A stretch of 64,000 nucleotides of DNA from Cantharellus purpuraceus (Eukaryota; Basidiomycota; Agaricomycetes; Cantharellales; Hydnaceae). The translations under genes and the position numbers were made by a program. The notes beneath the pieces are model-generated. The model made no database searches. It saw only the letters and a list, made by a program, of their open reading frames with translations, and had not been told where the DNA came from. This document shows, one piece after another, positions 1 through 64,000 of the stretch. Position 1 is the stretch's first letter. Every line of letters begins with the position of its first letter. The DNA lies in assembly GCA_025174535.1 (NCBI GenBank), contig JALBUN010000023.1, positions 1 to 64,000 of the forward strand, read 5' to 3'.

Positions 1-130
1 AGGAGGGTGGATAATATGGGTAGGTCTGAAATTATCTTCCACCTCCTCTGACTCCACTCCAATAGATACTCTGTCTATATTGATGGTGGATCCTATGGTG
101 TTCACCTGACTAAGCAAACTGAATAGATCT

Positions 131-601
131 CAAATGTTCCAGGTTCATCTATCTGATATAATCCTTCTTGCCACATGCTCTGCTTGATCTACTCTGCTGG
201 ACCTATCCATGATTTCTAAGGAGTATCACAAGTTCACCAATGTATTCAGCAAGTCCAAAGCTGGCTCTCTAGCAGAACACCAACTGTATGACCTCAAGAT
301 TGAGTTGGATGACAACTCCATCCCTCTGCTTGACCCTATCTACTCACTATCCCAAAAAGAGCTACCCACCCTCTGAATGTTCATAGATGAGAATTTGGCC
401 ACAGGCTTCATCCACCCATCCTTATCTCCCTATGGGGCACTGGTCCTCTTTGTCTACAAGAAAGATGGTTCACTCTGTCTATGTGTCTATTTCTGTGGAC
501 TCAATAAAATTGCCAAGAAAGACCAGTACCTACTACCCTGTACTGTGGACCTACTCAAGAGTCCACACAAAGCTAAGATCTCCTCCACTGGCTCAAAATA
601 A
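131..601 (+). mobile_element. Ty3/gypsy reverse transcriptase fragment (degenerate)
   Basis: Conceptual translation reads through the pre-RT and first RT region of a Ty3/gypsy pol: an EYHKFTNVFSKSKAGSL-like segment, then [50 protein letters not shown] and KKDQYLLP. These match the conserved boxes of basidiomycete gypsy pol proteins. A TGA at 374-376 interrupts the frame where the family normally has an Arg codon, which is a CGA to TGA change. The RT stops soon after the LP box, before the catalytic YxDD box, so the element is dead. The strand is opposite to that of the neighbouring gag fragment. Family assignment is from remembered motifs. Confidence 0.8.
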
Positions 602-975
602 TCTAGCATGGTGCCCTTGAGATAGGACATGGCAAAAATGACTTTCACCCAATCAGATGTAAATGTGTTGGGGTGGTCACAGAAGTTCAACTGGCATTGT
701 ACTAAGAATGGTTGGAGTTTGTGCAGGTCAGAGCCATTGAAAAGGCTGGATTCCCAGACCTTGATCTGGGACTTAGACGCCTGTGGGGTACAGATACTGC
801 TGGTGAGCAGGGAGATGGCTTGCATCAGATTTGGGGAGGATGAGGTGACATCCTCTTCATTGATAGCCTCAATATGGTTGTGCTGCAGACAATAGCCCAG
901 AATAGCTGAGACATAGACACTGTGCTCTAACACTCTCCTAAGTGAGAAAGGCTGTTGATCAGGCCCACAGTGCAA
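590..975 (-). mobile_element. Ty3/gypsy Gag fragment (degenerate)
   Basis: The minus-strand frame contains LFNGSDLHKLQPFLVQCQLNF followed by [18 protein letters not shown]. These are the start and middle of the retrotransposon Gag domain of fungal gypsy elements (usual form FxGSDPRKLRxFLxQCQLNF...KVxFAxSYLKGTALDYFEP). The reading frame is open over about 130 codons, but no zinc knuckle, protease or intact element follows. It abuts the RT fragment tail to tail at about 590-600, on the opposite strand. In an intact element gag precedes pol on the same strand, so this locus has been inverted or is two separate insertions. Confidence 0.75.
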
Positions 976-2067
976 TGCCTTCTCTCAGACAACCTGGGTT
1001 CCACAAGCAGAATGCATTGCATTTGCTGCACATAGTACTGTAGGTCACCTAATCAACATCTTCAACAACTTCTTCACCTCCTTCCCTTACATCTCTTTGT
1101 TCAGCAGCCATATTCAGCTTGATTCTATAATGAATATGGTGCCAAAATTTATCCCAGCACCCTATGCCTTATTCATCATGTTCAGCTCAGAGAAATACTC
1201 AATTCATCTGGAAATGGTCTCCAAGGTTTTGAGGGTTCCTGATCACACATACTGTAATAGTGATCTGGATGTGAATGCATATTAGTGTACCTCCAGCAGG
1301 ATCAGCTGGTGTGCTTGATTTGGCCAGTGAAGGCATGTGGCACATGAGTGCCAGTCTCTTCATCGATCCAGGGTGTGTCTTCCAGGGTCTCTGCAACAGC
1401 TCCAAGACCCGTGCTCTCTCCTCCCTCAGTGTGGATGGTAGGGAGGCAACTGTCGTTGCTAGCAATAGCTGTAAGTCCTAGAGTTAGGGAGTGAATACCA
1501 GCAGAGGTTCTGACAACCTACATTTGGTTTTTGGGGAACCTGGCCAGGCACATGAAGTTACAGAAGAAACATCTGTCCAGTTGTCATCATGAGGAATGAT
1601 CACTATACCCCAGAGTGGAGGATATTCTTTGATGGCTCAGGCACAGGTCTTAGAGGGCCCAGAAACAGGAAATGGAGTACTGGGAGACATTATACCACAG
1701 TGCTAGCTTGAAGTGACTCAGGAAGATGGCATTGGTGAGTCAGTCCGGCGTTGAGAATCATTGGCGTTGAGAGTCATTTCAGAGAAATGAGTCAATAGCC
1801 TGTACTGTACTCCATACAGCACTGCCTCTCTGAAAAATCAAGGGCCAGGTGTACATGGGACAGTGTCCGTGGCAAAACACCAACGTAGGTGACCCCATGC
1901 ATGCCTCTTTAACCTGGACATAATGACAGAAACATGGATAAACAGTAGGAACAGATGGGAGGCTCATTTGCAATTTGTAAATGAGCCTTCCATGTGTCTC
2001 TATTGCTTAACCATGTTTCTGTGGAGGATGACCGAGTAAATCTAATACATGATAATATGGATCTTGT
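976..2067. other. Retroelement-derived or unassigned sequence
   Basis: No gene recognised. Short open frames exist on both strands (for example 1199-1465 minus and 1097-1285 plus) but none shows a domain or splice-consistent continuation. The stretch next to the Gag fragment may be more of the same decayed element. No LTR pair or target-site duplication could be seen by eye. Confidence 0.4.
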
Positions 2068-4510
2068 CTAGAGCTTTGTGCGTGCTGACTCGGCAGCGTA
2101 TTGGTCCTGCAGTACCCGACGCAATATTTTGCCTGACAAAATTTGTCAACATGTCAGTGAAAGCTCGGCGGGCAGATTGCTCGTGCCCGCTGACCTGTAG
2201 AATTCTTTGGAATCTGTCGAATAACACCATAATGCGTCAATAAAAAAACGCTTCTAGAACAACTCGCTCTCACCTCGGGCACAAACTGGATACCTCCCCT
2301 CAACCACTTGTACTTGCTCAAATGCGTCTTGACCCACCGCTCGAGCCTCTCGCGTGCGTCCTGTTCGCCCAGCTGTACACCCTGCGCCGTCAGCACCACC
2401 CATGCTCGTGGATTTCTCTCATCCGACGTGCGCGCCCCGGGCATCTGCACCCCAGCAACTGCCGCGTCGCTCACGATCCCACTGGGCTCACTGAATAGCA
2501 CCTCCTCAATTTCCGCCGGCGACACCTGGAGACCAGAAATTTTGAGCGTGTCCTATTTTGTTTGGTGTTAGCGTTGCAATTTATGTTTACAACCAAGACA
2601 TAGGGTGAACGTGCAGATCATGTGGGGAGCAAGAGTATGTGCAGTCATACCTTGGCCCGATCTTCAAACCAGAAACTGCCTTTAGTGTTCGCTTTGAAGA
2701 GATCCCCGGTTCTGAGCCAGCCGCCTGAGAAGAATGTTTCCTTGGTTGCTTCTGGGTTATTCCAATAACCTGCCACCATTAAGCGAGTAGGTGGTGAGAT
2801 TGAGCATGTTAGGCCCTGGTAGTGAGATACGTACCGAGCGTAACATTGTCTGCTTTAATATATAGCTCTCCAGATTCATTAGGAAGGCAATGTGTCCCGT
2901 CTGGGCGCAGGATCATAGCATCGACGCCTGGGAGCAAAATTCCTGAAACATGTGTGAGTTTACTAAACCGACTGCATTGTCACATGGAAAATGAACCTAT
3001 GGAGGTCGAGTCGGATTCTACACGACCCTCCAGTAGACCCGGTTGTGCTTGTGCCATTAGCGACAAGGTCTGTGATCAAAATTAACCACACTTTCCTTGT
3101 CCAAATGTGACAATACGTACAGCTTCTGACATGCCATAACCTGACAAGGTTATTGTCAGTGAGCATGATTACCAAATGAAGCACCACTAGGTCTAACCTT
3201 GGGTCATGCGGGCAGTCTTTGGTAGCGCGCTCTCAAACTTGTCCGACAATTTCGCCGGTAGACTTGCTGCCCCGCTCGTGGCTGCTATGATAGAAGAAAA
3301 GTCAGTCTTATCAAATTCAGGGTCGTTGACCAGTTGATAAATGACGGACGGAACCATCAGAAGGATGGTTATACGGTATCTGTGAAGATATTGTATGTTA
3401 AAAACTTGGAAAGGAGTGTCATATGGTGATATACTTGGGAATGACCTTAAGGGCAGTCTTTACGTCCCATCGTGGTAAGAGAACAATCGTCGTTGGCCGC
3501 AGCATTGTTCTGGAAAGGGAAGATTAAGTGTTACGAGACAAAAGTGGAGCACGGACGGACCTCAGACACATGAAGTGAAGACCATAGGCGTGGAACATGG
3601 GCAAGTACCCTAGGACAATTGGGATCTCGTTGGGATCTGGTGGGGGCTGGGAGGAGTCTTTCAGCTGATGAAAACCGGAAGCGACGAGCAAAAGTTTCAA
3701 CATTCATATGTTCTTGCGCTATCAACACGCCCTGCATCATAGTGAACACAAGGTTCCCGTGAGACACCATTACAGCTGATATTATGGAACATGAGCCAAG
3801 TCCATTGCAAACATTAGGAATCCGCTAGACAGTACCTTTAGGAAGCCCAGACGTCCCGCTTGAAAAGACCAAGTATGCTAACGTGTCTTTACCAGCCTGT
3901 CGGACTGGCTCTCGAGGAATTTTGTTAGACCGCACTTTCTCGATCAGTTGTCCAAAGCTTGGTCGATTTAAACCTGTGGTATCTTGTCCTTCAAGGATGT
4001 AAATGCGATCCACTGGGAAGCCAGTATCATGGGCGATGGGCAAATATTGGGAAAGGAGAGAAGCGTGAACGAAGATATATGTCGCTTTTGATATCACGAT
4101 GCTATGACGCAACTCGCGTGGTGGCGCATGGGTTGAAAAGAGCGCAAAGGGTGTCGTGATGGCAATCAAGGAATGCACCAGGACCATATAGTCCTTTAAA
4201 CTTCTGGTGTTAGCATGAAGAGCGAGTAACCGTTCCGCCCAATGCTCACAAGACAGTTGTCACTCAAGACGCCAATGAGGTCGTTTGAAGTGAAACCCAA
4301 CCCCCCGACATTCTTCTCAGCACCTAGGGCTGTTGCTCCATCGTACAATCTTTCTATAAATTCCGAGCGGGTACGCGTCTGTCCGGTGACGCCGTCAATA
4401 TACAGGACATGGTCAGGTATCTCTGATTGTTGGGGTCCACGAAATATAAAGTTGTGGTAATTTGTAGGTGGCAGTGCCGGTAGAGGGGGATACAGAGAAC
4501 GCAGATACAT
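2068..4510 (-). CDS. AMP-binding acyl-CoA synthetase / 4-coumarate-CoA ligase-like protein
   Basis: Adenylate-forming enzyme of the ANL superfamily. It is expected to activate a carboxylic acid with ATP and ligate it to CoA; the substrate is unknown. I chose the ATG at 4508-4510 (MYLRSLYPPLPALPP) because an in-frame family-like N-terminus starts there. Splice-consistent exons: 4510-4250 joins 4193 (intron 56 nt) and 4193-3836 joins 3775 (60 nt); further exons follow. Motifs in order: P-loop YLVFSSGTSGLPK, MVSHGNL, LPMFHAYGLHF, LLMVPSVIYQL, SSIIAATSGAASL, YGMSEA, GELYIKADNVTLGYWN, GWLRTGDL, FEDRAKDTLKISGLQVSPAEIEE and a C-terminal PKNSTGKILRRVL after a last intron with acceptor TTGTCAG. The protein ends ...RTKL, a weak PTS1-like peroxisomal signal. 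One splice near 3680-3750 is unresolved. It appears intact and lies downstream of a short tandem duplication. Confidence 0.85.
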
Positions 4511-4519
4511 GATGGCGGT

Positions 4520-4640
4520 GAAGCGAGAAACTGTCAGAATAGCCTCGAGACCGGAAGAATGGACGAAAAGGAAACCGAGGCTTGAAAGCGAGAAGCTGCC
4601 TCGGGACCGGCCGAACGGACGAAAAGGAGGCCGAGGCTTA
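4520..4640. repeat. Tandem duplication upstream of the ligase gene
   Basis: Two adjacent imperfect copies, about 4520-4583 and 4585-4639. They share aagcgagaa, gcctcg-gaccgg, acgaaaagga and ccgaggctt blocks. They lie directly upstream of the ligase ATG, in its likely promoter or 5' leader. Confidence 0.6.
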
Positions 4641-6014
4641 GCTTGATTAATGCTCACAAATAATAAGTCAATTCACGTGCTAACACGGTGACAGTGCTGT
4701 AGCCTGCCATCCCAAGCGACATCCTTATATCCTTCGAGATAGAAGATTCCCAGGCCGCGTGTAAGGAACTCACGCTGCTGAGTTGCCGGCGTGCGGTGGC
4801 GGCGAGGGAAGAAGTGTTTCGTTTGACGAGGACGGAATGAGGGGAGAGATGTTAGTGGGCCGCGTAAGAAGAGCGTGAGATGTGTGACGAAGATGGATGT
4901 GCTGCCGGTGGTGTCGAAGCACATGCGGCGGTACGGGAACAGGGATAAGGATGACCCAGGAGTAGAACCGGGAAATGATGCAGAGGCATCCTCCATCTCT
5001 GCATCGGCATCGGTTTGCGGCTCCGTGCCAGCCCGCGCGGCCACCGGTAGTGGAAGGAGTGTACTGCGACGCTGGCAGTAGTCGGCACGGTGGTGGTAGT
5101 ACGAGCAACAACAGTGGCGATGCGCCAGACGTTTAGCTGTGTCTCAAGTCTATCTTTCCCTTTCCCTTCAAACTCCGATCATTGTGCAGAAACAATGGTG
5201 CTGCGCGCTTAGTCACCGCTACTTCAACAGTGCAAAGATGTTGAAACTAATTAATACCCCGAAACTGGCATTTTTAATTCTGATGGTACAGCGCGCCCAA
5301 AGTGTAACGAATATCTATCTCAGCTGCTTTTTAGACGATATTGTACCCTCAGACAGGCTGAAACCTCCAGTATATTAGTATGATCTCAGTCGCTATGTGG
5401 GATATATACAACTGAGGGAAAGAGAAAATAACTGGCGGTCATCCTCAAGTATGTCCGCCAGTGCAGAGAATGGAAAACGGACTACTATACCCGTGTCGAC
5501 TAAATATAGTTGACAGTGGATCATGAAGTCCGCGTCGTCCAAGTTTGGTTAACGCCCTGTGGTGTGTACGCGTTCTACATACAGTGTGCAGATGCGACTC
5601 GTGAGAAGCTTAATCGGCCCTTCATCTCAAGGGTACACTCGTAAGCTTGCCATGTGGACCCCCCTCCTGAACTAATTTATCTGCCATGCGTTGGATTGCA
5701 GCACGTGTTGCAGCACGCAAAGTCACAGCACATCACACAGATTATTCAACGCCAGTTGGTTCATTTGGCTAGCTCTTATTCTATGTGTTCTCCCCGGACA
5801 AGAAAACTTACAAAGTGTGATGAAGTTCTATGAGTGTATGAGGCGACTTGCAGTTTTCATTCGTGCACAGTGCGAGGATGCCGGGCAAGTAACACTCAAG
5901 GTCGGCACCATGACAAAGTGACCCACCGAGTCAGCTGCATTTCAGTAGAGTGGATGTCATCGTTTTTTCCACAAGAGACTTGGTCAACAAAGCACGTAGA
6001 TAATATCACACAGT
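4641..6014. other. Intergenic, no gene recognised
   Basis: A GC-rich stretch at 4750-5110 has overlapping open frames on both strands with Pro/Thr/Arg-rich, low-information translations and no recognisable domain. 5130-6014 is AT-richer and shows no convincing coding sequence. Confidence 0.4.
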
Positions 6015-6621
6015 TTAACTACACCAGACGCTCACCTCACGTCCATCCGCCCATTTAATGACGAACTTGTGCTGGAGAATCACCATGTTGCGCTCTCCGG
6101 GCTTATACTTCATGAGCACTTCTAGCGGTGCACACAGCGTATCGAGAAGCGTGCCCGCACGGATCGTGGCACGCTCAGACGCCGATCTAGCGGATGCGAG
6201 AAATGACGCGGTCCTTGCTGGCTGGAGCAGGAGAGGACATGAGCTGAGTGATGCGTGATATAAGGGTGTTGGGAAGGTGCAAGAAAATAAGGCAGAGCGG
6301 GGAAAATGTAACGAGAGGGACGCCGCAGGAAGACCGAGAGAACTTGTAGCCGAGAGGATTGTCGGCGACCTCAAGGGCAGGAAGGCTGCCCACGAGGGCG
6401 TGCGCAGAGGTGGTCAAGGTAGTACCCTTGGCATGGTATGCGGCGCAGTCAAGGAATGCAAGAGGGACGCCGCAGGAAGACCGAGAGAACTTGTAGCCAA
6501 GAGGATTGTCGGCGACCTCAGGGGCAGGAAGGCCAGTAAGAATAAAAAGTGTGTAATCTAGGGTGTCAAAAAGCAGTTGTAAAGCTTGAAGCGAGGATGA
6601 GTCAAGGGAGTTGCGTCCCAA
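6015..6621 (-). pseudogene. Saccharopine dehydrogenase (LYS9-type) pseudogene fragment
   Basis: Minus-strand translations match the C-terminal half of NADP+, L-glutamate-forming saccharopine dehydrogenase, an enzyme of the alpha-aminoadipate lysine pathway that is often fused to spermidine synthase in basidiomycetes. Recognisable blocks are LPAPEVADNPLGYKFSRSS, DRVISRIR, TLLDTLCAPLEVLM, YKPGERNMVILQHKF and ADGRE. Damage is clear. A TAG at 6187-6189 replaces the expected Trp after RIR, frame changes separate the blocks, the LPAPE...CGVPL block occurs twice, and neither the upstream catalytic domain nor the C-terminus is found. It is a dead duplicate, so an intact copy should exist elsewhere in the genome. 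Confidence 0.75.
6315..6533. repeat. 72-bp direct repeat inside the LYS9-type pseudogene
   Basis: Copies at 6315-6386 and 6462-6533 differ at two positions by eye. They encode the same peptide block twice on the minus strand. The high identity means the duplication is recent relative to the decay of the gene. Confidence 0.85.
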
Positions 6622-7960
6622 CTTCCACCCTTGGCGTGCGTATCTGGTTCAGGACCATGAGGCCCCGCTTGCCCGCATCCGGGGGTTGACACAGCCCATC
6701 GTAACGAGATGCGTCCCTGTGGTGATCGCTGCAGGAATGACGGGAGTATGTAGCTGGAAACAGTGCGAGCATGTGCGATGGCGTGCGTGCCTGGGCTCAA
6801 TGAGCACTGTGAAATCGGGCGAAGTGAACAGCCATCGGGAGTACCATTACGGGTGGTGTCACGAGCAGTGTCACAGACGACGCCACTGTAAGGACCCGTG
6901 TCGTGGGTGGTACGCGCATCTGCAGTGGGCATCTGTGCCGGAGGGGTGGACTAGCAATAAAAGGGTAGGATTAGATCCATATATGCTTGAAACAAGTGTC
7001 TTTTGTTCACACTCGAGAAGATAGAACGCATGTCTCACCATTGCCTACATACTCTCTCGGGTGTCCGCTCGCCTTCGATAAGTCAGGCTATCGAGGACGG
7101 ACCCAACGTTGGCTTACTACACACACTCTTATTCAAGTTATTGATATACTTGCTGTTACAAAATACTGCATTAAACTTGCAGAAAGTCCCTCTTGGCTTG
7201 CTCAAGGCCTTTGACCTTTGCACGCTGTCAGCATGAGACCATAAACGCATTAGAAGACTTTATTTTGACCTCCTGTTTACCACTTATCCAGCTCACAGGA
7301 ATTGTACCATCCGGCTTGACACAATATGATGCCGGCGTGCACTGACTTACAACTGCCTTATGATAACATCCTTGTGCAAAACTTTGTTTGCTTCTCCTGC
7401 ATCGTATGGCGCTGACACATGCCTAGGTTTGAGTGTGAAAGTGAGATATGTACACTAGTGCCATTGACGGGTCTACTTCATAGTTCCTTCCCCGCACCAC
7501 CATGACTAAACCAATGGCATCATTGATGTCACCACCTATCACAGTACGTGCACATCTTGGTCTATTAGAGAACAGTATCAATGTGTTTCTGGACCTAAAC
7601 CCACTCTTCAAGATATTCCAGATGCCATCCAAGACACTTCCTATGTACGGAAAAGGATATAGCCTCGGCCTTTTGGATACAAGCGAGCAGCGAAGCATGA
7701 CGGTCTTTATTAATAGGCAAATGATGACCTGGCTTCCCTCCTCATATTCGTACGGCTACGCTTGTGACACCACGGTGGCATGTGAATTTTAAATAGTAAA
7801 TCATATACATCATCCCTTTATCGCGGTAATGTAAGATACTACTTGCAACCTTCATTGACTAAAGGAGCAATGTGCGACGGGAATAATAATAAATACACAA
7901 ATGAAAATGAGTGATTTGATTTAATTCATCGTATCCACAGGGAATGTTGCAGTGGTGCGA
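6622..7960. other. Intergenic, no gene recognised
   Basis: Open frames at 6611-7024 (+), 7423-7698 (-) and 7502-7792 (+) overlap each other and show no domain, signal peptide or splice-supported extension. Some of 6622-6930 may be upstream debris of the LYS9-type pseudogene. Confidence 0.35.
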
Positions 7961-9470
7961 TCAAAAGCCCCACCCGGTCTCCTCGTAGTCGAGCTGAACC
8001 TTCTTGTGTTTGCCGCCAACTGCTGCTGCCTTGCCGTGAGGCTGATACGAGTCATCTTTCATGACCTTGGTCCAATGATCAACAGTATATGATGGCATCT
8101 TGGCACTCTTGTATGTGCCATGCCACTTGTCTTGCCACCGGAAATATAGTCCATAATTGAAACGTCGCAGGCTGTGGTGCACTTGATGATCCGAAGGGGT
8201 CAGGCTGGCGGGGAATCGCAATGCATGAGTACGCCTGATATTGTGCAGAACAGGGGAAACGTACAGGTGAGAGCCGAAGAGTTTCTGTGCAATGTAAAGT
8301 ATAGGATTAAGATGCACAAAGTACCTATGATCGGTAGGCGACTGATCAACATTGTTAAAGAACTGCCATGATGATACGTACGGGTGTGCCTTAAAGCCAC
8401 TGTGTCCCAGAACTGTGGGAGAGAATGTTAGTCTCTAGGAAAAGGAGGATCGCCGACGCATAACACTCACTTGTGGTAGTGAGATTGAGAGAGAGGGGCA
8501 AATTAAGAAGCCAAAAGTTGTGGGAGGCGATGGCGGTCCAAATCGCCCATGGAGTTCCTACACGGCGTGTAAATTCTCCAGCACATTAATCGCTAGAAAA
8601 ACCCACCTGTCTGGTAGAAGTTTTCAAAGGCCTCAGCATATCTGCAATATGAGAGAAAAAATGAATAACGGTCTCGCAGGGTGCTTCCCAATCAAGAAAC
8701 CTACGCAGTGGTGAACAAGTTCATTTCATGGGTGTACTCGTGATGCAGCGCATGCGTCATCTTATACATCCATTTGTCCGTGTGCGCGTGCGTGTGTATG
8801 TAGTAAAACATGGTGTCACTAAAGGAAGGTAAGATGAAAGGAGGGGAGAGTCAGCCATAGATGCGGTCAGGTTGTGGGTGAACTAACTGCATGAACATGT
8901 AGCCGACGAAATACACGAGGAACTCGATTGGGTTGAATCTGTAGGACATTGATTTGGCAGGGGAAAGCCATGTTGCGTTGACATCCAATGTGGGGTTAAG
9001 GTAGAAATAATAGAGATAAACAGAAGGGGAAATGAAGGCCACTGCATTGATGATATTCTGTCGAAGGCTTCGTATCAAGTTGTCTGAAAAGTGCAGGAGA
9101 AATCGTACCGAAGTGTACTCGCGGTTGGTGGGAAGCGGGAAATAACGCTTGAGCTTTCCATTCCGATAGTGGTGCCGCAGGATGCGATATGAAACCTAGT
9201 CGGAGGATGAGACAACTGTTAGGAAAGGTGACATGGTTTCACGCACCTCAACATAGCCAACGGCCAATATAGAGAAAATGAAGGCAATCTGACAGATAGT
9301 GAGCCATGAGGCATCATAAGAACTCGTAGCAATTATACCAAAGATGCCTGGGTGAGGTGCGATGTCTTCGGCAACCAGAAAGACTGCTTGACATCGAGCG
9401 ACTCGGAAGATACAGGAGCGTGTTGAAACTCCAAGAAGGGAGCCGTTAACGTTGTGTCATTAGCGACCAT
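7961..9470 (-). CDS. Sterol desaturase / fatty acid hydroxylase superfamily membrane protein
   Basis: Multi-pass ER-type di-iron oxygenase family protein; the substrate is unknown. Chosen ATG at 9468-9470 (MVANDTTLTAPFLEF). The exons give a TM segment (ICQIAFIFSILAVGYVEV), then SVYLYYFYLNP. Next come three His clusters: HDTMFYYIHTHAH, HALHHEYTHEMN (joined by an intron removing VHPQPDRIYG-stop) and SDHQVHHSLRRFNYGLYF with KWHGTY. The spacing HDxxx(Y)..HxxxH, HxxHHE and DHxxHH fits the superfamily. The C-terminus is ...YEETGWGF. The stretch near 9378-9390 needs a one-base frame change to join the N-terminus to VFLVAEDIAPHPGIFG, and I found no intron that does this. It is either a sequencing or assembly indel, a different first exon, or a recent frameshift. 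Confidence 0.75.
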
Positions 9471-11449
9471 GGTGGTTGAGTATGGGATGCAGTGAGAACA
9501 GGTGCTGGGCGGTTTTTATACACAGGCGACATGCGACCTTCTAAAGCTTAGCATAACCGCTGATGACTATGAGTCTGATGGCTTAGGCATCGCTGTCCTC
9601 GATTCTGATGACCGAAAACTGAGGTCTCTTGCAGCGGCAGGGCTGAAAATACGGGTTGCTGCATTAAGGCATTTACCCCCGGCCGTGGATTCAAGGGGGT
9701 TTCAGGGCCAGCGTGTACCAAGAAGTACTCGGAATGAGGTCCTTGATCCAAGCACAAGAACCTCTCAGCAATGCTTAACAAAAGAAAGAGATCCATGCTC
9801 CAAACTCAAGAGCCTCTCAGCAATGCTTAACGACTAGGATAGAAAGATCAGAGATGCAACTTTGAGAACGGTGGAATATACTAACTTTGAAATCACACGT
9901 GGATACTGCGCAGCCATCGGTCAGCGGCTCCGCGGATGCATCGACAATGCCAGTGCTTGTCCCTTGATGCGCATAACTACTCCTCTCTTCAGTGTTGGAG
10001 ATTAAAGGGTCGGTAAGTGGCCCTGTGGCGCACTACCGAAGGCTAATTAATATAGTCATGTTGGCGTCAACTATGAGAGGCAATCAGGATGTCATAAATG
10101 GGTGATGCACCGTTTTGGCCCTCATGTGCCAAGAGATCTCTGTATACACAAGCCAGCGGCTTCATCGCACTCTTTGTTTGCTGCTTCATATTAAGAAGTC
10201 GTCAGGACCTCTACAGTCACTACCATGTATGTCCATTTTGGGTTTTGAGAAGCAAGACGAGGATGACAGCGAAACTGCGCACTGATGAAGACTCAATTAT
10301 GGAAGGACTCGTCCTAAATGTGGATACGCATGGGTCCACGGCTCGGAAAGTATAGAAATGTTTAGGGCCTGCTGGAGTGGAGTTGACTCTCTTCCATGAA
10401 CTCCAGCCCCTATCCCAGCCCTTGCCTGCCTAAGACTTTCAGCAGCCACCATTGGTGAGTGTGGCCCCTTGACCCCCGTTATTTGATAGGGCGTTTCTTG
10501 ATAACAAATTTGAGGATTGATACAGGTGTTCATTTATGTTGCTACCCGTGTTTGGAACGGTTGGGATGATAGCAGGACGGTGATCACTGACAATAATAAA
10601 CTCAATGGGCATGAGTATCCGGAGGAAATAGGACGCAATTTTCAATGGCGGCCATTCCTTTGCCCTGCCACGTGCAAGGATTAGAAACGAGCGTATCCCG
10701 CGTCGGGCGCTGCTGCTCTGCGTAGGCATCCGTCGCGGCATGGCAAAACCCTAGATGTCATGCATAAACATGGCCTGCAGAGGCAGCTTATATTACCAAT
10801 GTCTAGTATAGCTCTTAGTAAAAAAACAAAAGCACCTTAGTAGGGAGTATTTGTTACCAATCATTACTGGGACGGCTAATAAATTTTTATAAGCCAATAA
10901 TACAAGCGCTAAGGTCATTAATAATTCTCAAAGGTGCTCTACACGTGACAGAAACGTGACAGACTTCAATCACCGCGCTGCGCAGTTGATCGAGGTCGCA
11001 TGTGGAAAACTCTTCACGTGGCTTGCGCAAAAGTTTTTGAATGGCAGGGAGGCTGGCTGTGGTAACCAAAGCGGAGAGAGAGAGGTGAGCCGGGGGAAGG
11101 TGTGCTGATTTCATGGGGTCCAAAAGAAAGGTTTGGTCAGCCGGTGACAATAATGGAGGGTAGAAGGGATAGAGAAGCCATAGAACAGCTCAGGCTGGAT
11201 GGCAGCCATGTGAGGCAAGATGCAGCGTGTTGTGGGTAGGAGTGGACGTGTTCTTTACTATGAAGTTCCCAGGGTGTACTAGTAACTATTATTCCGCCCG
11301 GCATACACCACAGCCCATAATCATTGGTAAAATCAACTCTAATGCTTTTTGTATAGTCTACATTGACAAGTGCATATAATAACCAGGCTACAAAATTCCA
11401 GCTCACTTTCCAAGATTTGGCAAAGCAATGTCCCAAACATGAATCAGAA
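9471..11449. other. Intergenic, no gene recognised; one short tandem repeat
   Basis: A near-46-bp unit occurs twice at about 9745-9835: blocks ending cctctcagcaatgcttaac at 9761-9779 and 9810-9828. Open frames at 10297-10741 and 10887-11150 (both minus) have no recognised domain. Confidence 0.4.
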
Positions 11450-13770
11450 CTACAAATCCTCCTCATACTCTTCGTCTTCCCGGTAGCCCATCGCTTCTCT
11501 GTCTAAACTCATCACTCGCGCATATTCTAGAAACAGGCTACAGAGGTCACAATCGTTAACAAAAGCTAAACGCGTACGCTTACCGAAATTGATAAGCAGT
11601 CATATCCTCCTGGCGGTAGTATTCATGACTCCATGTCTTTCCCGCTGTCGCGATGCGCTCAGCGAGATCATCATGCGCTCCCACACCGGAGAGGTCGCCA
11701 CGGAAAAAGGCGAGGATGTCGTATATGTCCGAGAAATCAACCTAGGGAGAACATTAATAAGATATTAGAGAAATATGGGTGCAGGAAAGGACGGCAATAG
11801 ACAGTGAAGGTTTACCTGGATTGGAATGTAGTGTACCCAGGGCATGATGCGTTCAGTATACCTAACAGAACATGTGAATAGCTGGGGCAAGAGAGGGGAA
11901 AACGGTAATCTCACCACTCTGGAAAGAGGGTTGACTTGAAGACGAGTGAGTTGGAGGTCATGAGCCGTTTGAACCGCGCACTCCATCCATTCCCATCTAC
12001 CTACACCACCGTCAGCACTCCTGCACACACACACAAGTCAAGTGGGAGCTTACATCCATGATATACTTGTAAACCCACGCGTCCCGCCACGACTGATACG
12101 TGTGCCACTGAAACATGCGTTGCAGCTCTGCACATACGGGCTCCCTGCATTGTATCGGCCTCCCGACGAACCCGACATCCATAAATGCAGCATTCAACGC
12201 ACTAGTGGGAACAGCCTCCCCGTATCCCACGGCGCCGTCCCACCCGCGAACGTCACCCACACTCCCCGTCGGACCGCGTGGCAATAAGACGCGCATCTCC
12301 CCGCCTCTCCGTGTCCCCATTTCGACCAGCCGTATCCGCTGGCTCAAATTCCATTCATTTCCGGACTGGTGTAGAATACCAGTATTCCTCCCTCTCCACA
12401 GGAGCCGTGAATCCACTTTATCCCCCCACGCCGGATCTACGCCAACATCATCCGTGAATTGTTCTGGCGCGACTGTAAGAATGTCGTTGTGAAGCATGGT
12501 AGAGCAGATGCCGAAGGTGGGTGCGAGATAAGAGGAGGGCGTGGGACCGTATTGGTGCGGGTAATGATATTGCGACAAGTAGCCGTTGAGTGTGATATGC
12601 GTGGGGTGATTACAGGGTGACATGGAGAGGCGGTGATTATAAATCAATGATTTAGATGCGGCAGATGCGGGCTGGGAAGAGAGAGGTTGCACAAAGGCAG
12701 GAGGGATGGACGACGGAAGCGGGGGTGGAATGTAGGAGTGGATAGGTGAGCTAGGCGGACAGGCTGCCGCCCAACCCTTGGCTGTAATGGAGGCGGCGAC
12801 GCGTTGAACATCGATATCTAGAGAACATCAATCTTCGCGTCAATCGCTGAAACGACGCGCCGTGACGCACATTCACCCCGCTCGGCCGCCTCCTCGGCCG
12901 CCTTACGCAATTCCCAGCTCACAAACTGTTTTGGCCCATCATGCATTGTGAAGGTCGCGCGAAACTCCGGAAGCCATTCCTGTATGTCCTCGAGGAGATC
13001 AAGCTGATCCTGGACACGTTGGTGTCCAGAGCGCGAGTCGTGCAATGTGTGGTTGAGAAGCTCCACGGTAGACGCGCCAGGAAGCTTGCCGATGGTAAAT
13101 GTGTCGGGATGCGATTCCCAGTCAGCTTGGCTTTGGCGCAAGGCTGAGGGTGCAACGCCCCAGAAAGGCTGGAGACGTGCATGGATGGAGTCGTACTCGT
13201 CGATAAGTTTGACGTCGTGAAAGTCAGCATAGTCCCACCTGAGCACAGTGAGGAACTGTATATATTCAGACCCATGGCATACCATATCTCAAAGCCCTTA
13301 GGGGGAAGACGCTTGTAGCGTCTTTTGTACTCATTGACTGCTTGCTTAAGAGTTTTGCTCTGACGCTCTACTTTGCGTTTCCATTGGGTTTCGGAGCGTT
13401 CTATGAGCTCGAGAATCGGATGCCTTCCTTTAGGGTTAACGTCAAGTAGGCCATCCGTTCGATACACATGCTCTTCAGACTCTACAGACGTGCGCTGTTT
13501 CTTGGGTGTCTTGCGGAGCCCTGGTGCGTCAGGTTGAGGACGGGGCCGTGGCGGGACAACGGCATTGGAACGTTTCTGGCGTGGCTTGGGTCGTGACATA
13601 TCGCTCTTCCGCGGCCAGAAAACGATGGCAATAAGCACGAAAACGCAAAGACACCATGATAAAAGACGGGAACGGCGGGGAATACGCCAAGACGAGCGGG
13701 TGCGTGCAGGAATGTAGCGCTTTGGAGAGGTGGCACGACGGGATGAGTTGCGAGGCGGGAACCAAGCCAT
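11450..13770 (-). CDS. CAP10-type glycosyltransferase (GT90-like), type II membrane protein
   Basis: Predicted Golgi glycosyltransferase of the CAP10/GT90 family, which includes the Cryptococcus capsule protein Cap10 and xylosyltransferases. Reconstructed exons are 13770-13283, 13238-12871, 12817-12054, 12000-11915, 11861-11816, 11741-11584 and 11537-11450. They keep frame throughout and give 665 aa. The start is the ATG at 13768-13770; the longer frame begins at a TTG. Residues 36-53 are a single TM anchor after an Arg-rich cytosolic tail, then a Pro/Lys-rich stem and a coiled QWKRKVERQSKTLKQAVNEY region. CAP10-domain blocks are RRYKRLPPKGFEIW, WDYADFHDVKLIDEYD, SRLLWRGRNTG, DVDGNGWSARFKRLM, WYTERIMPWVHYIPIQVDFSD and FRGDLSGVGAHDDLAERIA. 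It appears intact. The acceptor sugar is unknown. Confidence 0.88.
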
Positions 13771-13899
13771 ATACGACGTTGAGAACAACGCCCCGAAGCG
13801 CAGACACGTCGGGCCTCGCTGCAGCGCCCATCGTCGAGATAGACGCCAGTCACCCCATCCGTGATAAGCAACCCTAAAACTACCATCCCGCCCTTGCTC

Positions 13900-14900
13900 G
13901 TCGTGTCGCGCAACTCAAGGGTTTCGATTAGCATCCGCGTCAAATGGACATACCCTTACTCGGCACACTTGCTAATCGCCAACATCTCCCGCGCGAAATG
14001 CACTAGGGTCTTGGCCATGTCCCATTAACGACCATGTTCCACGGGTAATCTCACGGACTGACTCTGGAGGTGGCACGCCAGTCACTCCCTGTACGGTACA
14101 TCGGTTGAGGAGAGATTCAAGCATCCTTGGGACCGTGCCTCTCCTTGTCTTGACCACGCCTTTGGTGACCGCAGGAGATGGAATGATATCTATCGTAGCA
14201 TGACCAATAACGTGCTTCACAATCGCCCCTCGCAGCGTGAACGCATCCAAAGGGTGCAACAAAGTCATCGAAGCGCCTACTTAATAGAATCACATTGTAC
14301 CACCAGCACAGTGTAGGTTTGCTCAAACAAGGCATGCGGTCTCTAGCATATGCCATGCATTGCGTTCCTTCTATCGCACGGAAAAGTTGCGATAATTCGC
14401 TGTGCCAACCCCTCGCCTTGTAGAAGCTATGAGCTTCTCTCCTATGAGGGGCAGCATCGTCCATAACAGCACGAGCGCCAACATCGAGGAAACTATGTAG
14501 TCGCGGCCCTCACGCCTATCCTTCACGAGGTCCAGCCATTGAATCATATCAAAGACGAAGGGATTTTGAATCCTCAAACCCCAGACGACTTCCAAGTGAA
14601 GTTCGTTGCCAGGGAAGACACGTCGACTATGTGGTTGTCGCTATACGGGGTCCAGAAACAGTGTTGTTCGATCGCAACTAGGCTCCAAGCAGTTCCATGC
14701 AGCAGCCAATGTTTAAATATACGAGGCATGGCTTCTTGCATGAATAGCACCGACTTGCAAAATGTGGAGTAAAAGGTAGCCTTCTGAATCTTGGTAATTT
14801 TGTTTGTAATTTGTCAGTGCGTGGAGCTCCAACTTGACGTCTGGACCACCAGGTGCATGGAAGGTATGTTTGACCATGGGCGCTACTTTAGATGTATCCA
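13900..14900 (-). CDS. Unresolved multi-exon gene, possible membrane protein
   Basis: Several minus-strand segments look coding but I could not assemble one frame with certainty. In order: KHTFHAPGGPDVKLELHAL (about 14875-14760); WLLHGTAWSLVAIEQHCFW and DVSSLATNFTWKSSGV in another frame (14720-14580); then QNPFVFDMIQWLDLVKDRREG followed by a hydrophobic helix SMLALVLLWTMLPLIG (14560-14430). A further segment, SMTLLHPLDAFTLRGAIVKH and RGTVPRMLESLLNRCTVQG, lies at 14270-14000. Frame changes fit missing introns. The 3' end may run close to the start of the glycosyltransferase gene. No family recognised; boundaries are approximate. Confidence 0.4.
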
Positions 14901-15649
14901 CATTGGGAGTGACGTTATTGATAGATGTTAAATTGAATCACATCCTGTGCCTACAAGCGCGTCGCCAAGGGCATCCATTGGTCGCTGATAGACGCGTTGT
15001 CATTAGCATCTCGCAGCATAGTAAGTGGGAGAGAGCCAAACAGGACTCTCTGCAGAGAACTTAACCATGTTATATGCAGTAAGAAGTTGTTTCGTCGTTT
15101 GTGGACTCGACAGATTTGGAGACAATAATTAGTCAGCCTGTGAAAAATGATGTGACAGTGATTTGATATGCATCTGTCCCGCAGTTGTAAGATAAGGCTG
15201 TCTGTCCATCAACGCAGCAAGGGTTCCGTTCAATGAAAGGATAGAAAATACCTGCGGGCAGACAAGTGTGGTCCATGAAAACTGTTGAGCTGTAGTTCAG
15301 CACGGTGACTGAATCAAAAGGCAGGTGTCCTCAAAAGGTAGGTGTCCATAACGGGCTTGTGTGCGGTGCCCCTCGCACGTGCAACGTCTTACCGGATGTC
15401 ACAAACACTGTGCAAAGGGAATAATTCCAAGATTTCCGAGGCACGTTATATCTTAGGTATGTTTCCCAGTTGGAAGCGACACAGCACTTTTACAGGCAGA
15501 TTGCGGTGCTAGACGAGATGACGGGAAGTAGTGCTCCCATTACCACGGCTGTCATTCAGTGAGGTTGCCGATTCTCCGGAGCGCCTCCGCTTGGCAGCCT
15601 GGGTGCTGTCGCCTCTGCCCTCTTCCTTTCACCACCTCCATCTCGTATA
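14901..15649. other. Intergenic / promoter of the Cys-rich gene
   Basis: No coding signal seen. It lies between the unresolved minus-strand gene and the plus-strand Cys-rich gene, so it probably contains both promoters. Confidence 0.4.
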
Positions 15650-17343
15650 ATGAACAGTCTTTCCCATATTACTCTTCTACTTTTTCTTAGTTCTGGTCTG
15701 GTATCTCAAGTCGTAGCACAGGCTGTGAGTATATACATACCTCGCCCGTCTCGCTGACTGATTTTTATGATGGAAAGACGACTACCGCTACTTGTACAAC
15801 TGATCTATGGGTGAGGATGTCTCGGATTCCGCTATGTGATCCATTCAGGCGGGCTCACCCGTGTTGTATAGACGGAAAACCAAGAGAATGTCAGTCCTTG
15901 TCTAGGTGCGCATTCCCTTTCTCTTCTCATACGTCTTGCCAACTCCCCACAGTCGCCGCCTCACTCCAGGGTGCTTGTAATGGCGGCAGTGCGTCCCTTC
16001 CTAGGCTATCATTCAGACCTCGTTACAAGTTCTTGTAGAGTTCTCCATCCCTGCTCTCACGCCAGGACGACAATACACTGGCCCATTGGCCGGGTTCTCC
16101 ACCGTATGTGCATGTAGCACGGTCACTTATTCCATGGTCGCGGCTTGTGGCGCATGCCAAGGCCAAAGCATTGACACGTGCGTTGTGACCTTTTATTGTT
16201 TTCGTCCTTCTCTGCCTTACTTGTACGACATAGGTGGACAGATTGGAAGACCAATTGCACTTCGAGTCAGATATCCGTATCATCGTGTGTATGTATCCAT
16301 TCTTGATGCTGTAAGACTAAAGTGTGTTGCGTCCAAGGTTTCCTCTCAGCATCCCTCCGGGTACGTCGATTCCTTCATGGGCATACCTTGATGTCACTGT
16401 ACGTCCTGTCATTGGCTCTCATTCTCTTTTGCCCACCGTTTTCCAGGTTAGTGGTGTCTGGGATTCTACTGCTTCGAATAACAACCACAACCAAGGCTGG
16501 TTTCATATATCTCCAACTTATTTTTTTTTTTTCATTTCTGAGTATCTTTGCCGTGTCCAGGAGCTCCCGACTCCTCGGTGAGCGCCCCCTTAGCCACTTC
16601 AAATCCAGGATCGGGTGGCGGCTCCTCCCATAGTTCGTCACATACCCCGGTCGCCGCAATCGCTGGCGGCGTTGCTGGCGGTGTCGTCGCTCTCCTACTT
16701 CTCAGCGGCCTCATCTTCTTCCTTGTCCGTCGCAATAAGAACAAGGGGCTCAATGCGCCGAGCGCAAAGTATGGACCTGGCGGTTTTGAAGGCGTCGAGA
16801 AGTTTGGTGCAGCATCAGCGTACCCTTCGTCACCCGTAGCAGGCCCCGCACCCACACCCTATTATGTGAACATGAACCAAGCACCACCTGGCCCACAGCC
16901 GTACGACGTGCAGGGCGAGCCACAGAAGCTCTACGTGCGCTAATATCTCTTGCTCTCAGTCTCTTTGATTGGCTGACTCCTTGGTTTGTCCTCCTTCGTA
17001 GGACCCTGCGGACCCCACAACTTTCCCAGCAATGAAAACGCCAACTCCCTCCCTGCCTAGCTACAATAGCCCCTCACCGAGCACTGCACCCTATGCTGGC
17101 CCCGCGCAAAGTCCCTATGGCGGTCAGCCACCCTCTACACCTTATGGCGGTCAACAGCCTTCGGCCCCCTACAGCCCCCCCTCTTCTTACCTTCCCGAGC
17201 CATCTTCACCCACACGGCCATATAGCCAGCAGACATTCGGTGGGTATTCTCAGGCGCCGAACGTGGTTCCTCAGCAATATGGGATGCCGCAGGGACATGG
17301 CGGATCAACTGGTCAAGGGTATTTAGGAACACCGGAGGTGTGA
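15650..17343 (+). CDS. Secreted Cys-rich single-pass membrane protein (paralog A)
   Basis: Start ATG 15650-15652 with a signal peptide (MNSLSHITLLLFLSSGLVSQ...AQA). Exons give an extracellular Cys-rich domain: TTTATCTTDLW, NQENVSPCLVAASLQGACNGG, PGRQYTGPLAGFSTVCACST, VTYSMVAACGACQGQSIDTW, then SIPPGTSIPSWAYLDVTV and GVWDSTA. A Ser/Gly-rich linker leads to one TM helix (IAGGVAGGVVALLLLSGLIFF) followed by basic residues and a Pro/Tyr/Gln-rich cytosolic tail ending GYLGTPEV. The last intron (donor GTGCGC after LY) joins DPADPTTFP. One intron, 16496-16560, has to be GC-AG to keep the frame shared with paralog B at 43972-45503. The layout resembles wall-sensor-like fungal proteins, but the function is unknown. 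Confidence 0.8.
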
Positions 17344-20300
17344 GGCGTTAAATTGTGCTGATTAGAGTGGGTATCTTCTAATACTATACATACTGATGGG
17401 GGGATATGAGGATGCTACTATGCTCCGTTTGTTTATTGGGGGGGGGGGGGTGACAAGGATAGTATCCAACTGATTGGCATACAGGAGCAACATAGTATTG
17501 TGTTACACTGGTGTCACTGTAACGTGATCCGATCTAGATTATGAGGGGTCTTCGTACTTTAAGACGACGTTGCGAGACTGAGGCTGAGACTGAACTTATG
17601 ATCCTTTGTCTTGGAATCTTGGTAGGTGTACAATCTGCCCGCGAGTTGAAGAGTTGAAGATGGAGAGAGTACAAGCACATTGAAATTTGACATTTTATGG
17701 TAAGAAAATGACACTCGGCACAAAGGTCCCATAAAATAAAGCGACTGGATCGTGGTAATACCACCAATAGATGTCCGTACGTGTAATCAGACCAATTTTG
17801 GTCGTCGTATATATCACTTGATTGCCATGGAGAAGATACCTTTGTCACTATCAAGTGTCATCTAGCATATGTCGGTCACGAAATAACTCGAAAAGCAGCC
17901 TGTGGAATTCGACCTTAAACCGTGAGCGAAAATGTATCGTTGATGGTCATAAGTGACGTTCTAAGATGCATATCTTTTGATGCGGTAGTTGGTGTTGGTC
18001 AGGGAATGTCGCAGTACGGACTTGCGACGTGAACATGTTGCTACGCAATATATTTCAAGAGCCGTCAGTCCGTATGCAATCGCTACTCTCCGAACAGCGC
18101 GTCGAACTTTTATAAAACACACTATGGACAACACACGAAGACATGTGAGGTTCAGGCGAGGTGACCGTCTTTCCTTTAGAAAGTTGCAAACTCGCTGTTT
18201 ACTAGACATCATATATATTTTCTGGTATGAACGTTTACTTTAATAGAAACCTCAGTCTGACGTGATCATTCGCCGTGGCAGTGAAAATGTGCACATAAGA
18301 TGAGACAACAACGATAGCATGACCTACAAGGATGAATGGCATCAGTAGTCTTTCCTCAGCTCAAAATCAATTTCACCCCATTGCCCGACCTGAAGCCCGT
18401 CAACCCAAAGTGTTTCTAGAATAAAAGCACCTCTACCCATTATCCTCACCATATCTTTACGTTCTTGCCAAAAAAAAAAAAAAAGACCTAAAACAGGGCA
18501 AGCCGATGTGAGACTAGGGATTGCGACTCTTTACAGCCATTTCAGCGACACTGTGCGGAGTTTTACACCTTATCGCTGTAAAGTTTGTTGATCTGTTTCA
18601 GCACCGTCGCCGAACTGCAAGCACATGCAACCAATATTGGGTTAGCATGTAGAATTTAGAGAGTAATGGGCTACGCGACACTGAAAATGCCGCAGGTCGC
18701 CATACTGACCGCCGGCGTGATACCCAAGTTTACATGCTGAGTCATTTCTGCACGGTCAGGAGAAGCTCACCGCAGAAACGAAGGTTACGCGCATTATCGA
18801 TGGGAGTATATAAGGCCCAGTGGTTAAACTAGATATATATCCTAATGCGGGTCTCAACAGCCTCGACATCGGTGGTAGACAAGTCAGACTCAGTCTTGAG
18901 GCAGACACGCACGGAGGATCGCGGTGTACTCAGATTCGTTGGGACTCCTGCCGCGCGGCGCGGTCTTGCAAGTTGCAATCCTGCTCCGAGCCGTCACTAG
19001 TACCTTCTTGCACTTTCTTGCACTTAGCTCTGAGAAACCGGCCGTCCCATTATGAGACTCCAGTCTCAGACACGGAGGCACATACTTCTAAATCAGAAGC
19101 AAATCATGAGGCACGATGGAACTTCTGGCTTCAGGTCTTCATACCTGTTGCTCACCACCCAAAGTTGAATCTCAAGCTGATAACTATCAAAGTTGTCAAG
19201 TGCTGAACAGCAGCTTTCCATATCAAATTTACCATGACTGTTGGCACGGATGATATCACTTCTCGTGCATAATGGAAATGGAATGATTATGACGAAAGCA
19301 TGAGGTTGAGGAAACTTCTATTATGATTATGTAGTGGTGGATCAACAAAGGTGACACTTCGGAGGTCTTTAGACGGGCTTTGGTGCGTTGGGCAACTTTC
19401 TACCATCTCTGCGTTTCTAACCATCTTCCATGCCCCCTTCGTTACCGCTGTCCGTCATCCGCATGTGTACTCGTGTAGCAAATATCGAACCTCGGAGGAA
19501 CATCGCCGTCAACCGCAACCCCCCAATCATTGTATACACATGGAAACATATCATAGTGTGCTCCATAAATCCCTATGCATCCTTTAATTCATCCCGATTT
19601 ACCTCGTGATCTATATGGCTTAGATTTCTAACATCCTAGGGGAGCTACTAAATGTCAAAGCTTTCCGCGGCGTCCGTGCCGTCTGCGCGCATTCTCTTCA
19701 CAAATTCGTTGTTGTTGAGGTCGTTGCATTTATACTGCATTGACGTATCTCCATAGAAAGTCGACTTTGCTATAATATCCTTTCATAACGTGTGCCTCAT
19801 GTCGCATGACCGGCTCTTGTGACACGCCATAGTCATTAGGTCCTCCTAGTGCAACACTCTCAATGTTCCGAGGTTAGATAACGCAGTGCAACCTCCCAAA
19901 CACCCCTACTACTGAAGTCCCGAGTATGAGCTAACTAGTGCTGTAAGTGCCGGTCTGTATCTCATTAGACTATCTACCATGCACCAAAGATCCTAGGCCA
20001 CAGCTGCACTAGAGTACACCAGCCAGGGTTCTTCATATCTCATTGAGCGATACACCGAAACTCAACAGTCACGGCGCGCAGCACTGGAGCATATCAGTTG
20101 GTTGTTTTAAGGGGTTGGTTGTTTTGAGGAGCAAGAAACTGTTCGGGGAGAGGCTCGAATTTCTCACCAGAAATCTTGCGTGGGCCTGGGGAGTACGTAT
20201 CGTCGGCCCCGATGATGCAGGATTCTCGCGTATCCTAACGATGTCCTTTTGTCGTGCTGGGTGGTGAGACGGGCGAAATTTCCAGCCATTATTCTTTTTT

Positions 20301-21243
20301 TAAGCGAGAAGTAATGCAACAAGACTGGAGCCCGATGACTGAGAAAAGTGACGCATTGGTCTCTCAGTACCACATATTACATTCATTTGATTGAGCCTTC
20401 CCCCAAATATATTATTCCCAAAAACATGACCAATAACACAATACCTGTCGCACTTATCTTAACCCTGTTGGAGGCCTTTTCACGTCATATGCAGATAGTC
20501 AAAAAGGGTATCAGCAGGGACTTACCTAAAGAGGTTAGACATCATTTTGGTATTGGATGTTTTGCGGCACTTCGACGATTACACCTTACCAAATATCCCG
20601 CTATTCGGAACTCCCGATAACTTAGAGGCCAGAGGGCATAGAATCAGTTCTGAACTGTCGTAGCCTTACTTGTCCTTAGCTAGTGCCTTGAGGAAGGAGC
20701 TTGGGTGAGCATCCAAAGTTTAGAATATTACTGGCAGAAGCAGCATCTTGCGCAATTGCTCAGGCCCACGCAAGGCTTACACAGCTTGCATACTACAAGA
20801 TAAACGTGGTGAACATTTCCTGTGCAGTCCCGTCCCACTGGTTTAAACGTGGCACGTGGCTTTTACCGTTCCGGGGAGGTAGAAGAACTTTGAGGCAAGA
20901 GTAGAGCTCAGCTCAAATCGGGTCCGGCCTTGCGATGTCAAAGAAACCTCCGGAACAATTGCATTGCTAGTTTCTCTCTGGACATGGGTCTCACCTCTGA
21001 CGCTTACTACTTGCAAGGTAATTTAACATCAAGTGCAATTCACGATAAGACTTTCAATTGCGCCTGCCATGGGGGGTGAGACGCGAAGTAACATACACAT
21101 ACGACTTGATCGATCGATAACGAAGACAGATTAGAGACGAAAAAGTAGATTTCTGCCTTGCCAATGCGAGGCCCTTTTGTTATTTCGACGGCAAATGGTG
21201 AGTCAGTAACGAGAAGCCCGAGGCGTGAATGATCTGATGCCAC
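17344..21243. other. Long stretch without a recognised gene
   Basis: About 3.9 kb, AT-rich in parts. It holds a run of 13 G at 17438-17450 and 15 A at 18470-18484. Short open frames (17534-17854, 17989-18243, 18820-19206, 20043-20620) show no domain, signal peptide or splice-supported extension. The last few hundred bases are the 3' flank of the repeat-precursor gene. Confidence 0.45.
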
Positions 21244-23071
21244 TTACGAATGATCATCTCTCAAGAGTTTGGTGATACTTGCTTTTAGTTCTGCTACTTG
21301 GGGGCTATAATGCGTGTGAGTCACAGCTAGCGAATACTCTTTTTTCCACTTACTGAGAGATCGCTTTCCAGAGGTCCCGACATCAGCCAGTGACTCTGCT
21401 TTCAACTCCTCGGGAGCTAGAACGTGTGGGTAGTATTTCAACGAACATTCTCTGTTTCACTCACTGAGAGATCTCCTGCCGCTGGTCCCGACGTCGGCCA
21501 TGGACTCTGCCTTCAACTGCTCGGGGGCTGTAATGTGTGAGTCGTATTCAATGAGCTTCATTTGCTTCGCTTACTGAGAGATCTCCTGCCACTGGTCCCA
21601 ACATCGGCCAGTGACTCTGCTTTCAATTGGTCGGGGGCTATATTGGTGTGAGTCGCAACTAACGAATACTCTTTTTTCCACTTACTGAGAGATCGCTTTC
21701 CCGAGGTCCCGACATCAGCCAGTGACTCTACTTTCAACTCCTCAGGAGCTGGAACGTGTGAGTCATATTCAAAGAACATTTTCTGTTTTCACTTACTGAG
21801 AGATCTCCTGCCACTGGTCCCGACGTCGGCCAGTGACTCTGCTTTCAATTGGTCAGGGGCTATATTGGTGTAAGTGGCAGCTAACAAATACTCTTTTTCC
21901 AACTTACTGAGAGACCGCCTATTCCCGACACCGGTCACTGACTCTGCTTTCAATTGGTCAGGGGCTATATTGGTGTGAGTCGCAGCTAACAAATGCTTTT
22001 TTTCCCACTTACTGAGAGATCGCCTATTCCCGACATCGGTCACTGACTCTGCTTTCAATTGCGCGGGGGCTATAATGTGTGTGAGTCGTATTCAATGAGC
22101 ATCATATACTTCGCTTACTGAGAGATCGCCTTCCCCCAACATCGGTCACTGATTCTGCCTTCAACTGTGCAGGGGCTGTAATATGTGAGTCGTAATTAAC
22201 GTATATTATGTGCCCTACGTACCGAGAGATCTCCTTCCCCCGACATCGGTCACTGACTCCGCTTTCAACTGCTCGGGGGCTGTAATGTGTGTGGGTCGTA
22301 TTCAATGAGCATCATTTGCTTCGCTTACTGAGAGATCGCTTTCCAGAGGTCCCAACATCAGTCAGTGATTCTGCTTTCAACTCTTCAGGAGCTGGAACGT
22401 GTGAGTCATATTCAACGGACATGCTGGGTTTTACTCACTGAGAGATCTCCTGCCGCTGGTCCCGACATCCGTCAGCGACTCCGCTTTCAACTCCTCAGGG
22501 GCTGTGATGTGTGTGTGTCGTATTCAATGAGCATAATTTGCTTCGCTTACTGAGAGATCTTCTGCCACTGGTCCCGACGTCGGTCAGTGACTCTGCTTTC
22601 AATTGATCAGGGGCTATAGTGGTGTGAATCGCAGCCGACGAATGCTCTTTTTCACACCTACTGAGAGATCGTCTTCCCCCGACATCGGTCACTGACTCTG
22701 CTTTCAACTGCGCGGGGGCTGTAATATGTGAGTCGTAATTAACTAATATTATGTGCTCTTCCTACTGAGAGATCTCCTTCCCGACGTCCCAACATCCGTC
22801 AGCGACTCCGCTTTCAACTGCTCCGGGGCTGTGACATGTGTAAGCCGTGTATGACGAGTACTTTTGTTATACCCACTGAGAGATCGCTTATTAGCAATGA
22901 CGACACCTAGTTGCGAGTCCTTTATCAACTGTCCAGCTGCTGAAGAAAAAAAGATCGGGTAAGCATTTATGGAAAGTAAAAGATGGAATAAGCACTTAAG
23001 GGTCTCGCTAATGCGAGGCTCATTAGTGAAAAGACGAGTAAGGTGTGAGCCAGCATGTCTTCAAGTTTCAT
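21244..23071 (-). CDS. Secreted KEX2-type repeat precursor encoded by tandem mini-exons
   Basis: I reconstruct 17 exons. Exon 1 (23071-22996; in-frame ATGs at 23071 and 23056) encodes a signal peptide, MLAHTLLVFSLMSLALA, then RPL. Fifteen repeat exons follow: 22939-22877, 22828-22766, 22718-22662, 22613-22551, 22501-22439, 22391-22329, 22279-22223, 22175-22119, 22069-22013, 21964-21908, 21859-21797, 21748-21686, 21637-21575, 21527-21465 and 21416-21354. The last exon is 21293-21244 (TELKASITKLLRDDHS, TAA). Every repeat exon is 63 or 57 nt, phase 1-1, and encodes TP-[DEA]-[QE]-LKAES-[LMV]-[AT]-DVG, then TSG, N or G, then RR or KR, then SL; the first copy is diverged but keeps KRSL. Totals stay in frame (346 aa). 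Conserved dibasic sites after a signal peptide imply KEX2 cleavage in the Golgi, releasing 19-21-residue peptides. No homolog or function is recognised. Without a transcript the splicing is inference, though very regular. Confidence 0.8.
21354..22939 (-). repeat. Array of 15 tandem exon-intron units (about 104-112 bp each)
   Basis: Each unit is one 57- or 63-nt exon plus one 47-49 nt intron. The intron has a GTAAG/GTGAG/GTAGG/GTACG/GTGGG donor, a CTCAC-like branch-site block about 10 nt before the acceptor, and a TTACAG/TATAG/TTCTAG/TTCCAG-type acceptor. Five copies lack the six-base-longer TSG form. Introns are nearly as conserved as the exons, so the whole exon-intron unit has been duplicated. 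Confidence 0.9.
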
Positions 23072-23108
23072 GAGTTACGAAGGAGTCTCATTCAGCACAC
23101 TACTCTTC

Positions 23109-23113
23109 TTATA
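23109..23113 (-). promoter_or_regulatory. TATA box of the repeat-precursor gene
   Basis: CCATATAAG on the minus strand, about 40-55 nt upstream of the two in-frame ATGs. It implies a short leader and favours 23071 as the first ATG in the mRNA. Confidence 0.5.
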
Positions 23114-24008
23114 TGGCGCGCGGGCAGGTTCTCGTATTCTTTACCCCAAATGAGAATTTTGAAAAATAATACCTTTGATTGGGAGTAAACTATAAACCGT
23201 TGTATTAGCGCCACCATGTGCGCCTGGCTTACATCAGCCTTCTTCACAACTTCTTAGCCTCGTTCGCTCTGAATGGGCTCATTTACTCACCGACTTTCTG
23301 TCCGCAGATGTATTTAAAACTTGATAGGAGGGACTACTATAGCCACTGCCAATTCGGACAACTTGAATGGGGAAACAATGAGACAAGCTGCCGAAACAAC
23401 CTTGAGGCTGCTTCTACAAGAGATGCATGTCACGGTGACACCGTGTGAGACTCATTGATACATTCACCCCGAGTCACACTCATCACATCATTTAGAATCC
23501 AGCCACTCTTTGGAAACCCGCGAGGCTCAGCTTCTTTTACACAGTCTACCGATAACCTCGGCGCCACCGAATTTCAGGTCCTTTTTCCCTTCCTCGACTC
23601 CGGTAGTACCCACGCAGCCTTCCGGTTGATCTTCTATACATGACAATCTGGGAAATTCCCCTTTTCTTACGCTCCGCAAGTAGCTCTACCCTGCGGAACT
23701 CCTATCCCGGCAAGACCCTTCGACGCCACAACTATGGGATCGTCTCGCCGTCTCCGGAACCTGCCAAATCTATTCAATAAATACTATACATGTTGCAATG
23801 TCTGATATACTGCTTCGAATTCTACTGCCGACTCCTGCCGAGAGTCCTGGACTTCAGACAGTCGTCAGCCCTGCTCTTCCCGCTGAGTTTCTCGCAGAAC
23901 GACTCGGTCTCATCGATAAACGTAGGTATATAATCGAGACACGATAGACGCTCATTGGCTTGTTCTTGCGGAGTGATAGCAACACTAATTGCTATTTTGT
24001 TAGAAGTC
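23114..24008. promoter_or_regulatory. Divergent intergenic region between repeat precursor and UstYa-like gene
   Basis: The two genes point away from each other across about 0.9 kb. No credible coding sequence was seen inside: frames at 23218-23448 and 23455-23643 lack any feature. A shared bidirectional promoter is an inference from geometry. Confidence 0.4.
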
Positions 24009-24665
24009 ATGGCACGATATGGCAAAGCGTCTCTTATGGGGCTATTCTATCTCATCGCGGGTATTAGCAATCTTGTAATCCTATTGGGAACAGCGCACAG
24101 GATGCTTTCCACGGAGAATGCGCGGTCATACAGTAAGCGCATAGTTCTCAACAGAGCAGGTCAAAACCTCAGATGGGCGGCAGGCTACCTTGGCTCCGAC
24201 TTTCCCATTGAAATTCCTGCTGGTTCAGTCCCCACAGTCGAAATCACTTTTCACGAGGTATCTCGCTTCAGTCTCTCCGATTATGATACACGACGAAATT
24301 GGAAGACACTCCTTACAAATCAATTCGGCACAGGCTTTCAACATCTTGGCCCCTATCACTTCCGTTTTATTTCAGGCGCATACCATTCCCTCCATTGCGT
24401 GTACAACGCACAATTAGCATTTGACAGACCCCATCATCGTGAACATCCGGACCGCCACCTGGCCCATTGCTTATTATATATGCAACAGCTCTTCCTCTGC
24501 AATGCAGACATGACCCTTGAAGAGGGTGATTTTATGGCGCGGAACATTACAACAGATCGTGTTGGAACAACACGACGATGTAGAGATTGGTCAACGGTGG
24601 CAGCTTGGGTGAATGAAAATTCTAGAGGGTGGCTTAAATACAATGGAGTGGATCTCGAGATATGA
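24009..24665 (+). CDS. UstYa-family (DUF3328-like) membrane protein
   Basis: Single-exon, 218 aa. The ATG at 24009 is the first real ATG; the longer frame begins with TTG. A TM helix at residues 7-28 (ASLMGLFYLIAGISNLVILLG) is followed by a lumenal domain with the two hallmark motifs: HSLHC at 126-130 and HLAHC at 150-154, the second followed by LLYMQQLFLCNADMTLE, as in UstYa proteins (HxxHCxxxLRQxxxCxAD). UstYa homologues catalyse oxidative cyclisation or oxidation of KEX2-released peptides in ascomycete dikaritin RiPP pathways. Their roles in basidiomycetes are mostly unknown. It is divergent from the repeat-precursor gene next door, which is the strongest contextual hint of a shared pathway. 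The family call is from motifs; the substrate is inferred. Confidence 0.85.
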   Translation: MARYGKASLMGLFYLIAGISNLVILLGTAHRMLSTENARSYSKRIVLNRAGQNLRWAAGYLGSDFPIEIPAGSVPTVEITFHEVSRFSLSDYDTRRNWKTLLTNQFGTGFQHLGPYHFRFISGAYHSLHCVYNAQLAFDRPHHREHPDRHLAHCLLYMQQLFLCNADMTLEEGDFMARNITTDRVGTTRRCRDWSTVAAWVNENSRGWLKYNGVDLEI

Positions 24666-25945
24666 TTCTCAAAGGGATAGACACACCTTCGTATTTCTGG
24701 TGTAATTTTCCGGGGCTAAATGTTCACTACCCTTGCAATATTTCCATTGGGGACCCTGCAATCACGGGACCATAGCGACCGCTATGGAATTCCTTCATAC
24801 TATAATGGCCATTTTGGCCACTTTTTGCGCTGGTAATATGAAATTGGAAGGAGATGGCCGGAGATCCGCAAGATGTATCTCACCTCACTTCCATACTTGT
24901 CGAAATTCCTACCCACAGATCACAGCTCCCCTTACCATTGTTTTCTGTTCTTCCTTGGTCGACGGGCAAGCCTCCGGTTATTATTCATGCCCAGTGTGTT
25001 AATTTGGTCTCAAAGGCATATATGTACACGATCCAGATTTACGAAGGGAAAATTTTTAGCTGGTTCTTATTGCATTCACGATTTGGTATTATAGTCATGA
25101 AGTTCGCTTGAAACTCTCAACCAGAGAGTTACAAGTCCAAAACAAGATATATGCTCATGGAAGACACCTAGCTCCATTTTACACAAAGAGGTTAATTTAT
25201 CAAAGTAATTCCAGTGATCTAGCGAACTATTGTATGTGAGCTTTCAAGCTTTACTGAGATGTTCCACGTGCAGCATTGGATCTGAGGTAATTAGATACCA
25301 CGTGTACGGTGATGCGGAGATCAATCAGCAGGTTTATTCTTATATCATTTGTGGCGTCGTGGCGCCGGTGTGCAGTGCTTCGGAGATCACCGACCAAACA
25401 GCATGTTGATGGTTCCATATCCAAAGTCACACGATGAGTTGAACAGCTCCTCCTGTATGTGACGGGCGATATCAAGTACTGATGCACGAATAAGGATTCG
25501 TAACAGAGGTGCCGTCGCTATTGTTTAAGTGCTTCGGGTCGGCAAACTCCCTTCCGAAGGCCTGTGCCAGGAAGCGTGAGCAATGTCCGCGAAGGTTGTT
25601 TTGTGACTATCCGAGTCGTGGGTCGGATGCCACGATGCCCCGCTGGGACCAATGAAGCATTCCGGTGTGATTGTCCATTTCCCGCAAGAAGCAATCGGAG
25701 TTATCCGGAGCCCGATCAACCATACGAACCATGTTAAGTCTGTACTTATAGCCATCCAATAGGTATCTTATTCTCCGCAGTGCAGTGGCAGTGCAGAACT
25801 TATACAGAATTCAAAAACAATGGAACCCGAAACTGAAGCTGAAATCTCACACATGCATATTTAGCTGCCTAGGAATTTAATACAACCGGTATATATGTGA
25901 TTACATATGAACGTTGGGTAATCACTCCATACCGTCAAGACTACC
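24666..25945. other. Intergenic, no gene recognised
   Basis: Small frames at 24733-25111 (+) and 25251-25755 (-) show no domain. A short palindrome, ccatagcg-ac-cgctatgg, lies at about 24771-24788. It could be downstream sequence or a decayed gene. Confidence 0.35.
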
Positions 25946-26943
25946 ATGCTCGGACGTTTTCGCGCGTCGCAATATCGTTACAGTCGTCTTTCGCCTACGG
26001 GCGATAAGGGCGACGACACCTTGTCCTCGCATGACAGCACAGATGAGCTGACTCACCACCTAGCCCCGTCCAGGAAACCTCGCATTCCTCTCTATGCCAC
26101 GGCTGTTTGCGTGCTCTGCACAATCACAAACCTTTGCATTCTTATTTACACTTGGTCACACCCGTCTACCGTAAACCTCAGCCTGTATGAACTGCAGTCG
26201 CCTTTGCGCACTGACTTGACTAATCTTCGCCGTCCGAGCCAATTTCTGGGACTAGATAAGGTCGAACGACCATCCCCACCAATCCACAAGGAGATCATCA
26301 ACTTTCCATTCATCGTTGGACGAGTTGACAGGGCGCATCCTCGAAGAGTGGTCACTGGTGGACGGGGGAGTCACAGAATATCTATGAGCGGCATCGAGGC
26401 GAGGAAGGTTGAAGCGAAGGGGAGTGTGAGTCGCTGTGTTGTCCCATGCCCTTGAGGGCTCTAAATATCTCCACTAGATTGAAACCGTCATCCAATTTCG
26501 TGTGATTGATTGGGGAATGGAATTATGCACCCTTCGTATCCGTTTACCCAGCAAAAGTGACACTCGTTTCAACTCTAATGTCACCCTCGACGATGACCAC
26601 AATGCCATTGAAATCTACCGTCTCGAATCCAACTCTCTCCTCCATCTTGATTCTCTCACATTCCATACACGTCCTCGAAAGAGCGAGAAGCTTGGCACCA
26701 TCAAAGCTGTCTATAACATGGATTGGAATTACGACTTCCCGTGCAAAATGGACACTCTCCACGCGTTTACCCTTGTTCCGAGCAATGATAAGACCAGTGT
26801 CGGGTGGTGGCAGGACAAGCAAGCAGAGTACCCTGGTGAGTGCTCTTTTCTTTCTTGGAGACGTTACTGTTATGAAATGCGTATCGGCCTGACTATTACG
26901 AACGCCTACAGCCGTGTATATTATTCAACATTCGACAATATAA
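25946..26943 (+). CDS. Type-II membrane protein of an unnamed Agaricomycete family
   Basis: Three exons, 25946-26425, 26478-26835 and 26912-26943, give 289 aa in frame. The N-terminal cytosolic tail (MLGRFRASQYRYSRLSP) precedes a TM helix at about residues 51-70 (LYATAVCVLCTITNLCILIYTW). Then come the box LRRPSQFLGLDKV, a PP..E..NFPF..GRVDRAHPRRV block, and a domain starting TVIQFRVIDWGMELC with HLDSLTFHTRPRKSEKLG, DFPCKMDTLHAF and WWQD, ending AVYIIQHSTI. The same layout occurs in the N-terminal half of the gene at 29856. I have seen this architecture repeatedly in Agaricomycetes but know of no assigned function. Gene order places it between the UstYa-like and peptidase genes. Confidence 0.75.
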
Positions 26944-27337
26944 AAAAAGTACATGTTGACCTAATAGAGCTGAATAGAAATGTTATGTCTTTCCACGCAC
27001 TGGTAACTGCATTGTGCCATCAACATGCCATTAACAGAAAAACCAAAACCAACTATTATCCATTGTGACTGAGTCGCTACACTATCTGCGTATAATTCCT
27101 ATTAGATAGTCGCTATAGTTTTGTATTTCAAAGGGATATCGCCGCCACCGGGATCACATCGGGCATGGCATCCAGTCAGTGAATAGTTCGTATATGAATG
27201 TCCTCTTGGCCAGAAAGTATAACCCAACAGCATTCAGAATAGCCACTTACAATTATAGTGAGACACTATTATCTCAAGAAAAAGGTCATTCATCCACTAG
27301 CTAAGCCTTATTGTACCCGACATCGTTTACAAACTAT

Positions 27338-29643
27338 TCACCATGCCTTATTGTCCAATCCTAGCACTTCGTTGAAGAACACCAACTGTCTCTCCAGGGC
27401 CGTCTGGATCGTGGATGCGTACCTCCAACCGTGCCCCTCATCGGGGAAGAGAATAAGGTCCACCTTCCCACCATTCCTTTTAATTGTGTCCACCATGATT
27501 ATCATCTGTTCTGCGGGAACAACGGTATCTTTCTCTCCTTGTAGAACCTAGATACACCCCCATAAAAAAAGTGTGACACGAAAACTAGGAACTCGTTGGA
27601 AACTTACCAACAAGGGCATCTTGATCTTATCCGCATGGTAGATGGGACTTCTCTCTCGCCACACGCTCTCACATTCCTCCCACGGGCCTCCCATCAACCG
27701 ATCGCAAAGGTAATACTCAAACTTATGTAGTATCTCATCCAACCTCCTCATATCACTCACCCCATAATGCGGCGAGCCAGCTGCAAACGCTGTAGGCAAT
27801 GTGGTTGCAATCTGCAGTACAGTATATCCACCGGCTGAGCCACCGTGCACAACGGCGCGGTTGGAGTCGACGAGACCCAGTTCGTCGAGCTTGAGAACGC
27901 TTTGATATGTATCTTCGACATCAAGCACTCCCCATTTCCCGTCAAGACTTTCACGGAAAGCGCGACCAAATCCAGAGGAACCGCCATAATTGATGTCAAC
28001 GCTGTAACCGTTTAGGGTTAGTCTTCGATTATCTTATGATTAGTAACTCACTATGCCCATCCCCTAGAGGTGAAAAATTGCTTTGACCAATCTAGGTTTG
28101 CAGGTGCCATGAGAGGGGGTCCCCCATGAATGTATACAACCACTGGGGGCTTTTCATCGCCGAACCCCTGGTAATGTGGATTCTTCGGTGCATAGTAGGT
28201 GATATGGCAAGTGCGAGTATCTGGAGGTAATATGACAGCTTTATACTCTCCCACGGAAATAAAGGACGACGGCAAGTCATCGCTTTCAGGGGAAGGAATG
28301 AGCGATTTAAATTGAGGTTTGCCATTAGCATCGATGGTGAGCTCTGTGAGGACCTCTGGCGCATCCGCGGGCTGACCTAGCATGACAACTTTCCCTTGTC
28401 CGTTACCGTGCACGTATTGGATATTTGCATACGGCGTCTGGACCACGGATTGTGTCCCTTGCGCGACATCACAAATGTACAGCTTTGAGCGACCGTTAAA
28501 GTATGAAAGAAAGACGAGCTTCGTTGAGGTTAGTGCACCAGATCCATGGCGAGATAAGTACCACTGAACAGCTCCAAATTCCTCTACCACAGGCTGAGAG
28601 AAAAGTGGGTATGCTTTGCCGGTCTCGGCGGGATTAGAAGGGTTAAAGGTGAAATACCATGGGTTGTGATACCCGCTGATGTCTGAATTAAAGAATATGC
28701 TGTTGTTCGATGCCCAATTAGGATCTACCGCAGAAACAGCCTCGTGCTTTCCCGCTACGTGGATCATTTGACCAACCTCTAGCCTTTGTCCATCAGTTGA
28801 GATGCTGATTGGAGCTATAATGATTTGAGCACTTTGGAAAGGAAATTCGGGGAAATCCCTATCTGCGATATGAGTTGTAAGCCCCAGGACAGTAGAACAC
28901 ATGTTACCATTGCTGCCAGACAAGGAATTGCCCATCGGGGCTGAACTTTGCACAGGAGTAAAAGTCGGCACCTTCAATTAGCTTCGTCACGGAAGAAGTC
29001 ACCGCATTAATAAGGACAAGATATGTCAAGACTTTCGCTGGATGGGGATCGGTGTGATCTTCTACTGTACACACAATAAGCTCTGGATGCTTTGGATGGA
29101 CGGTGAAATCTGCAAAGCGTTGGACAGGATTTTCTATTCCATTTGTCAGCCTGGTGGAATGAAGAAATCTGGAGCTCCTCCTGACCTGGAGTGATAGGGG
29201 TGGGTTTCCTTCCTTTGGTCGTTTTATACACTCGGCGGTCTTGCATGTGCGAAAAGTATATCACATCCCCAAACACCGTGGATGCGGCACCACCGTACTC
29301 GTGAACCTGAGTACGAGCATCCCACGAAGCATCGAAAACGTCTTGACCATCGGATGCGTCAACAATGGCCGACCTGCCGTCTTTTCGTGTGACCATGAGT
29401 CAAATCTATGTGTTGACATTCGTTCCTTTAACTCACTCTCTTTCGGACGTTTTTGTGCAACATAAACCTTGGACGTGACTGCATCCAAGAGCACATCTTC
29501 AATGCCCGCAGAAAGACTCTAAGCCAGTGGAAGTAATGAATACCGGCGAGCGTTATAGGCAAGTGTTACATCCGAACCTGTGTAGCCACTGCTTGAGCAG
29601 TGATCGGTGAGATCCAGTTTCCGTAGCGCGCCGTGTTTATCAT
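27338..29643 (-). CDS. S9-family serine peptidase (prolyl oligopeptidase / acylaminoacyl peptidase type)
   Basis: Start ATG 29641-29643 (MINTARYGNWISPITAQAVA); the YGxWxSPITA N-terminus is typical. The beta-propeller part includes WDARTQVHEYGGAA, RFADFTVHPKHPELIV and FSPDGQFLVWQQWD, the last joined by an intron with donor GTAACA. The alpha/beta-hydrolase part has VVVYIHGGP, the nucleophile motif HGGSAGGYT, the acid residue in LQGEKDTVVP and the catalytic His in PDEGHGW. It ends LGLDNKAW, stop 27338-27340. All three catalytic residues are present, so it should be active. No signal peptide is seen, so it is probably cytosolic. It is convergent with the 25946 gene and divergent from the 29856 gene, sharing a 212-bp upstream region with the latter. 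It could trim or recycle peptides of this locus, or be an unrelated peptidase. Confidence 0.85.
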
Positions 29644-29855
29644 GGAATCTACGACAGTGCAGGGATAAGGCACAATTACAAGGTTATTTAAACAGTAATC
29701 GTGGGAATGTACCCCAACGGGCTCGGCCGGCTTTGTCGACTCGTAAATATTTCTTCTAATTGACAATTGAGTGCCGTTAACCATCACTTCCCCAGGAAGC
29801 AGGTTTACATAATTAGTTGCTGGCTGTTTCCGGCCCCGTGTCTCTTCTGTCTGTC
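29644..29855. promoter_or_regulatory. 212-bp divergent promoter region
   Basis: The ATG of the S9 peptidase (minus) and the ATG of the UstYa-fusion gene (plus) flank this segment, so both promoters must lie here or overlap. No specific factor site is assigned. Confidence 0.45.
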
Positions 29856-31368
29856 ATGTCTTCAGAATGTAGCTCACCATCTACAAAGGAGAATACATAT
29901 GTCGACAGTGGTGGGAGTGAAGTCAAGCCATGTAAGTGCACTTCCGATCGTTTGAAATTTATTTTCACCATGACACGAAATTTCGCACAGCAAAATCATT
30001 GACGTTTGCCATTGTGTGCATTATATGTACCATCGCCAATTTCTACGTTTTCAATGCCATGGCACCACCAAAGGCCATGACCTTTCGGGACGTTGCAAGA
30101 CTCAGGCGTCCGAGTCCATTTATTGGTCTTGACGAGGTCGGCGATCGTTCACGGAAGCCTCTCCTGATATACCCCAAAATCTTGTCCAAAATCAACCAAG
30201 CTGACCCTGGACGTGTATACGGAGACGATGCAGATGAATTTTCTGTGTGGGAAGAATTCGTCCCACCCGTTGATAGGGAATTCAAAGTAACCCCTATGGT
30301 GAGAACTAGAATGAAGTAAAGAGTGTAGCCATGATAACTTCTTCATCGAAGATATCAACAGTCGTCGAGTTCAGATCCATTGACTACAGAATGGAAACCT
30401 GCGAGCTCCTTCTCACTACGCCCCCGGTTATGAACTCGGATTCGTCCTTCCACTTGGGTTCTGGAGACAATCGAGTCAACTTATGGAGATTGAATGTATC
30501 ATATCCTATGGACCTGCAGACGCTGTCGTGGACCACCCGACCACCCCGAGCGCGCAGGCTTGACACAATTGCTATCACGCCCGGGATGAATTATAGCTAT
30601 CAATTTCCGTGCCCATCAGACTCCCTCCATGCATTTGAGTTCAGCGCTACGGGGGATTCCATTGATGTCGAATGGTCGCAGAACCACAGCGATCCCAATC
30701 CTGGTGAGGTTCTCGATTACAATTGTGCTCTCAGAATCAATGACCGGTATAATTTAGCGGTGGTAGTAATGCAGCATGCCAGCACTGGGGGCTCTGGTCA
30801 TAAATCCCCCTCAAGACCAACGCGAGAACGCAATACAACAGATAAATACGAAAGTAAGTTGTTAATGCTTTATATGAATGTGCTACGACCTCACTAGGGT
30901 AACATAAACTTCATTGATCCAGCTAACCCCATACTCTCCTGGTCTATCCCTGAGCCACAGCACGTCGCTATGCGGATTATCCCTTGGACATCATACTATG
31001 AATTGGGCTCTGAAGCATGGAAGCGATTACTCCCTTCGAGTGGACATGTCATTCATCTTACTGATCCTGATGGCACAGTGAGCACTCACACAGTCGCCAT
31101 GTTCCACCAGTTGCGTTGCCTCGATATTTTGCAGCAGTCTTATTTGGATGAAGGAAGCCATCGGACGTCGCCTCTCGCACAACACTGTCTGAACTACATT
31201 AGGCAGACCTTGCTCTGCCAAATGGACTTGAGGAATGAAGAGCAAGGTTCGCATCCCACGAACAATGGGGCAGATGCCTTGTGCTATGATTGGGAACCCA
31301 TATATGAAGAGGCTAAAAGGAATTATGCGGCGTACATGCACTACACTTCTCGGGCGCAGAGCACCTAA
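29856..31368 (+). CDS. Fusion: unnamed type-II membrane family plus UstYa-like domain
   Basis: Exons 29856-29931, 29991-30298, 30352-30703, 30758-30853 and 30923-31368 stay in one frame (425 aa). The N-terminal half mirrors the gene at 25946: TM helix SLTFAIVCIICTIANFYVF, box LRRPSPFIGLDEV, ISTVVEFRSIDYRMETC, LSWTTRPPRARRLD, FPCPSDSLHAFEF. Where that gene stops after VYIIQHSTI, this one continues through VVVMQHASTGG and a linker into LSWSIPEPQHVAMRI and a UstYa-like region: VAMFHQLRCLDILQQ and LAQHCLNYIRQTLLCQMDL. Both HxxHC motifs are degenerate (HQLRC, LAQHC), so catalysis is doubtful. It may be a true two-domain protein or two genes misread as one. The linker has no TM helix and no stop, which favours fusion. 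Confidence 0.7.
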
Positions 31369-32713
31369 ACATGATCATAATTTATCAAAGGCCGAGGTTG
31401 AAATCGTTGATTATTACTTCCGGCACATTTTTCCCAACAAAAAGAAGAGCAATTTAAGGTGTTAGCCACACCTCGCCATGCATTAATTATTATGAGTGCC
31501 TGATGGGCAATAAACTTCGCGTTGAAATCAATCTCGGTGGGAACTGTTTGATGAGGCGTGTGGATAGCAACGTATGGGTCTTTTGCGCCTCCACACAGGT
31601 ACTGTGATGCATCAGGAAAACGTAAAGTCACATATTCAGGTGCCATAGCGGGAAAGCTATGTTTCCTCCAATCACCATCAAAGAACCAGGTAGAGCCAGG
31701 TAAAGCCAGACATACCTATCGCGGTTCATTTTCCCAAGTACGGTGTGGCAGTACGGGAACATGATAAACCGCCTCATCAACTCTATTTTAGACGTGGTTT
31801 GGGCTACCTATGGCTGCTTTCCATGTAATTGGCGTCCGGCTTGAAATTAATGCCAAATGGTCCTAGGTTCAGTGCGTGCGTCAGATCCAACGTCCTCACA
31901 GACATGGTCATTGCATTTCGGTATCAGTGCCATGATGACAGCCTCGAGATTTCCCATCATTCTGATGGCTTATTGATACCTCCGCCATGTAGCAGTAGTC
32001 TGATGCTGTGGATGGTGCGCCCCAAAATGCACTCTAGCAAGATCGTATTAGCCTGACTGTAGATGATCAGGTAGCCTGAGCTCCACTAACATCGAGGAAA
32101 AATTTGTTGAATTTGTAAGTGTTTGCCAGTGGAGGTCCGATGTCGCTGAAAGGCCGTCGACTGTTTCAAGCACTGCCCCCCTGAACATGCTGAACTACGA
32201 GGTTCGCCCGCTACGATCGTGGGTCCTGAAGCCTTGATTTGTGCAAATGATAGAAGATCTGTTGTTTTCTCCACTATCCAAACGGATCACTATATCTGAC
32301 AGTCGAAGCTTATGAGTTCTGACGTTGCATTGGGACATTATGCGAGTTTGTGACGGTACCGGAAGGAGGGTTCTGCGAGCCAAAGAAGAGCCGAATTTGA
32401 AACCGTGTCACGAGGACCACTCCTTGACCAGTAACGAGGCGGATGCAATTACGCGAGGCTTCTTGTGTCGCACATGAGGTGCCTTTTAGATGCCTTACAG
32501 GGTACGCCGCACATAGCATGGGAACACTCAGCTCTTGATAATCGCTTGGCCTCGCTAAGGTGGCGCTACTTTCCCTCATATATTCAATCCTTCTCTGAGC
32601 GCTTAACGACTCGGACCTGCTCACGCGGCTTCACCAGGCGCCGTGCAGTGCACTTAGTACTCTTCCTCTCCCATTTAGCTTCACCTTTAGCTCAAGAGGT
32701 TTTATGAGAGACC
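31369..32713 (-). other. Possible unidentified gene (minus) beside the peptide locus
   Basis: Coding-like minus segments: SVRTLDLTHALNLGPFG (about 31910-31830), then STWFFDGDWRKHSFPAMAPE, YVTLRFPDASQYLCGG and VPTEIDFNAKFIAHQALIII (about 31700-31450), which read continuously. Exon joins were not settled and no family is recognised. 32060-32713 shows only overlapping unassigned frames. Confidence 0.35.
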
Positions 32714-34039
32714 ATGTCTAGCGCACCTTACTATGGTCCTGTCAACGAGACCGCTTCAGATATATTCCTCGAGAAGACATTTCTGATTAGTGGATACTTG
32801 ACAGCCTTGGGATTTGGTGAGCCTCTATCACCGCAGCCTATCGTTCTGTACCGTTAGACATGTTACCTAGGTGTACAGCTGGTGCTTTATATCGCGTGCA
32901 TGCGGATCCTGTGGAGGGTTGGAAGCCGCAGTGGCTTCACCTACTTCCTTCTCTTCTATATAACCTTGCTATGCAGTATGAACACCATCTGGACTGCCAC
33001 ATCGGCAGTTGGGCTTCAACTCACGTTCATTGACAATCGGAATTATCCAGGAGGTGTCATTGGTTTTCTAGACGTGGAGTTCGCCCTGCCCAGTAACGTC
33101 GCGTCCTTGACTTCGTATATTATTGGAAATGTATTGGCAGACGCATTGCTAGTAAGTTCACGCGTTTATGATGATTCACATTTTGACCGTTACTTGAGCA
33201 GCTATGGCGTTGTCGGGTCATTTGGTCAGCCTCATTGGGTGCAAAGGGCGACTACCTGATGATTTTTCCTTCTCTCATACTCCTAGCATCGTTAGGTTAG
33301 TCACATCCGGTGCTACTTCGTTGCTTGGACCAACCCACTTTGAATTTGTATAGCAATGGGGATTGCCTTTGATATTGAAACGGCGTCGCCTGATGGTTTA
33401 TTTGGTTCTACAACCGCATCGTTTGCCATTCCATACTTTGCCATTTCATTATCTCTCAACATCATTCTCACCTTAATGATTGCGGGTCGAATTTGGTATT
33501 ATCAACGAAGTGTCGAGTCCGCTATTGGGGGCGACTTTGCGGTGCATTACACATCCATCACGACGATGTTTGTCGAGTCCGCAGCCATATACTCCGCAGT
33601 CTCTCTTCTCCTATTGATCACCTTCACCCTGGGCAACCCGATCAACCAAATATGGCTGGGCATTGCTCCCTCTGTGCAGGTAATCTCTCAAAATCTTACG
33701 TACTTAATTCAGACCCTAATGTGCATGCCTTTGTTTTAGCTAATCACGAGCTATTTGATCATCTATCGTGTCGCGGAAGGCCGTGCATGGAGTGCGGATA
33801 CAATCACAAAAACAAACGGCCATACAGCACCGGTCTTCCGTCGTCCCGCTTTCACCATTACCCGTGGGTTGACAACCCAAGATACTGCTCCCAGTAGCAC
33901 AGTTCCTGACATTCCCCTTGATGGAATTACAACAAAGACCGATTCTGGCGATAAGAATAACACTGTCCACGTTGTGCGCACTGCACAGACTTCGAGTAAC
34001 GCGGGATCAACTGAGTGGAACTACCAAGAGGGGGTGTAA
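32714..34039 (+). CDS. Multi-pass (7TM-like) membrane protein, hypothetical
   Basis: Start ATG 32714 (MSSAPYYGPVNETASD). The first intron, with donor GTGAGC after GFG, joins VQLVLYIACMRILWRV. Later exons encode FTYFLLFYITLLCSMNTIW, PSNVASLTSYIIGNVLADALL, IFPSLILLASL, ASFAIPYFAISLSLNIILT, FVESAAIYSAVSLLLLITFTL and LITSYLIIYRVAEGRAW. A hydrophilic, Thr-rich tail ends NYQEGV at 34039. The pattern of about seven hydrophobic helices with a cytosolic tail is common among uncharacterised Agaricomycete membrane proteins and may be receptor-like. No ligand or G-protein motif was identified. Intron borders are approximate. Confidence 0.65.
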
Positions 34040-35609
34040 GATAGTACAAGCTTTCCATTGTCCTCTACCCCTCCTCCTAAGTTGACTAAATACCGTATGA
34101 GGTGTATATATCGACGAGATTTTAATGTCAATTAGCGATGTAATGTAGAATCAATAGCAATCGGCGGTGCATGTGTTTGCTGTAATTTTCTAGTACGTTG
34201 CACTCTGCGAAGGTGCTGCATTCAAAGTGGGAAAAGCCACCTACTCACTCTTTGACAATGTCGCCCAGAGACTAGTTTTGGTGTTGTGAGAAAGAACACA
34301 TTACTGTGAATCATTCTATGAGCGAGGCTATTATACTTTCTGTGGAATCACTTGTGATTTAGTGGAACAACATAAGATCAGAGGGCTAAGTTCGGAACGA
34401 CAAAAGAAATAAAAGGTGACTACTCATCCTCAACCCTGTTTAGAAGGAAAGAGAATAGTAGAAACTTACGGCTCCAAGGTAATATGGTAATTCCGAACAC
34501 TGAACATCACGATTTGGCAAGACTTGGCATAATGACACCAGGCGTTTGTGAAAGAACTGACCATCTGCTTTTAGGCTTTCTGGTCCCAGGACTCAGCGAA
34601 ATTAGCCCTTCCAGTGCTACTTCGTTCATACGCAATCAATGAGAACCCGTAGCAAGGGCGGAACGCGTGGGAATTAGTAATATAAACTTCTTGTGCCTCT
34701 CTACGCATGTGGTGACTCGAACTCTAAGGAACTATCTGATGACGCACTGAAGCACCTATTAGCTACGTCATGGATACGCATGAATCAGGGGGTCTATTCT
34801 GCTTCGAGGCAAGTGGTCTGCAGTCGTACAGATCTCGTCAAACCACGTTGTGTTTGCATTCTACTATTATGGCAACGACGACGAGGGCCCTTGTGCGTGT
34901 ACTATGGCTGAGTGTAGTTTAGGTGTCAAGTTTTAAGCTCCGTGGAATAAAATCCACAAGCGGTCATCTCATCGGACAGTAATTTTCTCTTCTCACAAAT
35001 GACCAATTTAAAACTGATTTCTCTTCATATAATTTTGCTTGTCACATCATCAAAATACTTCCCTGTCGTCGTAAAGCTAGGTTAGCTTGGTTTGGCGGCT
35101 AGAGGTGTGGTTTCTATCTTCTTCGGTCAACTCGTGCAACGGAAGACATGTAAACTTGCTGTCTTTTCTCTATTTCACTGATCGCAGTGCTTCGCAAGAT
35201 GCCAAGGAAATTACAATTTCAACACAGGATAGGAAGCCAACCCTCCATTGTCATGGGATGCGCTTCTCAGCGCTGCAACGAAATCCAGGGACATCTTCTT
35301 TGACCGAAGGAATACCTGTATCAAATAAATCTATCTCCTGTAGGTCGCTGACAGCATCGATGATGGGATTCCTGTTGACAGTATCAGGTTCAGGAGAATG
35401 CGATGAATCCCATTCGGTATTGTCACCAGGATTCTCTCTATCAGATGTCCCACATGGCACATTCGCATGATCTGAGAGACCATCTTCTGGCTTTATCATG
35501 CATAATGTAAATGTCAGTTTGACATCAGAATAGACATGCAGTAGCCAGACTCACCAATGCTTTTGCTTGGGCATTGTTTAGGTAACCACCTGGTGAAAAA
35601 TAGGCAATA
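34040..35609. other. Intergenic, no gene recognised
   Basis: One minus-strand acidic frame (35251-35499, GLSDHANVPCGTSDREN...) could be a terminal exon of the DUF6535-type gene or its 3' flank. Nothing else looks coding. Confidence 0.35.
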
Positions 35610-38402
35610 CTAAAGTGGCACATCTCTTCGCAATACATCTAATAATTGCCGTGTTTCTTCGCTCAGACTTGGAACTCCCCAATGTCCACATGTGTTATTT
35701 TCCTGGCCAAGTTCCACCGGAGCTACGCTTTGTTCGCTCTGTCGCCTCTCTTCGTCTAGCTTGTTGCAGACCTGCTTAACCAGCTGAATTAACTGATGCG
35801 TTTCCGGTCTGTTGTCCCATTGCTCCCAATGCTTCTTGGCATATGCAGCAACAGCTGGAAGACTTTCGACTATATCCAAACTTGAAAGGTCTTTCCAATT
35901 CTCCATGCTTGTGTCATAAAAAAAGGGTTCAGTGAATATGTCAAACCATGCATCCAGAATGAGTGGCCAAATCCGATACGCCTGGACGGCTCTAAGGAAT
36001 TCGTGGTCGTCGCCAATGATTGCAAAAACGTGCGTGAGATGCAAAGGCAACGATCCGCTGACAACATTGGTCCGAAGTTGAGGCGACAGTGTGTTGGCAA
36101 TAGCAAAACCGCTCTTGAAATGGCCATGGCGATCGAGGTGACCATGCCATGCGGCCTCTTCGGAAAGGACACAGAGCAAGCCGAGATAGCACGGATTCCG
36201 GTACCAGTTGACTTCTGGCAATTCACGGACCGGATTACCGTCGACAGAGGTGCTGGCGTGTTGTTGCATAGGAAGATCTTGTGCTTGCATTACTGAAATA
36301 AGAGCCCGTGAGAAAAGATATCGGAGTGCTTCGTCATGCCTGTCCATTGAAGCCACTTCTGTGCGAAGTGCGTAAGCCGCACTCAAGGCTGCATGGCGCG
36401 TACGAAGCGGGACTTTTGACCCCATGAATTGGATTATCATCTGAATGTAGAGCCCAAAGTGTGCCTGTGTGTGCCAGTCTGGCCGTCCACCCAATAAGCT
36501 CGTGATTCGTCAGAACCCTGTCGGTAGAGATATGTCCAGACCTTTTGTTCCTCCACCTACAGGATACAAAAAACTGAGATGAAGTGCAGCCGCGACATCT
36601 ATCGAATGAACTCGATTTCCCTCTATACCTTGATCCTCAAGGAGATGGAAGCAGAGCTTGAGGCACTGGACGGATCGTCGATAAACATTATAACCTTGAC
36701 AGTGTTTACTGAATCCTAGCGTCTGAAGGAGCTTCCTTGCCTCCAGGGCATACCCCCGTTGTGAGTCTGGGCTCGCGCCGAGAAGTAAATTTAATATAAG
36801 GTCTATCACCAAGCGTTGGAGATCCTCGATAGCTGCACCGGAGGATTATGGAGACTTTGGGTCATGGAGGCACTTGCACAAAGATGAGGACATTTGAGTG
36901 TTGGCCTCTGTTGTGCAAATGGTAAGTGAGAATATGGGCCATCCACATGCGATCAGAGAATGGGAGGAATGTGATGTCCAGGACATGACGATCATTGACA
37001 GATATGCTATTATTCCGAATGTTTAATAGACCCTGGATACCACATGCAAGATACAAGTGGAAGATTGCCTGTAGGCAAGTCCGCACTCGTTCTCGCATGT
37101 GGAGTGTTATCTGCCACGGAGAACGAACGTATGCATATAGCTGGCTTGTCAGTTGATCCAACACAATGGTCACATCATGCCCGTCCGGCCACTCAACATC
37201 TGGTACCATATGCATTGAAGTAGCGATGATGTCATTTTCGGTAGATGTCTCGATAATCCATTGGATTGATCGTGCTCCAGATGCATCTGCAGGAGATTCC
37301 AGGTCCTCTAAATCAATCACCTTAAAAGACACCGATTCGTCCAAACTTCCAGTTGACTCTAGGTCATGGGTCAGCCTGAGAGTTCTTAGCTGCAAGGCTG
37401 GCCATAGTTGCAAGAGATACATGCGAAAGCGAGAAATTAATCTGCAGACCATATCCTTTCCAAACTTGAAGACGCCTCTTGGGAAATCTCGCAGATGGTT
37501 CAGGAAGCTGGCCCAGGACAGGTGGCGCGCTCGACGTGCCCAAGCCACAATTCTTTCTCGGAAGTTATGTAGGACACGGTTGAGAACCGTCGACACGGGA
37601 GTCTGGAATGGGCAGTCCTGCGATCTCAACGAAGCGACCACCGTGAAGACGTAAAAAATGAGTCCAAATGACGTTGCTCCCATGACAACGCCTGCAACAG
37701 TATGTTGTAGGTCCATATGTTTTCTGCAATAGCGACTCCAAAGAACAGTAGGGACAGTTGCAGGAGAATCTGAAGGGCAGCGATAATGATGTTGAAATGC
37801 CATGTTTTCAATCCGTCCAGCTTCCGCTGCCTCCACATGCAGCGTTCACGTAAGGCGCTATGGTCAGATCGGGACGTCTTGAAATGCCCAAGCCATTGCT
37901 TTGCAAGCCCCCCGCCAAAGGCGGCGAAAAGATTCATTGACAGGCTTGTATGGGCGAGTGACTGGATCCAAATAACTGTGGAGCTGACACCCGTCCACAC
38001 GGGAGGAGAGGCCTCTTGTTCTGAGAACGTCCCATTGTCCACCTTGTTAATCAAGAGCCTTAACAGCGCATTCGTTGTATCGCTCGCTTGGGGACTCAGA
38101 CTCGGCTGCATGTTGACAAGGAAGGCAGAACTGACGGAGGAGAAAGACCTGCCTGAAGGGTGAAAGGGTGCTTCGATTGAGTGCAGGTAGAAGAAATTAT
38201 GGAGGGAAGACACATGAATATGAGGAGCGCCTCCAAGTCACGATTATGCCTGTCGATGAACTCGTCGTCATGCTCTGAGGCCACATCCTTTTCAGCGCGT
38301 GGAGTCTTCGGGACCTTGCATTGCGTCGAGAATAAGTCGAGGAGTGGTTTCAGGTCTGGAGATACATGCGGATAACGTTCTCGAATAGGCAGAAATGTGC
38401 AC
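35610..38402 (-). CDS. DUF6535-type transmembrane protein, large hypothetical
   Basis: Basidiomycete-specific family of unknown function. The N-terminal region holds EHDDEFIDRHNRDLEALLIF, then SSVSSAFLVNMQPSLSPQASDTTNALL, WTGVSSTVIWIQSLAHTSLS with KQWLGHF, and two hydrophobic helices (IIIAALQILLQLSLLFFGVA; VAGVVMGATSFGLIFYVFTVVASL) before CPFQTPVSTVL. This matches the DUF6535 layout. A long helical C-terminal part follows (36862-37700, 36510-36812 and 35610-36494 in successive frames joined by introns), ending LLDVLRRDVPL. The 5' end is uncertain: exon 1 probably lies upstream of 38402. The join into the AGLFS box at about 38160 seems to lack one base (GCAGGTCTTTCTCC), a possible frameshift. 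Confidence 0.6.
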
Positions 38403-40329
38403 GTACTGGGCAGTAGTTTGCGACTTGATTTCCTCTGCTTCCCAGTCCCACACACAACAGGTCTCGAAGTTGTATTCGAACGACACCAGGTCCACCCACC
38501 CCACCTGCTCCAGAGGGCGCGGCGGCACGAGATGCACGCCCTGCTTTACATCTCTAAAGGGCAGGGCAAAAGTCAGCGTACAGAATAATAAATATGGGGG
38601 CAGCAATGCCGGGGAGAGGCACGTGGATAAAAGTGGCAGAAGTAAATATGATTGATGTACTGTCCTTGACACTTTAAAATGTATAGTAATGGAGTCCAAC
38701 AAAAAAAACAGCACAACGAAGGAAATATGAGAGCTCTTCTGGATCGTCGGTTCACGTAGATACTCCTTGCTCTGTGCAATCGTACACATATACGACACGA
38801 CATATGAGTACCGCGTGCCTTGTGAGATCGGAGGTCCTGACAGCGGCGCGAGCGCAGATGCAGAAACATCTTTCGGAGGCAATCAGTAGAGTTGGAGGAG
38901 TTCGGAGCAGGCATGGGCACCCGTGGCGTGATGCGCGTCGTGCGTTTCACCGAGTGGAAAGCCGTACGCGTGATGGCCCGCCATTCGTGCGCGAACGACT
39001 GGGGGGTGGGATGAACGGCGGGGTGCATCATATGGCATGTAATGTGTATATATTGTTCTCTCCATGGCTTTTCAGCCGTCTGTGTACAGTCAGGCGGATG
39101 AGACAAAGTTGTCGTGGTGCAAACAATTGGGACCGTGTGACTGGTTGATATGAAGATGGGTGCGAAGCTGAGAGCTGTAGATGCATCGCACCCCGTCCTT
39201 TCCTCTGTCACCCCTAGCACTCATGGCTCATATCCTAATCGCCGTCGCCTCAACGTCGACGGGTGGCTGTACATTCCTCTGCCTTATGATCAGAGCGCAC
39301 TAGTTTAGAAGGGGCTAATTCAGGAAAAGACGTGTGCTTGCATTTTCGCGGTCGAGATGATGGAGAATGTAGGTATGTTGAGGCGTGGACGGAATTGGGA
39401 AGATATTGATAGGCATGGAACGAGATGGTAGCCTACGGGAAGCACCCAGCCGTAACAATGCCGGCTTGTATTGTTGAAAGTCTGTGTATACTGATGGAAC
39501 ATAAAATAAGAGATCGCTTAGGCCTAGCCGGCGGTCCTTGATGACGCGACAGATAGAGTCGTCAAGCGTGTGGCAGGTTGAGAGGATAGGGTGTTGTCTA
39601 TAGAGTCGCTACTATGACAACAATTAGGAGAGAGGTGCGCTACTTTCCGAGCTGATCGAAATAGTGGAGACTGAACCCCTAGCGTGTTCGAACGTCAGCA
39701 GCCAAGGGTTACTGCGATACACCCAAGACTCCCCTCTATAACTCAGTTCCAAATTCATCATCAACTAAACACCAGATCTTGCGGACGCGTCTAGGAACTA
39801 AAATGCAATGGTAGGCAGCGAGGGGAGACATGCGATGCGAGGGGGGACGGCACAGAAGGGACGGCACTGAGGACGTCGAATAGATGGATGTAACAGAGCG
39901 CCAGTAAGCATGTACGAGCTGTATCCAGGACCTATGGTCATTGCGGACCATCAAGCATCACGTGCGGCCTATGAGACTGGAGAGTAAGCGTGCAATCGCT
40001 TCAGAGGAGTATGGGGGAGACGACTCGCGGAGAAGATGCTTAGGCCACTCTGGATGGACCAAAGGGAAAAACACCCGAAAAGGTTTCTACACGTTGAATG
40101 ACCACCAATGAGGCAACAGCTTGAAGACTCTTAGGTCACATGCAAATATAACGCATTGTGGAATTTCATATATAGCGATTTCTGTCATCTCTCGTCACGA
40201 AATCAGTCCATCCACTACTCCTAGTCCTCCCACCTACAGTATCGATGAGAACCTATAACATAGAAATGGGATTCGTCATACCTGGTGAAGATAAACTGCC
40301 TGCGCTGCTCTACGCATTCAGAAAACACA
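38403..40329. other. Intergenic, no gene recognised
   Basis: A minus-strand segment at 38590-38400 (VKQGVHLVPPRPLEQVGWVD... NFETCCVWDWEAEE) looks coding and may be a first exon of the DUF6535-type gene or a separate gene. Frames from 38573 to 39220 overlap on both strands without features. Confidence 0.35.
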
Positions 40330-40410
40330 ATGGCGACTGATGAGGCGGAAGAGCTGTCGGAATATATCGAAGAGGTGATTTCTGAGATACGTAAAATGCA
40401 GCCCGACTAG
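40330..40410 (+). CDS. Very short ORF, doubtful
   Basis: 26 codons, acidic and helical (MATDEAEELSEYIEEVISEI), closed by TAG. It could be a first exon of an unrecognised gene. Nothing else supports it, and it lies in an otherwise empty stretch upstream of RPN7. Confidence 0.2.
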   Translation: MATDEAEELSEYIEEVISEIRKMQPD

Positions 40411-41110
40411 GATTTCCACTTCGAGTTCGCGGCGGGATATCGACGATCTTCAACGCCCTACTGTGTTTGCATTACCATAACAAAGGCAGGACTTGTCCAA
40501 TGAAGCGCCCAGTCATTCGAAATGTAAAGGCTTGTGAATGGATCATGGCTGAGCGCAGTTCATGCGTCAAGTCTGCTCATCTCTGCTTTCAAGCGGCTCA
40601 GTATGCATGGCGCCTGAACCTGCATTGGTGGTGGAATATATTGCAATTGAAGGCGAAATCCAAAAGTTGTAGGCACTTCACCTTAGAGATACTGGGATCA
40701 AAGTGGTGGAGCGATGGGTTCTGATGACTACCGTGTGATAAATTCAACACGGTCACAATCACAATCCGTTCAGGTCTGAGACAGCTTGTATGTCTATCCT
40801 CATCAATAACTTGGTGACGATTACTTTCCAAAGCAAATGCTTTGATGTATCTATATAAGCACATGGCACAAGATGCTTTCATCGTTCAACTAGGCCTATC
40901 GGCCTTGCGTGGAGACTCTGGAGAAGAATAACTATCTTCAGACGTTTTCATGCATAATCTTACGACAGCCACCACACACCTGCTGTCATTTCAAAAGTCC
41001 ACAAGGCCCTGTTGGCGCTAACCAAGCGCTGGTTACGTAACACAACTGGGAGATTCCGAAATACAACTGACGCGTCTCTATAACGCTGCCTTTTACCACC
41101 TACGTGCACT

Positions 41111-42792
41111 ATGGGGGACGATATCGTTCTTCCCATTCCTAACCTTGACCTCCCACAATATGCATTCACGCTCTCCATATCTACGCTGATGCATCTCCAT
41201 GACGTAGCTCGCACAGAGTTGCTCAAGGGCATTCAGAAAGACCGTATGTATATTGAATTTGAACCCAAGTTCGTTATTTGACACATATGTATAATCGCGT
41301 GTAGAGATGGCCCCGTATTACCGCTACATAACCTCCATTTCGGACCCGTCTACGTCCACTTCGCCGCCCACGAACACCACTTCACCACTTGCATTCGATG
41401 CTCGCTTGTACGAGGAGATGGCAGCTCAGAATAAAGAAGAGCTTGAACGGCTCGATGCGCGTCTTGCAGAGGCCGAGAAGACAGAAGGCGAGAGTGAAAT
41501 TGCAGATGCGCTTAGAGCTAGGGCGACATACTTGACTAGAATCGGGGACAAGGTACGTGATATATATTCATGTTATCCTTCTCGTTCGATGGATTTTCTC
41601 ATCCTGGGTGCCTCTTTTCCAAGGAGAATGCGTTGTCAGCACTTGCTCTGGCACTGGAGAAAACACCTGGTTTAGGGTCGAAAATTGACCTCGTCTTAAC
41701 CCTCGTACGGGTAGGCTTCTTTTTCTCTGATGAACAGCTTATCAAGGACAATCTTACAAAAGCTGATGAGTAATATCACACCCTATTTCCTTACTGTGTA
41801 CACTCTAATAATTATTCTCAACAGACTCATCGAGAAAGGTGGGGATTGGGACCGTCGGAATCGACTGAAAGTATACCAGGCTCTTCATACGTTATCTATT
41901 CGGTGTGGTCTACTGGCTTGCGTTTATTTTGACAGTTCTGACACTCTCCTGTAATCTGTAGGCAATTCCACCGTGCTACACCTCTCCTCTTGGATTCCTT
42001 GTCCACATTTACAGCGACAGAACTTTTACCATATGAAAAACTTGTTCTATACGCAGTAGTCGCTGGCACCTTATCTCTTGGCAGGGTCGAGATGAAGAAA
42101 AAAGTATGTTATCTTCCTTCCATGAGCAACTATGGAGCAATTCTTCGCGATTCCCAGTCGCCGTCTTTTTCCGCCTTGGTCTTCATGCAATGTATTGACT
42201 TTCTGTTCATAGATTCTGCAGTCTCCTGAAGTGAACTCAGTACTACATGAAATTAAGGACCTATCGGACTTTTCGAAATCATTATACGAATGTCACTATG
42301 ACAAGTTTTTCGTTGCCCTGGGTGAGCTCGTCCTCTTATAGTGGCCGGTTTCTCCACCATACTCACACAGGGTATTAATCATTAGCATCACTTGAGCAAA
42401 CCCATCTACTTCCTTCCCAGATTCTGCGACCGCATGCCCGATGGTATGTGCGAGAGATGCGGATCCGCGCTTATGCGCAGCTCCTGGAGAGCTACAGCTC
42501 TTTGACATTGAAGAGCATGGGTGCTGCGTTCGGCGTGAACGAAGCGTTTGTTGACAAGTGCGTGCATGCTCGACCAAGGGCATAATGTACATTTCCTTGA
42601 TCTGATATTGCATCATGCAGCGACCTATCGCATTTCATTTCGTCCGGTCGTCTTAACTGCTCCATTGACCAGGTGCATGGCATTGTCGAGACAACCCGTG
42701 CGTCCACGAAGGCAGCACAATATGAGACGGTGATCAAGCGTGGAGATGTGTTATTAGCCAGTTTGCAAAGGCTGAGTAAAGTGCTGTATTAG
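41111..42792 (+). CDS. RPN7: 26S proteasome regulatory subunit RPN7 (PSMD6)
   Basis: Lid subunit of the 19S regulatory particle. Start ATG 41111 ([19 protein letters not shown]). Exons encode [130 protein letters not shown] and [20 protein letters not shown]. The C-terminal part is the PCI domain: [71 protein letters not shown] and ends [12 protein letters not shown]. At least seven short GT-AG introns. All family blocks are present and in order, so the gene is intact. It is essential in fungi and is presumably a useful synteny anchor. Confidence 0.92.
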
Positions 42793-43971
42793 AATTGTTG
42801 AGACGAAAGACGATAATTCGAGGGTGTGAGATAACTCATTTGTTATGGAGTTTCTAGATCTAAGTCTTTCTGAGCTGCATTGCGCACAGCACGCGTCCGG
42901 TGAGGCTCAAAAGCCTTGTTTTGTGGTCAGACAATGTAAAACTTCCTCTTCTGGACATTTGTGGGAACAATGTGTAATTCTCGAAAGAGACGACAAATTG
43001 CCACTCGGACTTGTTCATGTTTTCTGATGCTGGCGTGGTAGAAATTTGTATTGGACAGGGCGAAATGGTGTTTGCTCTTGACCCTGCATTCATCAACATT
43101 GGAGCAGTTGGAAATACAATCGGTGATCATGTAAAACATACATCGGAACAGCATGGACTCAAGTACGGCCACCACCAAAAAAAAAAAAAACAGCTCTGAA
43201 ACCTAAATACAAGGTGAATATGTAATTCAAATAAGAACAGATGAAGAAACGTGAAGAGTAAACGTCTCTCATGAAGTCTCTAAGAAACCTATCAGCCACC
43301 CTTTGCTTTCTGGCTGTCTTCAAGGTCACTACAAATTGAATAAATTACATATGCTCTTCGACAAGCTGGAGATAGAAATCATTTCATCCTCGTGGGCAAG
43401 AGTCACTGGTCGTGCATATTCAAGTCAAAAAGTAGTAAGCATACGTCATATGGGGCATGTGTGGCTTGGAGAGGTATGGAAATCGGTGAGTATATGAAGG
43501 TGGTCTTGCGAATCAGGGTTGCAGGGACGGGTAGTATACACTGAAGCTGCGCGCGTCTAGCTGCTGGACGTCGGTCATTGATGTGCCCATAACTTTACCA
43601 TGGGGTTCCCGGGGAGCGCACGTAGAGTTGAAGGCCGTGGTGAGATGCGAACGGAACTTAGGGAAGAGACCTCAAGACGAACCATGGATGCATATGCTAT
43701 CTAGCGCTGCAGGGCATAGAGAAGCAAGCTATGAGAAAACATTCATGGATAGAAGGGAGGAAGATTAGCGGAATGTTTTAGCTCCAAGCTGGTGTGCCGA
43801 CGGCGGAAGTCAGGATTAGCGGGCATGCTCGGAGTCAGCGCCTCAGCAGCATCACGTGCCCGCGCCAAAGCCGTAAGGCTGTTCCTTGGACCCTCTGGCC
43901 TAAGGCATGCCTGGCGCCTTGCTTGCCCTAGCCCTTTCTCCTCCTCCACACAGTTCTCAAAAGTCAAAGCC
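42793..43971. other. Intergenic, no gene recognised
   Basis: Contains a 14-A run at about 43177-43190. Short frames on both strands show no features. Confidence 0.4.
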
Positions 43972-45503
43972 ATGCATTTCTCTCTGGGATTTGCTGCCGT
44001 CGTAGCTACAGGACTATGTTTTGGATGGCGGGTAGACGCACAGGTGAGCAGGCCCGGTTTGGTCGGCAGGAAGCTTCATTTTGATGATGGATCACCGGTT
44101 GCGAGCAGACCACGACTGCTATCTGTACTACGGACTCTTGGGTAGGCATTCTTCATAAAGTGCTTGATCTGTCGCTCATAGTGCATGTATCATCCTGTCA
44201 GACTTCTAATCACAATAACCAGTCCCCTTGTGCAGGCACGTCTCTTATCTGACCTCTTCAAAGAGAAGCACATTTAACACCCTACGCAGTTGCCTCCGCA
44301 CTACAAGCCGTATGCAACGGTGGCAGTACGTTTAGATTTCAGACATAAATAAGTCATTCTTTGTTGACCAACGTTTCCACGTCATGCAGAGTGGACCATT
44401 GACCCCCTTTCGCCAGGCTCACAGTACAGTGGGCCTTTGGCGCATGAATCAAACCCGTGCCAATGCAGTACTGTGGTGTTTTCCTTAGTAGCCGCGTGTG
44501 GAGCATGCCAGGGTGGGAGCGTAGCAACGTGCGTCTGAACCCCAATGTGTCTCCCCTTCACGCTCACATGTTGCCTTGAATCCAGCTGGCCGTTGTGGAA
44601 AACAAATTGCTCGCAGACTGATATATCCATTTCATCGTGAGTCTCGAAAGTGATCTTGCCATTTGTGATGCTCATTTCTGCACGATGGGCTGAATAGATA
44701 CCCCCTTGACATCCCGTCAGGGATTTCCATTCCCTCATGGGCATACCTCAACATTACGGTGCGATCTCATTTCCCCTTTTTTTTTTGCCGTGCGCAAGCC
44801 AGCTGAAGCAGCCCTTCTATTCCTACAGGGCTCAGGTATTTGGGATCCCACCGCTGCGCTCAACAACCACAACTCCGGCGCACCCGACTCTTCCGCCGTA
44901 TCCGCCACCGCCTCTTCCACAAGTGACAGCACCTCTACCTCCACTAGCACCCCATCCTCAAGTGCGAGTTCCAAAGCAGGCCCGATCGCCGGCGGCGTTG
45001 TGGGTGGCGTGGTCGGTGTTGCGCTCATTGGCATGGCCGCGTTTGTCTTTATACGCCGTCGGAGGAATGCAATGACTACGCCGGCCAGTGCGCAGTTTGT
45101 GGGCGGCCGTGCGCGGCGAGAAAAGGTCGATCTGACAGGCCATTCGTCTTCGTATGGTGGGCTTGAGACGCCGGCTCTTCCGATGCAGAGTGAACCTCCA
45201 AGGCTTTATGTGCGTCTTCCCGAGAGTTTTCTTCTTCTTTCTAATATCGACACGCACACACTATAGGACCCCTCCGATCCATCCACGTTCCCATCGTCGC
45301 CAACACCGTCCTTACCTGGATATACCAACTCGACAAGTCCCGTACCCTCCGCACCCTACAGCCAGACCTCTGGGCCCTTCAGCACAGTCTCTGGACCGCT
45401 CAGTCCGCTGTTGTACAGCCATGGACATAACCAGGGACCTATCAGCCAGGGGCATTTGCACCAAGCAAGTCAGGGTGGGTATACCGGGGTGCCCGAAGTC
45501 TGA
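43972..45503 (+). CDS. Secreted Cys-rich single-pass membrane protein (paralog B)
   Basis: Paralog of the gene at 15650. Start ATG 43972; signal peptide MHFSLGFAAVVATGLCF...DAQ. The Cys-rich ectodomain has the same blocks: TTTAICTTDSW, NNQSPCAVASALQAVCNGG, PGSQYSGPLAHESNPCQCST, VVFSLVAACGACQGGSVATW, PLDIPSGISIPSWAYLNIT and GSGIWDPTAALNNHNSGAP. Next come a Ser/Thr-rich linker, a TM helix (IAGGVVGGVVGVALIGMAAFVF) with IRRRRN stop-transfer, and a tail containing PPRLY-DPSDPSTFP that ends GYTGVPEV at 45503. Introns sit at the same positions as in paralog A, but the linker here is uninterrupted. It is likely a wall-associated or sensor-like surface protein; function unknown. Confidence 0.8.
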
Positions 45504-46361
45504 GCACGGCTGTAGAACAAGCCAAGCGTTGGCAGGGCGTACGATGATGATGACCACACGCCTTTTTGACTGACGTTTTATTTAATTATTATGTTTCGCG
45601 ACGATGATGGCTTTTCACTCTCTTTGCATGTGCCATCACCTGAACCCCCGGCGTTCGTGTTACTCGGCTTCACCCATGTTGTCAACGTCTTGATGTAGTT
45701 CTTTTTTTTTGCGGGATGGTTCCTACAAAGGACAGTTTTGTATTACGTGCTCGACGTGGTCTGCTTACAGCGTCGAGCCCAATGCATACACCAGAGGCAA
45801 CAATATATGATATAATTGCGTTGTGACGCTGGACCATCATCAGACATGATCTGGGCTCCCGGCTCAGCTTGCTTAAAAGTCAGTCACAGTGCGATTACCC
45901 AATCCGAGTATCGCAGGATTAGCACACGCATTGCCGGAGAGGTGGGATCAACAGATCCACCGCAAATCAATCATTTTGAGCCAGGAGACGTTGCTACAAG
46001 CGCTAATATGAATGTACCACAGAGGCCTAATCCCAATATTGAATGCAAGGGCGGATAGGACCCCTGTGGCGCAACATATCAGCGCTTGGAGCTAGAAATA
46101 CAAAGATACAAGACACAGGACACAAGACAAAAAACACAAGATACAAGATACAAGATACAACAGAGACCCAAAACAACAGAGACCCAAAATACAAGAAATA
46201 CACCACCATCTTGCGTCAAAAACAGCACATCCGTCATTGTCGCCCGAGACATTTCTCTCGTCCACCCCAATAAATCAACCCCATGCACGTGATTGCTCTC
46301 GGGGGAATTGATTGACATGGGCTTCGATGATATCCATCTCTAGAAGACCCTGCATCACAAA
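45504..46361. other. Intergenic with low-complexity repeat
   Basis: 46096-46205 is an A-rich run of degenerate aagatacaa / acaagac / cagagacccaaaa units. It gives an artefactual Cys/Leu/Val-rich frame on the minus strand. No gene recognised. Confidence 0.5.
46096..46205. repeat. Low-complexity short tandem repeat (aagatacaa-type)
   Basis: Successive imperfect 7-9 bp units (caagata, caagaca), then two copies of cagagacccaaaa(ca/ta). Likely a replication-slippage tract. Confidence 0.75.
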
Positions 46362-49264
46362 TCAGATCAAGCCTTCAAAAACACTTGATTGAAATATTCC
46401 AACCTTGAAACCATCCCTTAGCCGCCCACGTCTTATAAGCGACTTGGCCGCATCAAGATCGTAGTTTAACAAGTCCAGATACGCTGTGCAAGCGCAAGTA
46501 CGCCCCTCCTCCTGGCGGGTAGATCTATCGACATCGTGTTTCGAACACACAATGCAACCCGGGTTTGAGTTGTTGGAGCAGACCGTTAGAAGGAATGTCA
46601 CCGCTGCCTTCACGTAGCACGGTCTTGCCGCAGGCATCACTCGGTCCAGAGGTTTCAAGAGAGCTACCAGCTTCTTAATTGGAAGCGCTTTGCTCACTAC
46701 CTTCTTGGACGTCAAGCGGGAAAGCAATTTGCCGAGGAATAACACCGACTTCGGCTCACGTATCTACGACAAGCATAAACATCAGTTTTGTGGTGATTGG
46801 TCTCAAGGTGATTAATATATACGCACCTCGCGAGCTGAACTCTCAACGAATAGAGACACAAAGGACCGTAGCTTCCCGTGTATGAAACTCAGAGCCGCAC
46901 TTCTCACAGTCTGCCATGCAGGTGCCCAAGAACTGACAATCTCACCCTTCATCGAGGGACTGAAGTACGCCACAAGAAAGTTGACACGTTTGGCCACCAG
47001 ACATGCCGAGCTCAGCGTTTTTTTGTGGTTATCCAGCACAGCGTCCATCAGCGTCCTAAGGGTATGCTGTGCCTTGCGCGCAACATTTGGCAGGTCTTGA
47101 AGGTATAATATAAACTTGAAAATCGGGGCCAATTTTTCCGGAAATGCGATTTCTGGCTGTTGGAAGGTGAGCTCGCGAATCTAGAAAGTGAGCCATGCAC
47201 ACCATTTCTGCAATCCGTCTAAACTCCTGTCGAATCCTTGTCACCAAGCTATGCGATGTGAATTCGATCCATTCCATGGCTGTAGTTGACGTTCTAAGGC
47301 CAGAGGAGACAATGTGCTCATCTTGCCAGAAGCGGAAAATGAAAGAAAGCAGCCTTGTAACAGCATCTGCATCATCTGTAGTCACCACATGACCGAAAAT
47401 AGCTTCCACGAGGGTGAGGATGTTCTGCTGGGTCGGATCACAGAGCATCGGTGTGATTTCGCTGCACACGTCGCCGACAGTTGCCAGTGACAATCGGTCA
47501 AGCACGTCAGGAGAAAGCTGTGGCGGTGGGGAAATTTCCAAGAAATTTGGCCCAACACCTGCTCGAATAGGTCTTGGTGCCCGTATGTGGCGGCGCGCAT
47601 CATCATTCATGAATACAGCAGTGCTATAGTCCTGTTGACTAGAGATGAGAGAGCTGTCTGGCGATGGGAGTGGCGTCTCGTGGACTAGCCCAAATGGCCC
47701 TGCTCCAGGATTCGAATGGTTGTGACTGTGATCCCATTGCTCCACGACGCAAGACCGATGATAGCCAGAAGCATCAGAGCAAGCGTAGTTCGAACTCAAA
47801 CTGCCAGATCTGTCTGACATATCAGAGTCTGCAACATTCACAAAGGGCGCTAGATTTGATGGGTGACCAGCTGCAGCTGAGCCATTTGGGTCCAGAAAAG
47901 GTAAGGGCGAGATGCTGAACGGTCGGAATAACTGGTGTTTGGATGGTATCAATTGGTTCGATTCGGCCACGAGAGGTGCATTGGCAGACAAGCCCGAAGA
48001 ACACGGTCCGCTGTAAAGCGAGGATTCAGCACACGATGGCTCTGGAACCTGAGGCTCTCCGGTTTGTGGGTGATCACTATCGGCCTGGCATCTAGCGTCA
48101 GAGATGGCCTTTTCTAGTCCTTGCCAAGTCAAATCATCGTCATCAAGAAGGAAGGATGTGTTCTGAGCTTGAAGGGAATCCATAGCTACAGAAGATGAGC
48201 TCTGAGAGTCGCGAATCAGAAAGCTTGGAGTTGGCAAGAGCGACGGTGAGGGGGCGGTAAGCCAGGGTGGACTGGGCCGCAATTGCCTAGGAATATCTGT
48301 CACGATGTAAGATTTAGGGAAGAGTTAATGCTCGCAGTTATCATGAGCGTACCATGATTGGAATGGTTATCAATATCAAAGACAGGAGATGCAACGGCAA
48401 CAGCAGGTAAGGGCACAGTATCGAGATGCACTCCTTGTTTACTGGGTTCAAAACCAGGAAGCGTAGAAATTGGCTGATATGTTGTGTCGCATTCCTGCAA
48501 AAATTCCGCGGCGTTGATTCCTGGAGAACCGGGGTCTTGTTGAAACACAGAGTGGTATTGATAGTGTTGGTAGTTTGTCTCTGAAGATCCAACAGAGGAT
48601 AGACAACCGTGATGAGGCGGTAGACGTGAAAGGATGTTCTGCGGCGTGATAGGTGCAGACGGTTGTCCAGACCCTTCATCTTCAGTAACAGGCAAATGAG
48701 ATGACAAAGAAATGTCCATGTTGCCACTGAACGCCTTGCAAGTTTCATGTTCTCGTCCCATGATATGCTGATCTTTTGTCCAGGGTCTCGTGGCTCCACC
48801 AGCTGGTGGTGGTATATTATCCACGGGGGAACCTTGAGAAGATGAAGATTCATGACCGTCATCACAGTTGACACAGCATATCTTTCCAAGGGACTGCAAG
48901 ATGAAGTGACAGGTGGCATTTACCAAATTAGAGACACGGGACCTAGATGGAAAACAAAGCAACGCACAATTGCATAAGAACGAAGAATTCCTTCGAGTGC
49001 AGTCAGATACTGCCTAACGTTTGAATGTTCAAACGACTGAAGAGTGGTAACGGCGTCGGAGGTTAACGACTGCAACATGTATAACACCAATCCTTTTGGG
49101 TCCCTGTTCATTGTGAAAGTTTTCACGAGGTCGACAGGAGAGGACTCGCTGATGAGTGTGCGAGGAAGAGTCTTGGCCTGTTGTCCACTCATAGGTACTG
49201 TCGATGGCCAACCGAGAACGTTTGTGGCAGTGGCGTAAGAAGTAGCGCAGTTGAGGGAATTCAT
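46362..49264 (-). CDS. Large hypothetical protein, Ser/Pro-rich N-terminus and helical C-terminus
   Basis: No family recognised. The start ATG at 49264 opens MNSLNCATSYATATNVLGWP. Splice-consistent joins: HSNVRQ to SRVSNLVNATCHFIL (67-nt intron, donor GTATCT); SNH to DIPRQLRPSPPWLT; AEM to PEIAFPEKLAPIFK (46-nt intron); SSARE to IREPKSVLFLGKLL. The first half contains short Cys pairs (CCVNCDD) and then long Ser/Pro/Gln-rich disordered sequence. From about 47500 down the sequence is helical and ordered (FRRIAEM...DLPNVARKAQHTLRTLMDAV, VKAAVTFLLTV) with several Cys (CIVCSK, CACTAYLDLL), ending SVFEGLI. The architecture could suit a regulatory protein, but no DNA-binding motif was identified. 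All joins keep frame, so it is probably intact. Confidence 0.6.
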
Positions 49265-51026
49265 GATGAAAGATATCTCAGTCTGTGAAGAGCAAGCTAA
49301 ACGAGAAGAGCAGGTTCAAATGCAATGACTTGGACTGAGTGGTGGTTAGGGGAGAAGTTGCGCTCGAGTGGCAAGCGAGGGCAGAAGTTTTATAGATTGT
49401 CTTTGTTTGGACAGTTTTAGGCCACGAGGACCGTGGGAAACGGGTGGCCCCAGACGTAATGGCTCGGCTAAGGGTGGAACGTGCCCCCCCAACTTCACAT
49501 AGTCGAACAAAAAGGGATGAGTTCACAATCACAAACACCAGCATATTAGACCTATCTGGCCTTGTAAAGGAAACGGACGTCTTGCCTCTTGACTCAACGC
49601 TCAGAGAATTGCTGATCTCCTGAAGTAACCAGAAATGAAGAGGGGGATTGGGTTGCTTCAAACGTCATAAAACCGGGTGAAAAGAGGCCTTCGCGTCGTC
49701 CTGGGATTATCATGGTTTCCTCGTGGGCGGAGAAGAGACCGTAAGCAATGCGCATTGACATTGGCTCCTAGTATGATCCAAATGTGGCCGAGAACTCTTG
49801 ACAATAGGCCAAAGTGCAGTGGCAGCTGAGTATCCGTGAGATTACAAGATGTTCCACAGCAGATATCGGCTTCGGGTTGCATTGACCGTTTCGGTGTCCA
49901 AACCTGAGCTCCGCTTGAATTTGTCCCTCCAGTGTACATTAATTTAGTCGAACCGTGAACGGCTCTGCTATAGCAATGATATCTGAAGTTGTTGTTGTCA
50001 GAACGACGATGCAGGGTCACTAGACGAGAGTGGATATGGGAATACGAAGGTGGACAAAAGGTTTATCTGACTCGTCAAATTGAGAGTCCACCCGGTTTAT
50101 TATTAGAATAGCTGGCTTGTATAAAGGCAGGTAGATTCCTGCTGCTATGGACGTCGAATTAAGCTCTCTAAATTCACTTCGACTGATAGTTTTTACCGAT
50201 CAAGACACAGATATACAGTATTAATAGTATCAAGTCAGCCTCACAGACATTCTCTGTTGAGTCGCCGAATTATGAGCGGGGATTCTATCTCGAATTCGGA
50301 GGCTTGTCCGCTCCCAATTTCCAGCCTCAGCCCCAGCTTGATAGACGATCCTTCTGCAAGCCAAATGCTGTAACCGTCTCAGGCGAGGTCATTTCTTGCC
50401 CTCACAACGGAAGCTGGAAGCACCTAATTGGTGTGTAACTGGTGTAAGTCCGAATTCTTTTGCAGCTTGCATACAAAAGTCTTTTTCAGATACAGGGAGG
50501 ACATAGGGATATCATGTACAGGGTCAGCAGGTTACCGGGCAATATGACATGAGGCTCCAGGGCATCTTGGTAAGGCGAATTCCGCAGATCGACGACGCGC
50601 CGTTGCTAATGTACTGGTACTCTTTCCTTGTTGTGTTGTGATATCATACTTGAAGTGACAATTCTTAGAGGCTGGAGAGGATTTGCGAAGTTTTCTTGAT
50701 GCTTACCAAATTTTGAGTTAACCTTTGCACTGAACGATTGATTGCCGACGGTGTAAAACATGTCATTGCACCCTTGGCCGGAGAGTCTATATATATGCTG
50801 CCCAACCTGATTAACGAATCGACTCAGTCGTATAGGTAGATGGGTTTCCTGACCCTTGATAACTGGCTTAGATATTCTTTGACTAATGGACTAGGCTAAG
50901 CGACGCTTTACTTTCGACAGATAGGCACAATCTAGATACGACAGTAATGTAGTACTCCGTAATTTAAACGAACCGTCCTGTATAAAGGTGATTTCTCCAG
51001 CCAACGGCTTTCAACAGGAGGCCGTC
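49265..51026. other. Intergenic, no gene recognised
   Basis: Minus frames at 49278-50020 lack domains and overlap the promoter side of the hypothetical gene. 50020-51026 is AT-rich without coding signal. Confidence 0.4.
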
Positions 51027-52584
51027 ATGGGCGAGACTCCAGCTCAAGATCTCATGGAAATGTAAGATGTCAGACAACTTGAAACATTATACTTTCGTTT
51101 GTCAACATTGCTATCTCTTCCAGAGTCCTCTCCTTGGCCGCCCATATGTGTGCACTGAGTAGATTCGATGCCTACTCCTCGATGACCCGTGACTAATATG
51201 CTTGCCACATAGCTCTCTTTTCATATGATTATGTCCTTGGACTTTCGCGTGAGATTGAATTCATGTGGCAGGGGAAACTCCACTGGGCGAGATGCTTCTA
51301 TTTTATCATTCGTTACCTTCCTATTGTCAATTTGATTTACAACATTACGGCTCTCCGCACGGTTAAAAGACAATCAACGGTCTGTTTTTGCGATTATATA
51401 ACACAAGTTGTCGAGCTAATAGAATGTACTTAGTACGTTCAAGGTTTCCTTGCAATCATGGTTGGCTTAGAACAGCTTGATAGCTGCGAGTTTTGGCTGC
51501 ACTGTGTGGATGTCACAAATATACTGGCCTTGGCAACCGTCACATGTACGCAACCGTTGGTATGAACTTCAACCGTCACAACTGATCAGACTTCCTTCAG
51601 CCACTCAGGTTATTCAGACATACGCCATGTATAATAAAAATCGATTTGTCTTGGCGGCACTGAGCTGTCTAGGCCTGGCTACAATCACTCTTGACTGCGT
51701 TGGTTTTCGCTGCCTGTCTATTGATAATATATTGACATCTCGCAGTTTGAAGCAGCTGGTGATACTTGCGGTCTTGATTCACTAGACGCGCGACCTCTGT
51801 CAGCATTTGTCTGTCAATCAATTTGTGCTGTATGCTGACCTTTCATTATAGGAGTCTGTAGCCCTATTTACCTTGGTCGAGTTTCGCCCCTCTAATGTCG
51901 AATTCACAGGACGAATGATTCTTCTTGCAACCTTGGCAGCCTTTTCGAGCACAGTCCTTTTGTTAACTGTGCACAAACTTGTCATTATTCTACGACAAAA
52001 GAAGCGGCTCCAACAGGTAGCTAGAGACAATCTGACCTGTGTCATCACATTGGAGTGCAAGTACCTCTCTAATGGTTGTTTGAATTACTAACCACTGATG
52101 CATCGGGATACATCTCAGGTTTAAATATGTTGTTCGTCCAACGCCCATATGTTCGAGCAGAAGAGCCCACTTGACCTTGTAGTGCCGTTGCCGCTTTGCG
52201 ACTTGTCAACATATTCTTTTATGGGGTAGGGCCCTTTTCGTTGTCATCCTAGTAGTTTCACTGAGTTCTTTTTACCAAAGCTTGCACCAGTAAGGAATCT
52301 CAAATCCTCCTCCTGTGTTTGGGACTGAAGACTCTTCAGGACGCTTTCAGACTCGTCATGAACCCTTTCCTACTACCGTATGCACCATTTTAGATCATCA
52401 CCATTATCCATGCCAACATGATTGCTGCACTAGTCTCACAGCGGTGTTCATCTCGCACTTTCTCTTGAACTTACGCGCTGTGATTAGGGCACCTGTCCCC
52501 ACCGCAGCTGCCACGGGCTCTCCGGTGCTGACCACCTTGTCCATAGATATGAGAAATGGCGCCAGCACGCCCCCCGGGATTTGA
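51027..52584 (+). CDS. DUF6533-type multi-pass membrane protein
   Basis: Basidiomycete membrane family of unknown function. The start ATG at 51027 opens MGETPAQDLME; an early exon gives VLSLAAHMSLFSYDYVLGLS then REIEFMWQGKLHWARCFYFI and RYLPIVNLIYNI, which is the DUF6533 signature (LxYDYxLTxxxExxxIW...KxxFxxxRY). Later segments: VIQTYAMYNKNRFVLAALSC, the TM helix MILLATLAAFSSTVLLLTVH, and a C-terminal VFISHFLLNLRAV with tail ending NGASTPPGI. The middle (51380-51600) is only loosely conserved and its introns are not settled, so a partly decayed copy is possible. Confidence 0.65.
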
Positions 52585-52933
52585 GACGGAGGTTGTCAGG
52601 GCGTGTAAGCGGTCCCTATCGGTGGCAAATGTTCAAATGCTCGTTGAATGCACTCTAAGGGGGGCGCATAAGCGCTACCGTGATAGGAACCCTGCCCTGG
52701 GAAGGGGAGGGTTACAGCGCGATGATGTCGGGACCACATCCAGATAGTTTTGGAGACCGCATCAATGGATCTAACGTGATGTTTGCCTTTGTCGCCTAGG
52801 TCTTTGCATGTACGCTCGACGAGATATTTTCTTGATACGGAGATCATTATAAACGCGAAACATGTAAGGCTGGGATATTATCACCAACACACGGCAAAAC
52901 CATTCCCGTTTTCTTGAATCGTCACCACTCTGC
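52585..52933. other. Short intergenic between convergent genes
   Basis: Only short shadow frames. It separates the plus-strand DUF6533-type gene from the minus-strand NOP12 3' end. Confidence 0.5.
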
Positions 52934-55028
52934 TCACTTCTTCGCATTTCTCTTCGCCATGCTTTTTTCACTTCTAACCCTGCCTTTATGGACCACCTTC
53001 GCACTCCTATCACTCTTGCTCTTTTTCAGCTGGGTCCTCTCCCTTCTTCTCTCTTTAGTACCTTGCGCTTTCTGTAAGCCCTCTTTAATTTTCTTCTTCG
53101 CCAGTCGCCGTTTGATGCGATCCGCATTTGCTGCCTTGGCCGCCTTGCGCTCGTCCTTAGAGAGGCCTGCAAGCTTCTCTCCCAGGGACGGATCGCCCTT
53201 CGGCAGCGGTACAGTGGACGCGGTTGTTGCTGATTGCTTTGGACGTGGGGGAGCGACGGACATGGTTCTGTGTTCGGTTGGTGAGCCAATAGACCTGAGG
53301 ACAGCCTTGCAGCGTTGTACGCGTAACTTGCGCTTGGCAAACTTGAGCTTCGCAAGCTCTAGCCCCAGGATTTCATCCACGCAATCACGGTCCTGCAACA
53401 ACAATCATAGGTATTGTAAGCCGCAAGAACTTTAATCTTACTGGAGTATACATGTAAAGCAAAGCTCACCAAGAAACGGACGTACGCGAACCCCTTTCCG
53501 AGCTGCGAATCGCGATCACGTACGATGCGCACACTACGGACCCACCCCCTGCGCTTCTCCCTTGGGATCTGCATACCTCCTGTACCATCATTCTCGCTGC
53601 CATCTTCACCTTCCTCTGGTGGAGACCCTCGCTCTTGGCTGACGACACCTTCAAACCACACACGCAAATCTTCCTCCTTAGCAGCAAAGTCGAGGTTGCC
53701 CACAAACAAAGTCGCACGGGGGTCATCCAAACCTCCCATGTCGTTGCCGACAGTCAATTCCCCGCTGCCTGCACGCCACTGCCCCACGCGATCGACGCGG
53801 ATTGTTCTATCCATAAATAACGTCCCATCGCACCGCTCAACTGCTAGTCGTGCTGCCTCAAAAGGATAAAGTTGTGTTACCATGCCCGCTGGCGTTTCGC
53901 TCCCCTGAGAAGCTTTGTCATAAGCAAAGACAATATACGCGTTTACGGTGTCCACTGCTTTATGAAATTTCCCTTTGATGAATGCAATGCGTTTTCGCTC
54001 TGTAGGAGACAGGTATGACGCCTTTTTGGTTTTGCCGTTCGAATCCTCACGTTCAGATGTTTCGTCGTCGTGATCTCGCAGCTCTTTCCCAGTGATCTTT
54101 ATCTTCGTGCTTGCCGACTCACGCCATTGTGCGGCACGATCTTGTTGGCGTTGTTGTTTTGTAGATAAGGTGTCCTCCTTAGGGAGCGCAGTGGTAGCTG
54201 ACGCGAAAGCGACGGAGCGGAATCTAATGGATTCGATTTTTGATCCATGTATAAGAGAGAGAAAGTGACGTTTCAACTGTTTTTGCAAGGACTGGAGGTG
54301 CACTACTGTCAGTAACTAGTGAGGGAACAAACATGCAGGCTACCTTTGACTTGACAACCGCAACGGGAACGTTTCCTACAAAAATAGTCCGCGCATCTCG
54401 CTGACCAGGCGACTCATCCGACGGAGCATATCTTACTTTCTTCTGAGCTTTAGAGCGGGTTTTTGATGGACCTAATTTACCATGAGTTTCATGAGGCGGT
54501 AGCGGCGCATTTTCATCATCTGTTCTGGAAGATGATTCTGATGCAGATGCATATGCTGTCTCTGGGGCTGCAACATATTTCTGGGTAGTGCGTCGGGAAA
54601 AATAGCTGTCCTCCAACCATGCATCATTGTCGGTGTCGTCTCCTGAGGCATCTTCTGTCTCAAACTCGGCGACAGTCGTCGGTCTTCTCCTTTTGGAAAC
54701 TTTTGATACTCTGGGTTCAACAAGAACGGCGGAAGTAGTGACCGAGTGCTTCGAACCAGCTTGTTCCGGTCGCTTTCGCTTTAAAACAGGTTTGTGACTC
54801 GTTTTTGATGATGATGGATCTGAAGGTTCAGGATACGCTGTTTGAATAGGTGTCACAGCAGGGGGTGCGAGCTATATCGAACATTGGTTCATAACTTGCC
54901 TTGGTGTTGGGCTAGGGACTTACGTTAGAACGGAAAAGAGTGTCAAGTTCGTTATCGACAACTATAGATTGAGATGACTTTGAGCTCGATGTTTGGGAGC
55001 CATTGAGTAGCAACGATGCCAGGCTCAT
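52934..55028 (-). CDS. NOP12: NOP12-like nucleolar RNA-binding protein (RBM34 family)
   Basis: Ribosome biogenesis factor of the large subunit in the nucleolus. Start ATG 55026-55028 (MSLASLLLNGSQTSSSKSSQ). An intron joins DTLFRSN to LAPPAVTPIQTAYPEPSDPS; then comes a basic and acidic low-complexity region. RRM1 starts RDARTIFVGNVPV and is interrupted by a long insert (TALPKEDTLSTKQQRQQDRA...), as is typical, resuming RKRIAFIKGKFHKAVDTVNA, YIVFAYDKAS, AARLAVERCDGTLFMDRTIR. RRM2 has DDPRATLFVGNLDFAAKEED, VRSVRIVRDRDSQLGKGFAY and VRFL. After a short intron it continues DRDCVDEILGLELAKLKFAK and a long Lys/Arg-rich tail ending KSMAKRNAKK, a nucleolar signal. Complete. It is divergent from APN1, with about 300 bp between starts. 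Confidence 0.9.
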
Positions 55029-55336
55029 CCCGTCCCGAGTGCTGTCAAGAGAAAGGGGCCAAAATGCTGACTATCTCCCTTTATACCGGTCAACGAACAC
55101 TTTCCTGTAGCCTAGGCTCGGCGCAAATCCGCTTCGTCTGAAGGGAAGGAAGAGACAACGGAGTTGAGCTGAGCTTGAACCGGGAAGGCGGCTTGGAACG
55201 AGCCTGGAGACTTGGTAGGAGTCTGACCGTGGCACCGACTCTTGCCTTCAGGTTGACCGCTCCTCTTTGGCGGAGCGTATGCAGCCATACAACAATTGCA
55301 TTCACTACTAGGTTTTCTACATCACTCATCGTCCGC

Positions 55337-57103
55337 ATGACCGCCGCAAAGACTACTGGACGAGGACGTGCTAAGGAGGAGATATTGGCGAAAAAGGCGC
55401 CGTCAAAATCAACCTCACAGAGTAAAGCCCCTGCTAAGGTGCCAAAGTCCAAGCAGAAAGACAAGCCTCGTGCAGAAGATTTCCCAGACCGTGTGCAGAT
55501 AGATTGGAAAGTAGGGGCACATGTGTCTGCTGCTGGTGGAGTGGAGAACGCGATAGTAAATGCCGCGTCCATCGGGTTCGTTCTACAACTTTTGACTGAT
55601 TTCCGTCCCTAAACACGTCTGGATCGTCAGAGCCAATTCTTTTGCGTTGTTTCTTAAATCACAACGTAAATGGACCTCTCCAAAACTGACAGAACGGTCC
55701 ATAGAAGCCTTTAAGACGCGTCTACTCGAATTTGATTATGCTCCTGACCTTGTTCTCCCTCACGGCAGCTACTTGATCAATCTGGGCAACCCAGATGAGT
55801 GAGCCAAGTTTCTGAACGTTATTGAACCCTATGCGACTTGGCTCCATGATTTGTAGAGAAAAACGGGAGAAGTCATATGAGTGTTTTCTGGACGACTTGA
55901 AACGTTGCGAACAACTGGGACTGACACGCTATAACTTTCAGTTAGCATTCGTTTTCGTTTAGTAATACTTTGGTGATCATGTTCTCCATCCCACGCAGTC
56001 CTGGCTCCACAGTAGGTTCAGCAACGAAGAGTGAATCACTTGATCTCCTCGCATCGTGTCTCAACCGTGCACACAAAGAGACATCAACCGTCATGACTGT
56101 TATCGAGAATATGGTAACTCGCTCCCGATTTTTCATACCTTTTTATGTTAGGCTAACATCAGGGATAATTAGGCTGGAAGTGGGAATATTCTAGGGTCCA
56201 GGTTCGAGGAGATAGCGCAGGTCATCGACAAAATTGAAGATAAGTCGCGTGTCGGGGTATGCTTGGACACTTGTGGGTGCTTCTCGTTGTCCATTGGGTA
56301 TTTTATCTTAAACCGTGTATTGTAGGCCATACATTTGCTGCCGTACGATCTAGCACTGCTCATCGATGGAAATATCAATAATGAACCATTAAACAGGGAT
56401 ATGACATTCGTTCTAAGGATGGCTTTGAGTGAGCAAAACATTACCATTTTCCTTCCTGCCTTGTCATTATTGACACCACCTCGTAGCGCCACACGTCAGT
56501 CCTGTTGCTCCCTATTTCATCCCTGACTACTTACTCGAAATCACTCCCGTGGTATACAGTGACGGAATTTGATCGTATAGTGGGACTGCAATACCTCCGA
56601 GGAATGCATCTCAACGACTCTAAGACACCGCTAGCTTCCAATAAGGATCGACATGAAAATATCGGCAGGTTCATCTGATCATTTTGCTTTCTCCTTCGAC
56701 ACGTTTGGTTTCACTGAACTATCAACCTAGAGGACACATTTTACTAGCTACTTTCGGTTATCTCGTGCTCGATCCTCGGTTGCGCAATATTCCGCTGATT
56801 CTGGAGACTCCAAACAACGACAATACTGACGTATGGAAGAAGGAGATTGAGGTATACATCAAAGAGACTAACTCGCTGTCAGCACTAATGAAACGTCAGG
56901 TCCTTAATTCATTGAACCTTCGGCCACCCGAAGACGAGGATGCACTACAACGACTCGCTGACGAGGTTGGCAAAGTTGCTAGCAATAATCTAAAAAACGA
57001 TAAAGGCAAGAAAAAGAAACGGGATAGGTCCCCCGAAGATAGCAAAGGTCGTAAAAAAAAGAAAGGCGACCGCGATGAAAGTGACGAAGAGGACGACTCC
57101 TGA
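55337..57103 (+). CDS. APN1: Apurinic/apyrimidinic endonuclease IV family, APN1
   Basis: Base-excision repair enzyme cutting 5' of abasic sites; three-zinc TIM barrel. Start ATG 55337 ([20 protein letters not shown]); an open frame extends further upstream but has no ATG. Exons encode [20 protein letters not shown] then [136 protein letters not shown] and [12 protein letters not shown], then [10 protein letters not shown]. Metal ligands (H in LPHGS, E in IENM, D and H in LDTCH, H in HLND, D and H in DRHE, E in LETP) are all present. The C-terminus is a Lys-rich nuclear-type tail ([20 protein letters not shown]) ending in acidic residues. One splice near 56430-56560 was not resolved. Confidence 0.9.
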
Positions 57104-58987
57104 TAGTTTCTTGCCGAACCTATGTGTCTGATGGCTGTTCAACAGGCACATTTGTCCTTCTATCTCACATTAAATATACTGTATTGAAGCGACAAGATGC
57201 GAATCTGCCAAAGTGAACCTTGGCAATCAAGCTGTGTAGATTTTGGGGAAAGGCAAGCATTACTCCACAGATCGTGGCAGAGAAACCAAACCTTCGTCAG
57301 AAAATCACATTAGTCCGTGAGTCGCATTGTCTCGAAGAGTTTTTTTTTTGGATCTTAAGCGTTCCCACTCCTTTCGGGGCCCCTCGTGACCTGTGTTTTC
57401 GCTTTATCTACCTAAGATAAGAGCTTTTTGTGATGTTGTCTCAATGACTCTAACGCTCTAACGCTCCAACGCAGAATGCGTACTGCAACGCATAAACAGG
57501 GTCCCGGATCCCTTATAATGTATGTTCGCTAGTTGGCGATCTGAGACGACGGGTTACTGAGTAAGCCTGACGAGCTAGGTATGGTTCTGATGTTTGTCGG
57601 TACAGCTGTTTCTCATACCCTGAAGCTTGTCATAAACACAATTGCCATTTGGACACATGTCACAAGACTGATCTGGTCGGGTATGTATTACGACTTTCAT
57701 GCAATCATTAAACTCTAGTGCAGCTTATATATCCTCTCGAGAAATCTGACCTTATTGTTGAAGTGGGGAATGGCACTGATGGCATTGGACTGCTCCATAG
57801 CACACTTTCTATTAGCAATTCTGCAAATATGCTTCAGGCAATCAGCTTACCTTCCAAGGAAGTCTACTAATCGATCCCACCCTTTGCCAACCTCAATGAT
57901 ACTTTTCTATCGGTGATATCAACAAAAGGTGGAAACAAGAGGGGCTATTGTGGTCATCACACATCTCAGACCGGTGCGTCATAGCCGGCAATAGGGGCTT
58001 TTCCAGGCCATCACTAAACTTCTTGTTGATCTAAGATGAAGAGTAGAAGAGAACCCCGTGTAATTCCTTGCTTCAACAATGTTTGAACCTTTAGAGAGCA
58101 TGGATGATTCTGATGATTCCCAACCATTGGACAAAGCAAACGGTGGCGATTTGTATACGAAGCGAACGACCGTGTTGACAGGTTTTTGGTTCAGTGAGGA
58201 GGTATACCCCTTGCTCGTATCCGATACAGGGACCGAAAGCCGTTACGGTCGCGTCGCCTTTGCCACGATCTACGGGAGGCCAGAGCCCTTGACGAGCAAG
58301 GGGTCGTGTATCGTGATGTTTGGATTTTGATCATGTTCACCTTCAAAATCTTTCATCCTCCCTTTTCATGTTTGGACTCAGCGACGCGGGCAAGACCACT
58401 AGCTTTTTTGATAGCTTTTTTTCATTCCCGTAGTGGCAAGACCTAAATTTGATACCACAATAAGATATTCAAGATGATGCATGATGGGATCATTTGGGAT
58501 ATGGAGGGAAAGAGGCTTTTCTCTCGAGGTACACCGAGATTGACGACTTGTGCTGTGGGAAGTGAGACAATTGAGATCAACCAGACTATTTAGAGTCCAT
58601 ATAGCACCTCAACTTCAGACTTTCGCCTGGAGTTCAAACGGACTTCATCTTTATCTTCATATCGCCACCTGGATAAAGTCTGCTTACACCTTCTTTGTAA
58701 CATAAACGTATCAGGGTTCTCCGGGTGTTTTTGCTGTCAATGTTTGAAGCTTGAAGGTAGAAGGCCCCGGTGGTCACTTTAGGTCATAGTTAAAAGGTTT
58801 GTGTGAGTCAAACATTGGGACCATCTGGTCCATGAAATAGCTCTTATAATGTTTATTTGGGACGGCTGGCGATCACAGCAAGCCTTTTCTGACAACCTTG
58901 ATCACAAGTAGGAACAGGCGTCCCTCGTTTCTATATGGATTTTCCATCATGATGATTCGTCAGACACAAAGGTACAAGCGTACCATC
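57104..58987. other. Intergenic, no gene recognised
   Basis: The frame at 58079-58330 (MFEPLESMDDSDDSQPLDKA...) shows no domain. It contains an inverted repeat, ccccttgctcgt at about 58207-58218 with acgagcaagggg at about 58300-58311. A 16-nt word, agcgaacgaccgtgtt (58161-58176), recurs at 59791-59806. Confidence 0.4.
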
Positions 58988-59264
58988 TCAAGGCTTTTTC
59001 TTTAGGGGTGTTGCACTGAAGTTTGTTTCTGCGTCAGCGTTAGTTTCAGCTCGCTGCTTGAGCCATTTCTCTCGTTTCCATCGCAATAGCTCGCCCAAAG
59101 TCTCCTCACGTGGTGGTGCCGTACGCGGGTTCGTCTCTGCCATATAGAATGCCAGCACGCCAGTAAATACGCCCAAAAGAGGGTCCAAGCTTCTATACAG
59201 ATACCTATAAGGATTGAGAGATTGAAGAGCATCTGGCAATCGCTCACCGAGACAGCAGTGGCAT
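58988..59264 (-). CDS. NCE101: NCE101-like small membrane protein
   Basis: Two exons, 59264-59248 and 59204-58988 (43-nt intron, donor GTGAGC), give 77 aa: MPLLSRYLYRSLDPLLGVFT then GVLAFYMAETNPRTAPPREE. The RxLDPxxGxxTGxxAxxxxExNPRTAPP layout, with one TM helix at about residues 12-30, matches fungal NCE101 (non-classical export) proteins. These are about 50-80 aa long and are linked in yeast to export of leaderless proteins. The C-terminal tail (LLRWKREKWLKQRAETNADA...) is hydrophilic. Frame arithmetic closes exactly. Confidence 0.75.
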
Positions 59265-61940
59265 GCTCTCGTTGCTTATTTTGAACTCCGCGTCAAAGCT
59301 TCTGACGGCAATCATCCGGCGCTCTGCGCTAGTTGCACCTTCCCAGGAGAACTCTATCAAACACTCGGACTGACAGTACAGAAATGGATTAGTTGTTAGT
59401 ATATGACTTGTTACAGTACCCGCTTGACATCTTCCCTTTTAGAGAACTTCATGAAGCCCGATAATGCGCTACATGATTCTCATGACTACAACACTCGCAG
59501 GCCCACTAGCAATCACTTGAGGGGTTATTTATTTTTTCTTCCTCCGGGGCTCAAAGCTCAAGTTGGATGCTTAAAATAGTCGTTCGCGAGTCTGGGATGT
59601 CAACATCTTTACTCTGTTCTCTTCCTTTCAATGACATATCGGGACTTAATTATGACATTAGACTTGAGCAAATCCCTATCTGTTGCTTCTGTAACACAGA
59701 CGCGGCGCTTGGTGGGACTATGGGAATCAGCCCCCTGACAACGACAGGATGGAACGCCGTGCTTTCTACTTTGTAGAGAGGAGGTACGAAAGCGAACGAC
59801 CGTGTTTTTTTTTTTTTTTTCAGGATTATGATTGGGAATAAACTATTCTCTTTTACATTATGTAACTTCAGAGCCTGTCTGCGGAACAATTACCCTGACG
59901 GTACAACCGGGCCGGGTGGCGGCTACACTGGTACCCTCCTCTGAAGGCTTGCATTTCCATTACCCCCAAGCAGATGTAGCATGCTTTATTCAAGTTGAGG
60001 AATGGCTCGGAAAAATTCCATACCAAACACAAGCAGGGAAACTCAGCATACGATGGTTTATTTTTTTCCAGCATCGCTAGCGTCCCTCTCCGCCTTCGAC
60101 AACTATGTGACTTTCAGGGTATGAGGTCACAGAATCCGTTCAGATTACCCAACAAGGCAATGTTTTTGCGGAATATATGATGGGAAGGGTTTCAGTGCCG
60201 GAGGTTGCTTACCTCCAAGGACAGCGATTTTGAGAGGCTAGTGCTGGTGGTCCTGAGAGCCTGGTCCAGAGGGTATCTGAAAATTGGTCTGTCCCAAGCA
60301 ACTCGAAGCTTGTGACATAACACTCTTGGCTTGATACATCCGTGTAGGTGGCTCTTCACTATTTTTTTCTACCCTCAACCTGAAAGCTGTTCATAGTATG
60401 GAAAGAAAACGCCTACACATGATGCATGGCCTTACATCATTCCAGCCCATGGAAATTCTTCACTCCCCAGAGCCTTTGGATACAAACCGTGACTTCAACC
60501 TCCGTGTAGGTATATACCCCTCCGACGTCAGGTCCTTATCCCATATCCGCATACTAGATGCAAGGCCCGCCTTATGAACCCGCATCTAAACCATTAATTC
60601 CTTGAGACTCGTTTAAGTTTCCGTCTGCATCGTTCCTCCTGTCCTCCAGCGTATAGAACTCACTGTCAGTGGCATATAGCGCCTAATATGCCGATTGCAT
60701 GTTACCCCGGCTAAGGAGTTGACAAGATTTCCAGCTCGTGTCCCCAGCCACAGTGGCAAAATTACTCTTTACTGTAATCTGCTGTTCAACACGGTACCAC
60801 GCTGACGCCGAGATGATAACAAGCAGCAGGGCCGTGTATCAAGGCGAGGGGGAAGTGACCACCCTATCCTCCTAAGAGACAAGTGGTCATAACTAGTCTA
60901 AAATCGATCACTGGCTTGGGTTGCTTTTGTCATCCAGGAGCTATCTCGACTCCTCCAACATGGCTTGGGTCTCATCGTGGCAAGGGTATAGATCACTTTT
61001 TGTTCGCAGCGTCCATTTAGATGTCACCACTATCTTCACTACACACGTGACTCTGCTTGGCTACTGCAGGGTCTGTAGCCTTCTACAACAACCTGCAGTA
61101 CTTCGACGTTGATCATGAGGCAAGAAAGTGTGGCATTTACCACAGGTGCGGCTGCACGTCCGAGTCATTACGAGATGCGTAGAAACAGAAAACTGCAGAA
61201 AGAAACGCTAAGGGCGCATAGTTGAACCATTGTTATGCATGAAATTCAAGGTACACCGACTGACTTTGAATAATTCGTGCGGAAACCTGGACTATTACTC
61301 CCGACCAGCGTCACCGGGAGAACCAGCAGTGATGCACGCGGAAGTAGGCTTGTTTGTTGCCTGGCTGAAGGTACGTCCATCTTTATGCTTGCCGATAAGT
61401 CAAGTGACATCCATACACATAAAACATCGGTCAACAGGACAGCATCCATGCATCCATGATCAATCCGATTGCGACGATAGATGAAAACTCATTTCCCCAA
61501 TGGCAGCTCTATGCAAGACTTCGGAAACGTCGTTAAAACGTTTCTGCCTTCCGGGCCCGGGATCTCCATATGGCAGTTTGGCACAGTAGTGCCAAGGGTG
61601 TGGTCGAGAGCGGTTAGAATGCGATGTGGTGCATGACACTCGTTTCTTCTCTTGAGCCAGTATCATCACATGAGGTCGTCTACTTTCCCATTTCCGGCCC
61701 GTGACAGTGTTGGCTCTACTTTTGAGCCCACTTCCGGCCCGTGGCTTGATGTTGGCGGAGCTGCTGCATACTGGTGTGCGTGATGCGCATTGAGGCGCAA
61801 TTCAATCAATCGACGTGTCATACCCCGAGACTTGGGTGAACATACAATAACCTGTTTTTGCTGCAACCTTTTGATCGGTTCAACTGTGATACTTGAGGGT
61901 GTCTGTGGGTGCAACTCCTAATTGAGTAGCAGTCTCGTGC
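59265..61940. other. Long stretch without a confident gene
   Basis: Contains a 16-T run at 59805-59820. Frames at 59832-60080 (+), 60921-61112 (+) and 61230-61484 (+) have no recognised domain. A minus frame at 61666-61914 is a likely shadow. Confidence 0.4.
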
Positions 61941-63234
61941 AATATGAGTCACCAGCTCCTGCACACATTCATCAGTTGTCTCTTATAACCTCGCAAATCC
62001 CTACGATATCTCCAATTTGGACTTGGTACGCTCAGGACCTCCTCGCACGATTCCGTCGCCGCGACATGGAAAACGACCGTACTAAAGGCCCTCTTTTCAA
62101 TGTGAACGCCAATGGGCAGCGAAGAGACTTCAATGGCATTGCATACTCACCGATGGTCGCAAGTGATGCCGATGAAATTTTGTTCGCGGGTGACTGCTTC
62201 GTTGCCGGGTCCTTGTAGAGGTGTGAGTTCATAGATTCACCAACCTCCGGCTCTGATTTATCTGTGGTCCCCATTAATTGATGGGGACCACAGATAAAGG
62301 TTGGTGAATCTACACTTCTACAAGACCCGGACGGCACCAAAGCGATCGAACTTCCCGAGTTTCCAGGGCCCCGCCCCCCCAAGGAAATATCACTATTTCC
62401 CGACGTATTCGCATATCCAGCAGAGGTCAAAAGAAACAAGAAAAGACCACTGTCAGCGGCTGATGACATAACTTTCTCCACAGATGGCACAGATACCTTT
62501 GTTTCCTTGAAGCCTGAGAAGAAGTTTCGCTGCCGCACCCTCACTATCAATGGGGATTACTTGTCAGTGCCTGAAGTTGTGCACCTTGCCCGCGTCGTGC
62601 ACGAACATCACCACACATATGAGCTCCTGCAATACCAGTGTTACTAGTTTCCAGAGATGCATCACGGTAAAGAGGCTGATCGAGGACGCGGCCAAAAAGA
62701 AGGCCTTAGAGACATTGGATCAACAGTCAATCTCAAGCCCATACAAGGAAGGGATCCACCGGACAAAGCTCAAGGTTGGCTAATTCCAATTCGGACTGGA
62801 AGCCTATTATGTGAGGCGAGGTAAAGCAGACACTCCAAGATTTACGTGGAGTACCTGGCGGCTTGGGATGATATGAAGAAAACAATTGCCCTGCGCGTGG
62901 AGCGCAGAGAGACCGGGAAGAGAGCGGTGAGTTTCTGATCAGTGTTGTATGTTCAGACGCTGATTATTATATGGGGCTGGATCAAAAGCCACAAGAAGCT
63001 AAACAAGCTTTAGAGGAGGAAACGGAAAGGAGGATAGCTGCTGAACAAGAGATCAAGACCGCTGAAGAAAAGGTGAAGGTTGAGGTTCAGGTTGCTGAAG
63101 AGAAGGCGAAGGCTGAGGTTAAGGCTGTTGAAGAGACAGCCCGTAAACTTGCAGAAGAGTTTGATATGTTCAAACGGCAATACGCTCCTGGCCCTTCTGC
63201 CCATCGCACGTCTGCGACTCATGTTGCATCGTGA
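61941..63234 (+). CDS. Unidentified coding fragments, coiled-coil C-terminus
   Basis: Plus-strand segments read as coding: SLITSQIPTISPIWTWYAQD, NANGQRRDFNGIAYSPMVAS and DADEILFAGDCFVAGSL (to 62218). After the inverted repeat come LQDPDGTKAIELPEFPGPRP, PKEISLFPDVFAYPAEVKRN, FRCRTLTINGDYLSVPEVVH and LARVVHEHHHTYELLQYQ (62300-62640). A last frame (62971-63234) is a highly charged coiled coil, LEEETERRIAAEQEIKTAEE onward, with Glu/Lys/Ala heptads. Whether these are one gene, or a gene broken by the inverted repeat, is unresolved. No family recognised. Confidence 0.4.
62205..62330. repeat. Large inverted repeat (fold-back)
   Basis: The left arm 62205-62274 and right arm 62281-62330 are reverse complements. 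An 18-bp perfect core (tttatctgtggtccccat / atggggaccacagataaa) is continued outward by gattcaccaacc / ggttggtgaatc and ccgggt-cttgtag / ctacaag-acccgg. The left arm has about 11 extra bases (tccggctctga). The loop is only about 6 nt. Confidence 0.85.
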
Positions 63235-64000
63235 AGAGGACAACCCGCTGATGTCCAGCCGCCAAGGACATGCCCTTTCGAAGTTATGGCTTGTGCTACC
63301 ATGTCTTACCTAGGATATCCGCTTGTTAAATGGTCTGTTACTTTCATGTTGTTGCCATTTGCTTTTCTCCTCGGGGTGGCTTTGTTGTAGATTGGAATGT
63401 CGGTAACCCATGTACCGCACTCATGCAATTCTCATAATCATCTTTATCTTGAACCGTGAGAGCTCGACATTGCGTCATAAGCCTGCGAGACCGCGTAGCT
63501 CTCACGTTGAGAAGACAGGAGGGGGGAGAGCAGGAGACTTGCAGGCCGATGGAATCTGCTAGAGCGAAGAGGGTGAATGGCAGAGTATTGTGGCATGTGA
63601 CGACCTCTGAGAATGCACGCTGAGTTGATTTGCATAATGATGATTTGACATGTGAAGCACCGCCCCGACATTGTACCAAATGCAAGAGACCATAGCCAAC
63701 CATAGGATTGACGGCAATGGAAGGTTAACGAGAAAGCTGTGTAAATGGCAATGGCGCAAAAAGACATTGGATGAGGGCTTTGAGCATGCGACAGTAGATG
63801 ATACAACAGAACATTCAACATATTCTACACCTCAGGTCCATGGTCTACGGGTGAGAGGGTTGAGAAACATGCTGTCTCGAAAACACCTCTGCACATGTGC
63901 CCAAAAATCTTTGTGTAGTAGCTCATCGACACCCTACTAATATTCATCGATTCTCTACACAAGGTCGTGGTCGTGCCATGTCTTTCCGGCTCTGTGAACA
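63235..64000. other. Intergenic, no gene recognised
   Basis: Overlapping minus frames at 63344-63821 and a plus frame at 63671-63940 have no features. The window ends here. Confidence 0.4.

Follow-up and report, generated by a model that had tools for sequence, protein, structure and literature searches.

The minus strand of the window (the whole stretch of 64,000 nucleotides of Cantharellus purpuraceus DNA that was analysed) carries, from position 23071 down to 21244, a gene of 17 exons that probably encodes a secreted repeat precursor processed by Kex2 and feeding a cluster of UstYa genes, its peptides being most likely oxidised. We put the probability of this explanation at about 0.6. It is built on sequence, reading frame, constraint and gene neighbourhood, from which we infer splicing, secretion, cleavage and modification.

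No base had to be altered in order to write the 17-exon model. Exon 1 (22996-23071, 76 nt) encodes the initiating ATG and a putative signal peptide (MKLEDMLAHTLLVFSLMSLALARPL), with a hydropathy peak at residues 11-21, and is followed by an unusual donor, GTGCTT. Exons 2-16 are exactly 63 or 57 nt each, and their last codons, which spell [KR]R-S-L, are followed by a single base. The first of them, exon 2 (22877-22939, 63 nt, TAGQLIKDSQLGVVIANKRSL), ends in KRSL and is a diverged copy of the repeat, while exons 3-16 provide 14 clean copies with the consensus TP[EDA][QE]LKAES[LVM][TA]DVG(TSG or G or N)[KR]RSL. Nine of these are 63 nt long, namely exons 3 (22766-22828), 5 (22551-22613), 6 (22439-22501), 7 (22329-22391), 12 (21797-21859), 13 (21686-21748, an LKVES variant), 14 (21575-21637), 15 (21465-21527) and 16 (21354-21416), and five are 57 nt long, namely exons 4 (22662-22718), 8 (22223-22279), 9 (22119-22175, an AP variant), 10 (22013-22069) and 11 (21908-21964, a GVG variant). 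The motif TPxxLKAESxxDVG is exact in 11 of the 14 clean repeats and departs at a single site in the other three. All 16 introns are GT...AG and in phase 1, which makes every repeat exon symmetric; intron 1 is 56 nt long and introns 2-16 are 47-49 nt long, and the donors of introns 1-4 (GTGCTT, GTGGGT, GTAGGA and GTAGGT) seem weaker than the remaining ones. The C-terminal end, in terminal exon 17 (21244-21304), can be read in two ways: with its first AG as acceptor, the last intron is 49 nt long like the others and the ending is TPK-stop (21304-21294), for a protein of 333 aa, and with its second AG it is 60 nt long and the ending is T-ELKASITKLLRDDHS-stop (21293-21244), for a protein of 346 aa. 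An earlier note on this DNA had listed a signal-like exon, a short last exon and, between them, 15 exons with lengths of 63 or 57 nt, and both coordinates and lengths were re-derived here, on a strand (minus) that it had left unstated. Its view that each of the 15 exons is one copy of the repeat is borne out for the 14 clean ones and fails for the diverged exon 2, and its intact frame of 346 codons depends on use of the second acceptor.

The pattern of substitution among the repeats speaks for the proposed reading frame. In this frame, pN/pS of the 14 clean repeats is 0.245 (bootstrap 0.12-0.43), whereas the two remaining sense frames yield 2.80 and 2.85, and the mean pairwise difference is 0.13, 0.07 and 0.31 at codon positions 1, 2 and 3. 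Antisense frames give 0.96 (with 11 stops), 0.247 (one stop) and 2.43 (no stop), and since the low one shares wobble positions with the sense frame, pN/pS alone does not decide the strand; what points to the minus strand is the signal-like sequence of exon 1, a spliced frame free of stops and the pattern of GT and AG. Across repeat units, mean identity is 82.6% in exons and 65.5% in introns. In introns 3-16, GT and AG are invariant (14/14) and seven of the 49 other alignment columns are, a regularity whose weight lies in the lack of any regular unit without these dinucleotides, because the exons were found by means of them. A frame-keeping length (57 or 63 nt) is seen in 14/14 clean repeat exons, alongside intron lengths that vary between 47, 48 and 49 nt. 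Read from the ATG without splicing, the frame meets a stop after 34 codons. Five of the seven 48-nt introns (introns 2, 4, 10, 11 and 13) are stop-free in frame; intron-retaining read-through products were nevertheless rejected as the main form, since the 47- and 49-nt introns break the frame and GT/AG occurs in every unit. The repeats thus look coding and under constraint, splicing and coding of the array are well supported by these sequence features, and the array is very probably a real gene.

Each of the 15 repeat exons contributes one [KR]R site to the precursor, and every one of these sites is followed by SL (15/15). The N-terminus of the precursor is hydrophobic, with a hydropathy peak of 2.55 at residues 11-21 and values that stay at or below 0.99 after residue 30, and the genome has one above-cut-off match to a kexin-type P domain (P_proprotein, at C23:692403-692717), with a single TAA within its span that may be an intron. 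This layout fits the definition of a KEP (three or more near-identical repeats with KR, RR or KK between them), the signal peptide being called by hydropathy only, and it is in line with the notion of a Kex2-repeat precursor put forward in the earlier note, with cleavage and secretion as predictions. That note had expected about 15 peptides of 19-21 residues. Predicted trimming by Kex2 and Kex1 gives 14, of which 12 are distinct, and they are 17 or 19 residues long once the dibasic pair is lost, with a net charge of -1 to -3; the monoisotopic masses calculated for the 12 distinct peptides run from 1641.857 to 1932.953. The exon border falls two residues past the dibasic cut, so that each predicted peptide spans a splice junction, and since its SL comes from one exon and its TP...G from the next, only a spliced mRNA would yield the mature peptide. 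None of the 14 clean repeats contains F, W, Y, H or C. An amphipathic helix is a feature of lytic Kex2 peptides of the Ece1/candidalysin kind, and a membrane-lytic peptide of that kind seems unlikely here given a hydrophobic moment of 0.11-0.13, below the shuffled mean of 0.20, in three 14-residue repeat variants (among the 12 distinct peptides).

Upstream of the array lies a divergent gene on the plus strand, UstYa-A (24009-24665), which belongs to the UstYa oxidases by Pfam (PF11807, DUF3328). The start codons of the two genes are head to head, 937 bp apart. UstYa-A is one open frame; its N-terminus holds a hydrophobic segment, and its motifs read HSLHC and HLAHC. Its homologues at E<=0.001 number 25, of which 11 are labelled with an organism (Mycena, Antrodiella, Gymnopus, Artomyces, Steccherinum and one member of the Auriculariales); these are agaricomycetes. 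In an alignment of UstYa-A with 10 of its 25 homologues (11 sequences), the HxxHC(x)nHxxHC residues never vary, and they correspond to what the available text of one study describes as the copper motif of DUF3328 enzymes (PMC12435403). A second member of the family, UstYa-B, is represented by a plus-strand exon ORF (30898-31365, PF11807 by Pfam) with the degenerate motifs HQLRC and LAQHC. In UstYa-B and two relatives elsewhere in the genome (C30:40858-41562 and C30:38156-38905), the first copper motif is altered to HQLRC, HQLRC and HQLWC, respectively, and the second reads LAQHC, RTLHC and HLNHC, suggesting from sequence a partner subunit or a changed chemistry.

Between and beyond these two genes are further candidate members of the cluster. 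Two But2-TM genes on the plus strand (25922-27065 and 29936-30894) have in common the motif LRRPSxFxGLDxV. In the first, an N-terminal part with a hydrophobic segment and the motif in the form LRRPSQFLGLDKV (25946-26452, ORF extent) precedes a But2-like domain (26478-26843) that falls short of the curated cut-off for PF09792, with an E of 1.6e-4, and is 36% identical to the second gene; there, the N-terminal part, likewise with a hydrophobic segment and the motif as LRRPSPFIGLDEV (29936-30316, ORF extent), is followed by a But2 domain above the PF09792 cut-off (30310-30894, ORF extent). Among the But2-TM relatives elsewhere in the genome is one at C30:41824-42805. Structure models of UstYa-A and of the But2 domain, with mean pLDDT of 48.2 and 48.8, were too poor for a fold search. 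Family X, a putative multi-pass membrane protein judged by eye from its topology, is encoded at 32858-34000 on the plus strand (exon ORFs 32858-33256, 33344-33736 and 33740-34000), and a Pfam scan of the first two of these ORFs gave nothing above cut-off. Further family X places are C30:43213-44371, C9:716355-717228, C18:125136-126066, C19:28772-29705, C23:3638172 and C16:6562, the matches at C19:28772 and C23:3638172 covering about 35 residues each. A peptidase gene of the S9 (prolyl oligopeptidase) family sits on the minus strand between the two But2-TM genes (27551-29399); PF00326 is matched in 27551-28033, and the ORFs at 28054-29399 have no Pfam match and were assigned by position only. 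The ORF comparison with other UstYa loci of the genome brought up no relative of this peptidase, and whether it is a cluster member is uncertain. Farther along the window, a minus-strand ORF at 37629-38237 has a DUF6535 domain (PF20153), and a 33-nt tandem unit at 63061-63136 would, in one reading, encode a repeat rich in A, E and K (AEEKAKAEVKA).

The same gene families are found together elsewhere. A Pfam search located 11 UstYa places in 40.15 Mb, two of them in the window, and a search with UstYa-A itself added four outside it, one of the matches (C16:65) covering just 55 N-terminal residues at a contig end. All five But2-TM relatives found are within 25 kb of a UstYa match and four are within 5 kb; for family X, the figures are seven of seven and five of seven, the numbers of relatives in both cases being lower bounds. 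The neighbourhoods of the 15 UstYa positions make up 1.17% of the genome at 25 kb and 0.29% at 5 kb, a comparison that treats the loci as independent although UstYa clusters may be duplicates of one another. By these sequence matches, the survey shows UstYa, But2-TM and family X as a recurring set across the UstYa loci of this genome. The linkage points to parts of such clusters that are little mentioned in the open-access literature searched; the main text of PMC7329392, for example, mentions But2 zero times.

What ties the array itself to the cluster is its position. Around five further UstYa loci (C9, C18, C30, C45 and C19), 40-kb stretches were scanned for tandem repeats and for recurring dibasic sites, one scan covering 17-30 kb per locus and the UstYa places at C45:3467624, C19:52770, C16:65 and C23:3639289 being left aside, and no Kex2-type array was recognised, so that the link depends on a single locus and on position there. 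Several candidates were dropped by eye in the process, namely K/R/E-rich low-complexity stretches at C9, C18 and C19, two sets of three weakly similar dibasic sites at C45, an SDERAKR repeat at C19:22.4 kb that resembles part of a coiled coil, and a 45-residue repeat at C19:16118-16500 that lacks dibasic spacers. Among Basidiomycota KEPs, the main text of one survey places a DUF3328 gene within 15 genes of only 6.1% (103/1680; PMC7329392). The available text of another study names hydroxylation, halogenation and macrocyclisation among the reactions of DUF3328 enzymes, whose targets are inert C(sp3)-H bonds (PMC12435403), so an aromatic residue would not be needed in principle.

Taken together, these data outline a model in which tandem duplication of a unit of about 111 bp, consisting of a 57-63 nt exon and a short phase-1 intron, would have given rise to the array, whose copies would since have been kept by purifying selection. 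Splicing would join the 15 repeat exons in frame, the precursor would enter the secretory pathway, a kexin would cut it after the 15 KR/RR pairs and Kex1 would trim the basic residues, releasing the 14 acidic peptides (12 distinct ones), each 17 or 19 residues long. Because the array gene belongs to a cluster of UstYa, But2-TM and membrane-protein genes, the peptides would most likely be oxidised on their way through the secretory pathway, by hydroxylation, halogenation or cyclisation.

The strongest rival concerns the last step of this model. The earlier note had taken a plain secreted peptide as the product, having missed the neighbouring UstYa genes, which make a modified peptide possible. 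A Kex2 repeat protein that releases plain linear peptides, beside a UstYa cluster acting on something else, would be in line with the lack of aromatic residues and Cys in the repeats, with the failure to recognise an array beside the five other UstYa loci and with the agaricomycete KEP peptides of one study, which in its available text are linear and minimally modified (PMC9769878). Agaricomycete KEPs had been expressed in Pichia pastoris in that work. The plain-peptide explanation is unlikely, if worth keeping in view, since the array and UstYa-A are divergent neighbours 937 bp apart, yet the 5-kb UstYa neighbourhoods amount to a mere 0.29% of the genome. Cleavage might also be dispensed with, the product then being a secreted or wall-bound structural protein with uncut or partly cut dibasic pairs. 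Near-identical repeats in secreted proteins are indeed typical of structural proteins as well, but [KR]R followed by SL is kept in 15/15 repeat exons, even in the diverged exon 2, as selection for cleavage would leave it, and we regard this explanation as improbable.

A function in signalling to the fungus itself, as an alpha-pheromone-like or peptide-hormone precursor, would go with the presence of a putative multi-pass membrane protein gene (family X) in the cluster, and the general layout is that of alpha-type pheromone precursors as presented in PMC6339444. A UstYa neighbour is compatible with such a function, because 17 of the 76 KEPs (22%) homologous to putative Basidiomycota pheromones have DUF3328 neighbours according to the main text of PMC7329392. 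Nevertheless, the dibasic cut is followed by SL in 15/15 cases and never by the XA/XP dipeptide that Ste13 removes (a rule taken from the text of PMC9769878), protein and Pfam searches revealed no similarity to pheromones, and a comparison of family X with Pfam, in search of receptor homology, gave nothing above cut-off, all of which makes a pheromone or hormone very improbable. Least credible is a decaying or non-coding tandem array without any product. Exons that differ by about 17% between repeats, introns that differ by about 35% and the failure to find a homologue of the precursor could be read in this way, but hardly the pN/pS of 0.245, the frame kept in 14/14 clean exons and the splice dinucleotides in every unit.

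Searches for relatives left the precursor on its own. Among the candidates scored, which were those sharing most words with the query so that very distant relatives may escape, protein searches returned no homologue of the full-length precursor at E<=1 (7994 candidates) and none of its first 168 residues at E<=10 (7993 candidates), in agreement with the earlier note, which knew of no described family with this repeat. Pfam gave nothing above cut-off for the precursor, the weak matches being to four families with low-complexity repeat models (best E 2.6e-4). Within its own genome, the array DNA matched itself once, the repeat protein gave 11 matches, all inside the array, and the signal peptide with exon 2 gave two, both in the array gene. 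The pattern [KR]RSL|GTRNG occurs 48 times in the genome (65 times in a backwards control), with 15 occurrences in the array and the other 33 never two per contig within 1 kb. The open-access literature searched, by titles and the starts of abstracts, held no KEP with one repeat per exon, which leaves uncontradicted, within that literature, the further remark of the note that it knew of no KEP whose repeats map one-to-one onto exons. The word exon is absent from the main texts of PMC6339444, PMC7329392 and PMC9769878; intron and splic are absent from the main text of PMC7329392, and intron appears once in that of PMC9769878, in connection with cDNA cloning. As far as the open-access literature shows, the layout is thus new among KEPs.

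The KEP surveys start, as their texts describe it, from predicted proteins (PMC6339444, PMC7329392 and PMC9769878), and a gene of 17 exons with exons of 57-63 nt would be easily mis-predicted; such precursors may therefore have been missed. The mini-exon layout itself can serve as a search rule, the target being repeated units of about 110 bp in which [KR]R directly precedes a GT donor. Should UstYa enzymes act on the array peptides, they would provide a case of DUF3328 enzymes working on a peptide that has no aromatic residue. It is tempting to go further and see here a new kind of fungal RiPP, combining a precursor of symmetric mini-exons, UstYa enzymes working on non-aromatic cores and a module of UstYa-A, UstYa-B, But2-TM and membrane proteins, a proposal that we make tentatively and consider doubtful as a whole. 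Were it true, exon skipping or the gain and loss of units would alter peptide dose with the frame intact, and But2-TM and the membrane protein would be unrecognised parts of the module, perhaps a helper, transporter or sensor.

How does the array compare with known systems? Secreted products encoded by many small symmetric exons are found in animals, in the micro-exon genes of schistosomes and in the caerulein precursors of frog skin, the latter with one peptide copy per exon. These systems have no UstYa cluster, and their likeness to the array is one of layout only, sequences not having been compared. With the dikaritin systems (ustiloxin, phomopsin, asperipin-2a and victorin), the locus shares a Kex2 repeat precursor beside UstYa genes, one of which has both HxxHC motifs. 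Known dikaritin cores are very short and have a cross-linked aromatic residue, whereas the array has no aromatic residue and would give pieces of 17-19 residues, and its locus differs in being accompanied by But2-TM and family X genes. We therefore rejected the array as a standard dikaritin precursor, its repeats having neither aromatic residue nor Cys. As in DUF3328 copper enzymes such as CctR, in the description available from PMC12435403, UstYa-A has HxxHC(x)nHxxHC and an N-terminal hydrophobic segment, whereas UstYa-B, the second enzyme of the locus, has degenerate motifs. The array resembles the KEPs in its hydrophobic, signal-like N-terminus, its near-identical repeats flanked by KR or RR, the presence of a kexin-type P-domain match in the same genome and a repeat size within the class of 9-24 residues, the commonest in most Dikarya in the text of PMC6339444. 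It differs from them in that each repeat is on its own exon of 57-63 nt and the predicted peptides run across the splice junctions.
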